Assembly (NCBI GenBank): GCA_030680605.1
Contig: JAUXUQ010000019.1
Location: forward strand, 1 to 64,000
Direction: 5' to 3'
From: Gammaproteobacteria bacterium
Lineage (GTDB): Bacteria; Pseudomonadota; Gammaproteobacteria; SURF-13
DNA: 64,000 bases
Shown: piece by piece, positions 1-64,000 of the stretch
Position numbering within the stretch: position 1 is the first letter of the stretch
How the letters are laid out: each line of letters starts with the position of its first letter
The notes under the pieces: model-generated
What the model saw: only the letters and a program-made list of their open reading frames with translations
Databases searched by the model: none
Told to the model about the DNA's origin: nothing
Made by a program: the position numbers and the translations under genes

Positions 1-168
1 ACCGGTCTCACCACGCACCAGCACGGTGACGTAACCGCCGCCGACAAACTGGCGGCCAATCAAACGCACTTCCGAGGCCTTGGTCATGGCGTCCGCCGCT
101 TCAATCGCCGGCACCAGTCCACGCGTCTCGATCATGCCCAATGCGATACCCATTTTTTCACTTGCCAT
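1..168 (-). CDS. csoS1: Carboxysome shell hexamer protein CsoS1 (5' part only)
   Basis: This is a bacterial microcompartment (BMC-domain) protein that forms the hexagonal facets of the alpha-carboxysome shell. The visible 56 codons begin [20 protein letters not shown] and continue with the [17 protein letters not shown] helix and the [14 protein letters not shown] strand, which are characteristic of CsoS1A/B/C. The start at 168 follows a strong AGGAG about seven bases upstream. The gene runs off the left edge of the window, so its length and the number of further csoS1 paralogues are unknown. It is the last visible gene of the carboxysome operon, downstream of csoS4B, which is its usual place. 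Confidence 0.96.
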
Positions 169-257
169 GTCAGTCTCCTGTTAGTCTCAAATTAAAATCA
201 GTCCCGCACACTACAAACTCTTGCTGCCCTTACTGTTCGGCGCCTTTTGCCTGTGGC

Positions 258-518
258 CTATGTGCGCCATTCCGCTTCACTCCAGCTATCGATAATCCCG
301 CCTATCGTCATGTCGGTCGTGATCTTGGGGTTGCCCGCCGCGATACGTGCCGCTGAGATGCCTATCGTCACCACAAAATCACCGGGCTTGCAGCCTATCG
401 GGTCGAGTGCTACCGACAGGTTGCCCTGATAATCCTCGACTACCCGCAACGCCTTGGCAGCTAGCCAGAAGTTACGCTTGGTCGTGACCAAGTCGCGCAC
501 AACACGCATGATTTCCAT
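258..518 (-). CDS. csoS4B: Carboxysome vertex protein CsoS4B
   Basis: An 86-residue EutN/CcmL-family protein. Members form pentamers that cap the twelve vertices of the carboxysome and seal the shell. The family signature is visible: MRVVRDLVTTKRNFWLAAKA at the N-terminus, the DPIGCKPGDFVVTIG strand and loop, and SAARIAAG before the C-terminal GIIDSW. Its start codon directly abuts the stop of csoS4A, so the ribosome-binding site lies inside the preceding gene. CsoS4A and CsoS4B are normally encoded as a tandem pair, as here. About 90 bases separate it from csoS1. Confidence 0.95.
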   Translation of the reverse strand: MEIMRVVRDLVTTKRNFWLAAKALRVVEDYQGNLSVALDPIGCKPGDFVVTIGISAARIAAGNPKITTDMTIGGIIDSWSEAEWRT

Positions 519-788
519 TTACTGCTTTCCGTCTTTGCTGTCGTCTTCCCAGTAGTCGATGATACCCACGATGGTGAAATCGCTCGGATAGTCCTTGCTG
601 CCAGCGGCATCACGCGCCGCAGAGCTGCCGACCACAATCACCCAGTCACCGGGCTTGCAGCCCACCGGGTCAACCGCAACCTGTTTGCCACTGCTGCCGC
701 GCTCTTTCACCACCAGCAGGCGGCGGTTTCCAAGGCCGCCGATACGGGCGGTGGCCACCAGGGTTTTCTCAACCTGACAAATCTTCAT
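519..788 (-). CDS. csoS4A: Carboxysome vertex protein CsoS4A
   Basis: A pentameric EutN/CcmL-type vertex protein of 89 residues, starting MKICQVEKTLVATARIGG. It carries the family motif VDPVGCKPGDWVIVVGSSAAR and ends in GIIDYWEDD, paralogous to CsoS4B next door. The start at 788 is preferred over an in-frame ATG eight codons upstream. It overlaps the csoSCA stop as ATGA, has GGAG eight bases before it, and gives the usual family N-terminus. The overlap implies translational coupling to the carboxysomal carbonic anhydrase. Confidence 0.95.
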   Translation of the reverse strand: MKICQVEKTLVATARIGGLGNRRLLVVKERGSSGKQVAVDPVGCKPGDWVIVVGSSAARDAAGSKDYPSDFTIVGIIDYWEDDSKDGKQ

Positions 789-2374
789 TGCCTTGACTCC
801 ATTTTGTTGCATCCACAGGCACAGCGCTCGCTGCCCGTCACTCGGTGCGCTGCCACATCCTCAAGCGGGCTGCCCGGTGTGCGATCCTTGACCGTGGTAT
901 AGGTGTATAGCCAGCCGTCACGCAGCAGATCCGGATAGCGCGCATGAATCGCGTGCTCAAGGCGTTCACAGCGTGCGATGGCGCGCTCGCGTGAACCCGG
1001 TACACGCCCGTCATAGCGGAAGTGAACGAATGCCGGGATCGGCAGGTCATGCGCCATATTTACCTTGCGGAAAATCTTGATGCCCACATCCATGTCGGCG
1101 GCGCCTTCCTCTATTGTTTCCATCTGCGCCTGATAGGCGAAATTGCGCATCTGTACGTCATCGAAGCTGTCGCCTACGGTGATGAAGCGCTCGGTATGGC
1201 CGAGATCGGTGTAGCGCCCGTTGTGCCAGGCGCGCACATACTCGATCTGCGCCATGTTGTTCTTGAGCAGGTAGGCGCAGAACCAGCGCATGCCTTCGGT
1301 GGCGCTGTCATCCGACGATACGCCTGCGGCCTCGGCTACTGCCAGGCGGATGGCTTCTTTCGCTGCTTCTCGTGCCAGTGTGTCCGTTGCATCAAACAGC
1401 GCGCGGTTATCGACAAAGCGGTCCAAGCTGATCACGCCTTGCGCGTCGGGCACATGTACCTTGATCGCGTCGGTATCGGTGTCCACGCCCACCAGCAGCG
1501 TGGCCACCGAGGCGCCACAGCAGTGGCTGTTCTCAATGGCATCGGCAAAGCTGTTCAGACGCTCCAGCAGTGCGCCCGCCGCCTTGCGCTCATCACTGCC
1601 GTGCGCGGCGCAGCCTTCATGAGCGGGATCCGAGCTGCTGGTGTGGTACACACCGAGCTTGAGGTAGCGTGTCGGCTCATCGGCCTTGTTGGGCGCACCT
1701 TCGCGATGGCGGCGTAATTCCACCTCGGTCCAGTTGCGCACGCTTTCCTCGATATCGAACATGCTGCCGGCAAACGATTTTCTGCTGGTCACCACGGCGG
1801 GTGGTACACGCAGGATGTAATCCACCACGCCGCTCAGGCGACCATCGGCGCAGGGTGTAATATCAATGGCATGAAAGCCCCATTTGTGAATCACTGCTTC
1901 CGCAGGCTCGCCTTCCGTGAGGTTGCTGCCGCTGCGGTCGAAGTCACGCTTGGCGAGTTGACGGAAGGTTTGGAACGCACTGTAGGCGTAAAGACCGCGC
2001 ATGTTGAGCGGTTTGACCCAGTTTGCGCTGAGACATGATCCGGGCAGTTCGAAGCCCAGGCGAGTACGCATCAGGTCCTGAATGCGATCGGCGTAGCCAT
2101 CCTGGTGCTGCAAGGCTGCGACTTCCTTCAGCGCAGGCTCAATAGCCCCGAACGCGGTGGTGATCACAGCCTCGCGCTCCAGCAACTGCTGATTGTGCAC
2201 GGCATCATACAGCGGATGCGCGCCCGCAGGCGTGGTGCTGCTGAGGTCGGACGGCGCAGCGCCAAACAGCGTAACGTATGGATCGGTGACCGCCGCAGGC
2301 GCGCCACCGTAGCCGCCGGGATTGTACATCCCGACGCCTGGGTGCTGCCTTCTGCTGTGTGCCTGCGTGATCAT
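785..2374 (-). CDS. csoSCA: Carboxysomal carbonic anhydrase CsoSCA
   Basis: This enzyme (formerly CsoS3) sits inside the alpha-carboxysome and converts bicarbonate to CO2 next to Rubisco. It is 529 residues long, close to the usual 510-540. The zinc site of this divergent beta-class enzyme is visible. Cys175 lies in PCADGRLSG, together with the Asp177/Arg179 catalytic dyad, followed by His244 in GVYHTSS and Cys255 in AHEGCAAHG. The spacing matches the family. An N-terminal helical domain and a C-terminal defunct catalytic-like domain complete the expected layout. The N-terminal 30 residues are Gly/Pro-rich and probably flexible; in the family this segment binds Rubisco. The start has no strong ribosome-binding site, and Met16 is an alternative. 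Confidence 0.95.
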   Translation of the reverse strand: MITQAHSRRQHPGVGMYNPGGYGGAPAAVTDPYVTLFGAAPSDLSSTTPAGAHPLYDAVHNQQLLEREAVITTAFGAIEPALKEVAALQHQDGYADRIQDLMRTRLGFELPGSCLSANWVKPLNMRGLYAYSAFQTFRQLAKRDFDRSGSNLTEGEPAEAVIHKWGFHAIDITPCADGRLSGVVDYILRVPPAVVTSRKSFAGSMFDIEESVRNWTEVELRRHREGAPNKADEPTRYLKLGVYHTSSSDPAHEGCAAHGSDERKAAGALLERLNSFADAIENSHCCGASVATLLVGVDTDTDAIKVHVPDAQGVISLDRFVDNRALFDATDTLAREAAKEAIRLAVAEAAGVSSDDSATEGMRWFCAYLLKNNMAQIEYVRAWHNGRYTDLGHTERFITVGDSFDDVQMRNFAYQAQMETIEEGAADMDVGIKIFRKVNMAHDLPIPAFVHFRYDGRVPGSRERAIARCERLEHAIHARYPDLLRDGWLYTYTTVKDRTPGSPLEDVAAHRVTGSERCACGCNKMESRQ

Positions 2375-2417
2375 GCGTTATGACTCGTCAACTCCATCGC
2401 AAATAACCATCAATCTG

Positions 2418-4391
2418 TTAACCCTGGGCCCCACCTGATAAGGTGACGCGCGCGGCCGATAAGGCCGACCAGCCGACCATGCCGGTCACATGCTGGGTGG
2501 GGGCTTCATGGTTGCCCTTGCCCTTGAACTTGCTGGCATTGGCGAAGGCATGTGATTTACCGTTGCGCTCGCTGGGGTTACGTTCCACAGCGATATGGCC
2601 CTCGGTGCCGGTCACATTGTTCTGTTTGGTCCAGGCGCTGCCGGTGATGGCGGGGCCTTCCACGCGGCCTTCACCGGTGATGCGTGACTTGCGTTCATCG
2701 CGCTCCGCGCGGCCACGTGGGCTGAAGTGAAATTCCTGGTTGCCGGTGATCTTGCCATCGCCTACGGCGAATGCGCCTGTTATCCGCATCTCGGCACTCG
2801 GCGCCTGCACGGCACTGGCGTCGGCGTGCAGATGACCCTCGCGCTGCGGCGAGCGCACGCTGAAGCGGTGGTTGATGTTGCTGATAGCGTCCGCTGTCAT
2901 TTCCACCTCGGGTGCTTCTGTACGGAAATAAGGTGTTCCGGTGATGCTGCGGTCACCGCCACGCTGGGTACCCGTGACATGCTCTGCATTGAACGGGGCA
3001 TCACCCGTCACGCGGGCTGTTGCAGGTTGTCCGGGCATGACGCGCTGCGCCACGCTGGTGGCTGCGTCTGTTGCGCAGGCCGTCTCATATTGGTTGGGGC
3101 CGGCGTAAGGCGTGCCGGTAACGGAGGCGCATACGCCGTACTCGTCGCCACTGACGTTGGGATTGTGCGCCACGTCTACACCGGTAATGCGCTGGCGGGT
3201 CCAGGTCTCGGACTCGACGACTTTCTCGCCCGTCACCGGGTCGGGACGTGTGCCTTGACTGTTGCAGGACATGCCCATCGCGCCGCTGCCTGCGCGCGTT
3301 CCAGATGCCGCCGCTGGCGTGGCGCAGAGAGGCTGCTTGTTGCCCGGCATCAGATACTGGGTGCCGGTAATCGGCCGGCATGCGCCGGGCTCGTCGCCGG
3401 TGATGCGCAGGCTGCGGCCCACAGCGGTGCCTGAAACAGGCAGCCCGCCATCGGTTTGTTCGGTTACGTACTCGCGATCCCGGTCACGCGAGCCGATCGA
3501 CTTGATCGAGCGGCCGAGGTTGGTGCCGAACACGGTGTGTCCGTGCGGGTTGTTCTGGCGCTGGAACTGCATGCTGGTGTAAGCACCCTGTTCCCGGCGG
3601 TTGAGCAGGTCGTCGTTAATCTCCTGGTCGGCCTCGCCTGTAATGCGAATGGCGCTGTTGGATTCGTCGCCGGTGATCATGATCTTGCTGCGCACCTGGC
3701 TGCCAGTGACCACCTGGCCGTTTGCAGTGCGCGCCGCGCCGACCTTGAGCCCGCCTTCGCGCGGGTTGAAGCCGGTTTCCTTGCCAATGTACTGCGAGCC
3801 GGTGACCTGTACATCCGCGCCGGGCTCATCGCCGGTCATGTTCGCACTGCGGCCAATACGTATGCCGGTCACTTTTTTGCCCGCGTAGGTTTCGGTATTG
3901 GATACCTTGGCTGGATAGACGAGCGGTGCCGAGTGGCGCACACGACCGCAGGGCCGAGTGGACTCTGTATTGCCACGGCCGTTTCTGGCACGTGAGCCAC
4001 GCAAGGCCTGTGCGGCCTGGCGACCGTTGCCGCTCATGACGGCCACCCGTGGGGTGGCAGCGGCGGCGGTCGCAGCTGTTTGTACCGAAGCGGTGGCCTG
4101 CACGATGCCCTGCTTGCCCTGCACCGACCCTGCACGCCGGGTGCGTGAGGCGTCACGGCCGGTGAGCACGTTACTGTCCGTTGTTACGGGCGCAGGTGCG
4201 CTCTGGACAGCCGCTGGCGTGACTGACTGTGCAACACTTGCCATGCCCGCAATGGTGGCCTCGCGTTCGCCCATACGGGTACGGTCGATAGCAGGCGGCA
4301 GCCCCGCCTTACCCTGTCCCAACTGTGTACGGCGTTCCCGGGAGGCCTCTCGCCCACCGGTGGCTTTCATTGTGATATTCGCTTGGCTCAT
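2418..4391 (-). CDS. csoS2: Carboxysome assembly scaffold CsoS2
   Basis: An intrinsically disordered scaffold of 657 residues that links Rubisco to the shell during alpha-carboxysome assembly. The three regions of the family are visible. N-repeats of the GREASRERR type lie near residues 13, 78 and 123; these bind Rubisco in the family. The middle region has repeated VTG/ITG pairs with GRS..MTGDEPGA and GTQY/GTPY units. The C-terminal region has RITGAF, KITGNQEFHFSPRGR and VTGMVGWS, which anchors the shell. The start MSQANITMKATGG at 4391 has GAGGG upstream and replaces a longer in-frame reading that would overlap cbbS. Some relatives make a short form by programmed frameshifting; no convincing slippery heptamer was found here. 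Confidence 0.95.
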   Translation of the reverse strand: MSQANITMKATGGREASRERRTQLGQGKAGLPPAIDRTRMGEREATIAGMASVAQSVTPAAVQSAPAPVTTDSNVLTGRDASRTRRAGSVQGKQGIVQATASVQTAATAAAATPRVAVMSGNGRQAAQALRGSRARNGRGNTESTRPCGRVRHSAPLVYPAKVSNTETYAGKKVTGIRIGRSANMTGDEPGADVQVTGSQYIGKETGFNPREGGLKVGAARTANGQVVTGSQVRSKIMITGDESNSAIRITGEADQEINDDLLNRREQGAYTSMQFQRQNNPHGHTVFGTNLGRSIKSIGSRDRDREYVTEQTDGGLPVSGTAVGRSLRITGDEPGACRPITGTQYLMPGNKQPLCATPAAASGTRAGSGAMGMSCNSQGTRPDPVTGEKVVESETWTRQRITGVDVAHNPNVSGDEYGVCASVTGTPYAGPNQYETACATDAATSVAQRVMPGQPATARVTGDAPFNAEHVTGTQRGGDRSITGTPYFRTEAPEVEMTADAISNINHRFSVRSPQREGHLHADASAVQAPSAEMRITGAFAVGDGKITGNQEFHFSPRGRAERDERKSRITGEGRVEGPAITGSAWTKQNNVTGTEGHIAVERNPSERNGKSHAFANASKFKGKGNHEAPTQHVTGMVGWSALSAARVTLSGGAQG

Positions 4392-4458
4392 GACATCACC
4401 CTCGATACTGGTTTGGTTCCCGGCCTGTGATGATTGCGGCCACAGGTCGTTTTGCTTT

Positions 4459-4797
4459 TTAGCGTCCGGCGCGGTGCACGATAAACGCCGTGCCCAGGCT
4501 TTGTGCATAGTTGTCATACGCTACCAGGCGTACGTGGTGCCCCGGATTGGTGCGATGGCAGGCATCAATTTCGGCCAAAATCTTCTCAATCGAAGTCTCG
4601 CCGAAAAACGGCAGCTTCCACATGTACCAATAGCGAGAGAATGCCTTCTCGGGCTCGGTGTGCTCGACTGACGGACTCCAGCCTTGACCTATCATATAGG
4701 CAATCTGCTGGCGGACTTTTTCGGGCGAGAGCGGGGGCAGATAGGAAAAGGTCTCACCCTTGCGCTCGGTTGCCTTGTATGGTTGAACTTCTGGCAT
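4459..4797 (-). CDS. cbbS: Form IA Rubisco small subunit (carboxysomal)
   Basis: The small subunit of the green-like Form IA Rubisco packaged in carboxysomes, 112 residues. It starts [20 protein letters not shown] and carries the small-subunit motifs [36 protein letters not shown] and a C-terminal VRLVAYDNY. The chosen start at 4797 has AGGAGAG at normal spacing; longer in-frame starts add residues absent from the family. It follows cbbL by 50 bases and precedes csoS2, the canonical order. It has no C-terminal beta-hairpin extension, unlike the second small subunit at 9133-9567. Confidence 0.96.
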
Positions 4798-4847
4798 GAC
4801 GGCTCTCCTGTACTTAAAATATCTGGCGGGGTAGGTAGCGGATCGGA

Positions 4848-6272
4848 TTACGCGCGCTTCTGCGTGTCGAGTTTGTCCACGGTATCGAACTCGAACTTGA
4901 TCTCTTTCCATGTCTCCATGGCAATCTTGAGTTCGGGGCTGGACTGCGCGGCCTCGGTGAGAATCTCCTTGCCCTCGCGCTCGACCTGGCGACCCTGGTT
5001 ACGCGCATCGACGCAGGCCTCAAGCGCCACACGGTTGGCGGTCGCGCCGGCGGCGTTACCCCACGGGTGGCCCAAGGTGCCGCCACCGAATTGCAAGCAG
5101 GCGTCGTCGCCGAAGATGGCCACCAGTGCCGGCATGTGCCAGACGTGAATGCCGCCCGAGGCCACCGGCATCACGCCCGGCATGGCGCCCCAATCCTGAT
5201 CGAAGAAGATGCCGCGGCTGCGATTCTCGGGGATGAACGACTCGCGCATGATGTCGATCCAGCCCAGCGTCGCTTCGCGGTCACCCTCGAGCTTGCCGAC
5301 CACGGTGCCGGAGTGCAGGTGGTCGCCGCCCGACAAGCGCAGGCACTTGGTCAGCACCCGGAAATGAATGCCGTGGTACGGGTTGCGGTCAAGCACGGCG
5401 TGCATGGCGCGGTGGATGTGGAGCAAGATACCGTTATCCCGGCACCAGTTGGCCAGACTGGTGTTGGCGGTGAAACCGCCGGTCAAATAGTCATGCATGA
5501 TGATGGGCGCGCCCAGGGACTTGGCGAACTCGGCGCGCTTGTACATCTCTTCCACGGTCGGCGCGGTGACGTTCAGATAATGGCCCTTGCGCTCGCCGGT
5601 CTCTGCCTCGGCCTTGTGCACCGCCTCCATGACGAACTCGAAGCGATGATTCCAGCGCATGAACGGCTGGCTGTTGATGTTCTCGTCGTCCTTGGTGAAG
5701 TCGAGCCCGCCGCGCAAACACTCGTACACGGCGCGGCCGTAGTTTTTGGCCGACAGGCCGAGCTTGGGCTTGATGGTGCAACCCAAAAGCGCGCGGCCAT
5801 ACTTGTTGAGGCGATCACGCTCCATCTGGATACCGTTGGGCGGGCCGCCGCAGGTTTTAACGTAGGCGATCGGGAAGCGGATGTCTTCCAGACGCAGGCT
5901 GCGGATCGCCTTGAAGCCGAACACGTTGCCGACCAGTGAGGTCAGCACGTTTACCACCGAGCCCTCCTCGAACAGGTCGATCGGGTAGGCAATAAAGGCG
6001 TAGAACGCGGTGTTGTCGCCGGGCACCGGCTCGATGCGGTAGGCGCGGCCCTTGTAGTAATCCATGTCGGTAAGCAGGTCGGTCCACACCGTGGTCCAGG
6101 TGCCGGTGGATGACTCGGCGGCGACAGCCGCAGCGGCCTCTTCGTGCGGCACACCGGCCTGTGCTACGATCTTGAAGCAGGCCAGTAAGTCGGTATCGAG
6201 CGGCACGTAATCCGGTGTCCAGTAGGACTTGCGGTAGTCTTTAACGCCGGCGGTGTAAGTTTTTTCTGCCAT
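4848..6272 (-). CDS. cbbL: Form IA Rubisco large subunit (carboxysomal)
   Basis: The catalytic subunit of ribulose-1,5-bisphosphate carboxylase/oxygenase, 474 residues, green-like Form IAc by its order with cso genes and its sequence ([12 protein letters not shown] near the N-terminus, [35 protein letters not shown]). Active-site residues are present: Lys168 in TIKPKLGL, the carbamylated Lys194 in [10 protein letters not shown], and loop 6 with [10 protein letters not shown]. The start [15 protein letters not shown] at 6272 follows GAGGAG; an in-frame upstream reading is not family-like. It is the first gene of the carboxysome operon, with a candidate promoter about 60 bases upstream. Confidence 0.97.
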
Positions 6273-6338
6273 GATCAGCTCCTCAATGTGTAAACCGTGC
6301 ATGCTTGCAGTACGCAAATCGCACTGCTTTGTGGATGC

Positions 6339-6368
6339 ACTATAGGAGTAAGCCAAAGACTGGTCTAA
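6339..6368 (-). promoter_or_regulatory. Candidate sigma-70 promoter of the carboxysome operon
   Basis: On the minus strand there is TATAGT (6339-6344) and TTAGAC (6363-6368) with an 18-base spacer. It would start transcription near 6332, giving a leader of about 60 bases before cbbL. The -10 is good and the -35 weak, as expected for an activator-dependent promoter. The CbbR-like sites lie immediately upstream. Confidence 0.4.
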
Positions 6369-6410
6369 TCAATTGTTAATATCGTCTTGATAGACTTAAA
6401 TCTATGATTA
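6366..6410 (-). promoter_or_regulatory. Candidate CbbR binding region upstream of carboxysomal cbbL
   Basis: An AT-rich patch in otherwise GC-rich DNA. It holds a TNA-N7-TNA match (TAA at 6366-6368, TTA at 6376-6378), the half-site pattern described for CbbR. It also holds an imperfect 14-base palindrome TAGACTTAAATCTA at 6391-6404. It covers roughly positions -34 to -78 from the predicted start, where LysR-type activators normally bind. Confidence 0.45.
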
Positions 6411-6567
6411 AGCGGCAGGTCGCGCCTGTGGGCCAGGCGCTCACATAGTGGTTTGCGCCGGACTTTATTGCGGGGTATAGAGACAGGCGTTGTAGAGCAT
6501 GCCAGGCGTTGCGCATGTTCATGCGCGGAGATGGGAGACAGTGTGCAGGACGGTGAAGCGGGTGTTG

Positions 6568-7488
6568 CTAGCGGCCGTGCTTGGACAGCGACTCAATCAG
6601 GTTTTTGGCCTCGTGCAGAACAAAATCCTTGAAGGCGCGCGCGATGGGAGACAGGCGCTTGTCCTTGCGGTGCACCAGATACCAATGGCGGATGATGGGC
6701 AGCGACGCAACGTCCAGAATCGCCAGCCGTTTCACCTCCAGCTCCAGTGCCACGGTATGCACCGACACGATGCCCAGCCCCAGGCCTGCCAGCACGGCTT
6801 GTTTAATGGCCTCGTTGCTGTTCATTTCCATGCCGGTAACCACGTGAATATTCTGCTCGGCAAAAAACCGTTCCATCGCAATCCGGGTGCCAGACCCCTG
6901 CTCCCGGATCAGAAAGGTTTCTTCTTGCAGACGCTGCAGCGGGATGCCACGCTCCCGTGTCAGCGGGTGATCATAAGGTGCAATCACCACCAGCGGATTT
7001 TCCATAAAGGGCACGGCGACAAAGTCCTGCTGGCGTGGTGGCACACCCATGATGACCATATCCCGGTCGTTGGCAGCAAGATGCGCGAGCAGGGCTTCGC
7101 GGTTGGTCACCTCCAGGTTGACCTTGACGCCCGCATAGCGCTTGCTGAAAACCGCGAGCAGGTAGGGTGCGAAATATTTGGCGGTGCTCACTACGGAGAT
7201 AGTCAGCTTGCCGCGTTTGACGCCTTTGAGTTCTTCCAGGGCCGATTCGGCATCGGCCAGATGTTGTGTGATGCCCAGACTATAATGATGAAACTCCTTG
7301 CCGGCCTCGGTCAGGAAGATGCGTTTGCCGGCCTGCTCCAGCAAGGTGATGCCGAGATTTTCCTCTAACTGTTTGATTTGCATGGATACGGCGGGCTGGG
7401 TCAGGCACATCTCCTTGGCGGCCCGGGTATAGCTCAAGTGACGGGCCACGGCATCGAAGATACGTAATTGCCGCAAGGTGGTGTTCAT
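6568..7488 (-). CDS. cbbR: LysR-family regulator CbbR
   Basis: A transcription factor of 306 residues controlling Calvin-cycle genes. The N-terminal winged helix-turn-helix (about 1-60) reads LRQLRIFDAVARHLSYTRAA then QPAVSMQIKQLE. The rest is a LysR effector-binding domain (FLIREQGSGTR, AVLAGLGLGIVS) of normal length. CbbR proteins sense metabolites such as RuBP, NADPH or ATP. It lies between two Rubisco operons, in the same direction as the carboxysome operon and divergent from the Form IC operon, so it could control both. Its call as CbbR rather than another LysR protein rests on sequence resemblance plus this position. Confidence 0.92.
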   Translation of the reverse strand: MNTTLRQLRIFDAVARHLSYTRAAKEMCLTQPAVSMQIKQLEENLGITLLEQAGKRIFLTEAGKEFHHYSLGITQHLADAESALEELKGVKRGKLTISVVSTAKYFAPYLLAVFSKRYAGVKVNLEVTNREALLAHLAANDRDMVIMGVPPRQQDFVAVPFMENPLVVIAPYDHPLTRERGIPLQRLQEETFLIREQGSGTRIAMERFFAEQNIHVVTGMEMNSNEAIKQAVLAGLGLGIVSVHTVALELEVKRLAILDVASLPIIRHWYLVHRKDKRLSPIARAFKDFVLHEAKNLIESLSKHGR

Positions 7489-7510
7489 AAGTTGTATCTT
7501 ATAGTAAAAA

Positions 7511-7523
7511 TCAAAAATACTGA
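7511..7523. promoter_or_regulatory. Candidate CbbR site in the cbbR/Form IC cbbL divergent region
   Basis: TCA-AAAATAC-TGA fits the TNA-N7-TNA pattern of CbbR half-sites. It is embedded in an AT-rich segment (about 7497-7535) between the divergent cbbR and cbbL genes. This is the usual place for autoregulation of cbbR and activation of cbb genes. Confidence 0.45.
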
Positions 7524-7524
7524 A

Positions 7525-7553
7525 TATTGTTTATGGTAAGGCGGGCTTATAGT
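7525..7553 (+). promoter_or_regulatory. Candidate promoter of the Form IC Rubisco operon
   Basis: TATAGT at 7548-7553 is a good -10 element. The -35 is poor (TATTGT at 7525-7530 with a 17-base spacer), which suits an activated promoter. The leader would be about 65 bases, ending in the GGAGG of cbbL. Confidence 0.35.
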
Positions 7554-7609
7554 GTGTTCCAGTGATTCAAGGTGCCCCGCGCGTAACTGGTTCGGGAAAT
7601 TTTTACTGA

Positions 7610-9112
<1,503 letters not shown>

Positions 9113-9132
9113 CAGATCAAGGAGAAGCGATT

Positions 9133-9567
9133 ATGATGACCAACATTGGAAATCGCGTCACGCAAGGGCAGTTTTCCTTCTTGCCCGACCTGACCGATGC
9201 GCAGATCACCGCGCAGCTCAAATATGCACTGAAGAATAACTGGGCGGTAGGCGTCGAATACACCGACGACCCGCATCCGCGCAATACCTATTGGGAAATG
9301 TTCGGTAACCCGATGTTCGACCTGAAAGATCCCGCCGGGATTTTGCTGGAGATCAACAATTGCCGTAAGACGTTCCCGAATCATTACATCCGCGTGACGG
9401 CGTTTGATTCCACGCGCGGCGTGGAAAGCCCGACCATGTCGTATATTGTGAACCGCCCCAAGAAAGAGCCGGGCTTCGGTCTGGTGCGGCAAGAAGTGGA
9501 AGGACGCCACATTCGTTATACCATCCACTCCTACGCCACCGACAAGGCTGAGAGCGAGCGTTACTAG
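9133..9567 (+). CDS. cbbS: Form IC Rubisco small subunit
   Basis: The small subunit partnering the Form IC large subunit, 144 residues. It has the red-like pattern RVTQGQFSFLPDLTDAQI, GVEYTDDPHPRNTYWEMFG and YIRVTAFDSTRGVES. It also has a C-terminal extension (about 110-144, including HIRYTIHSYATDK) that in red-like enzymes forms a beta-hairpin replacing the loop of green-like small subunits. AAGGAGA lies seven bases before the start. It follows cbbL after 20 bases and is followed by a strong terminator hairpin. Confidence 0.96.
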   Translation: MMTNIGNRVTQGQFSFLPDLTDAQITAQLKYALKNNWAVGVEYTDDPHPRNTYWEMFGNPMFDLKDPAGILLEINNCRKTFPNHYIRVTAFDSTRGVESPTMSYIVNRPKKEPGFGLVRQEVEGRHIRYTIHSYATDKAESERY

Positions 9568-9584
9568 CAGGTAGTTCTGTCAGT

Positions 9585-9613
9585 GGGGCGGCGCAACGCC
9601 GCCCCGTTTTTTT
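9585..9613 (+). terminator. Rho-independent terminator after Form IC cbbS
   Basis: A perfect nine-base stem GGGGCGGCG-CAA-CGCCGCCCC followed by G and seven T. It separates the Rubisco subunits from the activase gene cbbX, 40 bases further on. It may limit cbbX expression relative to the abundant subunits. Confidence 0.9.
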
Positions 9614-9653
9614 GTAGTTGGGCTGTAGACACATTAACTTCATGGAGTAAGTC

Positions 9654-10616
9654 ATGAGCGAGCCCACCGCCGAGCAAGATGGCAAGCCAGAACCTTCCGC
9701 CCTGCACAGTGTTCCGGACAATACCCCGGTGGATCTGGAGGCTGAGTTCCGTGCCTCAAATATCCAGGAGGTGCTGGACACGCTCGACCGTGAACTGATC
9801 GGCTTGAAACCCGTCAAGACCCGTATCCGTGAGACCGCAGCGCTGCTGCTGGTGGATCGTGTGCGCAAGAAGCTGGGGCTTTTGGCGCAGACACCGACGC
9901 TGCACATGAGCTTCACCGGCAACCCCGGCACCGGCAAGACCACGGTGGCGCTGCGCATGGCCGAGATACTGCATCGGCTCGGCTACGTGCGCGAGGGGCA
10001 CCTCGTATCCGTCACGCGCGACGATCTGGTCGGGCAATACATCGGTCACACCGCACCCAAAACCAAGGAAGTGCTGAAAAAGGCAATGGGCGGCGTGCTG
10101 TTTATCGACGAGGCTTATTACCTCTATAAGCCGGAGAACGAGCGCGATTACGGCGCGGAGTCGATCGAAATCCTGCTGCAGGTGATGGAGAACAACCGCG
10201 ACGACCTGGTGGTGATTCTCGCCGGCTACAAGGACCGCATGGACAAGTTTTTCCACAGCAACCCCGGCATGCGTTCGCGCATCGCCCATCATATTGATTT
10301 CCCGGATTACAGCGCAGAGGAGCTGCTGGCCATCGCCAGGCTGATACTGGAGGAGCAACAGTACCGTTTCAGTCCGGACGGTGAAAAGGCTTTCTTCGAC
10401 TACATCGGCAAGCGCATGAAGATGGAGCACTTCGCCAATGCCCGCAGTATCCGCAATGCGCTGGATCGCGCGCGCCTGCGCCAGGCGAACCGCCTGTTCG
10501 CCAACCCGGGCTCAAAACTGACCAAGAAAGACATGGTGACCATCGAGGCTGAAGACATTCTGGCGAGCCGCGTGTTCAGCGAAGGCGTGCCGGATACCGA
10601 GATGCCAAAGGCATGA
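9654..10616 (+). CDS. cbbX: Red-type Rubisco activase CbbX
   Basis: An AAA+ ATPase of 320 residues that removes inhibitory sugar phosphates from red-like Rubisco by pulling on the large-subunit C-terminus. The Walker A GNPGTGKT (about 89-96), pore-loop segment [11 protein letters not shown] (about 127-137), Walker B VLFIDEA (about 148-154) and a sensor region with [16 protein letters not shown] are clear. The sequence [19 protein letters not shown] is typical of CbbX and not of CbbQ, fitting the Form IC Rubisco just upstream. The N-terminal 35 residues are variable. The terminator before the gene implies read-through or its own promoter. Confidence 0.95.
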
Positions 10617-10685
10617 GGAAGCCGTGGCGCGCCAGCCCGCTGCCGGTGATGGCTGTCAGCAGCGCGCCTGCCTGAGACACTGGCC

Positions 10686-11345
10686 ATGGAGCCTATCAAC
10701 AAGTTGATTGCAGGCTTTGCGCGCTTTCGCAGTAAATATTTCGAAGGTCAGTCGGCGCTGTTCGAGAAGCTTTCCCGCCACGGGCAGTCCCCGCACGTCA
10801 TGGTGATTGCCTGCTGTGACGCCCGCGTCGATCCTGCCATTATCACCGACTCCGACCCCGGCGACTTGTTCGTGGTGCGCAATGTGGCCAACCTGGTGCC
10901 GCCATGTGAGACCGGAGGTGGTTATCACGGTACCAGTGCGGCACTCGAGTTCGCGGTGTGTGGCCTCAAGGTCAGTCACATTGTCGTGTTGGGTCATTCA
11001 CACTGTGGCGGCGTACACACGTTGTTGAAGGACCCGAGTACGCAGCAAGGTGACTTTATCGGTCCCTGGATGGCGCTGGCTGAGGGTGCCTGCCGGCAAG
11101 TCAATGCAGCGCATGCGCATGCGCCAGAGGCAACACGACAGCGTGCCTGTGAGCAGGCTGTTGTGCGGGTATCGCTCAAGAACCTGCAAACCTTTCCCTG
11201 GATACGTGAGCGTGTAGAGTACGGGGGTCTGCAGTTGCATGGCTGGTATTTCGATATCGATGGCGGCGACTTGCTGTGCTACAACAAAAAAATGACGGTT
11301 TTGAAAATCTCGGGGGAACCTTGCCCGCCTGAGTGCATGGTATGA
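10686..11345 (+). CDS. can: Beta-class carbonic anhydrase
   Basis: A zinc enzyme of 219 residues interconverting CO2 and bicarbonate. The zinc ligands and dyad are visible: Cys43, Asp45 and Arg47 in ACCDARVDP, then His104 and Cys107 in GHSHCGG. EYGGLQLHGWYFDIDGG near the C-terminus is typical of the beta class. There is no signal peptide, so it should be cytosolic. It follows cbbX after 69 bases on the same strand, suggesting association with the Form IC module. A cytosolic carbonic anhydrase would normally undercut a carboxysome-based concentrating system, which suggests use under high CO2. Confidence 0.93.
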   Translation: MEPINKLIAGFARFRSKYFEGQSALFEKLSRHGQSPHVMVIACCDARVDPAIITDSDPGDLFVVRNVANLVPPCETGGGYHGTSAALEFAVCGLKVSHIVVLGHSHCGGVHTLLKDPSTQQGDFIGPWMALAEGACRQVNAAHAHAPEATRQRACEQAVVRVSLKNLQTFPWIRERVEYGGLQLHGWYFDIDGGDLLCYNKKMTVLKISGEPCPPECMV

Positions 11346-11370
11346 TGCGGCAGTCCAGGTCACTTTAAGC

Positions 11371-12264
11371 ATGATCCCAGTCTTGTTTCATACCAACATT
11401 CCCAGTCTCAAGCTGCTGCATCAGGGCAAGGTACGCGATCTCTACGAGGTCGATGCCAAGCATCTGCTGATGATTACGACCGACCGCCTGTCGGCGTTCG
11501 ACGTTGTTTTGCCCACGCCCATACCCGGCAAAGGCCAGGTACTGAACACGCTCTCCAATTTCTGGTTCGAACGGCTTGAGTACATGATGCCGAACCATCT
11601 CACCGGCATTGCGCCGGAAGATGTGGTCAAGACCGAGGCAGAGCGCGAGCAGGTGCAGGGCCGCGCCGTGGTGGTGCGCAAGCTGACACCATTGCCGGTG
11701 GAGGCCATAGTGCGCGGTTTTCTCGCGGGCTCGGCCTGGAAGGAGTATCGGGCGAGCGGCACCGTCGGAGGCGTCGTCATGCCGCCCGGCATGGCGGAAG
11801 CGGGGTGGATGCCCGAGCCGCTGTTTACACCCAGCACCAAGGCGCCGCCGGGGGAGCATGATGCCGCCATGACCATGGTGCAAATGGAAGCACTGCTGGG
11901 CACCGAGCGCGCGCGCGAGGTCGAGGTGATGAGTGTGACGATGTATTTTGAATCCATGAAATATGCCTCGGAACGCGGCATCATCATCGCGGATACAAAA
12001 TTTGAGTTCGGCGTGGATGATGCGGGCGAACTCACGCTGATGGATGAGGTGTTGACGCCGGATTCTTCGCGTTTCTGGCCGACCTCGAGTTATGAGCCCG
12101 GCCACAACCCCCCCAGTTTTGACAAACAGTACGTGCGGGATTATCTAGAAGGCATTGGCTGGAACAAGCAGCCTCCGGGGCCTGAGTTGCCGCCGGAGGT
12201 GGTCGAGCGTACCGCGCAGAAATATCAGGAGGCGCTGTTGCGACTGACACAAAATGCGGATTAG
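11371..12264 (+). CDS. purC: SAICAR synthase PurC
   Basis: Phosphoribosylaminoimidazole-succinocarboxamide synthase, purine biosynthesis, 297 residues. The motifs GKVRDLYEVDAKHLLMITTDR, TDRLSAFDVVLPTPIPGKG, EAIVRGFLAGSAWKEY and the C-terminal DEVLTPDSSRFWP are diagnostic. The length and the SFDKQYVRDYL segment resemble the longer SAICAR synthases found in many proteobacteria and yeast rather than the short E. coli form. It begins 25 bases after the carbonic anhydrase gene and ends 17 bases before tsaC; purE and purK lie about 2.7 kb downstream, with tsaC and nhaA between them. Confidence 0.95.
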   Translation: MIPVLFHTNIPSLKLLHQGKVRDLYEVDAKHLLMITTDRLSAFDVVLPTPIPGKGQVLNTLSNFWFERLEYMMPNHLTGIAPEDVVKTEAEREQVQGRAVVVRKLTPLPVEAIVRGFLAGSAWKEYRASGTVGGVVMPPGMAEAGWMPEPLFTPSTKAPPGEHDAAMTMVQMEALLGTERAREVEVMSVTMYFESMKYASERGIIIADTKFEFGVDDAGELTLMDEVLTPDSSRFWPTSSYEPGHNPPSFDKQYVRDYLEGIGWNKQPPGPELPPEVVERTAQKYQEALLRLTQNAD

Positions 12265-12281
12265 TAGGATTATCGCCGGGC

Positions 12282-13259
12282 ATGACGCGCGCGGCTGACA
12301 TCGCAGACGCCGTCCAGGTATTGCGCAGTGGCGGTGTGGTCGCCTTTCCCACTGAGACCGTTTACGGTCTCGGTGCCGATGCCTCGAATCCCGCCGCAGT
12401 CGAGCGCGTGTTCGCCATCAAGGGCCGCCCCGCGCATCACCCGCTCATCATACACATTGCGGATGCGGCACAATTAAGGCGCTGGGCGCGCGACATTCCG
12501 CAAGACGCCCATACCCTTACCAGCTGTTTCTCGCCAGGCCCGCTCACACTCATTCTCAAGCGCGCACCGCAGGTGCCGGATTGCGTCACCGGCGGCCAGG
12601 ACACGGTGGGCCTGCGTGTGCCCAGCCACCCGGTGGCGCTTGAACTGCTGCATGCCTTTGGCGGCGGTATTGCCGCTCCGTCGGCGAATCGCTTCGGGCA
12701 CGTGAGTCCAACCACGGCGGCACACGTGCATGCAGAGCTGGGCGGGGAGGTGGACATGATACTCGATGGTGGGCCATGCCGTGTTGGCCTTGAATCCACG
12801 ATCGTAAGCCTGGTGGGTGACCAGCCCGTGATCCTGCGCCCCGGCGCCATTTCGCGTGCCATGCTGGAACAGGCGTTGGCGAAAAACATCCGGGTCGATG
12901 CTGTGCCGCATGAAATGCCGCGTGCGCCGGGTATGCTGGAAGCGCATTACGCGCCTTCCATGCCATTGTTTGTGGTACCGGTACAGATGCTGGCGGAAAC
13001 GGCGCGCACCTGCGCTGCCAGCGGGCAGCGTGTGGGTATCATATGCATCGAGCCGGGAATTAATTCGCTACCGGAGGCGCAGGCGCAACAGTTTGTGATG
13101 CCGCACGATGCGGAAGCCTATGGGCAGAGACTTTACGCCGTACTGCATGAGGCCGACGCAGCGGGCTTGCAGGTGCTGCTGGTGGAGCAGGTGCCGGGCG
13201 ATGAGGCCTGGCTTGCGGTGCGCGACCGATTGAGCCGCGCGGCGGCGGCTCACGGCTGA
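12282..13259 (+). CDS. tsaC: Threonylcarbamoyl-AMP synthase (Sua5 type)
   Basis: Makes threonylcarbamoyl-AMP from threonine, bicarbonate and ATP for the universal tRNA modification t6A37. The N-terminal YrdC/TsaC domain (about 1-190) shows AFPTETVYGLGADA, FAIKGRPAHHPL, GLRVPSHP and APSANRFGHVSPT. A C-terminal Sua5 domain (about 215-325) after the linker APGMLEAHYAP makes this the long Sua5 form, 325 residues. The neighbours suggest no special role. It is called here by function; the Sua5 name is equally usual. Confidence 0.93.
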   Translation: MTRAADIADAVQVLRSGGVVAFPTETVYGLGADASNPAAVERVFAIKGRPAHHPLIIHIADAAQLRRWARDIPQDAHTLTSCFSPGPLTLILKRAPQVPDCVTGGQDTVGLRVPSHPVALELLHAFGGGIAAPSANRFGHVSPTTAAHVHAELGGEVDMILDGGPCRVGLESTIVSLVGDQPVILRPGAISRAMLEQALAKNIRVDAVPHEMPRAPGMLEAHYAPSMPLFVVPVQMLAETARTCAASGQRVGIICIEPGINSLPEAQAQQFVMPHDAEAYGQRLYAVLHEADAAGLQVLLVEQVPGDEAWLAVRDRLSRAAAAHG

Positions 13260-13394
13260 TCGCCCGGGGGTGTGCTGGGTTATACTTAACGTGCGCCGCA
13301 CACCGGGCAGTCAGCGTGATGGCTACGGGGCGCTTGGGTTACCGGACAGTCGGGTGCCGCCAGTCACTGCTTTGGTTGAAGGCCAGCATACGTA

Positions 13395-14805
13395 ATGAAA
13401 AATAAACAAGATCACGATAGGCGCTCAGTGCCGCCAGCGGATGCGGGCAGTTCCAGCCTGCATCAGGCCCCGTGGGAGCACTCCCTCCGCAAGGTAATCA
13501 CGCCGTTTGAGGAATTCATCCAGAACCAGACCACTGCCAGTGTGCTGCTGATGCTGTGTCTGGTCATTGCCCTGTTTATTGCCAATGCACCCCTCGCGGG
13601 CCTGTACCAGCAAATCATCAATACACCGGTTGCCTTCACGGTCGGCAGTTTCGTGCTGGAAAAAAATGTGCATCATTGGGTCAATGAGGGCCTCATGGTG
13701 CTGTTCTTTTTTGTGGTCGGGCTGGAGATCAAGCGCGCCATCCTGGTCGGGGAGCTGTCCAGTTTCCGCAAGGCCGCCTTGCCCATCGTGGGGGCGCTGG
13801 GGATGATCGTGCCGGCACTGCTGTATTTCAGCCTGCATTCGGCAGGTGACGCGGCGCGCGGCTGGGGTATCCCGATGGCGACTGACATCGCTTTTGCCGT
13901 GGGCGCCTTGATGCTGCTCGGCAGCCGTGTTACGCGTTCGCTGGTGATGTTTCTGGTGGCGCTGGCGATCGCGGATGACCTGGGTGCCGTGTTGATCATT
14001 GCGGTGTTCTATACGGATCAGATCGTACTGACCTATCTTGCCGCAGCGGCAGGCCTGCTGGCGGTGTTGTGGTGTTCAACCTCGCGGGTATCCGTCACCC
14101 CGTCCCGTATATATCATCGTCGCAGTCCTGCTCTGGCTGATGCTGCTTAAATCAGGCGTGCATGCCACCGTCGCCGGCGTGCCGGGGGCGCTTACGGTGC
14201 CGGCGCGTTATAAATACGATACCCTGCGTTTCAGCCGCGACATGCACGCGTTGATGGCGCGGTTTGACGCCAGTCACCGGCCTGACACGGATATCCGCGC
14301 CGACGAGGCGCAACGCTCGGTGCTGCGCACCCTGGAGCGCAACATTGAGTTGGTCGATACGCCGCTGCAACGCCTGGAGCATCTCTATCATTTGCCCGTG
14401 GCGTTATTGGTGATCCCGATCTTTGCCCTGGCCAACGCGGGTGTGCCGATTGCCTTTGACACGGTTTGGACGGCCTTGCATCATCCGGTGGCTGTGGGCG
14501 TGATAACCGGTCTGGTGTTGGGCAGGTTTGTCGGTATTGCGGGCGGTTGTTGGCTTGCGCTCAGATTTAATATCGGGCAACTGCCGGAGCATACGGAATT
14601 TCGGCACATTATCGGTGCTAGTCTGCTTGCGGGCATCGGGTTTACCATGTCACTGTTTATTGCCGAACTGGCCTTTGCAGGACACCCCGAGGAGATGTTG
14701 ATGGCCAAGCTGGGGATATTGAGCGCTTCGCTGGCGGCGGGTGTGCCCGGATACGCGTGGTTGTTGCTGATCACCCGCGCCAAACGTCAGCCTGCCAGTG
14801 GCTGA
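13395..14805 (+). pseudogene. nhaA: Frameshifted Na+/H+ antiporter NhaA
   Basis: The N-terminal part (13395 to about 14070) encodes NhaA transmembrane helices with FFFVVGLEIKRAIL and GWGIPMATDIAFAVGAL, the region of the catalytic aspartates (ALAIADDLGAV). The C-terminal part (about 14112-14805) continues in another frame with LLWLMLLKSGVHATVAGV and FALANAGVPI. A short middle piece, VFNLAGIRHPVP, lies in a third frame at about 14072-14110. Two length changes are therefore needed. One is beside the TTGTGGTG run near 14067-14074, the other in the TATATAT run near 14108-14114. Both look like slippage at dinucleotide repeats. All expected segments are present, so this is either a recent pseudogene or a sequencing artefact. 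Confidence 0.85.
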
Positions 14806-14954
14806 ACGGAAAAAGCCAGCGCATGTCGCTGCCTGCAATAGTCATGATTGGGCTAAAATAGCCCTTGGGCAGAGGGGGGTTGCCTTGGGGCGCGGTATGC
14901 ACAATGTGCGCAAACCCGGAATCCCGCCGATAAACCAGACGCTGCGTTCAGGAC

Positions 14955-15455
14955 ATGAAGACGAATAAACCGCTGGTGGGTGTGGTCATGGGCAGTGACA
15001 GTGACTGGGAAACCATGCGTCACGTCGCGGCCAGGCTGGAAGAGTTCGGCATCGCTTACGAAAAAAAGGTGGTCTCCGCGCACCGCACGCCGGACGTGCT
15101 GTATGAGTACGCCGAGTCGGCCGCAGGCCGCGGCCTCGCCTGCATCATTGCCGGGGCGGGCGGCGCGGCGCACCTGCCCGGCATGCTGGCCGCCAAGACC
15201 ATCGTACCGGTGCTGGGCGTGCCGGTGCCGTCCAGACATTTGCAAGGCGTGGATTCGTTTCTGTCTATCGTGCAAATGCCGAAGGGTGTGCCGGTAGCGA
15301 CCTTCGCCATCGGCGAGGCGGGCGCGGTGAACGCGGCGCTGTTTGCTGTCGCCCTGCTGGCACTGCATGACACTACGCTGGCGTCACAGTTGCGCGATTT
15401 CCGCAAACAACAAGAGCAGGCCGTGCTCGCGATGACACTCCCGCCGCGCGCATGA
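14955..15455 (+). CDS. purE: N5-CAIR mutase PurE
   Basis: Class I PurE, which converts N5-carboxyaminoimidazole ribonucleotide to CAIR in purine synthesis, 166 residues. Motifs [21 protein letters not shown] and [11 protein letters not shown] are diagnostic, and the length is normal. The gene overlaps purK by four bases (ATGA), the usual purE-purK coupling. A small GGGCTA-AAA-TAGCCC hairpin lies about 90 bases upstream (14850-14864) in the 150-base gap after nhaA. Confidence 0.96.
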
Positions 15456-16615
15456 TTGCTCCGGGGGCAATGCTCGGCGTTCTGGGCGGCGGACAGCTTG
15501 GGCGCATGTTTACCGTGGCCGCGCGTACCCTGGGCTATCGTGTTACCGTCCTCGATCCAGACCCGTACAGCCCCGCCGCGCAATTCTCAGACGCGCAAAT
15601 CTGTGCAAACTACGATGACCATGCAGCGTTATTAGAGCTAGGTAAACGCTGCGCCGCAATCACCACCGAATTTGAAAACGTACCCGCTCGGAGTCTGGAG
15701 CTGCTTGCTGCATTGTCCACGGTGCGGCCCGCCGCCGCCGTCGTCGCCATCGCCCAGGACCGCATTACTGAGAAATCGTATCTTGCAGAGCAGGGGTTTC
15801 CAGTGGCTTCCTTCGCGGTGGTTCGCACTGAACAAGAACTGCATGAAGCGCTAAGTAACATTCCAGCGCCCGCCATACTCAAGCGCAGCCGTTTGGGTTA
15901 CGACGGCAAAGGGCAAGCGCCTGTCTCGAATCTGGAGTACGCCGTAACTGCCTTTCACATGTTGGGCGACGAACCCTGTGTGCTGGAGCAGCGCGTTTCG
16001 CTGGGAAAAGAGATTTCAGTTGTCGTGGCGCGTGGCGCGGACGGCGAGACGGTGTGCTTTCCCGTTGCGGAGAATCAGCATCAAGACGGCATTCTGGATG
16101 TCAGCATCGTGCCTGCGCGCATCAGCGCAGCGCTTGCAACGCAAGCGACGGATATGGCCGGGCAGCTCGCCCAGCGGCTTGATTACTGCGGTGTGCTGGC
16201 CGCGGAGTTTTTTGTGCTGCCCGGCGATAAACTCATTATCAACGAAATCGCGCCGCGTCCGCACAACAGCGGGCATTACACGCTCGATGCCTGCGTCACT
16301 AGCCAATTTGAACAGCAGGTGCGCGCGCTGTGCGGCCTGCCGCTCGGCGGCACGCGCCTATTGTCTCCTGCGGTGATGGTAAATTTGCTGGGCGATCTGT
16401 GGGCGGACGGCGAGCCGCACTGGGAAAAATTATTACAGCACCAACAAGTAAAACTTCATCTGTACGGCAAGAGTGAGCCCCATCCAGGCCGCAAGATGGG
16501 CCACTTTACCTGTCTCGATGAATCGCTTGAGCAGGCCCTGGCCGTGGCCTTGGAAGCCAAAACAGATTTGCTGAACCGTATTACAACCTCCGCTCAGGGA
16601 AGGGTAAGCTTATGA
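15452..16615 (+). CDS. purK: N5-CAIR synthetase PurK
   Basis: An ATP-grasp enzyme of 387 residues that makes N5-CAIR from AIR, bicarbonate and ATP. It shows the N-terminal [20 protein letters not shown], the ATP-grasp segment [14 protein letters not shown], the AVAENQH-like [14 protein letters not shown] and the metal-binding [14 protein letters not shown]. It overlaps purE by four bases and its stop overlaps the start of the terC remnant. The active-site regions look intact. Confidence 0.96.
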
Positions 16616-17067
16616 TGCTGGAGACGATCGGAGCCTGGGGGATGTAGCTGGGATTTATCCTGCTGGTGCTTGTCATGCTGGCCGTGGATATGTTTCTGTT
16701 GGGGCGCCAAGATTCTCACAAGGTGAGCCTCAAGGAGGCGGCCACCTGATCCGTGGTGTGGGTGACCATGGCCTTGCTGTTTAACGCGGCATTATGGTGG
16801 TATCTCGACGGCAATCTCGGGCGCGAGCTGGCCAATCAAAAGGCGCTGGAGTTCTTTACCGGTTATCTCATCGAGAAGTCTCTGGCGGTGGATAACATCT
16901 TTGTATTTCTGATGCTGTTCAGTTATTTCGCGGTGCCTGTGGAATACCAGTGCCGGGTGCTGCTCTACGGCGTGCTGCGCGCAATCGTGATGCGTGCCGT
17001 GATGACACTGCTCGGCGCCTGGTTGATCGCCCAATTTCACTGGATACTCTATGGAAGCACTGAATAA
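16615..17067 (+). pseudogene. TerC-family membrane protein remnant
   Basis: Reading one frame from the ATG at 16615 gives the N-terminal half of a TerC/Alx-type integral membrane protein: [30 protein letters not shown], then [22 protein letters not shown], the family signature. There are two in-frame stops, TAG at 16645-16647 and TGA at 16747-16749. Each stands where relatives have tryptophan (single-base changes from TGG). Homology ends abruptly after HWILY near 17052 and the frame closes shortly after. The rest of the protein (usually about 300 residues) is missing, so this is a decayed, truncated gene rather than a sequencing slip. Confidence 0.82.
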
Positions 17068-17363
17068 GTCCATCATGGACTTCTCAGAGCACGAAAAGCA
17101 AAAACGTGGCCATAAGATTATTTCTGACTTAATCAGAGGTTCCTTAAACAAGTCAGTAAGTAAGGTTACACTTCCCGCTGCGTCCCCGCCCCTTGTGTAG
17201 GGGGCGGGACAGGGTGGGGGCTAGAGTAAACAGGGTTTTTACTCAGGAGTCACATCATTAATGTTGTGGCCTTATTTGCTGACTCCTGAGTAAGTCTTCA
17301 TTTACACTCCCGTTTCCGCCCTTGCCTGTGTATGCGCATTTCAAACAGTTATAATCCAGCGCA
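17068..17363. repeat. Gene-free segment with inverted repeats between the terC remnant and the mrp operon
   Basis: No gene is supported here. A 14-base perfect inverted repeat, TTACTCAGGAGTCA (17239-17252) and TGACTCCTGAGTAA (17280-17293), is separated by 27 bases. A GC-rich imperfect hairpin lies near 17180-17210 (CCCGCCCC ... GGGGGCGGG). The segment follows the truncation point of terC and precedes a GC-rich operon, so it may mark a rearrangement scar. A TATAAT at 17350-17355 lies very close to the mrp start. Confidence 0.6.
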
Positions 17364-20174
17364 ATGAATTTGCTCCTCTTAGTCCTCACCCCCTTCATCG
17401 GCGCTGCGATAGCCGCCTGGATTTCCCGGCTGGGCCGGCTGCATGCCGCCTGGATGGCGGGGGCGGTGACGCTGCTCGCGCTGGCCTGGCTGCTGCCGCT
17501 GGCGGGCGCGACTTTCGCCGGCCACACCGAGATCCAGCGTATAAGCTGGATGCCGGCCGTTGGCCTCGATCTCGCCTTCCGCCTGGATGGACTGGGCCTG
17601 CTGTTCACGCTGCTGATCCTGGGCATCGGCCTGCTCATCATTCTTTACGCCCGCTATTACCTGTCGGCGAAGGACTGCATGGGGCGCTTCTATGCCTATC
17701 TGCTGCTGTTCATGGGCTCCATGCTGGGCATCGTGTTGTCCGAGAACATCATCCAGTTGTTGATCTTCTGGGAACTGACCAGCCTTTCTTCTTTCCTGCT
17801 CATCAGCTACTGGCAGCATCGCCCCGATGCCCGTAACGGCGCGCGCATGGCGCTGGCGGTAACCGGAACCGGCGGGCTGGCACTGCTGGGAGGCTTTCTG
17901 TTGCTGGGCGAAATCGCCGGCAGCTATGATCTGTCGGTTATCCTGGCATCGGGCGACATCATCCGTGCCCATCCTCTCTATGTGCCGATGCTGGTGCTGG
18001 TGCTATTAGGCGCCTTCACCAAGTCGGCCCAGTTCCCGTTCCATTTCTGGCTGCCCAACGCCATGGCGGCGCCGACACCGGTGTCGGCTTATCTGCATTC
18101 GGCCACCATGGTCAAGGCCGGAGTATTCCTGCTGGCGCGGCTGTTTCCGGCTCTGTCCGGCACGCCGGAATGGTCCTGGCTGGTGGGCGGGACGGGGCTT
18201 GCCACGCTGCTGCTGGGGGCATACGTCGCCCTGTTCAAGCACGACCTCAAGGGGCTGCTGGCCTATTCCACCATCAGCCATCTGGGCCTCATCACCCTGC
18301 TGTTCGGCATCGGCACGCCGCTCGCGGCGGTGGGCGGGGTGTTCCATATCATCAACCACGCCATCTTCAAGGCCTCGCTGTTCATGGCCGCCGGCATCAT
18401 CGAACACGAGACCGGCAGCCGCGACATGCGCCGCATCAACGGCCTGTGGAAGTTCATGCCCCACACCGCCACCCTGGCCATGGTGGCGGCCGCGGCCATG
18501 GCCGGCGTGCCGCTGCTCAACGGCTTTCTGTCCAAGGAGATATTCTTCGCCGAGGCGGTGCATCGTACCGCCGGTCTGCCCTGGGGCTGGCTGTTGCCGG
18601 CGGCGGTGACGGTGGCTGGCGTGTTCGCCGTGGCCTATTCGCTGCGCTTCATTCACGACGTGTTCTTCAACGGTGAACCCATCGATCTGCCGAAGACGCC
18701 GCACGAACCGCCGCGCTGGATGAAGGTGCCGGTGGAAGTGCTGGTGGCGCTGTGCCTGCTGGTGGGGATTGTCCCCATCCTGACCGTGGGGCCCATCCTC
18801 GCCCTGGCGGCCGCCGGCACGCTGCAGGCGCCGCTGCCCGAATACAACCTGGCCATCTGGCACGGCTTCAACCCGGCGCTGTGGATGAGCGCGATCGCCC
18901 TGGCCGGCGGCGGGCTGGTTTACCGCGGCCGCCGCCCCCTGTTCGTACTGTATGAGCGGCTGGAAGGGCGGCTGGAGGCGAAGGCGATCTACCATCGCTT
19001 GCTGGGCGGGCTGTTCGCCTTGGCCGGTGTGCTGACCCGCCTGCTCGACACCGGCTCGCTGCAACGCATGCTGTTCCTGTTCATTCTCTTCGCCTTGGCT
19101 CTCGGCATGGCCGGTTTTCTCGGCGGCGGGGAAGCGCCGCTGACCGGGAGCCGCGCACTGTTGCCGGTGGATGGCGTCAGCCTGCTGGCTACTCTGGGAC
19201 TGGCGGCGGCGGCCGTCGGCGCGGTGATCCTGCACCGGCAGCGCTTGGTGGCGCTGATTCTCATGGGCGCGGTCGGGCTGGTGGTCGCGCTGATCTTCAT
19301 CAAGTTCTCGGCGCCCGACCTGGCTTTGACCCAACTCTCGGTGGAGGTGGTGACGGTGGTGCTGCTGCTGCTGGCCCTGTATTTCCTGCCCCAGCACACT
19401 CCCTCCGAATCGGGTGCGCTGCGTCGCAGCCGCGACCTGCTGCTGGCGGTCGCGGCGGGCGGCAGCGCGGCCGCCCTGACCTGGGCGGTGCTGACCCGGC
19501 CCCACCAGAGCATCGCCGGCTATTTCCTGGCCCACAGCGTGCCGGGCGGCGGCGGCGCCAACGTGGTGAATGTGATTCTGGTGGATTTCCGCGGCTACGA
19601 TACCCTGGGCGAAATCGCCGTGCTGGCCTTGGCCGGGCTGGGCATCTACGCCATGCTGGAGCGCCTGCACCTGTCCGGCCCCGAGCGCGACGCCGGGGGC
19701 CGCCTTTGGAACCCCGACCTGCACCCGGCCATCATGGCCACGTTCAGCCGCCTGCTGCTGCCGCTCGCCCTGCTGGTGTCGGTATTCATCCTGCTGCGCG
19801 GGCATAACCTGCCCGGCGGCGGCTTCATCGCCGGGCTGATTACGGCGGTGGCGCTGATCATGCAATACCTGGCCAACGGCCTGATCTGGACCCAAGCCCG
19901 CCTGGCGGCGAACATGCACCCCGTCATCGGCATCGGCCTGCTGATCGCCGTGCTCACCGGGCTGTCCAGTGGGCTGTTCGGCTACCCGTTCCTCACATCC
20001 ACTTTCGCTCATCTGCACTGGCCGCTGGTGGGCGAGTTCGAGCTGGCTTCGGCCATGGCCTTCGATCTGGGGGTGTATCTGGTGGTGGTCGGCGCCACGC
20101 TGCTGATCCTGATCCAGCTGGGACGGGTACACAGCACAAGTAGCCCGTCGAACGCCAAGAAGGAGCCCCGCTGA
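17364..20174 (+). CDS. mrpA: Mrp antiporter subunit A/B fusion
   Basis: The large subunit of a multi-subunit Na+(K+)/H+ antiporter related to complex I subunit NuoL, 936 residues. The N-terminal two thirds are a NuoL/MrpA proton-translocating domain with many transmembrane helices, including PTPVSAYLHSATMVKAGVFL and FHIINHAIFKASLFMAAG. The middle holds an MrpA-specific region (SAPDLALTQLSVEVVTVVLL). The last about 190 residues, including LLRGHNLPGGGFIAGL, are an MrpB domain that is a separate gene in Bacillus. Such A/B fusions are known in proteobacteria. The stop overlaps the next start (TGATG). The operon is visibly richer in G+C than its neighbours. Confidence 0.93.
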   Translation: MNLLLLVLTPFIGAAIAAWISRLGRLHAAWMAGAVTLLALAWLLPLAGATFAGHTEIQRISWMPAVGLDLAFRLDGLGLLFTLLILGIGLLIILYARYYLSAKDCMGRFYAYLLLFMGSMLGIVLSENIIQLLIFWELTSLSSFLLISYWQHRPDARNGARMALAVTGTGGLALLGGFLLLGEIAGSYDLSVILASGDIIRAHPLYVPMLVLVLLGAFTKSAQFPFHFWLPNAMAAPTPVSAYLHSATMVKAGVFLLARLFPALSGTPEWSWLVGGTGLATLLLGAYVALFKHDLKGLLAYSTISHLGLITLLFGIGTPLAAVGGVFHIINHAIFKASLFMAAGIIEHETGSRDMRRINGLWKFMPHTATLAMVAAAAMAGVPLLNGFLSKEIFFAEAVHRTAGLPWGWLLPAAVTVAGVFAVAYSLRFIHDVFFNGEPIDLPKTPHEPPRWMKVPVEVLVALCLLVGIVPILTVGPILALAAAGTLQAPLPEYNLAIWHGFNPALWMSAIALAGGGLVYRGRRPLFVLYERLEGRLEAKAIYHRLLGGLFALAGVLTRLLDTGSLQRMLFLFILFALALGMAGFLGGGEAPLTGSRALLPVDGVSLLATLGLAAAAVGAVILHRQRLVALILMGAVGLVVALIFIKFSAPDLALTQLSVEVVTVVLLLLALYFLPQHTPSESGALRRSRDLLLAVAAGGSAAALTWAVLTRPHQSIAGYFLAHSVPGGGGANVVNVILVDFRGYDTLGEIAVLALAGLGIYAMLERLHLSGPERDAGGRLWNPDLHPAIMATFSRLLLPLALLVSVFILLRGHNLPGGGFIAGLITAVALIMQYLANGLIWTQARLAANMHPVIGIGLLIAVLTGLSSGLFGYPFLTSTFAHLHWPLVGEFELASAMAFDLGVYLVVVGATLLILIQLGRVHSTSSPSNAKKEPR

Positions 20175-20503
20175 TGGAAGCCCTGATTGCGTTGATCATC
20201 GGCGTGCTCACCGCCTGCGGCGTCTATCTCGCCCTGCGCGGACGCACCTTCCCGGTGGTGCTGGGGCTGACCTTTCTGTCCTACGCGGTCAACCTGTTCC
20301 TGTTCGCCATGGGCCGGCTGGTCATCGGTCTGCCGCCGATAATCGCCGATAGCGCGGCGGGCTACACCGACCCGCTGCCCCAGGCCCTGGTGCTCACCGC
20401 CATTGTCATCAGCTTCGGCATGACCGCCTTCGTCATCGTACTGGCCCTCAAGGCGCGCGCCGAACTCGGCAACGATCACGTGGACGGGAGGGAGGAACGA
20501 TGA
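20174..20503 (+). CDS. mrpC: Mrp antiporter subunit C
   Basis: A NuoK-like membrane subunit of the Mrp Na+/H+ antiporter, 109 residues with three transmembrane helices. It has GVYLALRGRTFPVVLGLTFL near the N-terminus and DPLPQALVLTAIVISFGMTA, the MrpC signature. Its start overlaps the stop of mrpA/B and its stop overlaps the start of mrpD, so all subunits are probably translationally coupled. Confidence 0.94.
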   Translation: MEALIALIIGVLTACGVYLALRGRTFPVVLGLTFLSYAVNLFLFAMGRLVIGLPPIIADSAAGYTDPLPQALVLTAIVISFGMTAFVIVLALKARAELGNDHVDGREER

Positions 20504-22056
20504 ACCACCTGGTCATCGCCCCGGTGTTGCTGCCGCTGCTGGCGGGTATCCTGCTGCTGTTGCTGCGCCGGCGGAATCTGCCGCTGCAACGCGCTGCAGG
20601 TGCGAATTCATTCGCACATTTAACCCTTCAGCGCGCCCTGAGCGTCACTGCCGTGGCCGCCCAGATCGGGCTGGCTGCGGGGCTCATGGCGGCGGTGAGC
20701 GGCGGCGACATTCTGGTCTACGCCCTGGGCGACTGGCCGGCGCCGTTTGGCATCGTGCTGGTGGCGGATCGGCTCTCCGCCTGGATGCTGCTCATCACCG
20801 CGCTGCTCTCGCTGTTCGCTCTGCTCTACGCGATACGTGGCGCCGACCACGCCGGCGCGCATTTCCATGTGCTGTTCCAGCTGCTGCTGTTCGGCCTGAA
20901 CGGCGCCTTCCTCACCGGCGACCTGTTCAACCTGTTCGTGTTCTTCGAGATTCTGCTGCTGGCCTCCTACGGCTTGCTGTTGCACGGCGGCGGGCGGCGG
21001 CGCACCCGCGCGGGCCTGCATTTCGTGGTAATCAACCTGGCCGGTTCCACCTTGTTCCTGTTCGCCATAGGCACCTTGTATGGCGTGCTGGGCACGCTCA
21101 ACATGGCCGACCTGGCAGTGAAGGTGGCGGCTACGCCGCCCGAAAACGTCCCGCTGGTGCGGGCGGCCGGCCTGTTGCTGTTTGGCGTGTTCGCCCTCAA
21201 AGCGGCACTGCTGCCGCTGTACCTGTGGCTGCCCGCCGCCTACGCCCACACCAGCGCGCCGGTGGCGGCGCTGTTCGCGATCATGACCAAGGTCGGGGCC
21301 TACAGCATCCTGCGCGTGTACACGCTGATCTTCGGCGACCAGGCCGGCCCGGCGGCCAACCTGATTGAACCCTGGTTGCTGCCGCTGGCGCTGGTCACAC
21401 TGGCAGTGGGCATGCTGGGCGCAGTGGCCAGCACCCATCTGCGCCAGCAGGTGGCTTATCTGGTAGTGGCCTCCATCGGCTCGTTGCTGACCGCCTTCGG
21501 CCTTAACAGCGCCGCCGGCATCGCCGCCGGACTGTATTACCTGCCGCATACCACCTTCACGCTGGCGGCGTTCTTTTTGCTGGCGGATGCCATCGCCAAC
21601 CGTCGCGGCCCGCTGGGCGACCGGCTCGATCCCGGCCCGGTCATCGCCAACTCGCGACTGCTCGGCGCCCTGTTCTTCGTCACCGCCATCCTGGCGGCGG
21701 GTCTGCCGCCGCTGTCCGGCTTTCTCGGCAAGTTCCTGATACTGCGCGCCGCCTTGGAACACCCGGCCCTGCCCTGGGTGATGGGGGTGCTGCTGGTGAC
21801 TGCGCTCCTCGGCCTGATCGCCCTGGCGCGCAGCGGCAGCCTGCTGTTCTACCGGGCGCAGCCGGCCGAGACTGCCGTACCCGCGGCGGCGCCCGGCGGC
21901 GGAGAACTCGCACCCATCATGGGGCTGCTCGCCCTGTGCCTGGCGCTGACGATCTGGGCCGGGCCGGCCACGGACTTCGCCCGCGCCACCGCCGGGCAGT
22001 TATTACAACCCTACCACTATGTCCACGCCGTGCTCGGCGGGGGAGGGAGCCGCTGA
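20500..22056 (+). CDS. mrpD: Mrp antiporter subunit D
   Basis: A NuoN/NuoM-like membrane subunit of the Mrp antiporter, 518 residues. Typical segments are FLTGDLFNLFVFFEILLLAS, LPLYLWLPAAYAHTSAPVAA and PPLSGFLGKFLILRA. Near the N-terminus, about 14 codons containing a perfect palindrome (20600-20617) appear to be inserted after the LQRA codons, and LQRA then recurs (residues 29-32 and 43-46). The insertion keeps the frame, lies between the first two hydrophobic helices, and may be tolerated. Confidence 0.94.
   Translation: MNHLVIAPVLLPLLAGILLLLLRRRNLPLQRAAGANSFAHLTLQRALSVTAVAAQIGLAAGLMAAVSGGDILVYALGDWPAPFGIVLVADRLSAWMLLITALLSLFALLYAIRGADHAGAHFHVLFQLLLFGLNGAFLTGDLFNLFVFFEILLLASYGLLLHGGGRRRTRAGLHFVVINLAGSTLFLFAIGTLYGVLGTLNMADLAVKVAATPPENVPLVRAAGLLLFGVFALKAALLPLYLWLPAAYAHTSAPVAALFAIMTKVGAYSILRVYTLIFGDQAGPAANLIEPWLLPLALVTLAVGMLGAVASTHLRQQVAYLVVASIGSLLTAFGLNSAAGIAAGLYYLPHTTFTLAAFFLLADAIANRRGPLGDRLDPGPVIANSRLLGALFFVTAILAAGLPPLSGFLGKFLILRAALEHPALPWVMGVLLVTALLGLIALARSGSLLFYRAQPAETAVPAAAPGGGELAPIMGLLALCLALTIWAGPATDFARATAGQLLQPYHYVHAVLGGGGSR
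20600..20617. repeat. REP-like palindrome inside mrpD
   Basis: GTGCGAA-TTCA-TTCGCAC, a seven-base stem with a four-base loop, sits in an AT-richer patch of an otherwise very GC-rich gene. It is flanked by near-direct repeats encoding LQRA (20584-20595 and 20626-20637). It resembles short palindromic repeats common between genes in proteobacteria, but here it is translated. Confidence 0.55.
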
Positions 22057-22547
22057 TGCGCCGCCTGCTGCCCCACCCTCTTGTCACCCCGGTTCTGGCC
22101 GGAGTCTGGCTGCTGCTGGTCAACAGCGTGGCGCCCGGCCAGATCGTGCTGGGCCTGCTGCTGGGCTGGGCCATCCCCTTTTTCACCCTGCGCTTCTGGC
22201 CGGAGAAGGTGCGCATCCGCAGGCCATTCACCCTGCTGCGCTTCACCGGCGTGGTGCTGATGGATATCGTGCTGGCCAACTTTACCGTGGCGCGACTTAT
22301 CCTCGGCCGGCCGGAGCGCCTCCGGCCCGCTTTCGTGGTGGTGCCGCTGGATATCACTTCGGATCTGGCCATCAGCCTGCTGGCCAACACCATCTGCCTG
22401 ACACCGGGCACGCTGTCGGCGCTGCTCGCGCCGGATCGCAAGAGCCTGCTGATCCATACCCTGGATGTGAGTGACATCGACGCGCTGGTCGCCACCATCA
22501 AGCAGCGCTATGAAACCCCGCTGAAGGAGGTCTTCGAAGCATGTTGA
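22056..22547 (+). CDS. mrpE: Mrp antiporter subunit E
   Basis: A subunit of the Mrp antiporter, 163 residues, beginning MRRLLPHPLVTPVLAGVWLL with two N-terminal hydrophobic helices. It continues with a cytoplasmic domain carrying TSDLAISLLANTICLTPGTL, the most conserved MrpE motif. The start at 22056 overlaps the mrpD stop by one base (TGATG); a longer in-frame reading into mrpD is not family-like. Its end overlaps mrpF. Confidence 0.93.
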   Translation: MRRLLPHPLVTPVLAGVWLLLVNSVAPGQIVLGLLLGWAIPFFTLRFWPEKVRIRRPFTLLRFTGVVLMDIVLANFTVARLILGRPERLRPAFVVVPLDITSDLAISLLANTICLTPGTLSALLAPDRKSLLIHTLDVSDIDALVATIKQRYETPLKEVFEAC

Positions 22548-22810
22548 ATATCGCCATCCCCATCGCCTTCACCCTGGTGTCTGTCGCCGTGGCCCTCAAT
22601 TTCTGGCGCCTGCTGCGCGGTCCCAGCGCGCCAGACCGCATCCTGGCCCTGGACACCCTGTACATAAACACCGTCGCGCTGCTGGTGCTGTTGGGCATAC
22701 ATCTTTCCAGCGCCCTGTATTTCGAGGCGGCGCTGCTCATCGCCCTGATGGGTTTCGTCGGCACCGTCGCGCTGTGCAAGTATCTGTTGCGCGGCGACAT
22801 CATCGAGTAA
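22541..22810 (+). CDS. mrpF: Mrp antiporter subunit F
   Basis: A small membrane subunit, 89 residues, three transmembrane helices, with RGPSAPDRILALDTLYIN, the MrpF signature. It overlaps mrpE at its start and mrpG at its stop (TAATG). The protein is complete by comparison with the 80-95 residues usual for MrpF. Confidence 0.93.
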   Translation: MLNIAIPIAFTLVSVAVALNFWRLLRGPSAPDRILALDTLYINTVALLVLLGIHLSSALYFEAALLIALMGFVGTVALCKYLLRGDIIE

Positions 22811-23181
22811 TGGCCATGCTGGATTACTTTTTGTCCTTCCTGATTCTGACCGGCGCCGTGTTCACCTTCATCGGCTCCCTGGGCCTGGCCCGGCTGCGCG
22901 ATTTCTACACCCGGCTGCACGGCCCCACCAAAGCCACCACCCTGGGCGTGGGCAGCCTGCTCATCGCCTCCGCCATTTACTTCAGTACGCGCGGCGCCGG
23001 CATCAGTCTGCACGAGGTACTGGTGACCCTGTTCCTCTTCATCACCGCCCCGGTAAGCGCCCATCTGCTGGCCAAGGCGGCCCTGCATCTCAGGCTGTAC
23101 AGTCTGGCAGCGGTACCGGAGGAAGCAGCGCGGCAGGAAAGCGCGGAGGCGAAAACGAATCCTGAAAGCTCGCATCAATAA
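22810..23181 (+). CDS. mrpG: Mrp antiporter subunit G
   Basis: The last subunit of the Mrp antiporter, 123 residues with three transmembrane helices. The motif GLARLRDFYTRLHGPTKATT is diagnostic. Translation may start at 22810 (overlapping the mrpF stop) or at the second Met at 22816. The C-terminal 25 residues are charged. A long terminator hairpin follows 20 bases downstream. Confidence 0.93.
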   Translation: MAMLDYFLSFLILTGAVFTFIGSLGLARLRDFYTRLHGPTKATTLGVGSLLIASAIYFSTRGAGISLHEVLVTLFLFITAPVSAHLLAKAALHLRLYSLAAVPEEAARQESAEAKTNPESSHQ

Positions 23182-23200
23182 CAGGGGCGTGTCTGACAGT

Positions 23201-23236
23201 GTGTTGAAAAAGCCCATCCATGGGCTTTTTCAACAC
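23201..23236. terminator. Strong hairpin terminator after the mrp operon
   Basis: A perfect 16-base inverted repeat GTGTTGAAAAAGCCCA-TCCA-TGGGCTTTTTCAACAC. The T-run falls within the stem rather than after it, so it could act in both directions or be a mobile repeat. Confidence 0.75.
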
Positions 23237-23325
23237 GCAAAGCGAAAAATGTGATTTTCGCTTTTCTTCATTTTCCAAACACATACACCGTGTTTGAAAA
23301 ATGGCGGCACGTCCTTGTGCCGCGC

Positions 23326-23349
23326 GCAGTCTGTTTTTCAACAGACTGC
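23326..23349. repeat. Second palindrome between mrpG and nadC
   Basis: GCAGTCTGTT-TTTC-AACAGACTGC, a perfect ten-base stem. It shares the TTTTTCAACA core with the preceding hairpin (23201-23236), suggesting related repeat units. The rest of the 233-base gap has no gene. Confidence 0.6.
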
Positions 23350-23414
23350 TAACGCCGTACCGCAAGCGTCCCGGTTGCGCTAGAATGAAACATGCCGCGA
23401 ATGGTTTTCTAGCG

Positions 23415-24275
23415 ATGTCCGCTTACTTTGTTTCTTCGTTGAATGACGCCGAGATACAAGACCATGTGCGCCGTGCGTTGCGTGAAGACATCGGCGGCGG
23501 CGATGTTACTGCGGCGCTGATTCCGGAGCCGGCACAGGGGCAGGCCAGCATTATCAGCCGCGAAGCGGCAGTGTTGTGCGGGACGGCCTGGTGTGATGCC
23601 GTTTTCCGGCAACTCGACAGCCGTGTGCGGACGGAGTGGCATGCGCACGATGCCGACCGCATCGCTGAAGATCAAGTATTGTGTACGCTGCGCGGCCCGG
23701 CACGCGCGCTGCTCACCGGCGAGCGCACCGCACTCAACTTTCTGCAAACCCTGTCAGGCACCGCGACGCTCGCGCGCCGCTACGCCGATGCGGTGGGGGG
23801 GCTGCGCGCCCAGGTGCTCGACACACGCAAGACCCTGCCGGGGCTGCGTTACGCCCAGAAATATGCCGTCACCTGCGGCGGTTGCCATAACCACCGCGCG
23901 GGTCTTTACGACGGCATCCTCATCAAGGAAAACCACATTCTCGCGGCGGGCTCCATTACGGCGGCGTTGCATGCCGCGCGCGCCTCGGCGTCACCCGGCA
24001 TGATGATCGAGGTCGAAGTGGAAGCTATGGACGGACTGTGCGAGGCATTGAATGCCGGTGCAGGGCGCGTGCTGCTGGATAATTTCACGCTGGCCGATGT
24101 GCGGCGCGCGGTGCAGGAAAATCGCGGGCGTGCACGGCTTGAAGCTTCAGGCGGTGTGACGCTGGAGAATATCCGCAGCGTGGCGGAGACCGGCGTCGAT
24201 TATATTTCGGTGGGCGACCTCACCAAAAACGTGCGCGCCGTCGATATGTCGATGCGCTTTGTTCTCTCCCCCTAA
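23415..24275 (+). CDS. nadC: Nicotinate-nucleotide pyrophosphorylase (NadC)
   Basis: Quinolinate phosphoribosyltransferase of NAD synthesis, 286 residues. Motifs [60 protein letters not shown] and ISVGDLTKN are all present. The start [15 protein letters not shown] at 23415 is preferred; an in-frame ATG at 23385 would add ten residues, and neither has a strong ribosome-binding site. It is a single gene, convergent with the next one. Confidence 0.94.
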
Positions 24276-24283
24276 AGCGGAGT

Positions 24284-24375
24284 TGTAGGTCAGGCTGCGT
24301 AAGCTGCCTGACGGATACGTGGCTTCGTAGCTCCGTCACTGCATGAAGTCACGCAGCTTCGCAACGTGACCTGCG
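24284..24375. repeat. REP-like palindromic segment between convergent genes
   Basis: TAGGTCAGGCTGCG is followed by its near inverse: GTCAGGC at 24289-24295 pairs with GCCTGAC at 24306-24312. A second weaker pair lies around GTCAC ... GTGAC (24345-24371). The pattern resembles short repeated palindromes that accumulate between convergent genes and may serve as a transcription end. Confidence 0.5.
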
Positions 24376-24409
24376 ATTGCTAAAGGCTCTCTCCCCTTTG
24401 GGGGGGGGG

Positions 24410-25270
24410 TTACAGACGGTGGCCGCGTGCGCGCAGTATGGACTGTGCCTCCAGCGCGAGATGGATAATCTCCAGTTCCTGCTCCCAGTCGTACCCTGCA
24501 CTGTTTTCCGCCGGTGCAGGGTACGCAAGATCATGCCAGGGTTCGTCCGCGTATATTTTGACGTGCCGCGTCTCTTCCATGCTGCGGCTCAAATCGGGCC
24601 AGATTTCATAAAACATGTCTGCCGGGCGCGTCACTGCCCATGCGTCGACCAGCCTGTAGCGTGCAGGCAGCCGGGTGAACGCCTCCGGCGTCCCGGTCTG
24701 TGCCGCGCCGGTTTCTTCATTGACGTGATCGGTGTGGATATGCACGATGAGCTTCGGTGCGCGCCGCACAATTTCCGGCGTGAGATTCACGCCGGACGGC
24801 ATCCATGAAGAGAATGCCACGTCGAACGGGAAATCAATGTCGGCAAATTTTTCACTACGGACTTCGTAGCAATCACTGTCATAAAAATCGGCGATCTGAT
24901 TCGGCTTCGCCTCCGGGTCGCGCAGACCAATGACCTTTACGCCTTCGCGCGCCAGCAGGCTGCCGATGAAGCCGTTGCCGCAATGGATATCGCACACCAG
25001 CGGTTGTTGCGCGACGCGGCGCGCGTACCACGCGATCTTCCGCATCTCTTCGTGCAGCGGGTAGTACGGCGCCACCGTAGGGGCGAACAGTTTCGGGTCG
25101 CGGTCTGCGGCGCTGAACACGAGATAGTGCAACGGCAGACTTTTGATGCGCTTGTCGAACGGCAGTGCGGTATTCCAGGCCGGGTGCAGCTTCTGCTGGA
25201 ATTCAAAGATGCGGTTGAACATGGCCTCGGTGAAGGCCTCCATGTCGCGCAATTTTTCAAATTTATCCAT
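24410..25270 (-). CDS. Uncharacterised protein with a methyltransferase-like fold
   Basis: A protein of 286 residues that I do not recognise as a named family. The central part has a Rossmann-like nucleotide-binding pattern, LVCDIHCGNGFIGSLLAREG (about 91-110), followed by VIGLRDPEA and a second strand PFDVAFSSWMPSGVN. This resembles class I SAM-dependent methyltransferases with an altered glycine motif. The N-terminus (1-60) is helical; there is no signal peptide or membrane segment. It ends the pgpA-thiL-nusB-rib gene line, 14 bases after pgpA, so it is probably co-transcribed. Confidence 0.7.
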   Translation of the reverse strand: MDKFEKLRDMEAFTEAMFNRIFEFQQKLHPAWNTALPFDKRIKSLPLHYLVFSAADRDPKLFAPTVAPYYPLHEEMRKIAWYARRVAQQPLVCDIHCGNGFIGSLLAREGVKVIGLRDPEAKPNQIADFYDSDCYEVRSEKFADIDFPFDVAFSSWMPSGVNLTPEIVRRAPKLIVHIHTDHVNEETGAAQTGTPEAFTRLPARYRLVDAWAVTRPADMFYEIWPDLSRSMEETRHVKIYADEPWHDLAYPAPAENSAGYDWEQELEIIHLALEAQSILRARGHRL

Positions 25271-25284
25271 GGTGATTCCGGTTT

Positions 25285-25764
25285 TCAGTGCGTAAGAAAG
25301 TAGGTGAGTTGCAGTGCCAGCAGAGCGTAAAGCGCGGCCAGCACATCGTCCAGCATGATGCCGAAGCCGCCTTTTATTTTTTGATCAGCGATATTGATGG
25401 GCCACGGTTTCCAGATGTCGAATAGCCGGAACAGTCCGAAGCCCAGCACGATCCATTCCCAACCGCGCGGTGCGGCAAACATGACAATCAGATAGCCGGT
25501 GATTTCGTCCCACACGATGCCGGGGTGATCCTCCGTACCCAGTGCGCGCGAAGTGGTGCCGCACAGCCATATGCCGACGACGAACAGCAGCAGACACAAG
25601 GCCGTGTAAAGCTCCAGCGTCAGCGTTTGCGCCCAGAGATAAACCGCGACGCCGACCAGCGTGCCGAAGGTGCCGGGGGCGGGCAGCAGGCCGGCACCCA
25701 GACCAAAGGCGAGCAGGTGTGCCGGATTGCGTCCTAAGTGGCGCAGTGTGACTGGGCGATTCAT
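25285..25764 (-). CDS. pgpA: Phosphatidylglycerophosphatase A
   Basis: A membrane enzyme of 159 residues that dephosphorylates phosphatidylglycerophosphate to phosphatidylglycerol. It has the PgpA motifs GLLPAPGTFGTLVG, DHPGIVWDEITGYL and a C-terminal GFGIMLDDVLAALYA. Several hydrophobic helices are visible. It overlaps thiL by four bases (ATGA), the common thiL-pgpA arrangement. Confidence 0.95.
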   Translation of the reverse strand: MNRPVTLRHLGRNPAHLLAFGLGAGLLPAPGTFGTLVGVAVYLWAQTLTLELYTALCLLLFVVGIWLCGTTSRALGTEDHPGIVWDEITGYLIVMFAAPRGWEWIVLGFGLFRLFDIWKPWPINIADQKIKGGFGIMLDDVLAALYALLALQLTYFLTH

Positions 25765-26735
25765 GCGCCGAAATGCAGATAACCGCTGCTGCGCAGGGCG
25801 CGTATGCTGCCGTCGGCTGCGATGCAGCGCAGCCCCGGCTCGGCTTCAATAACGCCGACGTTGACGCAACCGGCAGGGAAGCATTCCATCACATCAAGTA
25901 ATGCAGCGCGCTGCCGCGCGGGCACGGTAAAACACAGTTCATAGTCGTCGCCTGCTGTCATGGGCAGCTCCCAGTCGCCCGTTTTTTCGATATACGCAGT
26001 GACATCGGCAGACAGGGGGAGTGCGGCGAGATTAATGTGTGCACCCACGCCACTGGCCGCCAGGATATGCCCGAGATCGGCGCAGAGGCCATCGGAGATA
26101 TCGATGGCGGCGCTGGCGATACCGCGTAGCGCCAGGCCCTCCTGGATACGGGGCTGGGGACGGTTGAGGCGATGTGCAAGCTGCGCTGCGGAGTCGCCAG
26201 AAGATAGCGTCGGTTGTTGTAGTGTGCGCAGGGCCAAAGCGGCGTCACCCAGAGTGCCGGTGATATAGATCAGGTCGCCTGCACAGGCGCCGCTACGGCG
26301 CAGTGCGGTGCCTGTGGGCAGCAGGCCCAGTATCTGTACTGTAATGGAGAGCGGGCCGCGTGTGGTGTCGCCACCAATGAGTTGTACACCCTCTGCTGCG
26401 GCAAGTGCCAGGAAGCCGCTGCTGAAGGCGGCAAGCCAGGCCTCATCGGCATGCGGCAATGTGAGGGCGAGCGTCGCCCAGCGTGGCTCGGCGCCCATGG
26501 CCGCCATGTCGCTCAGGTTAACGGCGAGCGCCTTGTGGCCGATGTCCTGCGGTGCCGTCTGTGCCGGAAAGTGCACGCCTTCCACCAGCGTATCTGTCGC
26601 GACCGCGAGCTCCATGCCTGCCGGTACTCGCACCAGTGCGGCATCGTCTCCAATGCCGAGCGCCACGTCCGGGTCGGGCACTGCTGCCGGGCGTGCGAAG
26701 TAGCGTTCGATCAGGGTGAATTCGGTCAGCGCCAT
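25761..26735 (-). CDS. thiL: Thiamine-monophosphate kinase
   Basis: Phosphorylates thiamine phosphate to thiamine diphosphate using ATP, 324 residues. Family motifs are ALGIGDDAALVRVP, AVATDTLVEGVHF, HKALAVNLSDMAAMGAEP, LIGGDTTRGPL and DISDGLCADLGHI. The start MALTEFTLIERYF is typical of the family. It lies between nusB and pgpA in the standard gammaproteobacterial order. Confidence 0.96.
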   Translation of the reverse strand: MALTEFTLIERYFARPAAVPDPDVALGIGDDAALVRVPAGMELAVATDTLVEGVHFPAQTAPQDIGHKALAVNLSDMAAMGAEPRWATLALTLPHADEAWLAAFSSGFLALAAAEGVQLIGGDTTRGPLSITVQILGLLPTGTALRRSGACAGDLIYITGTLGDAALALRTLQQPTLSSGDSAAQLAHRLNRPQPRIQEGLALRGIASAAIDISDGLCADLGHILAASGVGAHINLAALPLSADVTAYIEKTGDWELPMTAGDDYELCFTVPARQRAALLDVMECFPAGCVNVGVIEAEPGLRCIAADGSIRALRSSGYLHFGA

Positions 26736-26752
26736 GCGAGCCGTGGTTGCCC

Positions 26753-27181
26753 TTAGGATGGGCGGCTCAGCTCGCCGGGCCGCAGGGCGCGGGCGACCTT
26801 GTCGAGCACGCCATTGACGTATTTGTAGCCCAGATCGCCACCGAAGCGTTTGGCAAGCTGGATGGCCTCGTTAATAATGACGCGGCAGGGTATTTCGGGG
26901 TGCGCGCGCAGCTCGTATGTGCCGATGCGCAGAATCGCGCATTCGACGGGGTCAATCTCGGCGATTGGCCGATCAAGCATGGGCGACAGACTGCGTTCGA
27001 CGTCATCCAGCTGTGCCGGAATCTGGTGCAGCAGTTCCTGGAAATAGGGTAGCTCGGCCTTGTCCAGGGCGTGATCGATCAGAAACTGGGCTTCAATGTC
27101 AGACAGGTTTTGCCGCCCAATCTGCCATTGGTAGAGTGCCTGTACTGCGGCGCGGCGCGCCAGACTACGGGCGTGGCTCAT
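26753..27181 (-). CDS. nusB: Transcription antitermination factor NusB
   Basis: An all-helical RNA-binding protein of 142 residues that joins the rRNA antitermination complex with NusE. Motifs are [14 protein letters not shown] near the N-terminus and [20 protein letters not shown] with [19 protein letters not shown] near the C-terminus. It overlaps ribH by four bases (ATGA). Confidence 0.96.
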
Positions 27182-27669
27182 CGGGCTTTCTTTTTGGGTG
27201 CCACAAGGCCTTTCAGAACGCTGACCATCTCCATGGCGGCCAATGCAGCCTCAGCGCCTTTGTTGTTGTTTGGGGTGGTGCGGAGCAGGGCCTGTTTCAC
27301 CGTATCGGTGGTGAGCACGCCGAAGCTGACAGGAATGTCCTGTTGCAAGGCCACGCGGGCAAGGCCCTCGGTACAGGCGCCCGCTACATATTCAAAGTGC
27401 GGTGTATCACCGCGGATCACGGCGCCAAGGGCAATCAGCGCATCGTAGCGCCCGCTCCGGGCCAGTTGCTGTGCCGCGAGTGGCATTTCAAATGCGCCCG
27501 GAACCCGCAGGATGTGAATATTACGCTGCGCGATGCCGTGGTCGCCAAGGGCCGTCAATGCGCCATCGAGCAGGGCATCGACGATGGCACTATTGAAGCG
27601 CGCCGCCACGATACCGAAGCGTGCACCACGCAGATTAAAGCGGGTGGCGGCAGGTTTGGTTTTTTTCAT
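27178..27669 (-). CDS. ribH: Lumazine synthase
   Basis: Condenses 5-amino-6-ribitylaminouracil with dihydroxybutanone phosphate to 6,7-dimethyl-8-ribityllumazine, 163 residues. Motifs [47 protein letters not shown] and [16 protein letters not shown] are diagnostic. It is coupled to nusB. A gap of 87 bases separates it from the upstream RibBA-like gene; no FMN riboswitch was seen there. Confidence 0.96.
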
Positions 27670-27756
27670 GGAAGTAACGAACCCTGTAAAAAAGCAGGTG
27701 ACAAGGTGCGCACAGTATACCCCATGCGGGGCGGGTTGGGGTGCGGGTATCCGCAG

Positions 27757-28872
27757 TTATTGCGGCTCGGCTGAGATGTAGTCGATGATCTCCAGGTCGA
27801 ATCCGGAGATGCCATGTAGCCGCCGTGGCTGGCCCAGTACGCGCATCTTGTGCACGCCCAGATCCATGAGAATCTGGGCGCCGATGCCGTAGGTACGCAA
27901 GTCTGCCGCACCCTCCTGGCTGGCCGGGTGTGTCGTGTGGGGCTGGGACAGGGAGCGCTTGACGAATGCCAGCAATTCCTGTGTCGGGTCGGGTTTGCGC
28001 AGAATCACGATCACCCCGCTGTCCTCCTGCGCGATACGTTGCAGGGCGGCATGCAGTGTCCAGCCGCAGTCATCGCGCTTGAGTCCGATGCTGTCCATGG
28101 CGTTTTCGACATGCACGCGTACCAGTGCCGGCGTTCCGGCATACAGACTGCCGCGCACCAGCGCCAGATGTATCTGGCCGTCGATGGTGTCCCGAAACGC
28201 ATGCAGCTGGAATTCGCCATGCTCGGTCTGTACCGGATGGGACGCGACATGCTCTACCGTCTTGTCGCGCTGGATACGGTAATGAATCAGGTCGGCGATG
28301 GTGCCAAGTTTGAGTCCGTGGTGTTGGGCGAATACTTCCAGATCAGGCCGCCGGGCCATGCTGCCGTCTTCGTTCAGGATTTCGACGATGACCGCCGCAG
28401 GCTCCAGTCCGGCCAGGCGCGCCAGATCACAGCCGGCCTCGGTATGGCCGGCACGCGTGAGCACGCCGCCGGGCTGCGCCATGAGCGGGAAGATATGGCC
28501 GGGCTGGGTCAGGTCGGCAGGCTGCGCGTCAGGCCCAACTGCCGTGCGCACGGTGTGGGCACGGTCGGCGGCGGAAATGCCGGTGGTGACGCCGTGGGCC
28601 GCCTCGATGGAGACGGTGAAGTTGGTGCGGTGCTCCGTGATGGTGCCGCTGACCATGAGTGGCAGGCGCAATTGCGCGCAGCGCTCATGCGTGAGCGTGA
28701 GACAGATCAGGCCGCGCCCAAAGCGCGCCATGAAGTTGATGTCTTCGGTACGCACCTGGGTTGCCGCCATAACCAGGTCGCCTTCATTTTCGCGCTCCTC
28801 GTCGTCCATGAGCACGACCATTTTACCGGCGCGAATATCAGCGATGATTTCTTCAGTACTGTTTAACGACAT
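27757..28872 (-). CDS. ribB: Dihydroxybutanone-phosphate synthase with a degenerate GTP cyclohydrolase II-like domain
   Basis: The N-terminal about 205 residues are a RibB domain (VLMDDEERENEGDLVMAA, GLICLTLT, RAGHTEAGCDLARLAG) that makes the four-carbon riboflavin precursor. The C-terminal domain resembles GTP cyclohydrolase II (RibA) but its zinc site is lost. Where active enzymes have a cluster of three cysteines, this one reads VRVHVENAMDSIGLKRDDCG with only one. It therefore looks like the RibBX type, RibB with an inactive RibA-like tail, and a separate ribA is expected elsewhere. It overlaps riboflavin synthase by ten bases. Confidence 0.92.
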   Translation of the reverse strand: MSLNSTEEIIADIRAGKMVVLMDDEERENEGDLVMAATQVRTEDINFMARFGRGLICLTLTHERCAQLRLPLMVSGTITEHRTNFTVSIEAAHGVTTGISAADRAHTVRTAVGPDAQPADLTQPGHIFPLMAQPGGVLTRAGHTEAGCDLARLAGLEPAAVIVEILNEDGSMARRPDLEVFAQHHGLKLGTIADLIHYRIQRDKTVEHVASHPVQTEHGEFQLHAFRDTIDGQIHLALVRGSLYAGTPALVRVHVENAMDSIGLKRDDCGWTLHAALQRIAQEDSGVIVILRKPDPTQELLAFVKRSLSQPHTTHPASQEGAADLRTYGIGAQILMDLGVHKMRVLGQPRRLHGISGFDLEIIDYISAEPQ

Positions 28873-29456
28873 GTCTGTAGCCGTTCCAGATAGCGTGCAA
28901 TCATGTCTACCTCGATGTTGACACTGTCGCCGGGTGTGAGTGTGCTGAACGTGGTTTCCTGCAGGGTGTGCGGCACCAGGTTGACCTCAAACACGGAGTC
29001 TGTTGCCGTATTGACGGTCAGGCTCACACCATCGACGCAGATTGAACCTTTTTCCGCGATGTATTTTGCGAGTGCAGAGGGCATCTTGAATGAGGCGTGC
29101 AGCGACTGTCCAGCAGCGTCGCATCCAAGCACAGTGGTGGTCCCATCCACGTGGCCGCTGACCAGATGGCCGCCCAGCCGCGTCATGGGCGTGACGGATT
29201 TTTCCAGATTGAGTCGGCTGCCGGGTGCAAGCGAGGAAAAAGTGGTGCGTGCCAGGGTTTCGGCCGATATATCGGCCTGAAAGCTATCTGCGTCAAGTGC
29301 CGCAACAGTGAGGCAGACGCCATTTATTGCGATGCTGTCACCGAGCTTTACATCGGACAGTTCAATCTGGCTGGCGGCAATGCGCGCCCGGGCCTCCCCG
29401 TCGTGGTGGGTGAGCGCCTCCAGTGTGCCTGTGCCTGTAATGATGCCGGTAAACAT
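28863..29456 (-). CDS. ribE: Riboflavin synthase alpha subunit
   Basis: Dismutates two lumazine molecules to riboflavin, 197 residues built of two similar barrels. The N-terminus MFTGIITGTGTLEAL is invariant in the family. The repeats SIAINGVCLTVAALD and SICVDGVSLTVNTA mark the two halves, each preceded by a GGHLVSGHVDG-type region. The start at 29456 is chosen over a longer in-frame reading by this N-terminus. In most gammaproteobacteria ribD lies directly upstream; here it is 13.6 kb away, beyond the signalling block. Confidence 0.96.
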   Translation of the reverse strand: MFTGIITGTGTLEALTHHDGEARARIAASQIELSDVKLGDSIAINGVCLTVAALDADSFQADISAETLARTTFSSLAPGSRLNLEKSVTPMTRLGGHLVSGHVDGTTTVLGCDAAGQSLHASFKMPSALAKYIAEKGSICVDGVSLTVNTATDSVFEVNLVPHTLQETTFSTLTPGDSVNIEVDMIARYLERLQTCR

Positions 29457-29521
29457 AAGACAGCCACGATACAAGATCGGACAGGCAAGTAGCAAGAAGC
29501 CTGCCCATGCCAGATGCAGAG

Positions 29522-31756
29522 TTACTCGGTTTGCGGGCCAAGCACGCGTAATATTTCGTCCACTGTGGTCAGTCCCTGCCGTACCTTGGCGTGGGCATCA
29601 TCAATCAGCGTGGTGGTGCCAAGCTGCCGCGCCATGCGGGTGAGGTCAAGAATACTGGCGCCGGAGGCGATCATGTGACGCAGCTCGGCATTGGGTGTGA
29701 GTACCTCGTACAGTGCCAGTCGCCCACGGTAGCCAGTTTGATTGCACTGGGCGCATCCGATGCCGCCTTGAAACACAAGCCCGGATGCCGTAAACGCAGG
29801 GCCGAGTTGTGCCAGCAGTTCGGAAGCCGGGGATGTGCGTTCGCGACAGGTGGTGCAAATCCTGCGCACCAGGCGCTGCGCGATAATGCCCTCCAGTGCC
29901 GTGGCGATCACGTATGGCTTGAGTCCGAGATCGAACAGGCGCGCAATGGTCGCAATGGCGGAGTTGGTGTGCAGGGTGGAGTACACCAGATGTCCGGTGA
30001 GCGCGGCATGGAATGCAACTTCGGCAGTGTCGAAGTCGCGGATCTCGCCGATAAGGATCACGTCCGGATCCTGGCGCAGGATGGCGCGCAACACGCTGGG
30101 AAAATTGAGTCCGATCTTTTCGCGCACCAGCACCTGGCCAGCGATGTCGAGATAGTATTCCACCGGGTCTTCGATGGTGACGTAATTCTTGGTGGCGGTG
30201 GCGTTGTGCTGCAACAGCGAATACAGCGTGGTGGTCTTGCCACTGCCGGTGGGGCCGGTGGCGAGGATAATGCCTTGTGGCTTGGCGACCATGTTCACTA
30301 GTCTGGCAAGGTCAGGCGACGAGAACCCCAGGTCGTGTATGGTGTGTATCGCGGAGTTTCGGTCCAGGATACGCATCACGATCTTTTCGCCATTTATGGT
30401 AGGCAGGCTGGAGATGCGCAGATCGACCACGCGCAGCGGGGTCTTGACCGTGATACGTCCGTCCTGTGGCCGCCGCCGCTCGGTAATATCCATTTCCGCC
30501 ATGACTTTGATGCGTGATATCAGAGACATGTGCAAGTGATGCGGGATATGTATCTTGTCAGCCAGAACGCCATCGATGCGGTAACGCACGACTACGCTCT
30601 TTGTGCGCGGGTGGATGTGAATGTCGCTTGCGCCCAGCCGGATGGCTTCGATGATGATGGAGTTGACAAGCCGGATGGCAGGAGGCTCTTCGGTCTCGCG
30701 TAGCAGTTCCTCCAGTGAGCGATCATCCTCCTCCTCGATGACGATCTCTATGCCTTCATACGGATCAACCGTGGAGACCAGGGTTTCCAGTTCCTCGAAT
30801 GAGGGAGACCGCTCACCGTAAACGGCAGCGATCTTGGCCTTGATGGCGGCCACATCTGCCATGACCACTTGTATCTCCAGGCCCGAGACAAAGCGCAAGT
30901 CGTCGATGAGGCCCGTGTCCATGGGGTCGGCCATGGCCAGCAGCAGACGACGTCCTTCCGACTTTAGCGGCAGCACCCACTGGCGTTCGCAGAAACTGCG
31001 CGGCACCAGTGCGGCGACGGCAGGGTCAATCTGGATTTCAGGCAGGGCGACTTCATCTACCAGCAGTTCCTTGCGTAGAATATCGCGCAGGGTCTTTTCA
31101 TTTACCCAGTCGCGCTCGATCAGCAGGCGGATGACGGGGTCTTTTCTGGTTTGCTGTAGTTTGTGCAGCTCTTGCACCTGCTTGCTGTTGAGCAGGTTAC
31201 GTTTGTGCAGCATGACGGCAAGCTGGCTACGGTTGGTGACGGCAAATTTGTTGAGTGCCACGATCTCCTGGGTCTTTTTCTTGTTTTCATTTTTCAGTGC
31301 GCGATTTTTTTCGAGCAGATCGTGCTGTTCCAGCGCGAGTGCAACGGTGATTCGCAGATCGTCATCATTCCATGGCTTCAGTATGAATTTGTATACGGCG
31401 CCGTCATTGACAGCGCCCATTACAGCACTGGTATCGGCGTGGCCAGTTAGCATGATGCGTATCATGTCCGGCTGTATGGTCTTGGCCCTTTTCAACAGTT
31501 CCGCACCATTCATGCCCGACATCATGTGATCGGATACCATAAGGTGGAACTTTTCTTTGCCCAGTAACCGCAAGGCTTCCTGACCATTGGTGGCGGTATC
31601 AATTATGTAGTTTTCCTGACGGAAAACGCGTTGCAGGGCCTTGAGTACATTGCTGTCATCGTCTACCAGCAGCAGGCGATAGACGCAACTCACCGGTTCG
31701 GTGAGACTTGCTGCCTCGGGTGTGACGCCAGTAAACAGGGATGCGTAGTGTGTCAT
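29522..31756 (-). CDS. Receiver-fused PilB/GspE-type ATPase
   Basis: A protein of 744 residues joining two modules. Residues about 25-145 form a response-regulator receiver domain with phospho-acceptor Asp76 (VSDHMMSGMNG) and KPW near 128. After a coiled linker (150-175), residues about 175-315 resemble the MshEN/GspE N-terminal domain. A full secretion-type ATPase follows: Walker A GPTGSGKT at 501-508, Walker B region DPDVILIGEIRD at 563-574, and a zinc tetra-cysteine (Cys634, Cys637, Cys668, Cys671). Such ATPases assemble type IV pili or type II secretion pseudopili, but no pilus genes lie nearby. The RLG residues that bind cyclic di-GMP in MshE are not clearly kept. It is the last gene of the signalling operon. 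Confidence 0.9.
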   Translation of the reverse strand: MTHYASLFTGVTPEAASLTEPVSCVYRLLLVDDDSNVLKALQRVFRQENYIIDTATNGQEALRLLGKEKFHLMVSDHMMSGMNGAELLKRAKTIQPDMIRIMLTGHADTSAVMGAVNDGAVYKFILKPWNDDDLRITVALALEQHDLLEKNRALKNENKKKTQEIVALNKFAVTNRSQLAVMLHKRNLLNSKQVQELHKLQQTRKDPVIRLLIERDWVNEKTLRDILRKELLVDEVALPEIQIDPAVAALVPRSFCERQWVLPLKSEGRRLLLAMADPMDTGLIDDLRFVSGLEIQVVMADVAAIKAKIAAVYGERSPSFEELETLVSTVDPYEGIEIVIEEEDDRSLEELLRETEEPPAIRLVNSIIIEAIRLGASDIHIHPRTKSVVVRYRIDGVLADKIHIPHHLHMSLISRIKVMAEMDITERRRPQDGRITVKTPLRVVDLRISSLPTINGEKIVMRILDRNSAIHTIHDLGFSSPDLARLVNMVAKPQGIILATGPTGSGKTTTLYSLLQHNATATKNYVTIEDPVEYYLDIAGQVLVREKIGLNFPSVLRAILRQDPDVILIGEIRDFDTAEVAFHAALTGHLVYSTLHTNSAIATIARLFDLGLKPYVIATALEGIIAQRLVRRICTTCRERTSPASELLAQLGPAFTASGLVFQGGIGCAQCNQTGYRGRLALYEVLTPNAELRHMIASGASILDLTRMARQLGTTTLIDDAHAKVRQGLTTVDEILRVLGPQTE

Positions 31757-31758
31757 GA

Positions 31759-33000
31759 TCAGGGATGTACGGCTTTTTCAAGGGGCAGATAGATGCTGAA
31801 TGTGCTGCCTGTGTCTACTTCACTCTTTACCTCAATGTGTCCGCCATGGGCCTGGATAATGTCATGGCTTACGCTCAGGCCGAGACCGGTGCCCTGGCCT
31901 ACATCCTTGGTGGTGAAGAAGGGTTCGAAAATGCGGGGTAGCAGATGCTGAGGTATGCCGCAGCCATCGTCACTGATGCGGATACATATCTCGCCGGCAA
32001 GCAGTTCTGTTTGTACATGAATGTGGCCAAAAGAAGTCATGGCCTGGCTGGCATTGAGCAGTATATTGACCAGCACCTGACCAAGCTGGCCAGGATGGCA
32101 CCATACCAGGGGAATATCCTGAAAAGTGCTGCTGAGTGAGGCACGCGCCTGCAGGGTGTTTCTTACCACGTTACAAACCTGGGATATTTTCTGGTTGATA
32201 TCCGTAAGTTCCTCTTCGGTTCGGTCAATATTTGAGAAACCCTTGAGGTCTGCCACGATACGCATGATACGCCCTGCCCCCTCCGCGCTTTCCTCCAGCA
32301 GTGCCTTGAAGTCCTCCAGCATCAGAGTGATGTCCTGTTGTGCGAAAATCGCCGCTGCGCGTTCGGTGTTCTGCGCATTGCGTATAAGGCTAGTGGCTGC
32401 CACCAGTTTGTGAACATACGAGCGGGCGGTGTTGAGGTTGCTGGTGATGAAGCCGATAGGGTTGTTGATTTCATGCGCAACACCAGCGGCGAGCTGGCCG
32501 ATAGAGGCAAGCTTTTCACTCTGGTACAGATGGCGTTGCGCTGTGTTAATCGTCTGCACCTGCTGCGTCACGCGTTGCTCCAGATTTTCCGCCAACGCCT
32601 TGTAGCGCGCCTCTGATTCCGCCAGTGCGGCATGTTCACATTGCAGCTTCTCGTAGTCAGCGTGTACTGCTTCGAGATGAAGGGCTGAGGCCATGTGGTA
32701 GCGGCGTGCGCTCTCAAGCAGTAACTCGATAAGTGCCGTTGCCGCCTGCAGACGTGCCACTTCCTGTGTCGGGGCTTCCAGATAACCCAGCGCTTCCATA
32801 TCGCCCTGTATGACCTGTCGCGTACACTGTGTCGGCACCCTGTCTTTACCCAGCACGGTACAATTGTGCATATCCGTGATATGTACTTCCACGCCCAGCA
32901 GTGCGCGCAGACATTCCAGCAGGCGTTTACCATCTATGCCAGCAAGCTGTTCACGCAGGCCGAGCTCACGATCAAATCGGGGGAGCGGTTCGGTGTTCAC
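31759..33000 (-). CDS. Soluble histidine kinase
   Basis: A sensor kinase of 413 residues without membrane segments. Residues 1-105 form an unrecognised, possibly GAF-like, input region with several cysteines and histidines (VEVHITDMHNCTVL). A coiled coil (about 115-160) leads to the phosphorylation site His176 in AAGVAHEINNPIGF. The ATP-binding domain has NILLNASQAM, SDDGCGIP and GQGTGLGLSVSHDIIQAHGG. It overlaps the GTPase gene upstream by four bases and ends two bases before the ATPase gene, so GTPase, kinase and ATPase are tightly coupled. Confidence 0.9.
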   Translation of the reverse strand: MNTEPLPRFDRELGLREQLAGIDGKRLLECLRALLGVEVHITDMHNCTVLGKDRVPTQCTRQVIQGDMEALGYLEAPTQEVARLQAATALIELLLESARRYHMASALHLEAVHADYEKLQCEHAALAESEARYKALAENLEQRVTQQVQTINTAQRHLYQSEKLASIGQLAAGVAHEINNPIGFITSNLNTARSYVHKLVAATSLIRNAQNTERAAAIFAQQDITLMLEDFKALLEESAEGAGRIMRIVADLKGFSNIDRTEEELTDINQKISQVCNVVRNTLQARASLSSTFQDIPLVWCHPGQLGQVLVNILLNASQAMTSFGHIHVQTELLAGEICIRISDDGCGIPQHLLPRIFEPFFTTKDVGQGTGLGLSVSHDIIQAHGGHIEVKSEVDTGSTFSIYLPLEKAVHP

Positions 33001-33665
33001 GCGTGCATACGCTCTGCTGCTCCACCCAGCGTGGTGGCGACAAAGGTCGCTTGGTCAAGGCCGTGTCTGGCATGCAGTTCGTACTCATACTCGATGGCCG
33101 CATATACCTGCGATAGCAGGACTGTGAAGGTTTCACATACGCCATGGCCGGTGAGTGCGCTGCTGTATGTAAGTGGCCAGGGTGTGGTCTGCCAGCGCTG
33201 GCGAATTTCGCCCTCACTCAGAATATCTGGCAGGTCGCGTTTGTTAAACTGCACGACGAGCGGGAGCTTGTCGAAGTTGAGTCCGACACGGTGAACGTTC
33301 TGCGCCAGATTGTCGAAAGACTCGCCATTATTTATGCTTTGCGAGCGCTGCGAGTCGGCGACAAATACCACGCCGTCGGCACGCGACAGCACCGCTTTAC
33401 GTGTGCCATCGTGCGCTATCTGGCCGGGCACTGTGAACAGCTTGAGTTTGATCAGCAGCCCGGAGGGTGTGTGAAATCCCAGCGGCAACAGATCGAAGAA
33501 CAATGTACGGTCGTTGCTCGTTTCAAGCGTCATGATGTTGCCTGTATGCTCTGGGCGCAGCAGATCATGCAGTCTCATGAGATTGGTGGTCTTGCCGCTC
33601 TGTGCTGGCCCGTAGTAAACCAGCTTGAGTGTCAGCTTGTTTCCCGATGCATCGAAGTCCGCCAT
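32997..33665 (-). CDS. MglA-like small GTPase
   Basis: A Ras-like GTPase of 222 residues resembling MglA of Myxococcus, which sets cell polarity for type IV pili and gliding. G1 is GPAQSGKTTN (19-28), the switch region includes DRTLFFDLLPLGF, G3 is TVPGQ (78-82) and G4 is NKRD (141-144); FVADSQ follows the MglA pattern. It is about 25 residues longer than typical MglA. No MglB-type GTPase-activating (roadblock) protein is visible in the block. Location next to a PilB-like ATPase fits a polarity or pilus-control role, but that is inference. Confidence 0.9.
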   Translation of the reverse strand: MADFDASGNKLTLKLVYYGPAQSGKTTNLMRLHDLLRPEHTGNIMTLETSNDRTLFFDLLPLGFHTPSGLLIKLKLFTVPGQIAHDGTRKAVLSRADGVVFVADSQRSQSINNGESFDNLAQNVHRVGLNFDKLPLVVQFNKRDLPDILSEGEIRQRWQTTPWPLTYSSALTGHGVCETFTVLLSQVYAAIEYEYELHARHGLDQATFVATTLGGAAERMHA

Positions 33666-33674
33666 GACATCCGC

Positions 33675-34187
33675 CTAGGTGTCTTCCGCGTCCAGCAGGA
33701 TGGAACCGTCATCGTCCAGTTTTACCCGTGTAATACCGGCATGCTCCGCTTCAAGACGTTCCAGCTCCAGACGCTGGGCGCGCACCTGGTCAGCAAGGCG
33801 GCGGTTCTCCATCAGTACGCCATGGTGCATGAGTGCATGCGCTACCGTTGTGCGTAGTTCGTAGTCGTGCCAGGGCTTGGTGACAAAGCGAAAGATATGG
33901 GCTTCGTTGATGGCGCCAAGCAGCGCATCCATGTCGGTATAGGCGCTCAGCACCATGCGCAGGGTGTCAGGCTGCAGCTGATGCAGTGTAGTGAGAAAGA
34001 ACACGCCATCCATGCCCGGCATGCGGTAGTCCGAGATGGCGAGATCGAACTCGCCGCCCGCCTTGATGCGCTTTAGTGCCTCGGTGCCGCTGTTGAAGGT
34101 TTCAATGTGATAATTGTCCTGGGCCAGCACACGCTTCACGGCGCGCAGCACATTTTCATCGTCATCGACCAGCATGATACGTTGCAC
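33675..34187 (-). CDS. Response regulator with a short C-terminal helix
   Basis: A protein of 170 residues with one receiver domain (1-120). The acidic pair DDD at 8-10, phospho-acceptor Asp53 (ISDYRMPGMDG) and a KPW motif are all present. The remaining 50 residues form a charged coiled helix (NRRLADQVRAQRLELERLEA) and a short acidic tail, with no known output domain. It probably acts by protein contact, for instance with the GTPase encoded nine bases downstream. Its receiver resembles those of the ATPase, HD-GYP and GGDEF-EAL proteins in the block. Confidence 0.9.
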   Translation of the reverse strand: MQRIMLVDDDENVLRAVKRVLAQDNYHIETFNSGTEALKRIKAGGEFDLAISDYRMPGMDGVFFLTTLHQLQPDTLRMVLSAYTDMDALLGAINEAHIFRFVTKPWHDYELRTTVAHALMHHGVLMENRRLADQVRAQRLELERLEAEHAGITRVKLDDDGSILLDAEDT

Positions 34188-34232
34188 GACTACCTCCTGG
34201 TGGCTTTCATTTCATGTATATCCATTCAGGAA

Positions 34233-35540
34233 TCAGGCGGATTGTATGTAAATCGTGTGTCTGTGGCCTTCCTCTTTTTCAAAGGCGATCACCTTGTGGA
34301 TCACGACGGCATTGAGTGTGCGCCCTTTGGAGAGCAGCATAAGACCGCCTTTGCTGACGAGGTCGCGCGATAGCACCATGCCCTCGTGCAAATCATCAGA
34401 AGAAAGGCGTAGCTCTGAGATATCGGCGTTGTCCGTGGTGTCAATAACATGCAGGAAGGTGTCTACAATTTTCGCATCATAGCGTTGGTTGCGATTGGCA
34501 ATAAGAAACGAGCAAGCCTCCTGTGCGCTCATTTTCCCATGCAGCAGTTTACCGGCCTGTAGTGCGTCATAGTCGCTGGCCACTGCCAGGATGCGTGCGC
34601 CAAGCGGGATACGCTCGCCTGAAAGCTTGTCGGGGTAGCCCTTGCCGTCGAAACGCTCATGGTGGCTGCGAATGTACTCCGATGCCTTATGCAGCGTATC
34701 CAGGCTGAGCAGAATAGCCTGTCCGGTTGCGGGGTGTTTCTCAAAGCCTGCACGCTCATTCTCTGAGAGATCGATGTAGGACTTGTTGAGTACGTTATCC
34801 GGCAACCCGATTTTTCCAATATCATGCAGTAGTGCGGAGTAGTGGATATCCTGTACATCACCCTCGGATAGCCCGAGTTTCGTGGCGATGGCCTGTGCGT
34901 GCTCCGCAACACGGCGTGTATGGCCGGTTTCGGTGCCCTCACGTAACCCAATCAGATGCGAGAACACCGAGATGGTGGTGTCGTAGGCCTGCTTTAGCTG
35001 CTGATAGGCCAGATCCAGCATGTCTGCGGTTTGCTGTATTTCCTGTGTTCTTGACGCCACTTTCCTTTCCAGGCTTGTATTTAATTCCTTGAGCTGTTCA
35101 TTTTGCTGGAGAACCTTGGATTCCAGGCGCTTCTTTTCCCGCTCCAGATCCTTCTTCTCCAGGGCCTGTTTGACGCACAGGAGGATGTCGGTGTCTTCCC
35201 ATGGCTTGGGGATGTAGCGATAGATGCTGCCCTTGTTGATGGCATTGATGGTGGAGCTGATGTCAGCGTAACCGGTGAGCAGGATGCGTATGGTGTCAGG
35301 CCAGGATTTTGTTACCTGCTCCAGAAATTCGGCTCCATCCATGCCGGGCATACGCATATCGGAGATCACGAGGTCTATATGCTCGTGGGCGAAAACCTCC
35401 AGCGCCTTGTTGCCGCTTTCAGCCGTAAGGATGCGGTAGCCGGCGGGCCGGAACAGTCGTTGCAGTGACGACAGGATATTGGCCTCATCGTCGACGAACA
35501 TGATGGTGGCGGAGGGGACGGTTTCAGGGTTGGCACTCAT
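34233..35540 (-). CDS. Response regulator with HD-GYP phosphodiesterase domain
   Basis: A protein of 435 residues. The receiver domain (about 10-130, Asp61 in ISDMRMPGMDG, KPW) is followed by a coiled coil and an HD-GYP domain. The HD-GYP signature is intact, with ALLHDIGKIGLPD and HHERFDGKGYP, so cyclic di-GMP hydrolysis is expected. About 65 C-terminal residues form a further small domain (DDLHEGMVLSRDLV). The start at 35540 (MSANPETVPSATIMFVDDE) has AAAGG upstream; a longer in-frame reading would run far into the upstream kinase gene and is rejected. It is related to RpfG-type regulators. Confidence 0.92.
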   Translation of the reverse strand: MSANPETVPSATIMFVDDEANILSSLQRLFRPAGYRILTAESGNKALEVFAHEHIDLVISDMRMPGMDGAEFLEQVTKSWPDTIRILLTGYADISSTINAINKGSIYRYIPKPWEDTDILLCVKQALEKKDLEREKKRLESKVLQQNEQLKELNTSLERKVASRTQEIQQTADMLDLAYQQLKQAYDTTISVFSHLIGLREGTETGHTRRVAEHAQAIATKLGLSEGDVQDIHYSALLHDIGKIGLPDNVLNKSYIDLSENERAGFEKHPATGQAILLSLDTLHKASEYIRSHHERFDGKGYPDKLSGERIPLGARILAVASDYDALQAGKLLHGKMSAQEACSFLIANRNQRYDAKIVDTFLHVIDTTDNADISELRLSSDDLHEGMVLSRDLVSKGGLMLLSKGRTLNAVVIHKVIAFEKEEGHRHTIYIQSA

Positions 35541-35550
35541 GACATTACCT

Positions 35551-36885
35551 TTAGGCTTGTGCGACGAGTTTGTGGTCTTGGCTTTGCTGTATCGGGAGCC
35601 ACACTGTAAAGCATGTGCCTTTTCCGGGCTGGCTTGCCACGTCAATCTTACCGCCATGTTTGCTGATAATGCTGTAGGCAAGAGACAGTCCGAGCCCGGT
35701 ACCCTTGCCCACCGGCTTGGTGGTGAAGAATGGATCGAAGATGCGCGGCAGGTTTTCGGGTGCAATACCCTTGCCGGTATCTGTGACGGATACCCATGCC
35801 TGCTCATCCTGGAAACCAGTCTTGAGTGTGATTGTGCCCCGTTCTTCGATGGCATGCGCCGCATTGACCAGCAGGTTCATGAATACCTGGTTGATCTGTG
35901 ATGCCACACACTCAACCAGCGGCACTTCGCCATACTCCTTGATGACATCGGCCTTATATTTAACTTCATTGTTGACGATATTGAGCGTGCTGTTAAGCCC
36001 CTTGTGCAGATCGGCGAATAGCCACTCGGCGCTGTTCACATGCGAGAAGTCCTTGAGATCCTGCACAATGTGTTTTACGCGTGTGATGCCTTCCTTGCAC
36101 TCGCGCATCAGGTTCAAGGTATCTTCGCGCACAAACGTAAGGTCTACCTTGGCTTTGAGCGTTGTGATCGCGGCAAGCATCTGGGCAGCATCAGGCTGGG
36201 TGGCCAGTAGGGGTTCAGCTTTCTCATAGGCGCTAAGCACGCTGAGAATATCCTGCACATAGTTCTGCATGCTGCCCAGGTTCGAATAGACATAGCCGAT
36301 TGGGTTGTTTATCTCATGCGCTACGCCAGCCGCGAGCTGACCGATGGAGGCCATCTTCTCTGACTGCAGAAGCTGGCTGTGTGCTTCTTCAAGTTGATGA
36401 TTTATTTTTTGCATCTTTGCATTGATGGCGGACAGCTCTCTAATGCGCTGCTGCTGATATTCATGCAGACTGGCCTCTGACTCGGCAAGCTTCTTGCGAG
36501 TGTTGATCTGAACGAAGATGCGCTCGACCGCCAGCGGCAAATAGCTGATCGACTCAACCGATTTTATGATGAAGTCACTTACCCCTGAGCGCAATGCAGC
36601 TATCACGGTGCTATCGTCACTCATGCCGGTAGCCATGATGATGGGCAGGTCGTAACCGTTGGCTTTTAGTTGTGCCATGAACGCGAGGCCGGTAATGCCA
36701 GCGGGCAGTATGTAATCCAGTACAACTACATCAATGCCGTCCTGCTGAATGATGCCTAGTGCCTCAGCGGCGGTTACGGCATTAAAGACCTTGTAGCCGG
36801 ACTTCTCCAGGGCGCGGCGCTCCAGTGTGGCGATTCCGAGATCGTCTTCAACGATGAGTACTGTTCCGCGTGTTGTCTCTGTCAT
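35551..36885 (-). CDS. Hybrid receiver-histidine kinase
   Basis: A soluble protein of 444 residues with an N-terminal receiver (about 1-125, Asp57 in VVLDYILPAG) and a histidine kinase. A long coil (130-175) precedes the phosphorylation site His190 in AAGVAHEINNPIGY. The catalytic domain contains NLLVNAAHAI, DTGKGIAP and GKGTGLGLSLAYSIISKHGG. Receiver-first kinases of this kind accept phosphate from one kinase and control another step. The kinase core is closely similar to that of the 31759-33000 protein, suggesting duplication within the block. Confidence 0.92.
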   Translation of the reverse strand: MTETTRGTVLIVEDDLGIATLERRALEKSGYKVFNAVTAAEALGIIQQDGIDVVVLDYILPAGITGLAFMAQLKANGYDLPIIMATGMSDDSTVIAALRSGVSDFIIKSVESISYLPLAVERIFVQINTRKKLAESEASLHEYQQQRIRELSAINAKMQKINHQLEEAHSQLLQSEKMASIGQLAAGVAHEINNPIGYVYSNLGSMQNYVQDILSVLSAYEKAEPLLATQPDAAQMLAAITTLKAKVDLTFVREDTLNLMRECKEGITRVKHIVQDLKDFSHVNSAEWLFADLHKGLNSTLNIVNNEVKYKADVIKEYGEVPLVECVASQINQVFMNLLVNAAHAIEERGTITLKTGFQDEQAWVSVTDTGKGIAPENLPRIFDPFFTTKPVGKGTGLGLSLAYSIISKHGGKIDVASQPGKGTCFTVWLPIQQSQDHKLVAQA

Positions 36886-36911
36886 GGGCCTTCTCTTGTG
36901 TCCTTTCGTTT

Positions 36912-37379
36912 TTACGCCGCAGGTTGTTCTATAGGGATGCGTTCATTGGGCACGACGGCTATTTGCAGGAACATGCCGAGACGACGCACGACGTCGCAGA
37001 AAACTTCGTACTCCACCGGTTTGGTAATATAGATGCCACAACCCAGCTCATAGCAGTTAGCTACCTCGCGTGGATCATCTGTAGTAGTGAGCATCACGGT
37101 GGGGATGGTTCTGGTGCGTTCATCCGATTTGAGCTGGCGCAAGACCTCGACCCCGCCCATGCGTGGCATGTTGATATCGAGCAACATCACCAGCGGGTGA
37201 TCGTGCGCGCGCCCGGTATAGGCGTTGGTGGAGTGCACATAGTCGAGGGCCTCCTGGCCATCCTTGACCCAGACTATGTCGTTGACGACCCCGGCTCGGC
37301 GCAGATTGCGCTGCACCAGCGTGGCATGGCCCTCGTCATCTTCGGCCAGTAATATGGTGGCAGGTGCAGTATTTATCAT
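36912..37379 (-). CDS. Stand-alone response regulator (Rcp1-like)
   Basis: A single receiver domain of 155 residues. It has LLAEDDEGHATLVQRNLRR, Asp68 in LLDINMPRMGG, and TKP near residue 120. The insertion after the second strand (YTGRAHDHP) and the N-terminus match the Rcp1 type that partners phytochrome-like or PAS-containing kinases. It lies 25 bases after the PAS kinase gene, its likely partner. It has no output domain. Confidence 0.91.
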   Translation of the reverse strand: MINTAPATILLAEDDEGHATLVQRNLRRAGVVNDIVWVKDGQEALDYVHSTNAYTGRAHDHPLVMLLDINMPRMGGVEVLRQLKSDERTRTIPTVMLTTTDDPREVANCYELGCGIYITKPVEYEVFCDVVRRLGMFLQIAVVPNERIPIEQPAA

Positions 37380-37404
37380 AAATATTTACTCCGTTTAATG
37401 TTTG

Positions 37405-39534
37405 CTATGCGGCTGCTTCTGTATCCATGGTGTTGACAGGTAGGCTGATGAAGAATGTGGTGCCTTCACCTTCGCATGATTGCACCCATATTTTTCCACC
37501 GTGGCGTTCTACCATGCGACGTACGATGGAAAGCCCGACGCCTTCACCTTTTGCCTTGTCGGGATGGAAGCGCTGGAATATCTGGAACAGCTTGCCTTGG
37601 GCTGCTACGCTCATGCCAAGGCCGTTATCACGGACATAATAAGTGCGCAGGGTAGCGTTGACGCTGTTCTCCGGGATCCAGCCTATTTCGATGAGGCCCG
37701 GTCGGTTCGGGTCGAGATAGTTGAGGGCATTGCCAAGCAGGTTGGCGAATATCTGCTCGATGGCGGTGGCATCACCCCAGAGCGGTGGCAGATCAGTTGT
37801 GGTGAAAGTTGCTCCGCGCTCCTGGGCTATGGACTGCATGGAATCAGTGATGCGCTGGATGACGCTACCCATTTTTACACCAGTCCAGTGATACTCCACC
37901 TGGCCGGCACGAGAGAGCCGCAACAAGGCATCAATGATATTAGACAGGCGCATGACGCCTGCCCGGATGAAATTGATCGAGTCCTGCATGTCGCTGTCTA
38001 ACAATGCCAGGCCGCGTTTGCGGATATCCTCCGGGATGTTGTCGCTGGCCATCAGCAGGCGTAAATCCTGGGACACAATGGTAAGCTCGTTGCTGAAGCC
38101 CTGCAGGTTGACGAGTGGTGAGCGTAAATCATGCGAGACGCTGTAAACCAGCATGTTATTCTCTTCATCACGTTGCTGGAGCTGGTCGAGATAGAGTTCT
38201 GCCTGCGCGTTGGTGGCTTCCAGGTCGGCGGTACGAACGCGCACGCGCTCTTCCAGTTCATCGTTGTTGCGGCGGAGCTCCTCTTCGGTTTCCTTTTGCC
38301 GCGTGATGTCGGTGCGGATTGAAACGTATCGGGAAGGCCTGCCCGTATGATCCATGAAGGGTACGATTGTTGTTGCTACCCAGTAGAAGGAGCCGTCTCT
38401 CTTGCGGTTCCTGACGTGTCCCTGCCACACCTTGCCGCTGGAAATGGTCTTCCAAAGATCGGCGAAAAAGTCCTTTGTGTGCAGGCCGGAATTTACGATT
38501 CTGTGGTTTGCCCCCAACAGGTCTTGTTCTGAATACTGACTGATCTCGCGGAATTTTTCATTCGCATAAATAATGTTACCGTTGGCATCGGTTATGCTGA
38601 CAATGGCATGGTGATCCAGCGCGGCCTTCTGGAACTCAAGGTCCCTGTAGGTTTCCTCCAGCGTACGTGAACTTTGCCTGAGCCGGAAAAGAATATAACC
38701 GACGTAGACGAGCAGAAGAATGGAACTTACATAAAGCAGCAGGCGATATACTGCGGCTTCTTTCTCGGCGACGTCATAGTAAGCCTGATGGGTGGTGTAA
38801 AGGGCCTGGTAGTGTTTCGCAGTCGGCATCGCAATCATCTCGCGGACGAGATTATCAACCACAGGTTTAAGCTGTATGGCATTGGCCACATACACCAGCG
38901 TCACACGTACCGCCTCGTTTACGGCTGCGGGGTATTGCCCGCGCAGCGCATGCAGGTTTTGAAGTTGTGCCTCCACACGCGGGCGGCCGTGAACCGCGCT
39001 GTCATCTTCGAGATAGAGCAGTGTATCCAGCAGTAAGCCGCTGATTGCGGTCTTGAGCCGGCTGTACTCTGCCTCGTTGAGCAGGCTGTCGAGGTCAGAG
39101 TCACCCTCGACAAAATAGCGCATCGCGCTCTGGAGGTGATCCGCCGCGCTCTGGAGCTGGGTATTCTGCATTTTGAAATGCTCAATGGCGGCCATTTTTT
39201 CGCTGCTGGTTTGGGCGGCGATGTTGAAGGCTTCGTCAGCCGGTTGGCGTTTGTCTGTGGGTATGGCAGACGAGGCTGTTTGCAGTCGCTGGCTGAGTCG
39301 ACGGGTTTTCCTGGTGGTGTCTACCAGAGGGTCGTAGTTATGCAGAAGACCAAGATTGGATTTCAGGATATCTTCATTCAGTCGGGTATCGAGGTACTCG
39401 ATGTTGCGTATCAGAGTGAGTGTATTGTCATGCGCGGCATAATTCACGCCCTGAATCTTGATGAAAAGAAAGGAGAACAGGGCAGCAATAGCTGCCCATA
39501 ACAGTCCCTGCCGGATATGCGCCAGGTTTTTCAT
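37405..39534 (-). CDS. Membrane histidine kinase with periplasmic helical sensor and PAS domain
   Basis: A sensor kinase of 709 residues. Two transmembrane helices (about 10-27 and 266-284) enclose a periplasmic all-helical domain; its NEDILKSNLGLLHNYDPLVD resembles the DAHL-type ligand-binding domain. A PAS domain with PAC tail (about 300-415), a coiled coil and the kinase core follow. The phosphorylation site is His468 in YSVSHDLRSPLVNLQGF, as in phytochrome-like kinases, and the ATP site has DNGLGM and GEGVGLSIVRRMVERHGG. Its start overlaps the stop of the di-haem peroxidase-like gene (ATGA), implying coupled synthesis and perhaps a sensing partnership. Confidence 0.92.
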   Translation of the reverse strand: MKNLAHIRQGLLWAAIAALFSFLFIKIQGVNYAAHDNTLTLIRNIEYLDTRLNEDILKSNLGLLHNYDPLVDTTRKTRRLSQRLQTASSAIPTDKRQPADEAFNIAAQTSSEKMAAIEHFKMQNTQLQSAADHLQSAMRYFVEGDSDLDSLLNEAEYSRLKTAISGLLLDTLLYLEDDSAVHGRPRVEAQLQNLHALRGQYPAAVNEAVRVTLVYVANAIQLKPVVDNLVREMIAMPTAKHYQALYTTHQAYYDVAEKEAAVYRLLLYVSSILLLVYVGYILFRLRQSSRTLEETYRDLEFQKAALDHHAIVSITDANGNIIYANEKFREISQYSEQDLLGANHRIVNSGLHTKDFFADLWKTISSGKVWQGHVRNRKRDGSFYWVATTIVPFMDHTGRPSRYVSIRTDITRQKETEEELRRNNDELEERVRVRTADLEATNAQAELYLDQLQQRDEENNMLVYSVSHDLRSPLVNLQGFSNELTIVSQDLRLLMASDNIPEDIRKRGLALLDSDMQDSINFIRAGVMRLSNIIDALLRLSRAGQVEYHWTGVKMGSVIQRITDSMQSIAQERGATFTTTDLPPLWGDATAIEQIFANLLGNALNYLDPNRPGLIEIGWIPENSVNATLRTYYVRDNGLGMSVAAQGKLFQIFQRFHPDKAKGEGVGLSIVRRMVERHGGKIWVQSCEGEGTTFFISLPVNTMDTEAAA

Positions 39535-40583
39535 AGCAGTGGTTTACCGTTGTACTCGCCGGGCAGGGTGTATAGGAATTTAATGAGCAGGCTCATGTCA
39601 CCAGGTGTAATTTCGCGCCCCAGTTGATATTTCCCCATGATGTCTATGGCTTCCTCCAGGGTCGCGGCCGAGCCGTCGTGCAGATAAGGTGGGGTCAGAA
39701 CGGCGAGACGCAGGCTGGGTACGCGAAAGGTGTGCCGGTCACGTTCATCGCCTGTGACATTGAATCGACCAAGATCGACTTTGCTGCCATTGCCGCGATC
39801 AGAAAAATAGTCGGCAGTGATGCCAAAGGTCTGGTACATGTTGCCGCCGACGTTCTTGCCTTGATGACAGGCGGCGCAGCCGTAGCTCTTGAACAGGGCA
39901 TAGCCTGCCTTCTCTTCTTCCGTGATGGCCTGCTGGTCACCACGCAGGTATTTATCGAAACGGGAGTTGGGCGTGATCAGGGAGCGTTCGTAGGTGGCGA
40001 TGGCATCCTTGATGGTGTGACTCTGAATGCCGTCAGGGTAGAGTTTATTGAACTGCTGGACATAACGGGCATCCTGTCGCAGTTTATTTATGATGTCAGG
40101 CCAATTTGAGCCCATTTCCGCCGGGTGGTGGACGGGCCCCTCCACCTGGTCTTCCAGGGTTTCTGCACGCCCATCCCAGAACTGCCTGAAATTAAGCCCG
40201 CTGTTGAAGACGGTGGGAGAGTTGACGTTGCCGAGCGCGCCACTGTTGCCGAGGGAGTATACGCGCTGGTCGGTACCGCCCATGCTGAGGACATGGCAGG
40301 TTGCGCAGGAAACGGTATTGTCATGCGACAGCCTGGGATCGTTAAATAAGGCCTCTCCCAGGCTGATTTTATTTTCATCCAGACGGTAACCTACCGGGAT
40401 GGGCCAGATCGGTTCCTGCTCGTTATGGCCCGTGTCGGCATGGATATAAGCATCGTCATCTGTGGGGTTAAGCAGGGCGTCTGTTGTCTGCCCGGTTGTC
40501 AGATAGACAAACAGCAGCCATGCCATTATCCCCAGCAGTATTGTTGCGGCGCTCGCTATTCCGTACGTGGAATTTTTATTCAT
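39531..40583 (-). CDS. Di-haem cytochrome c peroxidase-like protein (MauG/CcpA family)
   Basis: A protein of 350 residues with an N-terminal membrane anchor (about 8-29) and two c-type haem sites, CATCH at 93-97 and CAACH at 236-240. LGEALFNDPRLSHDNTVSC, FWDGRAETLEDQ and LTPPYLHDGSAATLEEAI are typical of bacterial di-haem peroxidases. Members reduce hydrogen peroxide in the periplasm or oxidise protein side chains. An upstream GTG at 40616 is an alternative start; the ATG at 40583 gives a better N-terminus but has no strong ribosome-binding site. It is the first gene after the sigma-28-like promoter. Confidence 0.9.
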   Translation of the reverse strand: MNKNSTYGIASAATILLGIMAWLLFVYLTTGQTTDALLNPTDDDAYIHADTGHNEQEPIWPIPVGYRLDENKISLGEALFNDPRLSHDNTVSCATCHVLSMGGTDQRVYSLGNSGALGNVNSPTVFNSGLNFRQFWDGRAETLEDQVEGPVHHPAEMGSNWPDIINKLRQDARYVQQFNKLYPDGIQSHTIKDAIATYERSLITPNSRFDKYLRGDQQAITEEEKAGYALFKSYGCAACHQGKNVGGNMYQTFGITADYFSDRGNGSKVDLGRFNVTGDERDRHTFRVPSLRLAVLTPPYLHDGSAATLEEAIDIMGKYQLGREITPGDMSLLIKFLYTLPGEYNGKPLL

Positions 40584-40758
40584 GACTACACTCGGTGTAT
40601 CTAACCTCAGCGTCACCTTAAGGACCAGCAGGCTGAAATGCGGCGCGACCGTGTACGACGCAACCTTCGGCTCCCGAAGGTTGCGCCATGTCAGCCTTGC
40701 CCGATCCGTTGGGGCAGGCGCCTCTGTGCCATGTATTTAAAGATGGCTGGCATACCAG
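40584..40758 (-). other. Structured leader of the signalling operon
   Basis: The presumed transcript leader contains a perfect 12-base hairpin CGCAACCTTCGG-CTC-CCGAAGGTTGCG (40659-40685). A second hairpin lies around TGCCC ... GGGCA (40699-40716). A nine-base pair GCAGGCGCC (40714-40722) and GGCGCCTGC (40786-40794) spans the promoter itself. No T-run follows, so it is not a classical terminator. It matched no riboswitch class I could recall. Confidence 0.45.
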
Positions 40759-40785
40759 TTAGCGACACCGGGAGGGGAAACTTTA
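40759..40785 (-). promoter_or_regulatory. Sigma-28 (FliA)-type promoter of the signalling operon
   Basis: On the minus strand TAAAGTTT (40785-40778), an 11-base spacer and GTCGCTAA (40766-40759). The flagellar sigma-28 consensus is TAAAGTTT-N11-GCCGATAA, so the -35 matches 8 of 8, the spacer is exact, and the -10 matches 6 of 8. It would start transcription near 40750, about 170 bases before the peroxidase-like gene. Confidence 0.6.
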
Positions 40786-41029
40786 GGCGCCTGCATGTGT
40801 CTCACAAGCTATTGGATTTAAATGTGATAATTTAATTCCGGGGGGCTGTGGTGGGTTTTTGCAGGTGGTGAGTTGAGGGCGATGGAGGAGATAACAGGGT
40901 ATTCCAGCCGCTGAGGCAGGGCACTTCGCCCCTGAGTGGAGGAGGCCTGAAATGGGATGAAACAGGTCTACTTAAGGGGCACTGGCGGCCCAATTGGGTG
41001 CCTCTCCAGCCTGTCTGCAGGCCCTCTAT
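40786..41029. other. Gap upstream of the sigma-28-like promoter
   Basis: About 240 bases between the end of the GGDEF-EAL gene and the promoter. No gene is supported. An AT-rich patch lies at 40805-40836, just upstream of the promoter. No clear terminator for the GGDEF-EAL gene was found. Confidence 0.5.
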
Positions 41030-42832
41030 TTAAGAGCCCAGCGGCCGTGACAAGCGTCGCCCTTCGCGCAACAGGTGTGCAACGTCTGCCGCCGGCATGG
41101 GCTGGCAGAACAAAAAGCCCTGCATTTCATCACACTTCAGCTCCTGCAGGAATCTGAGTTGTTCCAGTGTTTCCACGCCCTCGGCAATGACGTTCAGCTT
41201 CAGGCTGTGTGCCAGGGCAATAATAGCTGAAACTATTGCCGCATCCTCCGGGTTAATCGAAAGGTCGCTTACGAATGTGCGATCGATCTTCAGGCCAAAT
41301 AATGGGAAGCGCTTGAGGTAGGTCAAGCTGGAATAGCCGGTGCCGAAATCATCAATTGAAACCTTTACTCTCATGGCGCGCAACTGGTGCAGCGTCTTGA
41401 TGGTTTCTTCCACATTGTCGACAAGCAGGCTCTCGGTAAGCTCCATCTCCAAACCCTCCCAGCTTGGATCAAGGCCGGTCTCCTGCAAAATGCGGGTGAT
41501 GGTTGCAGCAAAATCAGGTTGCCGGAACTGTAACGCCGAGAGATTGACCGAAACCCGGATGGGCGCGAGGCCCTCTGTTTGCCAGGCCTTGTTTTGTGCG
41601 CAGGCGCTGCGTAATACCCATTCCCCCACTGGCACAATCAGTCCGGTTTCCTCCAGCAACGGGATAAACTCTGCCGGTGCCACCAATCCCCGCTCCGGAC
41701 TTTGCCAACGGAGCAAGGCCTCCACGCCAATGATGCCTCCACTTTCCAGATCCAGCTGGGGCTGGTAATAAAGTACGAACTCGTTACGCTCCAGCGCATG
41801 ACGCATACTACTTTCAAGGGTCAGGCGCTGTAACGCTTTGGCGTTCATCTCCTCAGCATAGTATTGATAATTGTTGCGGCCTTGCCGCTTGACGTGATGG
41901 AGTGCGGTATCGGCGTTTTTAACCAGTGTGGCAGAGTCTCCGCCATCCGAAGGGTAAAGGCTGATCCCGATGCTGGCTGAGATAAAGCACTCATTATTGT
42001 CGAGTACAAAAGGATCGGCCAATACATCAAGAATTTTCCGCGCAATGCCGGCGGCATCCTGCGCATTGTCCAGTTCGGACAGGATAAACATGAATTCATC
42101 CCCGCCTGCCCGGGCAAGCGTATCAATCACGCGCACGCAATTTGACAGCCGCTTGGACACCGCCTGCAGCAGCGCATCGCCCTGCGTATGGCCCAGTGAT
42201 TCATTGACGATCTTGAAGCGATCCAGATCGAGCGACATGATTGCTGCCAGCCGTGTATTGCGTTGTGCGTATCCCAGCGCCTGCTGCAATCGGTCGGCGA
42301 ACAACAAACGGTTGGGAAGACCGGTGAGCGCGTCATAGTTGGAGATGTGGGTCATCCGCTGCGTTTTTTCTTCTATGAGTTGTTCCAATTCTTCATTGAT
42401 GCGCGCAAGCTTTATGTTCGCCGTTTGGATTTCCAGCGTCAGTTGTTCCCTCTCTTTCACCAGGGTGTACTGCATGAAGGCCTCATGCACATTGGCGCGC
42501 AGCGTTTCATTGCTCCATGGCTTGGTAAGGAATTTGTAGATGGCGCCCTGGTTGACGGCTGCAGTAACCGAGGCCAGATCGGTATAACCACTCAATACCA
42601 TGCGTATGGTCTCGGGGTACAGATCCTTGACCCGGGTCAATAACTCAACGCCGGTCATCTTCGGCATGCGCTGGTCGGTGAGGATGACGCCGACTGTATG
42701 ATTCGCCAATAGCGCCAGCGCCGAATCACCACTGTTTGCCGTCAGCACTTCGTACCCATCCTGATGCAGCAGGCGCACGAGGGATGCGGTGATGTTTTCC
42801 TCATCATCGACGAGCAGGATTGTTTTATCCAT
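41030..42832 (-). CDS. Response regulator with GGDEF and EAL domains
   Basis: A cyclic di-GMP turnover protein of 600 residues. The receiver (1-125) has Asp53 in LTDQRMPKMTG and KPW near 104. A coil (125-160) leads to a GGDEF domain with intact AGGDEF at 242-247, and to an EAL domain with EALLRW at 371-376 and DDFGTGYSSLTYL. Both catalytic signatures are complete, so it could make or degrade cyclic di-GMP, perhaps depending on phosphorylation. It is upstream of the sigma-28 promoter and probably has its own; the 214-base gap to ribD shows no clear promoter. Confidence 0.92.
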   Translation of the reverse strand: MDKTILLVDDEENITASLVRLLHQDGYEVLTANSGDSALALLANHTVGVILTDQRMPKMTGVELLTRVKDLYPETIRMVLSGYTDLASVTAAVNQGAIYKFLTKPWSNETLRANVHEAFMQYTLVKEREQLTLEIQTANIKLARINEELEQLIEEKTQRMTHISNYDALTGLPNRLLFADRLQQALGYAQRNTRLAAIMSLDLDRFKIVNESLGHTQGDALLQAVSKRLSNCVRVIDTLARAGGDEFMFILSELDNAQDAAGIARKILDVLADPFVLDNNECFISASIGISLYPSDGGDSATLVKNADTALHHVKRQGRNNYQYYAEEMNAKALQRLTLESSMRHALERNEFVLYYQPQLDLESGGIIGVEALLRWQSPERGLVAPAEFIPLLEETGLIVPVGEWVLRSACAQNKAWQTEGLAPIRVSVNLSALQFRQPDFAATITRILQETGLDPSWEGLEMELTESLLVDNVEETIKTLHQLRAMRVKVSIDDFGTGYSSLTYLKRFPLFGLKIDRTFVSDLSINPEDAAIVSAIIALAHSLKLNVIAEGVETLEQLRFLQELKCDEMQGFLFCQPMPAADVAHLLREGRRLSRPLGS

Positions 42833-43046
42833 AGGATGTGTACGGCATGCCCCAATTCATATCAGAGAGCATATTGCATGCCAGTATTTGCGGACAGCTC
42901 TTATTGTCCTGGTGGCAGAGTAGGGTATGGTGGGGCACAGTTGAGTTATGCTCCTGCGGCAACTCTGTGCCCGAAAGGCGTAACCGTACGCAGCGGGGCG
43001 ATTTGACCACCGTTGTGGGGGGGCTCGTGGGTTTGGACGTATTAAG

Positions 43047-44150
43047 TCAGGTAAGCGGTGCGGTTCTTTTGGCGGTGATCCGCCAATCGTGGCCCACCGG
43101 GCGCATCTCCACAATTTCGAGATCAATACGCTGCATCAATTGTTCGATGCCTGGTTGCAGATGCATCAGCCCCCGCGCACTGTCGCCGAGCAGCATCGGT
43201 GCCATGTAAATGACAAGCTCATCGGCCAGACCGGCATACAGCATGGCGCCGCTCAGAAGGGGGCCGGCCTCGACCAGCAGGTCATTGATGTGATATGTGG
43301 CAGCGAGGTGGTGTAGTACTGCGGGTAGATCAAGGCGGTCGCTGACCTGCGGCAGTTGTGTGACTACTGCGCCTGCCTGTGTGAGGCTGGCATGTTTGGC
43401 TGTATCGCTGAGGGTGGTCAGTACCAGTGTCTGTCCGGGTTCTTGCAGCATCCGCGCAGCAGGGGGTAGACGCAGGTGGCTGTCCAGCACCACACGCAGC
43501 GGATGCAGGTGGTCTTCCGCCACCCGCACGGTCAGCCGCGGGTCATCAGCCAGCGCGGTGTTGATGCCGGTCAGAATGGCGCCGCTTTCGGCGCGTAGCC
43601 GTTGCACGTCGGTGCGCGCGGACTCGCCGGTAATCCATTTACTCTCGCCGGTGGCTGTCGCGGTGCGTCCATCCAGCGTCATGGCCAGCTTCAGGCGCAC
43701 AAACGGTCGGCCAGTACGCATGCGCAAGGCAAACCCCCGGTTGAGTTGTTCGGCTTCGGCTTGCATCAGTCCGCTGTCCACGGTGATGCCAGATTGCGCG
43801 AGCTGTGCCAGACCCTGGCCCGCGACCTTTGGGTTGGGGTCAGGCATGGCGGCAATGACCCGCGTCACACCCGCCTGGATGAGCGCGTCCGTGCACGGGG
43901 GGGTGCGGCCCTGATGACAACAGGGTTCGAGGGTGACATAGGCCGTGGCGCCGCGTGCCCGTTCACCGGCCTGTTGCAGCGCGTGAATTTCGGCGTGTGC
44001 CTCGCCCGTGCGTTGGTGCCAACCCGCGCCGACGACCGTGCTGCCATGTACCAGCACGCAACCGACGCGGGGATTGGGGTGGGCGGTGTAGCGCCCGCAC
44101 GCCGCGAGTTGCAACGCGTGTGCCATGTGGGCCTGATCTGTTGCGGTCAT
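43047..44150 (-). CDS. ribD: Bifunctional riboflavin deaminase/reductase
   Basis: Carries out two successive steps of riboflavin synthesis, 367 residues. The N-terminal deaminase domain (1-145) has the zinc motif [10 protein letters not shown] and [11 protein letters not shown]; the C-terminal reductase domain begins [17 protein letters not shown] and includes [16 protein letters not shown]. The start [13 protein letters not shown] at 44150 overlaps the nrdR stop (ATGA); a longer in-frame reading into nrdR is rejected. The gene expected next, riboflavin synthase, is displaced by the signalling block. Confidence 0.95.
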
Positions 44151-44659
44151 TTTTTGGCGGGGTCGGCAGGCAGCAAGGGGATCTGGTGTTTCTTTACCGC
44201 TTCCGGCTGCTTGAGCCGCAGGCGTTCGATCTCGTCGCGGAAGGCATCGACATCCTGAAAGCTGCGGTAGACCGAGGCGAAACGCACATAGGCGACCTCG
44301 TCCAGTGCGTGCAGTTCGTCCATCACCCATTCACCCAACGTACGCGAGTCGATCTCACGTTCACCGCTGGCGCGCAGGCGCTGCTTGATGTGGCGGAGGG
44401 CGGCCTCGACGCGCTCGCTCGGCACCGGGCGTTTTTCCAGCGCGCGCATCATGCCCGCACGCAGTTTTTCATCATCGAAGGCGACGCGGCTGCCATCGCG
44501 CTTGACCAGACGCGGCATCGCCAGTTCAGCGGTCTCGTACGAGGTAAAACGCTCGTTGCAGGTGACGCACTGCCGCCGTCGTCGTACTTCCGCGCCTTCG
44601 TTAGCGAGGCGCGAGTCGATTACCTTGGTGTCATCTGCTCCACAGAAGGGACAGCGCAT
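44147..44659 (-). CDS. nrdR: Ribonucleotide reductase repressor NrdR
   Basis: A transcriptional repressor of 170 residues controlling ribonucleotide reductase genes in response to ATP/dATP. The N-terminal zinc ribbon uses Cys3, Cys6, Cys31 and Cys34 ([10 protein letters not shown] ... [14 protein letters not shown]). An ATP-cone domain follows with [19 protein letters not shown]. It sits between glyA and ribD, the normal gammaproteobacterial order, and overlaps ribD. Confidence 0.96.
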
Positions 44660-44683
44660 GGTGTGCGCTCCTGATTGTCACAG

Positions 44684-45940
44684 TTATGATCCGTATACCG
44701 GCAGGCGGCGGCAAATCTCCAGCGCTTGCTGCTTTACGCGGGCGATGACCTGCTCATCCCCGATGTTGTCCAGCACGTCACAAATCCAGCCGGCAAGAGT
44801 GCTGGCATCGCTTTCCTGAAAGCCACGGGTGGTGATTGCCGGTGTGCCGATGCGGATACCGCTGGTCACGAACGGTGATTGCGGGTCGTTCGGTACCGCA
44901 TTTTTGTTGACCGTGATATTGGCCGCGCCCAGGGCCGCTTCCGCCTCCTTGCCGGTCAGCTTGCGGCTCACCAGATCGACGAGGAACAGGTGATTGTCGG
45001 TGCCGCCGGAGACGACGTTATAGCCGCGCTCCATCAGGGTCTTTGCCATGGCGCGGGCGTTGACCAGTACCTGCTGCTGGTAGGTCTTGAACTCAGGCTG
45101 CAAGGCTTCCTTGAACGCCACCGCCTTGGCCGCGATGACGTGCATGAGCGGGCCGCCTTGAATGCCGGGGAAGACGATGGACTGGAGCTTCTTTTCGATT
45201 TCCGGGTTGGCGCGCGCGAGGATGACGCCGCCGCGCGGACCACGCAGGGTCTTGTGGGTAGTGGAGGTGGTGATGTCGGCGATGTTCACCGGGCTTGGGT
45301 AGACGCCTGCGGCGATCAGCCCCGCCGGGTGCGCGATGTCAACAAACAGGTAGGCACCGACGCTGTCTGCAATCTTGCGGAAGCGTTGCCAATCGACCAC
45401 ACGCGAATAGGCGGAGAAGCCTGCAACGACCATCTTCGGCTTGTGTTCCTGCGCGAGCTTCTCAACCTGATCATAGTCAATCTCGCCGGTGCTTACGTCC
45501 AGTCCATACTGCACCGAGTTGTAAATCTTGCCGGAAAAACTCACCTTGGCGCCGTGCGTGAGGTGGCCGCCGTGGGCGAGGCTCATGCCGAGAATGGTGT
45601 CGCCGGGCTGTAGCAGCGCCATATATACCGCAGCGTTGGCCTGCGAGCCGGAATGCGGCTGCACGTTGGCATAGTCGGCGCTGAACAACTGCTTCACGCG
45701 GTCGATGGCCAGTTGCTCGGCCACATCGACAAACTCACAGCCGCCATAGTAGCGCTTGTGGGGATAGCCTTCGGCGTACTTGTTGGTGAGCACCGAACCC
45801 TGGGCCTCGAGTACCCGTGGGCTGGCGTAATTTTCAGACGCGATCAGCTCGATGTGATCTTCCTGCCGCTGGCGCTCGCCCTCCATAGCGTTCCACAGCT
45901 CGTCGTCAAAGCCCGCAATCTTCATTTTATGGCTGAACAT
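44684..45940 (-). CDS. glyA: Serine hydroxymethyltransferase
   Basis: A PLP enzyme of 418 residues transferring the serine hydroxymethyl group to tetrahydrofolate. Motifs are [35 protein letters not shown], the PLP lysine in [15 protein letters not shown] and GLRIGT-like [15 protein letters not shown]. The first residues [15 protein letters not shown] allow a start at Met1 or Met6. It is followed closely by nrdR. Confidence 0.96.
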
Positions 45941-46087
45941 GGTGTCCCCAATCGCTGCAAAATATGCGCAATGATAACCGATTTGGCGTCACCCACCTAA
46001 GGCCCGGCGGCGCAGAGGCGGGTTGGGTGGCGGCGCAGGATGGGCTACACTGGCAACTCGCTACCATTCAAACCCAAGGGAGAGGCA

Positions 46088-46579
46088 ATGACCCAACGCA
46101 GTGCTGTGATAGAGACCAACCAGGGTACGATCCGTTTTGATCTGCTGGAGGCGGATGCCCCCAAGGCCACGGAAAACTTCATCACCCTCGCCGGCCGGGG
46201 TTACTACGATGGCGTGATCTTTCACCGGGTGATCAAGGGCTTCATGATTCAGGGAGGAGACCCGACCGGCACCGGACGCGGTGGTGAGTCGGCGTGGGGT
46301 GGGCGCTTCGAGGACGAGATTGATCCGCAGTCGGCGCTGTACCAGTCAGGCTACAAGGCGGGTACCGTGGCGATGGCCAACGCCGGGCCGAACACCAACG
46401 GCTCGCAGTTTTTCATCATGCATGCGGACTATCCACTGCCGGCGAGTTACACCATCTTTGGGCGGGTCACCGAGGGCCAGGAGGTCGTCGATGCCATTGC
46501 CAACACCCCCCGCGACCGCAGCGACAAACCCGTTGAACCGGTGGTGATGGGCAAGGTCATTATTACATCAGAACAGTAG
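46088..46579 (+). CDS. ppiB: Peptidyl-prolyl cis-trans isomerase (cyclophilin)
   Basis: A cytoplasmic cyclophilin of 163 residues without a signal peptide. Motifs are ENFITLAGRGYYDGVIFHRV, GFMIQGGDPTGTGRGG, AMANAGPNTNGSQFFI and TIFGRVTEGQEVVD. The start at 46088 follows GGGAGAGG; an in-frame ATG 16 codons earlier is rejected. It is divergent from glyA. Confidence 0.94.
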   Translation: MTQRSAVIETNQGTIRFDLLEADAPKATENFITLAGRGYYDGVIFHRVIKGFMIQGGDPTGTGRGGESAWGGRFEDEIDPQSALYQSGYKAGTVAMANAGPNTNGSQFFIMHADYPLPASYTIFGRVTEGQEVVDAIANTPRDRSDKPVEPVVMGKVIITSEQ

Positions 46580-46927
46580 TTGTCCCGGCCAGCGCGCTAC
46601 TGCGCGCTGGCCATTTCCCGCCTTCTTCCCCGCCTCCTGAACGGCCGTTACCTTACTCCAAAATCCTGTCGGGCATGTCTCTGCGCACCCCAAGTTGGCC
46701 GGGGTGTATTCATGGCGCGGTGTGCGCATGCAAATAATGATTGACACCGGCACGGCTATTCGTACTATGAGCGCACACAATGAACATGCACGGCAAGTTG
46801 TACCCTTGTCCTCACCGCTACGGCAGCCTGCCCTCCGGCAATCTGTCAGTGACGCCGCTTTGGCCTTCGCCAAGGCGGCGTTTTTCGTTTAACCGTTGCA
46901 TCTTTCCAGCCGTCAGGAGACAGCCCC
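46580..46927 (+). other. Gap after ppiB with one terminator
   Basis: About 350 bases without a supported gene. The only clear signal is the hairpin at 46853-46886. Confidence 0.5.
46853..46886 (+). terminator. Rho-independent terminator
   Basis: CGCCGCTTTGGC-CTTC-GCCAAGGCGGCG (12 pairs with one G-T pair) followed by five T and CGTTT. It lies 270 bases beyond ppiB and just before the next gene. Confidence 0.8.
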
Positions 46928-48022
46928 ATGCTTAACCAGCTCGACGAACCTCCCGGTAGTAGCCTGCTTGACAACCCTCCGCGATGGAGTGAAACGCCTT
47001 TGGCGTCCAGTCCGTCGCTGACACTGCATGTCAACAAGACCTTCCCCAACCGCTATCTTGCCATTGAAGGCCACAGGCTTTACCCCTTCACCATCGACCT
47101 CAAGCCGCTGTTTGAAAGTTACCTCAGCCGCGCCCAGGTCCCGCTCTCCGACTACACCTTTGCCAACAACATCATCTGGCTGTCGCAGAAGAGCGGCTTT
47201 TACCAGGTCATCGACGAGTGTTTTTGCCTGTTCTGTTTGACGGGCGAAGGCCTTACCATGCCACTGCCGCCACTCGGCAGCCCGGACGACCAGCGGGCGG
47301 CGCTCGCGACCTGCTTTGAGATCATGGATGGCTACAACGCCGCTCCTCTGCTCGGCAAGGTCGAATTTGTCTACCGTGATTTTCTCCAGGTTCTGAATCT
47401 GGAACATGAGACCCCGTTCCCGGCAGTTACCCGTGACTGGCTGGTGGAGCGTGCCCTGCCGGACTATGTGTATACCACCTGCGACCTGATTGAACTCAAG
47501 GGCAACGCCTATAAAACCAAGCGCAACGAGATCAACCAGTTTCGGCGCATCTACCCGGATCACCGCATGGAGCCGGTGGGGCCGCAGCACCACGACGGTA
47601 TCCGCGAACTGGTTAACACCTGGCTGCAAGAGCGCATCAAATATCTGCCCGCGCAGGAGATACCCAACTTTCTGTGTACGGCCGAGCTGGAGCGTACCGC
47701 GATCAACCGCGCGCTGGCGCATTATGACTACCTGCAGCTGGATGGTCTCTGTCTTATCATCGGCGACAGGATTGAAGGCTTTACCTTCGGCGAACGCATT
47801 ACTGCCGATGTCGCGAGTGTGGTGGTTGAGAAAACCAATTTCACCATCCAGGGTTCGGCGCAATACCTGTTCCGCGAATTCGTCAAGACCTACCGCGACT
47901 GCATCTTCATTAACGTGGGTGATGACCTGGGCCTGGAGAATCTGCGCAAGGTGAAGATGAGTTACCGCCCGGCCTTGTTCGGTGAAAAATTTACCTTGAG
48001 CCGGTGCAGTGTTCAGGGCTGA
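46928..48022 (+). CDS. DUF2156-like protein (GNAT-fold aminoacyltransferase type)
   Basis: A soluble protein of 364 residues resembling DUF2156, the domain also found at the C-terminus of phosphatidylglycerol lysyltransferase (MprF). Two GNAT-like halves are suggested. The second contains ELKGNAYKTKRNEINQFRR, WLQERIKYLP, GDRIEGFTFGERI and YLFREFV...CIFINVGDDLGLENLRK. There are no membrane helices, unlike MprF. The substrate is unknown. It overlaps the following acetyltransferase gene by 14 bases, so the two are probably co-expressed. Confidence 0.75.
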   Translation: MLNQLDEPPGSSLLDNPPRWSETPLASSPSLTLHVNKTFPNRYLAIEGHRLYPFTIDLKPLFESYLSRAQVPLSDYTFANNIIWLSQKSGFYQVIDECFCLFCLTGEGLTMPLPPLGSPDDQRAALATCFEIMDGYNAAPLLGKVEFVYRDFLQVLNLEHETPFPAVTRDWLVERALPDYVYTTCDLIELKGNAYKTKRNEINQFRRIYPDHRMEPVGPQHHDGIRELVNTWLQERIKYLPAQEIPNFLCTAELERTAINRALAHYDYLQLDGLCLIIGDRIEGFTFGERITADVASVVVEKTNFTIQGSAQYLFREFVKTYRDCIFINVGDDLGLENLRKVKMSYRPALFGEKFTLSRCSVQG

Positions 48023-48521
48023 ACAGCACGCCTCCGGCGCTGCCCACGCGTACGCGACAGTTCACGATGCGGGCAGGGTGCGCAGTGCCCTGCCCGCCGA
48101 TCTGGCTGCGCTGCTGGTACTGGAGCAGCATTTTCCGGGCGATCGGTTGTCACGCCAAAGTTTTCGTCGGTTGTTGTGTAGCGCGAGCGCCGAGCTGCGG
48201 GTATACGAAGAGGCCGGGCAGGTGGCGGGTAACGCCGTGCTGCTGTATCGCCGCAGTTCCACGCAGGCGCGCATATACTCCCTGATCGTGCATCCGGACT
48301 ATCAGGGCCGCGGTATCGCCCGCACGCTGCTCGACAGTGTCGAGGATGCAGCAACGGCACGGGGTTGTCGTGCACTCTGTCTGGAAGTACGCGCCGACAA
48401 TGTTTCAGCCTTGCGGCTATATCAAAAGGCGGGCTTTAAGGTGGTCCGCCAGATCACTGGCTACTACCAAGACTGCGCCACGGCGTTGCGTCTGGAGAAA
48501 TCCCTGCCGGGCAGTGTGTAG
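48009..48521 (+). CDS. GNAT-family N-acetyltransferase
   Basis: A RimI-like acetyltransferase of 170 residues. The acetyl-CoA binding motif is VHPDYQGRGIARTLLDSVED, followed by CLEVRADNVSALRLYQKAGF, typical of RimI-type enzymes that acetylate protein N-termini. An N-terminal extension of about 25 residues precedes the domain. It overlaps the DUF2156-like gene. The target is unknown. Confidence 0.85.
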   Translation: MFRAEQHASGAAHAYATVHDAGRVRSALPADLAALLVLEQHFPGDRLSRQSFRRLLCSASAELRVYEEAGQVAGNAVLLYRRSSTQARIYSLIVHPDYQGRGIARTLLDSVEDAATARGCRALCLEVRADNVSALRLYQKAGFKVVRQITGYYQDCATALRLEKSLPGSV

Positions 48522-48591
48522 CAGGAAACGCAGGCGAATATCCAGTATCATAGTAGCCCTGATTTGCTACTAGCCGCTCGTTACTGCCCCT

Positions 48592-50262
48592 ATGCAATAT
48601 ATCTACACCATGAACCGCGTCGGCAAGGTAGTGCCGCCGAAACGCGAAATCCTGAAAGACATCTCGCTCTCGTTTTTTCCCGGCGCCAAGATCGGCGTGC
48701 TGGGGTTGAACGGCTCGGGCAAGTCTTCGCTGCTGCGCATCATGGCGGGGATGGACAAGGACTATCTGGGGGAGGCGCGCCCGCACCCCGGTACCCGCAT
48801 CGGCTTTCTGGCGCAGGAGCCGCAGCTCGACCCGAAAAAAGACGTGCGCGGCAATGTGGAGGAAGCCGTGGCGGAAACCAAGGCACTGCTCACACGCTTC
48901 GACGAGGTGAGCGCGCGCTTCGCCGAGCCCATGAGCGATGATGAGATGAATGCGCTGCTCGAAGAGCAGGCACAGTTGCAGGAGAAGATCGACGCGGCAG
49001 GTGCGTGGGAGCTGGATCGCACACTGGAAATCGCTGCCGATGCGTTGCGGTTGCCGCCGTGGGACGCCGATGTGAGCAAAATCTCCGGCGGTGAGCGCCG
49101 CCGTGTGGCGCTGTGCAAATTGCTGCTGTCCAAGCCCGACATGCTGTTGCTGGACGAACCGACCAACCACCTCGACGCAGAATCCATCGCATGGCTCGAG
49201 CGCTTCCTGCACGAATACCCCGGCACCGTGGTTGCCGTTACCCATGATCGCTACTTTCTCGACAATGTCGCGGGCTGGATACTGGAGCTTGATCGCGGCC
49301 ACGGCATCCCGTGGCAGGGTAATTACTCCTCCTGGCTGGAGCAGAAAGAAAAACGTCTGGAGATCGAAGAGAAGCAGGAAACCGCACGCCAGCGCGCCAT
49401 GAAGGCCGAGCTGGAGTGGGTGCGCGCCAACCCCAAGGGGCGGCACGCCAAGAGCAAGGCGCGTTTGACTGCATTTGATGAGCTGGCTTCACAGGAAACA
49501 CAGAAGCGTAGCGAGACCAAGGAACTGTACATTCCGCCGGGGCCGCGGCTCGGGGATCTGGTGGTGGAGGCGGAAGGCTTGCGCAAGGCATTCGGTGACC
49601 GCGTGCTGATTGATAACCTGAGCTTTAATTTACCGCGTGGCGGCATCGTAGGGGTGATCGGCCCCAATGGCGCGGGCAAGTCCACGCTGTTTCGCATGCT
49701 GGTGGGCGAGGAGAAGCCGGACGGTGGCGCGCTGCGCATCGGCGAGACCGTGCAGCTTGCCTACGTAGACCAGTCACGCGATGCGCTGAGCGGCAACAAG
49801 AACGTGTGGGAAGAGATTTCCGACGGTCTCGACGTCATTACCGTGGGCAAGTTCGAGCTACCCTCGCGCGCCTACGTCGGGCGTTTCAACTTCAAGGGTT
49901 CGGACCAGCAGAAGCTGGTGAAGGACTTGTCCGGCGGTGAGCGTAATCGCCTGCATCTGGCCAAGCTGTTAAAGAGCGGCGGCAACGTGCTATTGCTCGA
50001 CGAGCCGACCAACGACCTTGACGTGGAAACCTTGCGCGCGCTCGAAGAGGCGCTGCTCGATTTCGTCGGCTGCGTAGTGGTCATCTCGCATGACCGCTGG
50101 TTTCTGGATCGCATTGCCAGCCACATACTCGCCTTTGAGGGCGAGGGTGTAGTGACCTGGTTCGAGGGCAATTACGCTGACTACGAGGCCGACCGCAAAC
50201 GCCGCCTCGGCGTTGAGGCCGACCAGCCGCACCGGCTGAAATACAAAAGACTTGCAAGCTGA
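48592..50262 (+). CDS. ettA: Energy-dependent translational throttle protein EttA
   Basis: An ABC-F protein of 556 residues that binds the ribosomal E site and gates early elongation according to ADP/ATP. Two ABC cassettes are present: Walker [12 protein letters not shown] and [11 protein letters not shown], signature motifs KISGGERRR and DLSGGERNR, and Walker [12 protein letters not shown] and [11 protein letters not shown]. The N-terminus [20 protein letters not shown] and the length are typical of EttA. It has no transmembrane domain. Confidence 0.95.
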
Positions 50263-50274
50263 TACCCTAAGGGC

Positions 50275-51423
50275 ATGCCCAAGGACATCCCCGCAGACTC
50301 CGTCGGTTTAGTCACGCCCCAGACGCGGCGCTTTGACGAGCCGCTGGCGCTGGATTGCGGGCGCACGCTGGCAGGCTATGATCTGGCCTATGAAACCTAT
50401 GGCAGCCTGAATGCCGACGGCTCCAACGCCTTGTTGATTTGCCACGCGCTGTCTGGCGATCATCACGCTGCGGGCTATCACAGCCTGGAAGACAAAAAGC
50501 CGGGCTGGTGGGACAGTTGCATCGGCCCCGGCAAGCCGTTCGACACCAACCGCTTTTTTGTAGTGGCGCTCAATAATCTGGGTGGCTGCAAAGGCTCTAC
50601 CGGCCCGGTGAGTACCAACCCCGCCACCGGCAAGCCCTACGGCCCGGATTTCCCCATCGTCACCGTGCGTGACTGGGTGCGGAGCCAGAAGCGGCTGGGC
50701 GATGCGCTGGGTATCCGGCAATGGGCCGCCGTGATCGGTGGCAGCCTCGGCGGCATGCAGGCCATGCAGTGGGCCATCGATTATCCCGAGGGCCTGCGTC
50801 ACGCACTGATGATTGCCGCCGCGCCCAAACTCTCGGCCCAGAACATTGCCTTCAATGAAGTGGCGAGGCAGGCCATCATGTCCGATCCGGATTTCCATGC
50901 CGGGCATTATTACGAACATAACGTCGTGCCGCGTCGTGGGTTGATGCTGGCGCGCATGCTCGGCCATATCACCTATCTGTCCGATGACGCCATGCGCGCC
51001 AAGTTCGGGCGTGAGCTGCGCGAAGGCAAGCTCAATTTCGGTTTCGACGTCGAATTTCAGGTCGAGAGCTATCTGCGCTATCAGGGACAGTCCTTTGTGG
51101 ATCGCTTCGACGCCAATACCTATTTGCTCATGACCAAGGTGCTGGACTACTTTGATCCGGCGGCAGAGTGTAACCATGACCTGTCGGCGGCACTCAAGCT
51201 GGCGCAGGCCAAGTTCTTTGTGGTTGCGTTTACCACCGACTGGCGCTTTTCACCGGCCCGCTCGCGCGAGATTGTGCGCGCCCTGCTCGATAACGATCAC
51301 GAGGTGAGTTACGCCGAGATTACCTCGTCCGAGGGGCACGACGCGTTTCTTATTCCCGATGCGCATTATCTGAGGCTGCTGCATGCCTATCTCGAACGCA
51401 TCGCCAGTGAGGTGGATGTGTAA
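50275..51423 (+). CDS. metX: Homoserine O-acyltransferase MetX
   Basis: An alpha/beta hydrolase-fold enzyme of 382 residues that activates homoserine for methionine synthesis. Motifs are [15 protein letters not shown], the nucleophile elbow [12 protein letters not shown], and a C-terminal [10 protein letters not shown]. MetX proteins use either acetyl-CoA or succinyl-CoA, and this cannot be settled from the motifs read here. It overlaps metW by one base, the common metX-metW pair. Confidence 0.94.
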
Positions 51424-52031
51424 TGGCCTTGCGTCCTGATTTTGAAATCATCAGCGAATGGATTACGCCGGGTAGTCGCGTGCTTGATCTCGGCTGCGGC
51501 GATGGCACGTTGCTCGCCCATTTGCACGCCACGCGCAACATCAGTGGCTATGGTCTGGAGATCGATGGCGACAACATCGCCAAATGCATTACTGCGGGTG
51601 TGAATGTGATTCAGACCGACCTTGATGCCGGCCTGTCCGACTTCGACGCCGACTCGTTCGACTACGTGATTCTCTCGCAGACCCTGCAGGCGGTGTATTA
51701 CCCCGACCGGCTGCTGGATGAGATGCTGCGCGTCGGGCGCGAGGGCATCGTCACCTTTCCCAATTTCGGCCACTGGCAAAACCGGGTGCAGATTGCGCTC
51801 GGCGGCCACATGCCGGTGTCGCGCAATCTGCCCAACGACTGGTACAACACGCCCAACATCCATCTCTGCACACTGCGGGATTTCGAGCGTCTGTGCGCAA
51901 AAAACGGCATCAGCATACTGCAACGCACCGTGGTCGATCATGCCCACCACGCGGGCCTGGGCATGCGGCTGTTTCCCAACCTGCTGGGTGAGATCGCGCT
52001 GTACCGCTTCCAGCGCCGTTCGGATGTATAA
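51423..52031 (+). CDS. metW: Methionine biosynthesis protein MetW
   Basis: A methyltransferase-fold protein of 202 residues. The SAM-type motif is RVLDLGCGDGTLLAHL, followed by VNVIQTDLDAGL, FDYVILSQTLQAV and GIVTFPNFGHWQNR, which identify MetW. It is always found next to metX and is thought to support homoserine acylation. Its stop is 13 bases before the convergent transporter gene. Confidence 0.94.
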   Translation: MALRPDFEIISEWITPGSRVLDLGCGDGTLLAHLHATRNISGYGLEIDGDNIAKCITAGVNVIQTDLDAGLSDFDADSFDYVILSQTLQAVYYPDRLLDEMLRVGREGIVTFPNFGHWQNRVQIALGGHMPVSRNLPNDWYNTPNIHLCTLRDFERLCAKNGISILQRTVVDHAHHAGLGMRLFPNLLGEIALYRFQRRSDV

Positions 52032-52044
52032 GGCGGGATTGTAA

Positions 52045-53292
52045 TCAGCCGCCGTCGAGTCTCAGTATCCGTGTCCTCATGCGCCACAACAGCCATAACC
52101 CCGGCAGCGCGGCGAGCGTGGTGATGAAGAAAAAAATCACCCAGCCCAGCTCGTCGGCGAGCAGTCCCGCAGGCGGCCCCAGGTATTGCCTGCCGAAGGC
52201 AGAGAAGGCGGAGAACAGCGCGAACTGCGTGGCCGTATAACGGTGGTCGCACAGCGCCATGAGCAATGCGACGAAGGCCGCCGTGCCCATGCCGCCGCTC
52301 ACCTGTTCAAATACCACCGCGATGACCAGCATCGTATAGCTTTTGCCTACCCATGCGAGCAGCATAAAGCTCAGGTTGGAAACGGCCTGCAGTACGCCGA
52401 ACAGCATCAAGGCGCGGTACAGCCCAAGTTTCGGCAGCAGCGCGCCGCCGAACAGCGCGCCTGCAATCAGCGCAAACAGCCCCAGCCCCTTGTTGACCGC
52501 GCCCACCTCGCTCAGGGAAAAGCCCACGCCGCGCAGCAAAAAGGCCGTGCTCAATGTGCCCGCGAAGGCATCGCCGAGCTTGTACAGCACAATCAACAGC
52601 AGTATCCACGCCGCGCCCGTAAGAGAGTGCAGCGAAACGAAGGCTTTGAACGGCCCTGTCACCGCCTCCTGCAACGTGCGCGGCGGCGCGATGTGTCCGT
52701 CCGGCTCCGGGCCGAGCAGCGTGGCGAGGACGCCCACTATCATCAGTCCCGCCAAAATGAGATACGTAGTGTGCCAGCCGAAGTAGTCGGCCATGATCAA
52801 CGCGCCCGCGCCCGACACCAGCATGGCGATGCGATAGCCCATCACCGATACCGCCGCGCCCGCGCCGCGTTCCGCCGGGCGCAGCACATCGGCGCGGTAG
52901 GCGTCGAATGCAATGTCCTGCGAAGCCGAAGTGAAGGCGACAAACATGGCGAGCGCCGCCAAGGCCCACAGCGCGTGTTGCGGCGAACCCAATCCCATCG
53001 CCGCGATACCCAGCATGAGCGCAACCTGCGTGGCGACCATCCAGCCGCGCCGCCGCCCCAGCCACGGCGGCACAAAGCGATCCATGAACGGCGCCCAGAG
53101 AAACTTGAGCGTGTAAGGCACGCCCACCAGCGTAAAGATGCCGATGGTTTTCAAATCCACCCCTGCGGTGGTCATCCACGCCTGCAACGTACCGCCAGAG
53201 AGCGCCAGCGGCAGTCCGGAGGAGAATCCAAGCAGCAACACCACGCCCACGCGGCGGTTGGTGAAGATGGTGAGGTAGTCTTTAAGTTGCAT
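52045..53292 (-). CDS. AmpG-like muropeptide/MFS transporter
   Basis: A major facilitator protein of 415 residues with about 12 transmembrane helices. It begins with MQLKDYLTIFTNRRVGVVLL and GFSSGLPLALSGGTLQAWM, the typical AmpG start, and has ASQDIAFDAYRADVL and GGMGTAAFVALLMALC. AmpG imports anhydromuropeptides from cell-wall turnover. It is downstream of xth with a one-base overlap (TGATG). Confidence 0.87.
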   Translation of the reverse strand: MQLKDYLTIFTNRRVGVVLLLGFSSGLPLALSGGTLQAWMTTAGVDLKTIGIFTLVGVPYTLKFLWAPFMDRFVPPWLGRRRGWMVATQVALMLGIAAMGLGSPQHALWALAALAMFVAFTSASQDIAFDAYRADVLRPAERGAGAAVSVMGYRIAMLVSGAGALIMADYFGWHTTYLILAGLMIVGVLATLLGPEPDGHIAPPRTLQEAVTGPFKAFVSLHSLTGAAWILLLIVLYKLGDAFAGTLSTAFLLRGVGFSLSEVGAVNKGLGLFALIAGALFGGALLPKLGLYRALMLFGVLQAVSNLSFMLLAWVGKSYTMLVIAVVFEQVSGGMGTAAFVALLMALCDHRYTATQFALFSAFSAFGRQYLGPPAGLLADELGWVIFFFITTLAALPGLWLLWRMRTRILRLDGG

Positions 53293-54065
53293 CAGAGCGT
53301 GTAATTGTAATCCATCGTCAACGGCGCGTGGTCGGAGAAGCGCTGCGCCTTGTAAATCGAGGCGGACTTCACTTTATCCGCCAGTCCCTGCGTGGTGACG
53401 TGATAATCAATGCGCCAACCCACGTTTTTCGCCCACGCCTGCCCGCGGTTTGACCACCACGTATATTGCTCCGGCTCCTGATTCACCACGCGAAACGCAT
53501 CGACAAAGCCAAGCTTGTCGAATAACTGATCCATCCACGCGCGTTCTTCGGGCAGGAAGCCGGAATTCTTCTGGTTGCTGCGCCAGTTTTTGAGGTCGAT
53601 GTTTTTGTGTGCGATGTTCCAGTCGCCGCAAATAATGTATTCGCGTTTGCTGTTGCGCATTTTTTTCAGCACCGGCACCAGTCGTTCGAGCATGTCGAAT
53701 TTCACGGCCTGGCGCTCCGGGCCGGACGAGCCGGAAGGCAGGTACAACGACACCACGCTCAGGTTGCCGAAGCGCGCTTCGATATAACGGCCTTCGGCGT
53801 CGAAATCCGGCCAGCCGAGGCCCATGATGACCTTGTCCGGCTTGCGTTTGCAGTACAGCGCCACGCCGCTGTAGCCTTTTTTTACCGCGTCGTGAAAATA
53901 GCTGTGGTAGCCGTCCGGGTGCAGTGCGCTGTCCGTCAGTTGATGCTCCTGCGCCTTGGTTTCCTGCAGGCAGACGACATCCGGCTTTTGTTTCAGCATC
54001 CACGGGAAAAATCCCTTGGCCGTTGCCGAGCGGATGCCGTTCATGTTGAGGGTGATGATGCGCAT
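53292..54065 (-). CDS. xth: Exodeoxyribonuclease III
   Basis: An endonuclease/exonuclease/phosphatase-fold DNA repair enzyme of 257 residues. It carries LNMNGIRSATAKGFFPWM, VCLQETKAQEHQL, ICGDWNIAHKNIDLKNW and a C-terminal DHAPLTMDY. It acts at abasic sites and damaged 3' ends. It is transcribed with the AmpG-like gene. Confidence 0.93.
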   Translation of the reverse strand: MRIITLNMNGIRSATAKGFFPWMLKQKPDVVCLQETKAQEHQLTDSALHPDGYHSYFHDAVKKGYSGVALYCKRKPDKVIMGLGWPDFDAEGRYIEARFGNLSVVSLYLPSGSSGPERQAVKFDMLERLVPVLKKMRNSKREYIICGDWNIAHKNIDLKNWRSNQKNSGFLPEERAWMDQLFDKLGFVDAFRVVNQEPEQYTWWSNRGQAWAKNVGWRIDYHVTTQGLADKVKSASIYKAQRFSDHAPLTMDYNYTL

Positions 54066-54138
54066 GAGCGTAGCCCCGATGATACACTAGTTGTTCACTG
54101 ATAAATAAAGGCGGGATGGTATCGCAACTGATCGTTTA

Positions 54139-55464
54139 TTGTCGGCGCCGGTGCCCGTTTCCTTCGCGCAGGCATTGCGTTACTGGTTCAGGTTAGGCTG
54201 CATCAGTTTTGGCGGGCCAGCCGGTCAGATCAGCCTGATGCATGAGGAGCTGGTGGAGCGTTCACGCTGGATTTCGGAGCGGAGGTTTCTGCACGCGCTC
54301 AACTACTGCATGGTATTGCCCGGCCCGGAGGCGCAGCAGCTGGCCACGTATATCGGCTGGCTCATGCACGGCGTCAAGGGCGGCATCAGCGCCGGTGTGT
54401 TGTTTGTAGCGCCATCGCTTGTCCTGCTGGTGGTCTTGTCGTGGTTGTATGTTGCCTACGGCGATGTGTCGCTGGTGGCGGGAATATTCTATGGCATCAA
54501 GCCCGCAGTCACTGCGATAGTTGCTTTCGCTGCCTATCGCATAGGCGCGCGGGTGTTGCATAACCGGGTGCTGTGGGTGATTGCGGTCAGCGCCTTTCTG
54601 GCACTGTTTGGGCTGGGCGCACCGTTCCCCATGATTATTCTGGGCGCGGCGCTGGCCGGGTATCTGGGCGGGCGGATGGCACCCGCACTGTTCACTGCGC
54701 CACCGGCACATGCCGGCAGCCACAGGAATTACGGTGCCGCCCTGATTGATGATCATACGCCGTTGCCTGTGCATGCCACGTTCAAGCCCGCGCGGGCATT
54801 GCGGATCGTGGCGCTGGCGGCGATGCTCTGGCTGGGGGTGATGGGGCTGCTGGTGGCGCAGTTTGGCTGGCAGGGTGTGCTGGCACAGATGGGCTGGTTT
54901 TTTACCAAGGCGGCGTTGCTCACCTTTGGCGGGGCGTATGCCGTGCTGCCTTACGTCTATCAAGGCGCCGTGGAGTATTATCAGTGGTTGAGTGCGCCAC
55001 AGATGATCGACGGTCTCGCGCTGGGTGAAACCACGCCCGGACCGCTGATCATGGTAGTGGCGTTTGTCGGGTTTCTCGGAGCCTGGGGTGATGCGCTGTT
55101 CGGCCCGGACATGTTGCTGTTGGCGGGTATCATGGGTGCGGGGGTGGCGACCCTGTTTACCTTTTTACCCTCATTTGTGTTTATTCTGCTTGGCGGGCCG
55201 CTGGTGGAGTCCACGCGGCATAGCATCGGGTTGACGGCGCCGCTCACGGCTATTACCGCGGCCGTGGTGGGTGTGGTGGCGAATCTTGCCCTGTTCTTTG
55301 CCGGGCATGTATTGTGGCCTCAGGGTTTTGAGGGCGCTTTCGATCTGCCCGTATTACTGGTCGCACTGGGCGCGTTTCTTGCTTTGTACCGGTATCGTAT
55401 GGGGGTAGTTCAGGTGATACTCACCTGCGGTACACTGGGCGCACTTTATTCTTTGGTCGTATAA
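54139..55464 (+). CDS. chrA: Chromate transporter ChrA
   Basis: A CHR-family membrane protein of about 441 residues with two homologous halves. The first has [20 protein letters not shown] and [20 protein letters not shown]. The second has [19 protein letters not shown] and [20 protein letters not shown]. These are the CHR motifs of chromate efflux proteins. The start is uncertain: TTG at 54139 or GTG at 54151, neither with a clear ribosome-binding site. Confidence 0.9.
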
Positions 55465-55481
55465 GCGAGGCGTTTACGGCG

Positions 55482-56123
55482 ATGCAAGATTACCAGCACG
55501 AATTTCTCGACTTTGCCCTGGATGTTGGCGCGCTCAAGTTTGGCGAGTTTACGCTCAAGTCCGGGCGGGTGAGTCCGTACTTTTTCAACAGCGGGCTGTT
55601 CAATACCGGTGCCCGTCTGGCCCAGCTGGGGCGCTACTATGCAGCGGCGCTGGTGTATGCCGGGGTGGCCTACGACATGCTGTTCGGCCCGGCCTATAAA
55701 GGTATTCCGCTGGTGGCAGCGGTGAGTATCGCATTGGCCGACTACCACGGGCACGATCTGCCTTACGCCTTCAATCGCAAGGAGGCAAAGGATCACGGTG
55801 AAGGTGGTCTGGTGGTCGGGGCGGCGCTGGCCGGACGGGTATTGATAGTGGATGATGTGATTACCGCCGGTACATCGGTGGGTGAATCCGTTACGCTTAT
55901 CAAGGCTGCGGGTGCCATACCTGCTGGCGTGCTGATTGCGCTTGACCGCCAGGAGCGCGGTACGGGGGCACTGTCCGCCGTGCAGGAGGTACAGAAGAGT
56001 TACGAGCTGTCAGTAGCCAGTATTGCGACCTTGGAAACGCTGCTGACCTATGCCAGCCAGCAACCGGCGATCAGGCCGCATCTGGCGGCCATCGAGGCTT
56101 ATCGGGCCCGCTACGGGGTTTAG
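55482..56123 (+). CDS. pyrE: Orotate phosphoribosyltransferase
   Basis: Adds orotate to PRPP in pyrimidine synthesis, 213 residues. The PRPP loop is [16 protein letters not shown], preceded by [14 protein letters not shown] and [32 protein letters not shown] near the N-terminus is typical of gammaproteobacterial PyrE. It lies 17 bases after chrA. The 170-base gap downstream holds the desaturase promoter. Confidence 0.96.
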
Positions 56124-56230
56124 GGTGGAGCGGTGAATTTGCAGTTAAAATGCGCAAAAATCGGAAAAATTCTTGTAACATTCTGGTTTTGAGGCGGTCT
56201 AAAGCGGGGACAGTGTATCGGATACGTCTA

Positions 56231-56258
56231 TTAGGGCTGGGTCAGTCTCTGCTATAAT
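56231..56258 (+). promoter_or_regulatory. Promoter of the desaturase gene
   Basis: TATAAT at 56253-56258 is a perfect -10, with TTAGGG at 56231-56236 as a weak -35 (16-base spacer). The leader to the ATG at 56294 is about 30 bases and contains GGGAG. Confidence 0.55.
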
Positions 56259-56293
56259 AGGACAATTAATTTTCATTCTGCCGGGAGTCGCTC

Positions 56294-57493
56294 ATGATGG
56301 ATGGACTGTTAAATATGCTGGCGGGTGGGTGGCTACAGCTGTCGGGCTGGGAGTTGGTTGTGGTCACGCTGGTCATGACCCACATTACTATTGCTTCGGT
56401 GACCATCTTTCTGCACCGTCATCAGGCGCACCGCGGGCTGGAGCTGCACCCGCTGCCCAGCCATTTTTTCCGTTTCTGGCTGTGGCTCACCACCGGCATG
56501 GTGACCAAGGACTGGGTGGCAATCCACCGCAAGCACCACGCCAAGGTCGAAACCACAGAGGACCCACACAGCCCGAAAGTCTTCGGTCTGCGCAAGCTGC
56601 TGTTGCAGGGTGCCGAGCTCTATCGCGCCGAGGCGAAAAAACAGGACACACTGGACAATTACGGCCACAACACCCCGGACGACTGGCTGGAGCGCAATAT
56701 CTATACGCCCCGTACCGGTTGGGGCATCCGGATCATGCTGATTATCGACCTCATGCTGTTCGGTGCGGCGGGCCTCGCGATATGGGCAGTCCAGATGATC
56801 TGGATCCCCGTCACTGCGGCGGGCGTCATCAATGGTATCGGCCACTGGTGGGGCTATCGCAACTACGAGTCTCCGGACGCCTCCACCAACATCGTGCCGT
56901 GGGGCATCCTGATCGGCGGCGAAGAGTTGCATAACAATCACCATGCCTTCGGCAGTTCCGCCAAGCTTTCTTCCAAGTGGTGGGAATTCGATATCGGCTG
57001 GTTTTATATCCGTACCCTTGAGACCCTCGGCCTTGCGCGCGTCAAGAAGGTGGCCGTGGAGCCGGTGATGGTGCAGACCAAGCATATGGTGGACATGGAT
57101 ACGGTCAAGGCCGTGATTACGCACCGCATGCGCGTGATGGCTCATTATGCGCAGGACGTACTGGCACACGTGCATGCGGAAGAGGTGCGCATTGCCCAGG
57201 GCGCATACCGTTCCCTGCTCAAGCGCGCGCGTGGTCTGCTGGTGCGTGAGGAATCTCTGCTGAACGAGGATGCGCGCGCCAAGTTGCAGGCAGTGCTGAG
57301 CCAGAGCGCGCAACTGCAGACGGTGTACCAGTACAAGCAGCGGCTGCAGCAGATCTGGCAGCGCTCCGCCGAGACCCATGAAAACCTGCTGCATGCATTG
57401 CAGGACTGGTGCAAGCAGGCCGAAGCGACCGGTATCCAGGCGTTGCAGGAGTTCTCTCACAAGCTGCGTGCCTACTCGCTGCAACCGGCATAA
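56294..57493 (+). CDS. Membrane fatty-acid desaturase
   Basis: An acyl-lipid or acyl-CoA desaturase of 399 residues, delta-9 type by its motifs. The three histidine boxes that bind the di-iron centre are HRHQAH, HRKHH and HNNHH (in EELHNNHHAFGSS). Hydrophobic helices surround them. The last about 120 residues (from TVKAVITHRMRVMAHYA) form a helical cytoplasmic tail beyond the catalytic core. It introduces double bonds into membrane lipids, useful at low temperature. It is a single gene with its own promoter and a strong terminator. Confidence 0.9.
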   Translation: MMDGLLNMLAGGWLQLSGWELVVVTLVMTHITIASVTIFLHRHQAHRGLELHPLPSHFFRFWLWLTTGMVTKDWVAIHRKHHAKVETTEDPHSPKVFGLRKLLLQGAELYRAEAKKQDTLDNYGHNTPDDWLERNIYTPRTGWGIRIMLIIDLMLFGAAGLAIWAVQMIWIPVTAAGVINGIGHWWGYRNYESPDASTNIVPWGILIGGEELHNNHHAFGSSAKLSSKWWEFDIGWFYIRTLETLGLARVKKVAVEPVMVQTKHMVDMDTVKAVITHRMRVMAHYAQDVLAHVHAEEVRIAQGAYRSLLKRARGLLVREESLLNEDARAKLQAVLSQSAQLQTVYQYKQRLQQIWQRSAETHENLLHALQDWCKQAEATGIQALQEFSHKLRAYSLQPA

Positions 57494-57509
57494 GTTCACA
57501 AGCAGTTAA

Positions 57510-57546
57510 CCCATAAAAAACCCGCCAGTGGCGGGTTTTTTATGGG
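57510..57546. terminator. Bidirectional terminator between desaturase and rpmG
   Basis: A perfect 17-base stem CCCATAAAAAACCCGCC-AGT-GGCGGGTTTTTTATGGG. A-tract and T-tract flank the GC core, so it can end transcripts from both converging genes. Confidence 0.93.
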
Positions 57547-57567
57547 TGAAAGATGGCAGCTGTGGGT

Positions 57568-57723
57568 CTACTTGATCTTGCCTTCCTTGTAGGCCACATG
57601 CTTGCGCACCACGGGATCGTACTTCTTGATTTCCATCTTTTCCGGCATGGTGCGACGGTTTTTGGTGGTGGTGTAGAAGTGACCGGTGTCGGCACTGGAA
57701 ACGAGCTTGATTTTTTCACGCAT
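57568..57723 (-). CDS. rpmG: 50S ribosomal protein L33
   Basis: A protein of 51 residues, [20 protein letters not shown] followed by [17 protein letters not shown] and ending [11 protein letters not shown]. This matches L33. It lacks the two CxxC zinc pairs found in some L33 proteins, so it is the zinc-independent form. It lies 12 bases after rpmB, the universal rpmB-rpmG pair. Confidence 0.96.
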
Positions 57724-57735
57724 GGCGTAGCCCCC

Positions 57736-57972
57736 TTAAAATTTTTCGCCACGGCTGCGCATATCAGCAAGCACATGGTCGATACCGAGCTTGTCGATGA
57801 TGCGCATACCCTTGCAGGTGAGGCGCAGGCGCACCCAGCGCCGTTCGGTTTCAACCCAGAAGCGATGATAGCCCAGGTTGGGCAGGAAGCGCCGCTTGGT
57901 TCTGTTATTGGCGTGCGACACGTTATTGCCCGCCACGGGGCGCTTACCGGTCACTTGGCATACTCTGGACAT
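57736..57972 (-). CDS. rpmB: 50S ribosomal protein L28
   Basis: A protein of 78 residues, [20 protein letters not shown], with [13 protein letters not shown] and [15 protein letters not shown]. The start at 57972 is chosen over a GTG-type start eight codons upstream because the N-terminus is invariant in the family. It is encoded upstream of rpmG and downstream of radC. Confidence 0.96.
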
Positions 57973-58051
57973 GGTGAAATTCCTTAAAACAATCACTCGC
58001 AGCCGTCTATTCTAGCAAGAATCAGGGCCCGACGACAAGAATCCTGGGCGT

Positions 58052-58726
58052 TTATATCAACCCGCGTTCGGCCAGCGACACGGCGCGCCCGTCGCCGATA
58101 ATGAAGTGGTCCAGCAGGCGGATATCGACCAGCGCCAGCGCTGCCTGGAGCCGCTGGGTGATATGGTGGTCGGCCGGGCTCGGTTCGGCCACTCCGGAGG
58201 GATGGTTGTGGGCCAGAATTACCGCCGCTGCGTTGCGCGCCAGGGCCTGTTTGACGACCTCGCGCGGGTGTACGCTGGCGCTGTCGATGGTGCCATGAAA
58301 CAGCTCATCGAAGGCGATGACACGGTGACGCTGATCAAGAAACAGGCAACCAAAGACCTCGTGGCGGTAGGCGCGCAGGTGTGCGCAGAGGTAGTCGCGA
58401 GTGGCGTCGGGGTGGCCCAGCGCATTACCCCGCTTGATTTGCGCCCCCAGGTAGCGGCGGGTCATTTCCAGTATGGCCTGGAGCTGGGAGCATTTGGCCG
58501 GCCCCAGCCCGACCGTGGCAGAGAGGGCATCACGCTCTGATTCCAGTAAGCCACGCAGGCTGCCGAACTGCTGCAACAGGTCGCGGGCGAGGTCGATGGC
58601 GGTTTTGCCGCGTACCCCGGTGCGCAGGAAGATGGCGAGCAATTCCGCGTCGGAGAGCGCCCCGGGCCCTCGGGCCAGCAGCTTTTCGCGCGGGCGCTCC
58701 TGTTGCGGCCAGTCGGTGATCGCCAC
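58052..58726 (-). CDS. radC: RadC-family JAMM protein
   Basis: A protein of 224 residues with an N-terminal helix-hairpin-helix region (GARGVRGK-like [20 protein letters not shown]) and a C-terminal JAMM metalloprotease-like domain. The metal motif is ILAHNHPSG followed by [11 protein letters not shown]. The old link to recombinational repair is not supported by later work, so the role is uncertain. It is divergent from coaBC, the usual arrangement. Confidence 0.93.
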
Positions 58727-58753
58727 GAGAACCCCCTAATTTCATGATAGTTG

Positions 58754-58768
58754 GGGTAAACTTTACCC
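58754..58768. promoter_or_regulatory. Palindrome at the coaBC start
   Basis: GGGTAAA-C-TTTACCC, a 15-base perfect odd palindrome ending one base before the coaBC ATG (58770). It may be an operator between radC and coaBC or a small hairpin masking the translation start. No factor is known to me. Confidence 0.45.
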
Positions 58769-58769
58769 T

Positions 58770-59978
58770 ATGAATGCGCTAGTCAACAAACACATCCTGC
58801 TCGGGGTGAGCGGCGGTATTGCCGCCTACAAGAGTGCCGATCTGGTGCGCCGCTTGCGCGAGGCGGGGGCGGAGGTGCGGGTGGTGATGACGCGCGCGGC
58901 CACGGAGTTTATTACCCCGCTGACGTTGCAGGCCTTGTCCGGGCATGCGGTGCGGCTCGACATTTTTGATCCACAGGCCGAGGCGGCGATGGGGCATATC
59001 GAGCTGGCGCGCTGGGCCGACGCCGTGCTGGTGGCGCCCGCGAGCGCCGATTTCATGGCCCGGCTGACCCATGGCCGGGGTGATGATTTACTGAGCACGC
59101 TGTGCCTTGCAACCACCGCACCGATCGCGCTGGCGCCCGCCATGAACCAGCAGATGTGGCTGAATGCGGCGACTCAGGCCAACAAGGAGGTGCTGGAGCA
59201 GCGTGGCATACGACTGTTCGGGCCAGCCACAGGCTCACAGGCCTGTGGCGAAACCGGGCCGGGTCGCATGCTGGAGCCTGCGGATATCGTGCCGCAGGTG
59301 GTTGGGTTGTTCCAGACGAATGTACTTTCAGGTCTGCGGGTATTGGTGAGCGCCGGCCCCACGCGCGAGCTGATTGATCCGGTGCGTTACATCAGTAACC
59401 GCAGTTCCGGCAAGATGGGCTACGCACTGGCCGAGGCCGCCACCGAGGCAGGTGCCGAGGTGACGCTGGTGAGTGGGCCGGTGATGCTGGCCGTACCTGA
59501 GCGAGTGCGGTGTATCGATGTGCAAAGTGCGCGCGAGATGCATGCAGCGGTGCTGGCGCAGGCGCCCAGCCACGCTATTTTCATCGCTGCGGCTGCGGTG
59601 GCGGACTATCACGTTGCCGACAGCGTGCCGCAAAAGATCAAAAAGACCCAGGAGGTGCTGGCGCTTTCGCTGGTACGCAACCCCGACATTCTGGGAGATG
59701 TGGCCGCGATGCCGAATGCGCCGTTTACCGTGGGTTTTGCCGCCGAGACGGAAAATCTGGAGTTGAATGCGCAGGCCAAGCGCGCCCAGAAAAAACTCGA
59801 CCTGATCGCTGCGAATCTGGTCAGCCGCCCGGATATCGGTTTCGACAGCGATGACAACGAACTCAAGCTGTTCTGGGAAGGTGGCACCCGGGAGCTGGCG
59901 CGCGCCACAAAAACCCGGCTCGCACGTACACTCATTTCAATTATCGCCGAGCAGTACCATGCAAAAAATCCAGCTTAA
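58770..59978 (+). CDS. coaBC: Bifunctional phosphopantothenoylcysteine decarboxylase/synthetase
   Basis: Two steps of coenzyme A synthesis in one protein of 402 residues. The N-terminal flavoprotein CoaC domain (about 1-185) has [34 protein letters not shown] and PAMNQQMW. The C-terminal CoaB domain has [31 protein letters not shown] and KIKK. The start is just after a palindrome. Its 3' end overlaps dut by 20 bases. Confidence 0.95.
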
Positions 59979-60414
59979 AATCATCGACGCCCGTATCGGT
60001 AATGAATTTCCCCTGCCGCAGTATGCTACCGAGGGTGCAGCCGGTATGGATTTGCGCGCCTGCCTGGAAGATGCGCTGACTATTGCGCCGGGAGAAACGC
60101 ACCTGATTCCGACCGGTCTTGCCATCCATATTGCCGATGCCACGCTGGCCGCCGTGTTGCTGCCGCGCTCGGGGCTGGGCCACAAGCACGGCATCGTGTT
60201 GGGTAATCTAGTGGGGTTGATTGACTCCGACTATCAGGGTCAGGTGTTTGTCTCGTGCTGGAACCGTGGTCGGGAGCCTTTTAGTATCGGTGTCGGCGAG
60301 CGCATCGCGCAGATGGTGTTTGTACCTGTGGTGCAAGCCCAGTTTGAAGTGGTAGACGAGTTTGATGCCAGCCAGCGTGGCGCAGGTGGCTTCGGCCATT
60401 CCGGCACACAGTAA
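59959..60414 (+). CDS. dut: dUTP diphosphatase
   Basis: Hydrolyses dUTP to dUMP, keeping uracil out of DNA, 151 residues. The five trimeric dUTPase motifs are visible: [44 protein letters not shown] and the C-terminal [10 protein letters not shown]. The start at 59959 lies within the end of coaBC, the common coaBC-dut overlap. Confidence 0.96.
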
Positions 60415-60478
60415 GAAATACGCAGCCTGTAGCGAGCAACACGTTACAAGAACACAGAAAACAACAGAATAATAAAGA

Positions 60479-62762
<2,284 letters not shown>

Positions 62763-62769
62763 GATTGTG

Positions 62770-63045
62770 ATGAGTCACGCCAGGGTAAGCGCCTACTTTT
62801 CCAGCAGCGCAGAAATTGCCCGGTTGTGCACCCAAAACGGCTGGCCTGACCCGGCCAGCATGCGCGTCGAGGTGCTGGAAGAAACCCCTGCTCAGATCGT
62901 GTGTGCCGTGACCTTTGATGAAGTCATCATGGAGGGCTCGGGCTGCGAGGCGGCGCGTGTCGCCTGCTGGGGACGTTTTCACCTGCGTCTGGATGGCCAG
63001 GGTGAGGTTATGGGTGTGGAGCTTGCCGGGGGAGATCACCTGTAG
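62770..63045 (+). CDS. Small uncharacterised protein
   Basis: A protein of 91 residues that I do not recognise. It begins MSHARVSAYFSSSAEIARLC, with a mixed alpha/beta pattern including VEVLEETPAQIVCAVTFDEV and ARVACWGRFHLRLDGQGEVM. It has no signal peptide or membrane segment. It starts seven bases after the argB stop on the same strand, so co-transcription with argB is likely. GTG at 62767 is an alternative start. Confidence 0.65.
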   Translation: MSHARVSAYFSSSAEIARLCTQNGWPDPASMRVEVLEETPAQIVCAVTFDEVIMEGSGCEAARVACWGRFHLRLDGQGEVMGVELAGGDHL

Positions 63046-63060
63046 CAACTGCGGTGACAA

Positions 63061-63699
63061 TTACGGTTGGGGCGCTGTGCTGGTCTTGAGTTCGCGGAAA
63101 CGCTGCAGGTCGTTCTCGGCCTGTTGCCGAATGGTCTCCTGCTCGGTCTGTTTGATCTTGATGAAGGTTGTATATTTTTCGATCTGCGCCTTGGTGTCCA
63201 GAATATCGTTCTGCAGTTTTTCCGGTACAGGCGCGCCCTGCTTTGCAAACTGGTCAGCTTCCTTGGTCTGGGCGGCCAACCGTGGTTCCAGTTTTCCTCT
63301 GTAGGTGGTATGCATACTGATCTCGCCTGCCACGGTCGCCAGCTTTCTGTCTCGCACTTGAGTAATGTCGTGCTCGGACGTGTAAGAACTGAGTAGCGTC
63401 CTGTCGCGCGTAGTCTGGTCGGCGGCACGGTGCTTTTCTGCCTCCAGGGCTTGTTGCCTGTGCTGCTCTTCAGTCAATTGTGCCTCGGTTTTCGGGCCTT
63501 CAATGGATTTGACGGTGACGCCCTGCTTGTTGAGCTCTGTATGGCCCTGCTGGGTATATTCCGGAGGAATCTTGTCGCCGTAATGCACCGCGCCGTTTTC
63601 GTCCACCCACTTATAGAGTTTGCCGGCGGCAAGTTCGCCGGACGGTGCGGCGATGACCAGGATTATGAGCAGTGTGCGTAGAAGACCACGAAGTTTCAT
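63061..63699 (-). CDS. Exported DUF4124 coiled-coil protein
   Basis: A protein of 212 residues with a signal peptide (MKLRGLLRTLLIILVIAAPS, cleavage near residue 26). A DUF4124 segment follows: KLYKWVDENGAVHYGDKIPP. The rest is a long charged coiled coil (about 75-200), ending Pro/Gln-rich. The start at 63699 follows GGAG at nine bases. The function is unknown; such proteins are common in gammaproteobacterial envelopes. Confidence 0.85.
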   Translation of the reverse strand: MKLRGLLRTLLIILVIAAPSGELAAGKLYKWVDENGAVHYGDKIPPEYTQQGHTELNKQGVTVKSIEGPKTEAQLTEEQHRQQALEAEKHRAADQTTRDRTLLSSYTSEHDITQVRDRKLATVAGEISMHTTYRGKLEPRLAAQTKEADQFAKQGAPVPEKLQNDILDTKAQIEKYTTFIKIKQTEQETIRQQAENDLQRFRELKTSTAPQP

Positions 63700-63747
63700 G
63701 TCGTCATTCTCCGGCTCCAATGGTGGAGCATGTAAACGTCCGCTATA

Positions 63748-64000
63748 TTACCGGTCGAGCAGGACGCGCGCACGCTTGAGTGCGGCGCGCACCTGCGACG
63801 GCGCGGTGCCGCCGACGTGGTTGCGTGCAGCAATGGAGCCTTCCACGGTAAGCACCTCAAATACATCCGGCCCGATCACTGGCGCATGCGTACGCAACTC
63901 TTCCAGCGTGAGCTGCTCCAGCAGGTGGCCGCTGTCGATGCAGTGGCGTACCGTTTTGCCTACTATTTCGTGCGCGTCGCGGAACGGCACGCCCTTGCGT
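63748..64000 (-). CDS. argH: Argininosuccinate lyase (3' end only)
   Basis: The C-terminal 84 residues of ArgH, reading RKGVPFRDAHEIVGKTVRHC, then QLTLEELRTHAPVIGPDVFE and a final SIAARNHVGGTAPSQVRAAL. The motif GVPFRDAH and the C-terminal NHVGGTAP are diagnostic. The gene is cut by the right edge. Confidence 0.95.
   Translation of the reverse strand, partial: RKGVPFRDAHEIVGKTVRHCIDSGHLLEQLTLEELRTHAPVIGPDVFEVLTVEGSIAARNHVGGTAPSQVRAALKRARVLLDR

Follow-up and report, generated by a model that had tools for sequence, protein, structure and literature searches.

The nine-gene operon

The DNA analyzed here, a stretch of 64,000 nt referred to below as the window, corresponds to contig C19:1-64000 of the 1.87-Mb genome, 99% complete, of a flagellated gammaproteobacterium. 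On the minus strand of the window nine tightly packed genes, separated by gaps of -4 to 45 nt, form an operon. The first gene (39531..40583) codes for a protein of the MauG/MbnH-type dihaem cytochrome c peroxidase family; its start at ATG 40583 is backed by the orthologue of the related genome G004 (MNPKVVLP... comparable to MNKNSTYG...). It is followed by the genes for a DAHL-PAS histidine kinase (37405..39534), a stand-alone receiver (REC) protein (36912..37379), a REC-histidine kinase (35551..36885), a REC-HD_5 regulator of the HD-GYP type (34233..35540, likely start ATG 35540), a REC protein with a C-terminal extension (33675..34187), an MglA-type small GTPase (32997..33665), another histidine kinase (31759..33000) and finally a REC-MshEN-T2SSE protein, i.e., a PilB-like extension ATPase with an N-terminal receiver (29522..31756). 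The genes ribE and ribAB begin 26 nt after the last of these genes and may be co-transcribed with them. Upstream of the operon and on the same strand there is a REC-GGDEF-EAL gene (41030..42832), which is 446 nt apart and is not counted as part of the operon.

The closest solved relatives of the GTPase are MglA structures, namely Myxococcus xanthus MglA (6h17, E 1.9e-40) and 3t12 (E 4.9e-38). A gene for MglB is usually, if not universally, coupled to the MglA gene (PMC4316618); we found no roadblock (MglB) Pfam match among the nine operon genes. The second to last protein, the histidine kinase next to the GTPase, starts with a domain of about 110 amino acids (32611-33000) without Pfam match, whose structural model (mean pLDDT 86) has a weak GAF-like resemblance. 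A roadblock/MglB-like fold of this domain is not supported, as Foldseek gave no match with E <=0.001 and listed MglB only at E 1.4. The best solved relatives of the ATPase are PilB proteins (E 7.6e-131), and with its extra N-terminal receiver it reaches 562 bits against the TIGR02538 cut-off of 675.65. A pattern search did not find the strict MshE-type RLG...Q c-di-GMP motif in this protein, and we therefore do not claim that it binds c-di-GMP. Besides this additional ATPase the genome encodes four further T2SSE ATPases, two of them PilT-sized, which would fit a complete type IV pilus system.

A sigma-28-type site upstream of the operon

In the intergenic region, about 175 nt before ATG 40583, lies a predicted sigma-28 (FliA)-type promoter (40759..40785, minus strand) with the -35 box TAAAGTTT (40785-40778), a spacer of exactly 11 nt and the -10 box GTCGCTAA (40766-40759). 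The minus strand from 40785 to 40759 reads TAAAGTTTCCCCTCCCGGTGTCGCTAA, which agrees with the FliA consensus TAAAGTTT-N11-GCCGATAA at 14 of 16 positions; both mismatches fall into the -10 box, where GCCGATAA is replaced by GTCGCTAA (T and C departures). The original prediction of a near-perfect FliA promoter at the start of a nine-gene operon and facing in the right direction is thus borne out in motif, spacer, position and strand. In shuffled versions of the window 0.08 matches are expected at <=3 mismatches and two are observed, the second one (47757-47783, three mismatches) being located within an ORF. A search of 40400-41100 turned up no sigma-70-like site and, on the minus strand, nothing resembling a terminator. 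The palindrome AGGCGCCT occurs on either side of the promoter (40716-40723 and 40785-40792); its three copies in the window correspond to chance level and it was rejected as a conserved operator.

Sigma-28 sites in the genome and their consensus

The original prediction hinged on the presence of fliA in the genome. A full-length FliA is encoded at C7:167663-168319 (E 6.4e-82, 274 bits, above the curated cut-off), and the anti-sigma factor FlgM and RpoN are encoded as well; there are also ten CheW-domain matches. The genome-wide results come from searches by sequence pattern and by family. The genome scan for the same motif, which had been proposed along with the site, returned four sites at <=2 mismatches, upstream of fliC (one mismatch), flgM (two), a two-gene unit encoding an HDOD protein (two) and the operon in the window (two). 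A different, exact pattern recovered the same four sites and one more. Since the reversed pattern, used as control, also gives two matches at the same cut-off, the number of sites alone is not decisive; the persuasive point is rather which genes the four sites precede. The three sites outside the window are all upstream of genes, two of which are core flagellar genes. Strong FliA sites would thus seem to be few in the 1.87-Mb genome, with two of the four ahead of non-flagellar genes. As side observations we note a FliA-like promoter ahead of a unit of two genes, the second coding for the HDOD protein (L006 1501-1527; G000 C2:119133), and a three-mismatch sigma-28-like site, TCAAGTTT-N11-ACCGATGA, a short way upstream of a gene whose product carries the diguanylate-cyclase-associated DGCcoil domain (L013 1501-1527; G000 C19:154401).

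The fliC and flgM promoters of the family follow the patterns TAAAGTTTCC...CCGATAA or TAAAGTTT...GCCGCTA. In its -35 region the window site begins with TAAAGTTTCC like the fliC and flgM promoters of this genome, and its -10 box has the CGCTA variant of flgM. With a scoring matrix built from seven fliC/flgM promoters of the family, the window site being left out, it scores 22.4 bits; the training sites score 24.0-26.7 bits and those flgM sites which carry the CGCTA box, at 24.0-24.2 bits, are near to it. An earlier matrix of nine sites had included a site of genome G002, which was left out of the seven-site matrix because it lies in an apparent inverted repeat without a matching gene. For the window site the matrix P per position is 1.2e-8 at 57% GC and 8.4e-8 at 40% GC, and an order-3 Markov simulation with the nine-site matrix gave P 5e-8 (2 matches in 40 million positions). 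Assuming a promoter space of 1000 units of 300 nt (~300 kb), 0.004-0.025 chance sites are expected among all promoters of the genome.

An alternative is that the sequence is fortuitous, i.e., FliA may bind to it while the operon is driven from elsewhere, either by an unrecognised promoter or by read-through out of the REC-GGDEF-EAL gene, whose RpoN-type promoter would perhaps be the source. Read-through is favoured by the absence of a terminator-like site in 40400-41100, by the RpoN gene in the genome and by an RpoN-like sequence, TGGCATGCNATATGCT, which in both the window (42868-42883, minus strand) and G004 (L045 11159-11174, minus strand) lies some 50 nt ahead of the REC-GGDEF-EAL gene. In G004 another RpoN-like sequence, TGGCATACAACTTGCA, stands immediately before the MauG gene. 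In E. coli, moreover, many sites bound by FliA, mostly intragenic, give no detectable RNA (PMC4183435), and we counted such silent sites against a functional promoter, along with the two mismatches in the -10 box. The small number of chance sites expected, the placement of the three other sites before genes and the gap to the upstream gene all speak against a fortuitous sequence, and we regard this explanation as rather unlikely. A sigma-28 promoter of the nine-gene operon at 40785..40759 is, judged from the sequence, the probable reading.

The predicted leader of the operon

From the position of the -10 box a transcription start at about 40752 is predicted, and the resulting 5' leader of about 168 nt (40584..40752, minus strand) contains a perfect 12-bp hairpin, CGCAACCTTCGG-GAG-CCGAAGGTTGCG (40659..40685). 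The whole leader folds better than shuffled sequences (z -2.4), as does the part 40640-40752 (z -4.1), a stretch picked after the fact. A riboswitch was rejected, since Rfam gave no match with E <=1 and neither 0.87 Mb of loci nor plasmid records contained a relative of the leader. The folding could also mean that a real promoter yields mainly a short structured RNA which ends near the hairpin, so that the operon would not be reached or only conditionally. There is a parallel in E. coli, where two intragenic FliA sites give rise to small RNAs (PMC4183435). However, no T run follows the hairpin, which is therefore no standard terminator on the minus strand, and the searches for Rfam matches and leader relatives, both negative, argue against a short RNA too. 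We hold this possibility to be very improbable; still, the folded leader with its 12-bp hairpin is the chief reason not to take efficient expression of the operon from the sigma-28 promoter for granted.

Conservation among relatives

The other two genomes of the genus have no full-length orthologue of the DAHL kinase. Within the family the operon occurs elsewhere only in G004, in an identical setting (glyA-nrdR-ribD ... ribE-ribAB). This operon (L045) is devoid of the GTPase-HK-REC-PilB part, its GGDEF-EAL gene is broken, and its MauG gene is not preceded by a sigma-28 site, which also fits a fortuitous site in the window. The GTPase-HK-REC-PilB part (29522-33665 in the window) forms a conserved core of three genes in several beta- and gammaproteobacterial groups (L057-L064, L074-L078). 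Among 99 gene-upstream regions the two best-scoring ones head MglA/REC-PilB operons (G307, 15.7 bits; G245, 14.7 bits), with sites of weak to moderate quality. A same-genus relative of G245 has no comparable sigma-28-like site, and the operons of the G252 family (L125-L135) have none except in the genome of L058/L131; in L058 there is one strong sigma-28-like site, whose -35 box overlaps the end (LKF-stop) of an upstream receptor gene. The sites of G307, G245 and L058 can be taken as weak support for a conserved sigma-28 control of this operon type. A control conserved across lineages was rejected, given the overlap in L058 and the lack of a site in G245's relative and in most of the G252-family operons. 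For a single promoter such conservation is auxiliary and not a defining trait. As sigma-28 sites are this patchy, being absent also from the G004 operon, the promoter in the window looks like a local acquisition.

Aside from these operons, G004 has a two-mismatch sigma-28-like site before a cluster of type IV minor-pilin-like genes (L091 1501-1527), possibly a second link between FliA and pili in this family.

A proposed link between flagellar assembly and pilus signalling

FliA is set free when the hook-basal body is finished and FlgM is exported. If the promoter at 40785..40759 works as predicted, FliA-RNA polymerase would, after this export late in flagellar assembly, start at about 40752 and transcribe the nine-gene operon alongside fliC and flgM. 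Judging from the domains, the kinases and receivers would feed the REC-fused PilB-like ATPase next to the MglA-type GTPase. Proteins of the HD-GYP type usually degrade c-di-GMP. Through the products of the operon a pilus ATPase under receiver control would probably be coupled to c-di-GMP, to signals from the environment and to an MglA-type switch. What we show here is the motif, its position and rarity in the genome, the fliA and flgM genes and the anatomy of the operon; we infer promoter activity, timing and pilus output.

The original prediction had assigned the operon to the motility or chemotaxis regulon. FliA control is likely in view of the 14/16 site, of FliA and FlgM and of the consensus shared with fliC and flgM. 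The syntenic operon of G004 and most other such operons are, however, without a (strong) site, and FliA has non-flagellar targets elsewhere; the gene content of the operon speaks for type IV pilus/c-di-GMP signalling more than for classical chemotaxis. Membership in a wider motility regulon is plausible. We read the operon as a FliA-dependent, non-flagellar unit that would join flagellar assembly to type IV pilus and c-di-GMP signalling, so that swimming and a probably pilus-related signalling operon are likely switched on together.

More tentatively, it is conceivable that the flagellar checkpoint sigma factor directly activates an MglA-GTPase/receiver-PilB phosphorelay and that the finished flagellum licenses a second, surface-motility machine. 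If so, swimming and the control of type IV pili would be tied directly at the level of transcription in a gammaproteobacterium, the FliA regulon would gain an unstudied operon type, an MglA-type GTPase with a receiver-fused pilus ATPase, and the timing of FliA release would be a simple handle on when such a system is needed.

Comparison with known systems

The site has the boxes, the 11-nt spacer, the position and the orientation of the class III (late) FliA promoters of fliC and flgM in this genome, in E. coli and in Salmonella. It differs from them in that the operon downstream is non-flagellar, the -10 box has two departures and the leader is long and strongly folded.

FliA is known to drive genes of second-messenger signalling outside the flagellar loci, such as bifA of Pseudomonas putida (PMC5300878) and the GGDEF/EAL gene lpp0952 in Legionella (PMC5655016), which resembles the arrangement predicted here; these are, however, single genes, whereas the sigma-28 site in the window precedes nine genes including an MglA-type GTPase and a REC-PilB. 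The bifA promoter was not found in Pseudomonas aeruginosa (PMC5300878), and as in our case the site thus differs between relatives. It is a precedent that lineage-specific sigma-28 sites can be real.

In Bdellovibrio FliA drives the operon of the Tad (type IVb) pilus; Flp pilin genes are part of it, and reporters were used to test it (PMC5430801). There as in the predicted case the flagellar sigma factor serves a pilus-related operon; the operon described here, known from its sequence, encodes signalling proteins and an ATPase instead. In M. xanthus MglA and SgmX are reported to control type IV pili (PMC7519303, PMC7668184), and an MglA-type GTPase is tied to type IV pilus function there as, by gene content, in our case. 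The difference is that here the GTPase adjoins a histidine kinase and a receiver-fused PilB, with no roadblock Pfam match in the nine proteins. FliA acting on non-flagellar targets is a kind of control already known, and what would be new is its occurrence at this nine-gene operon.
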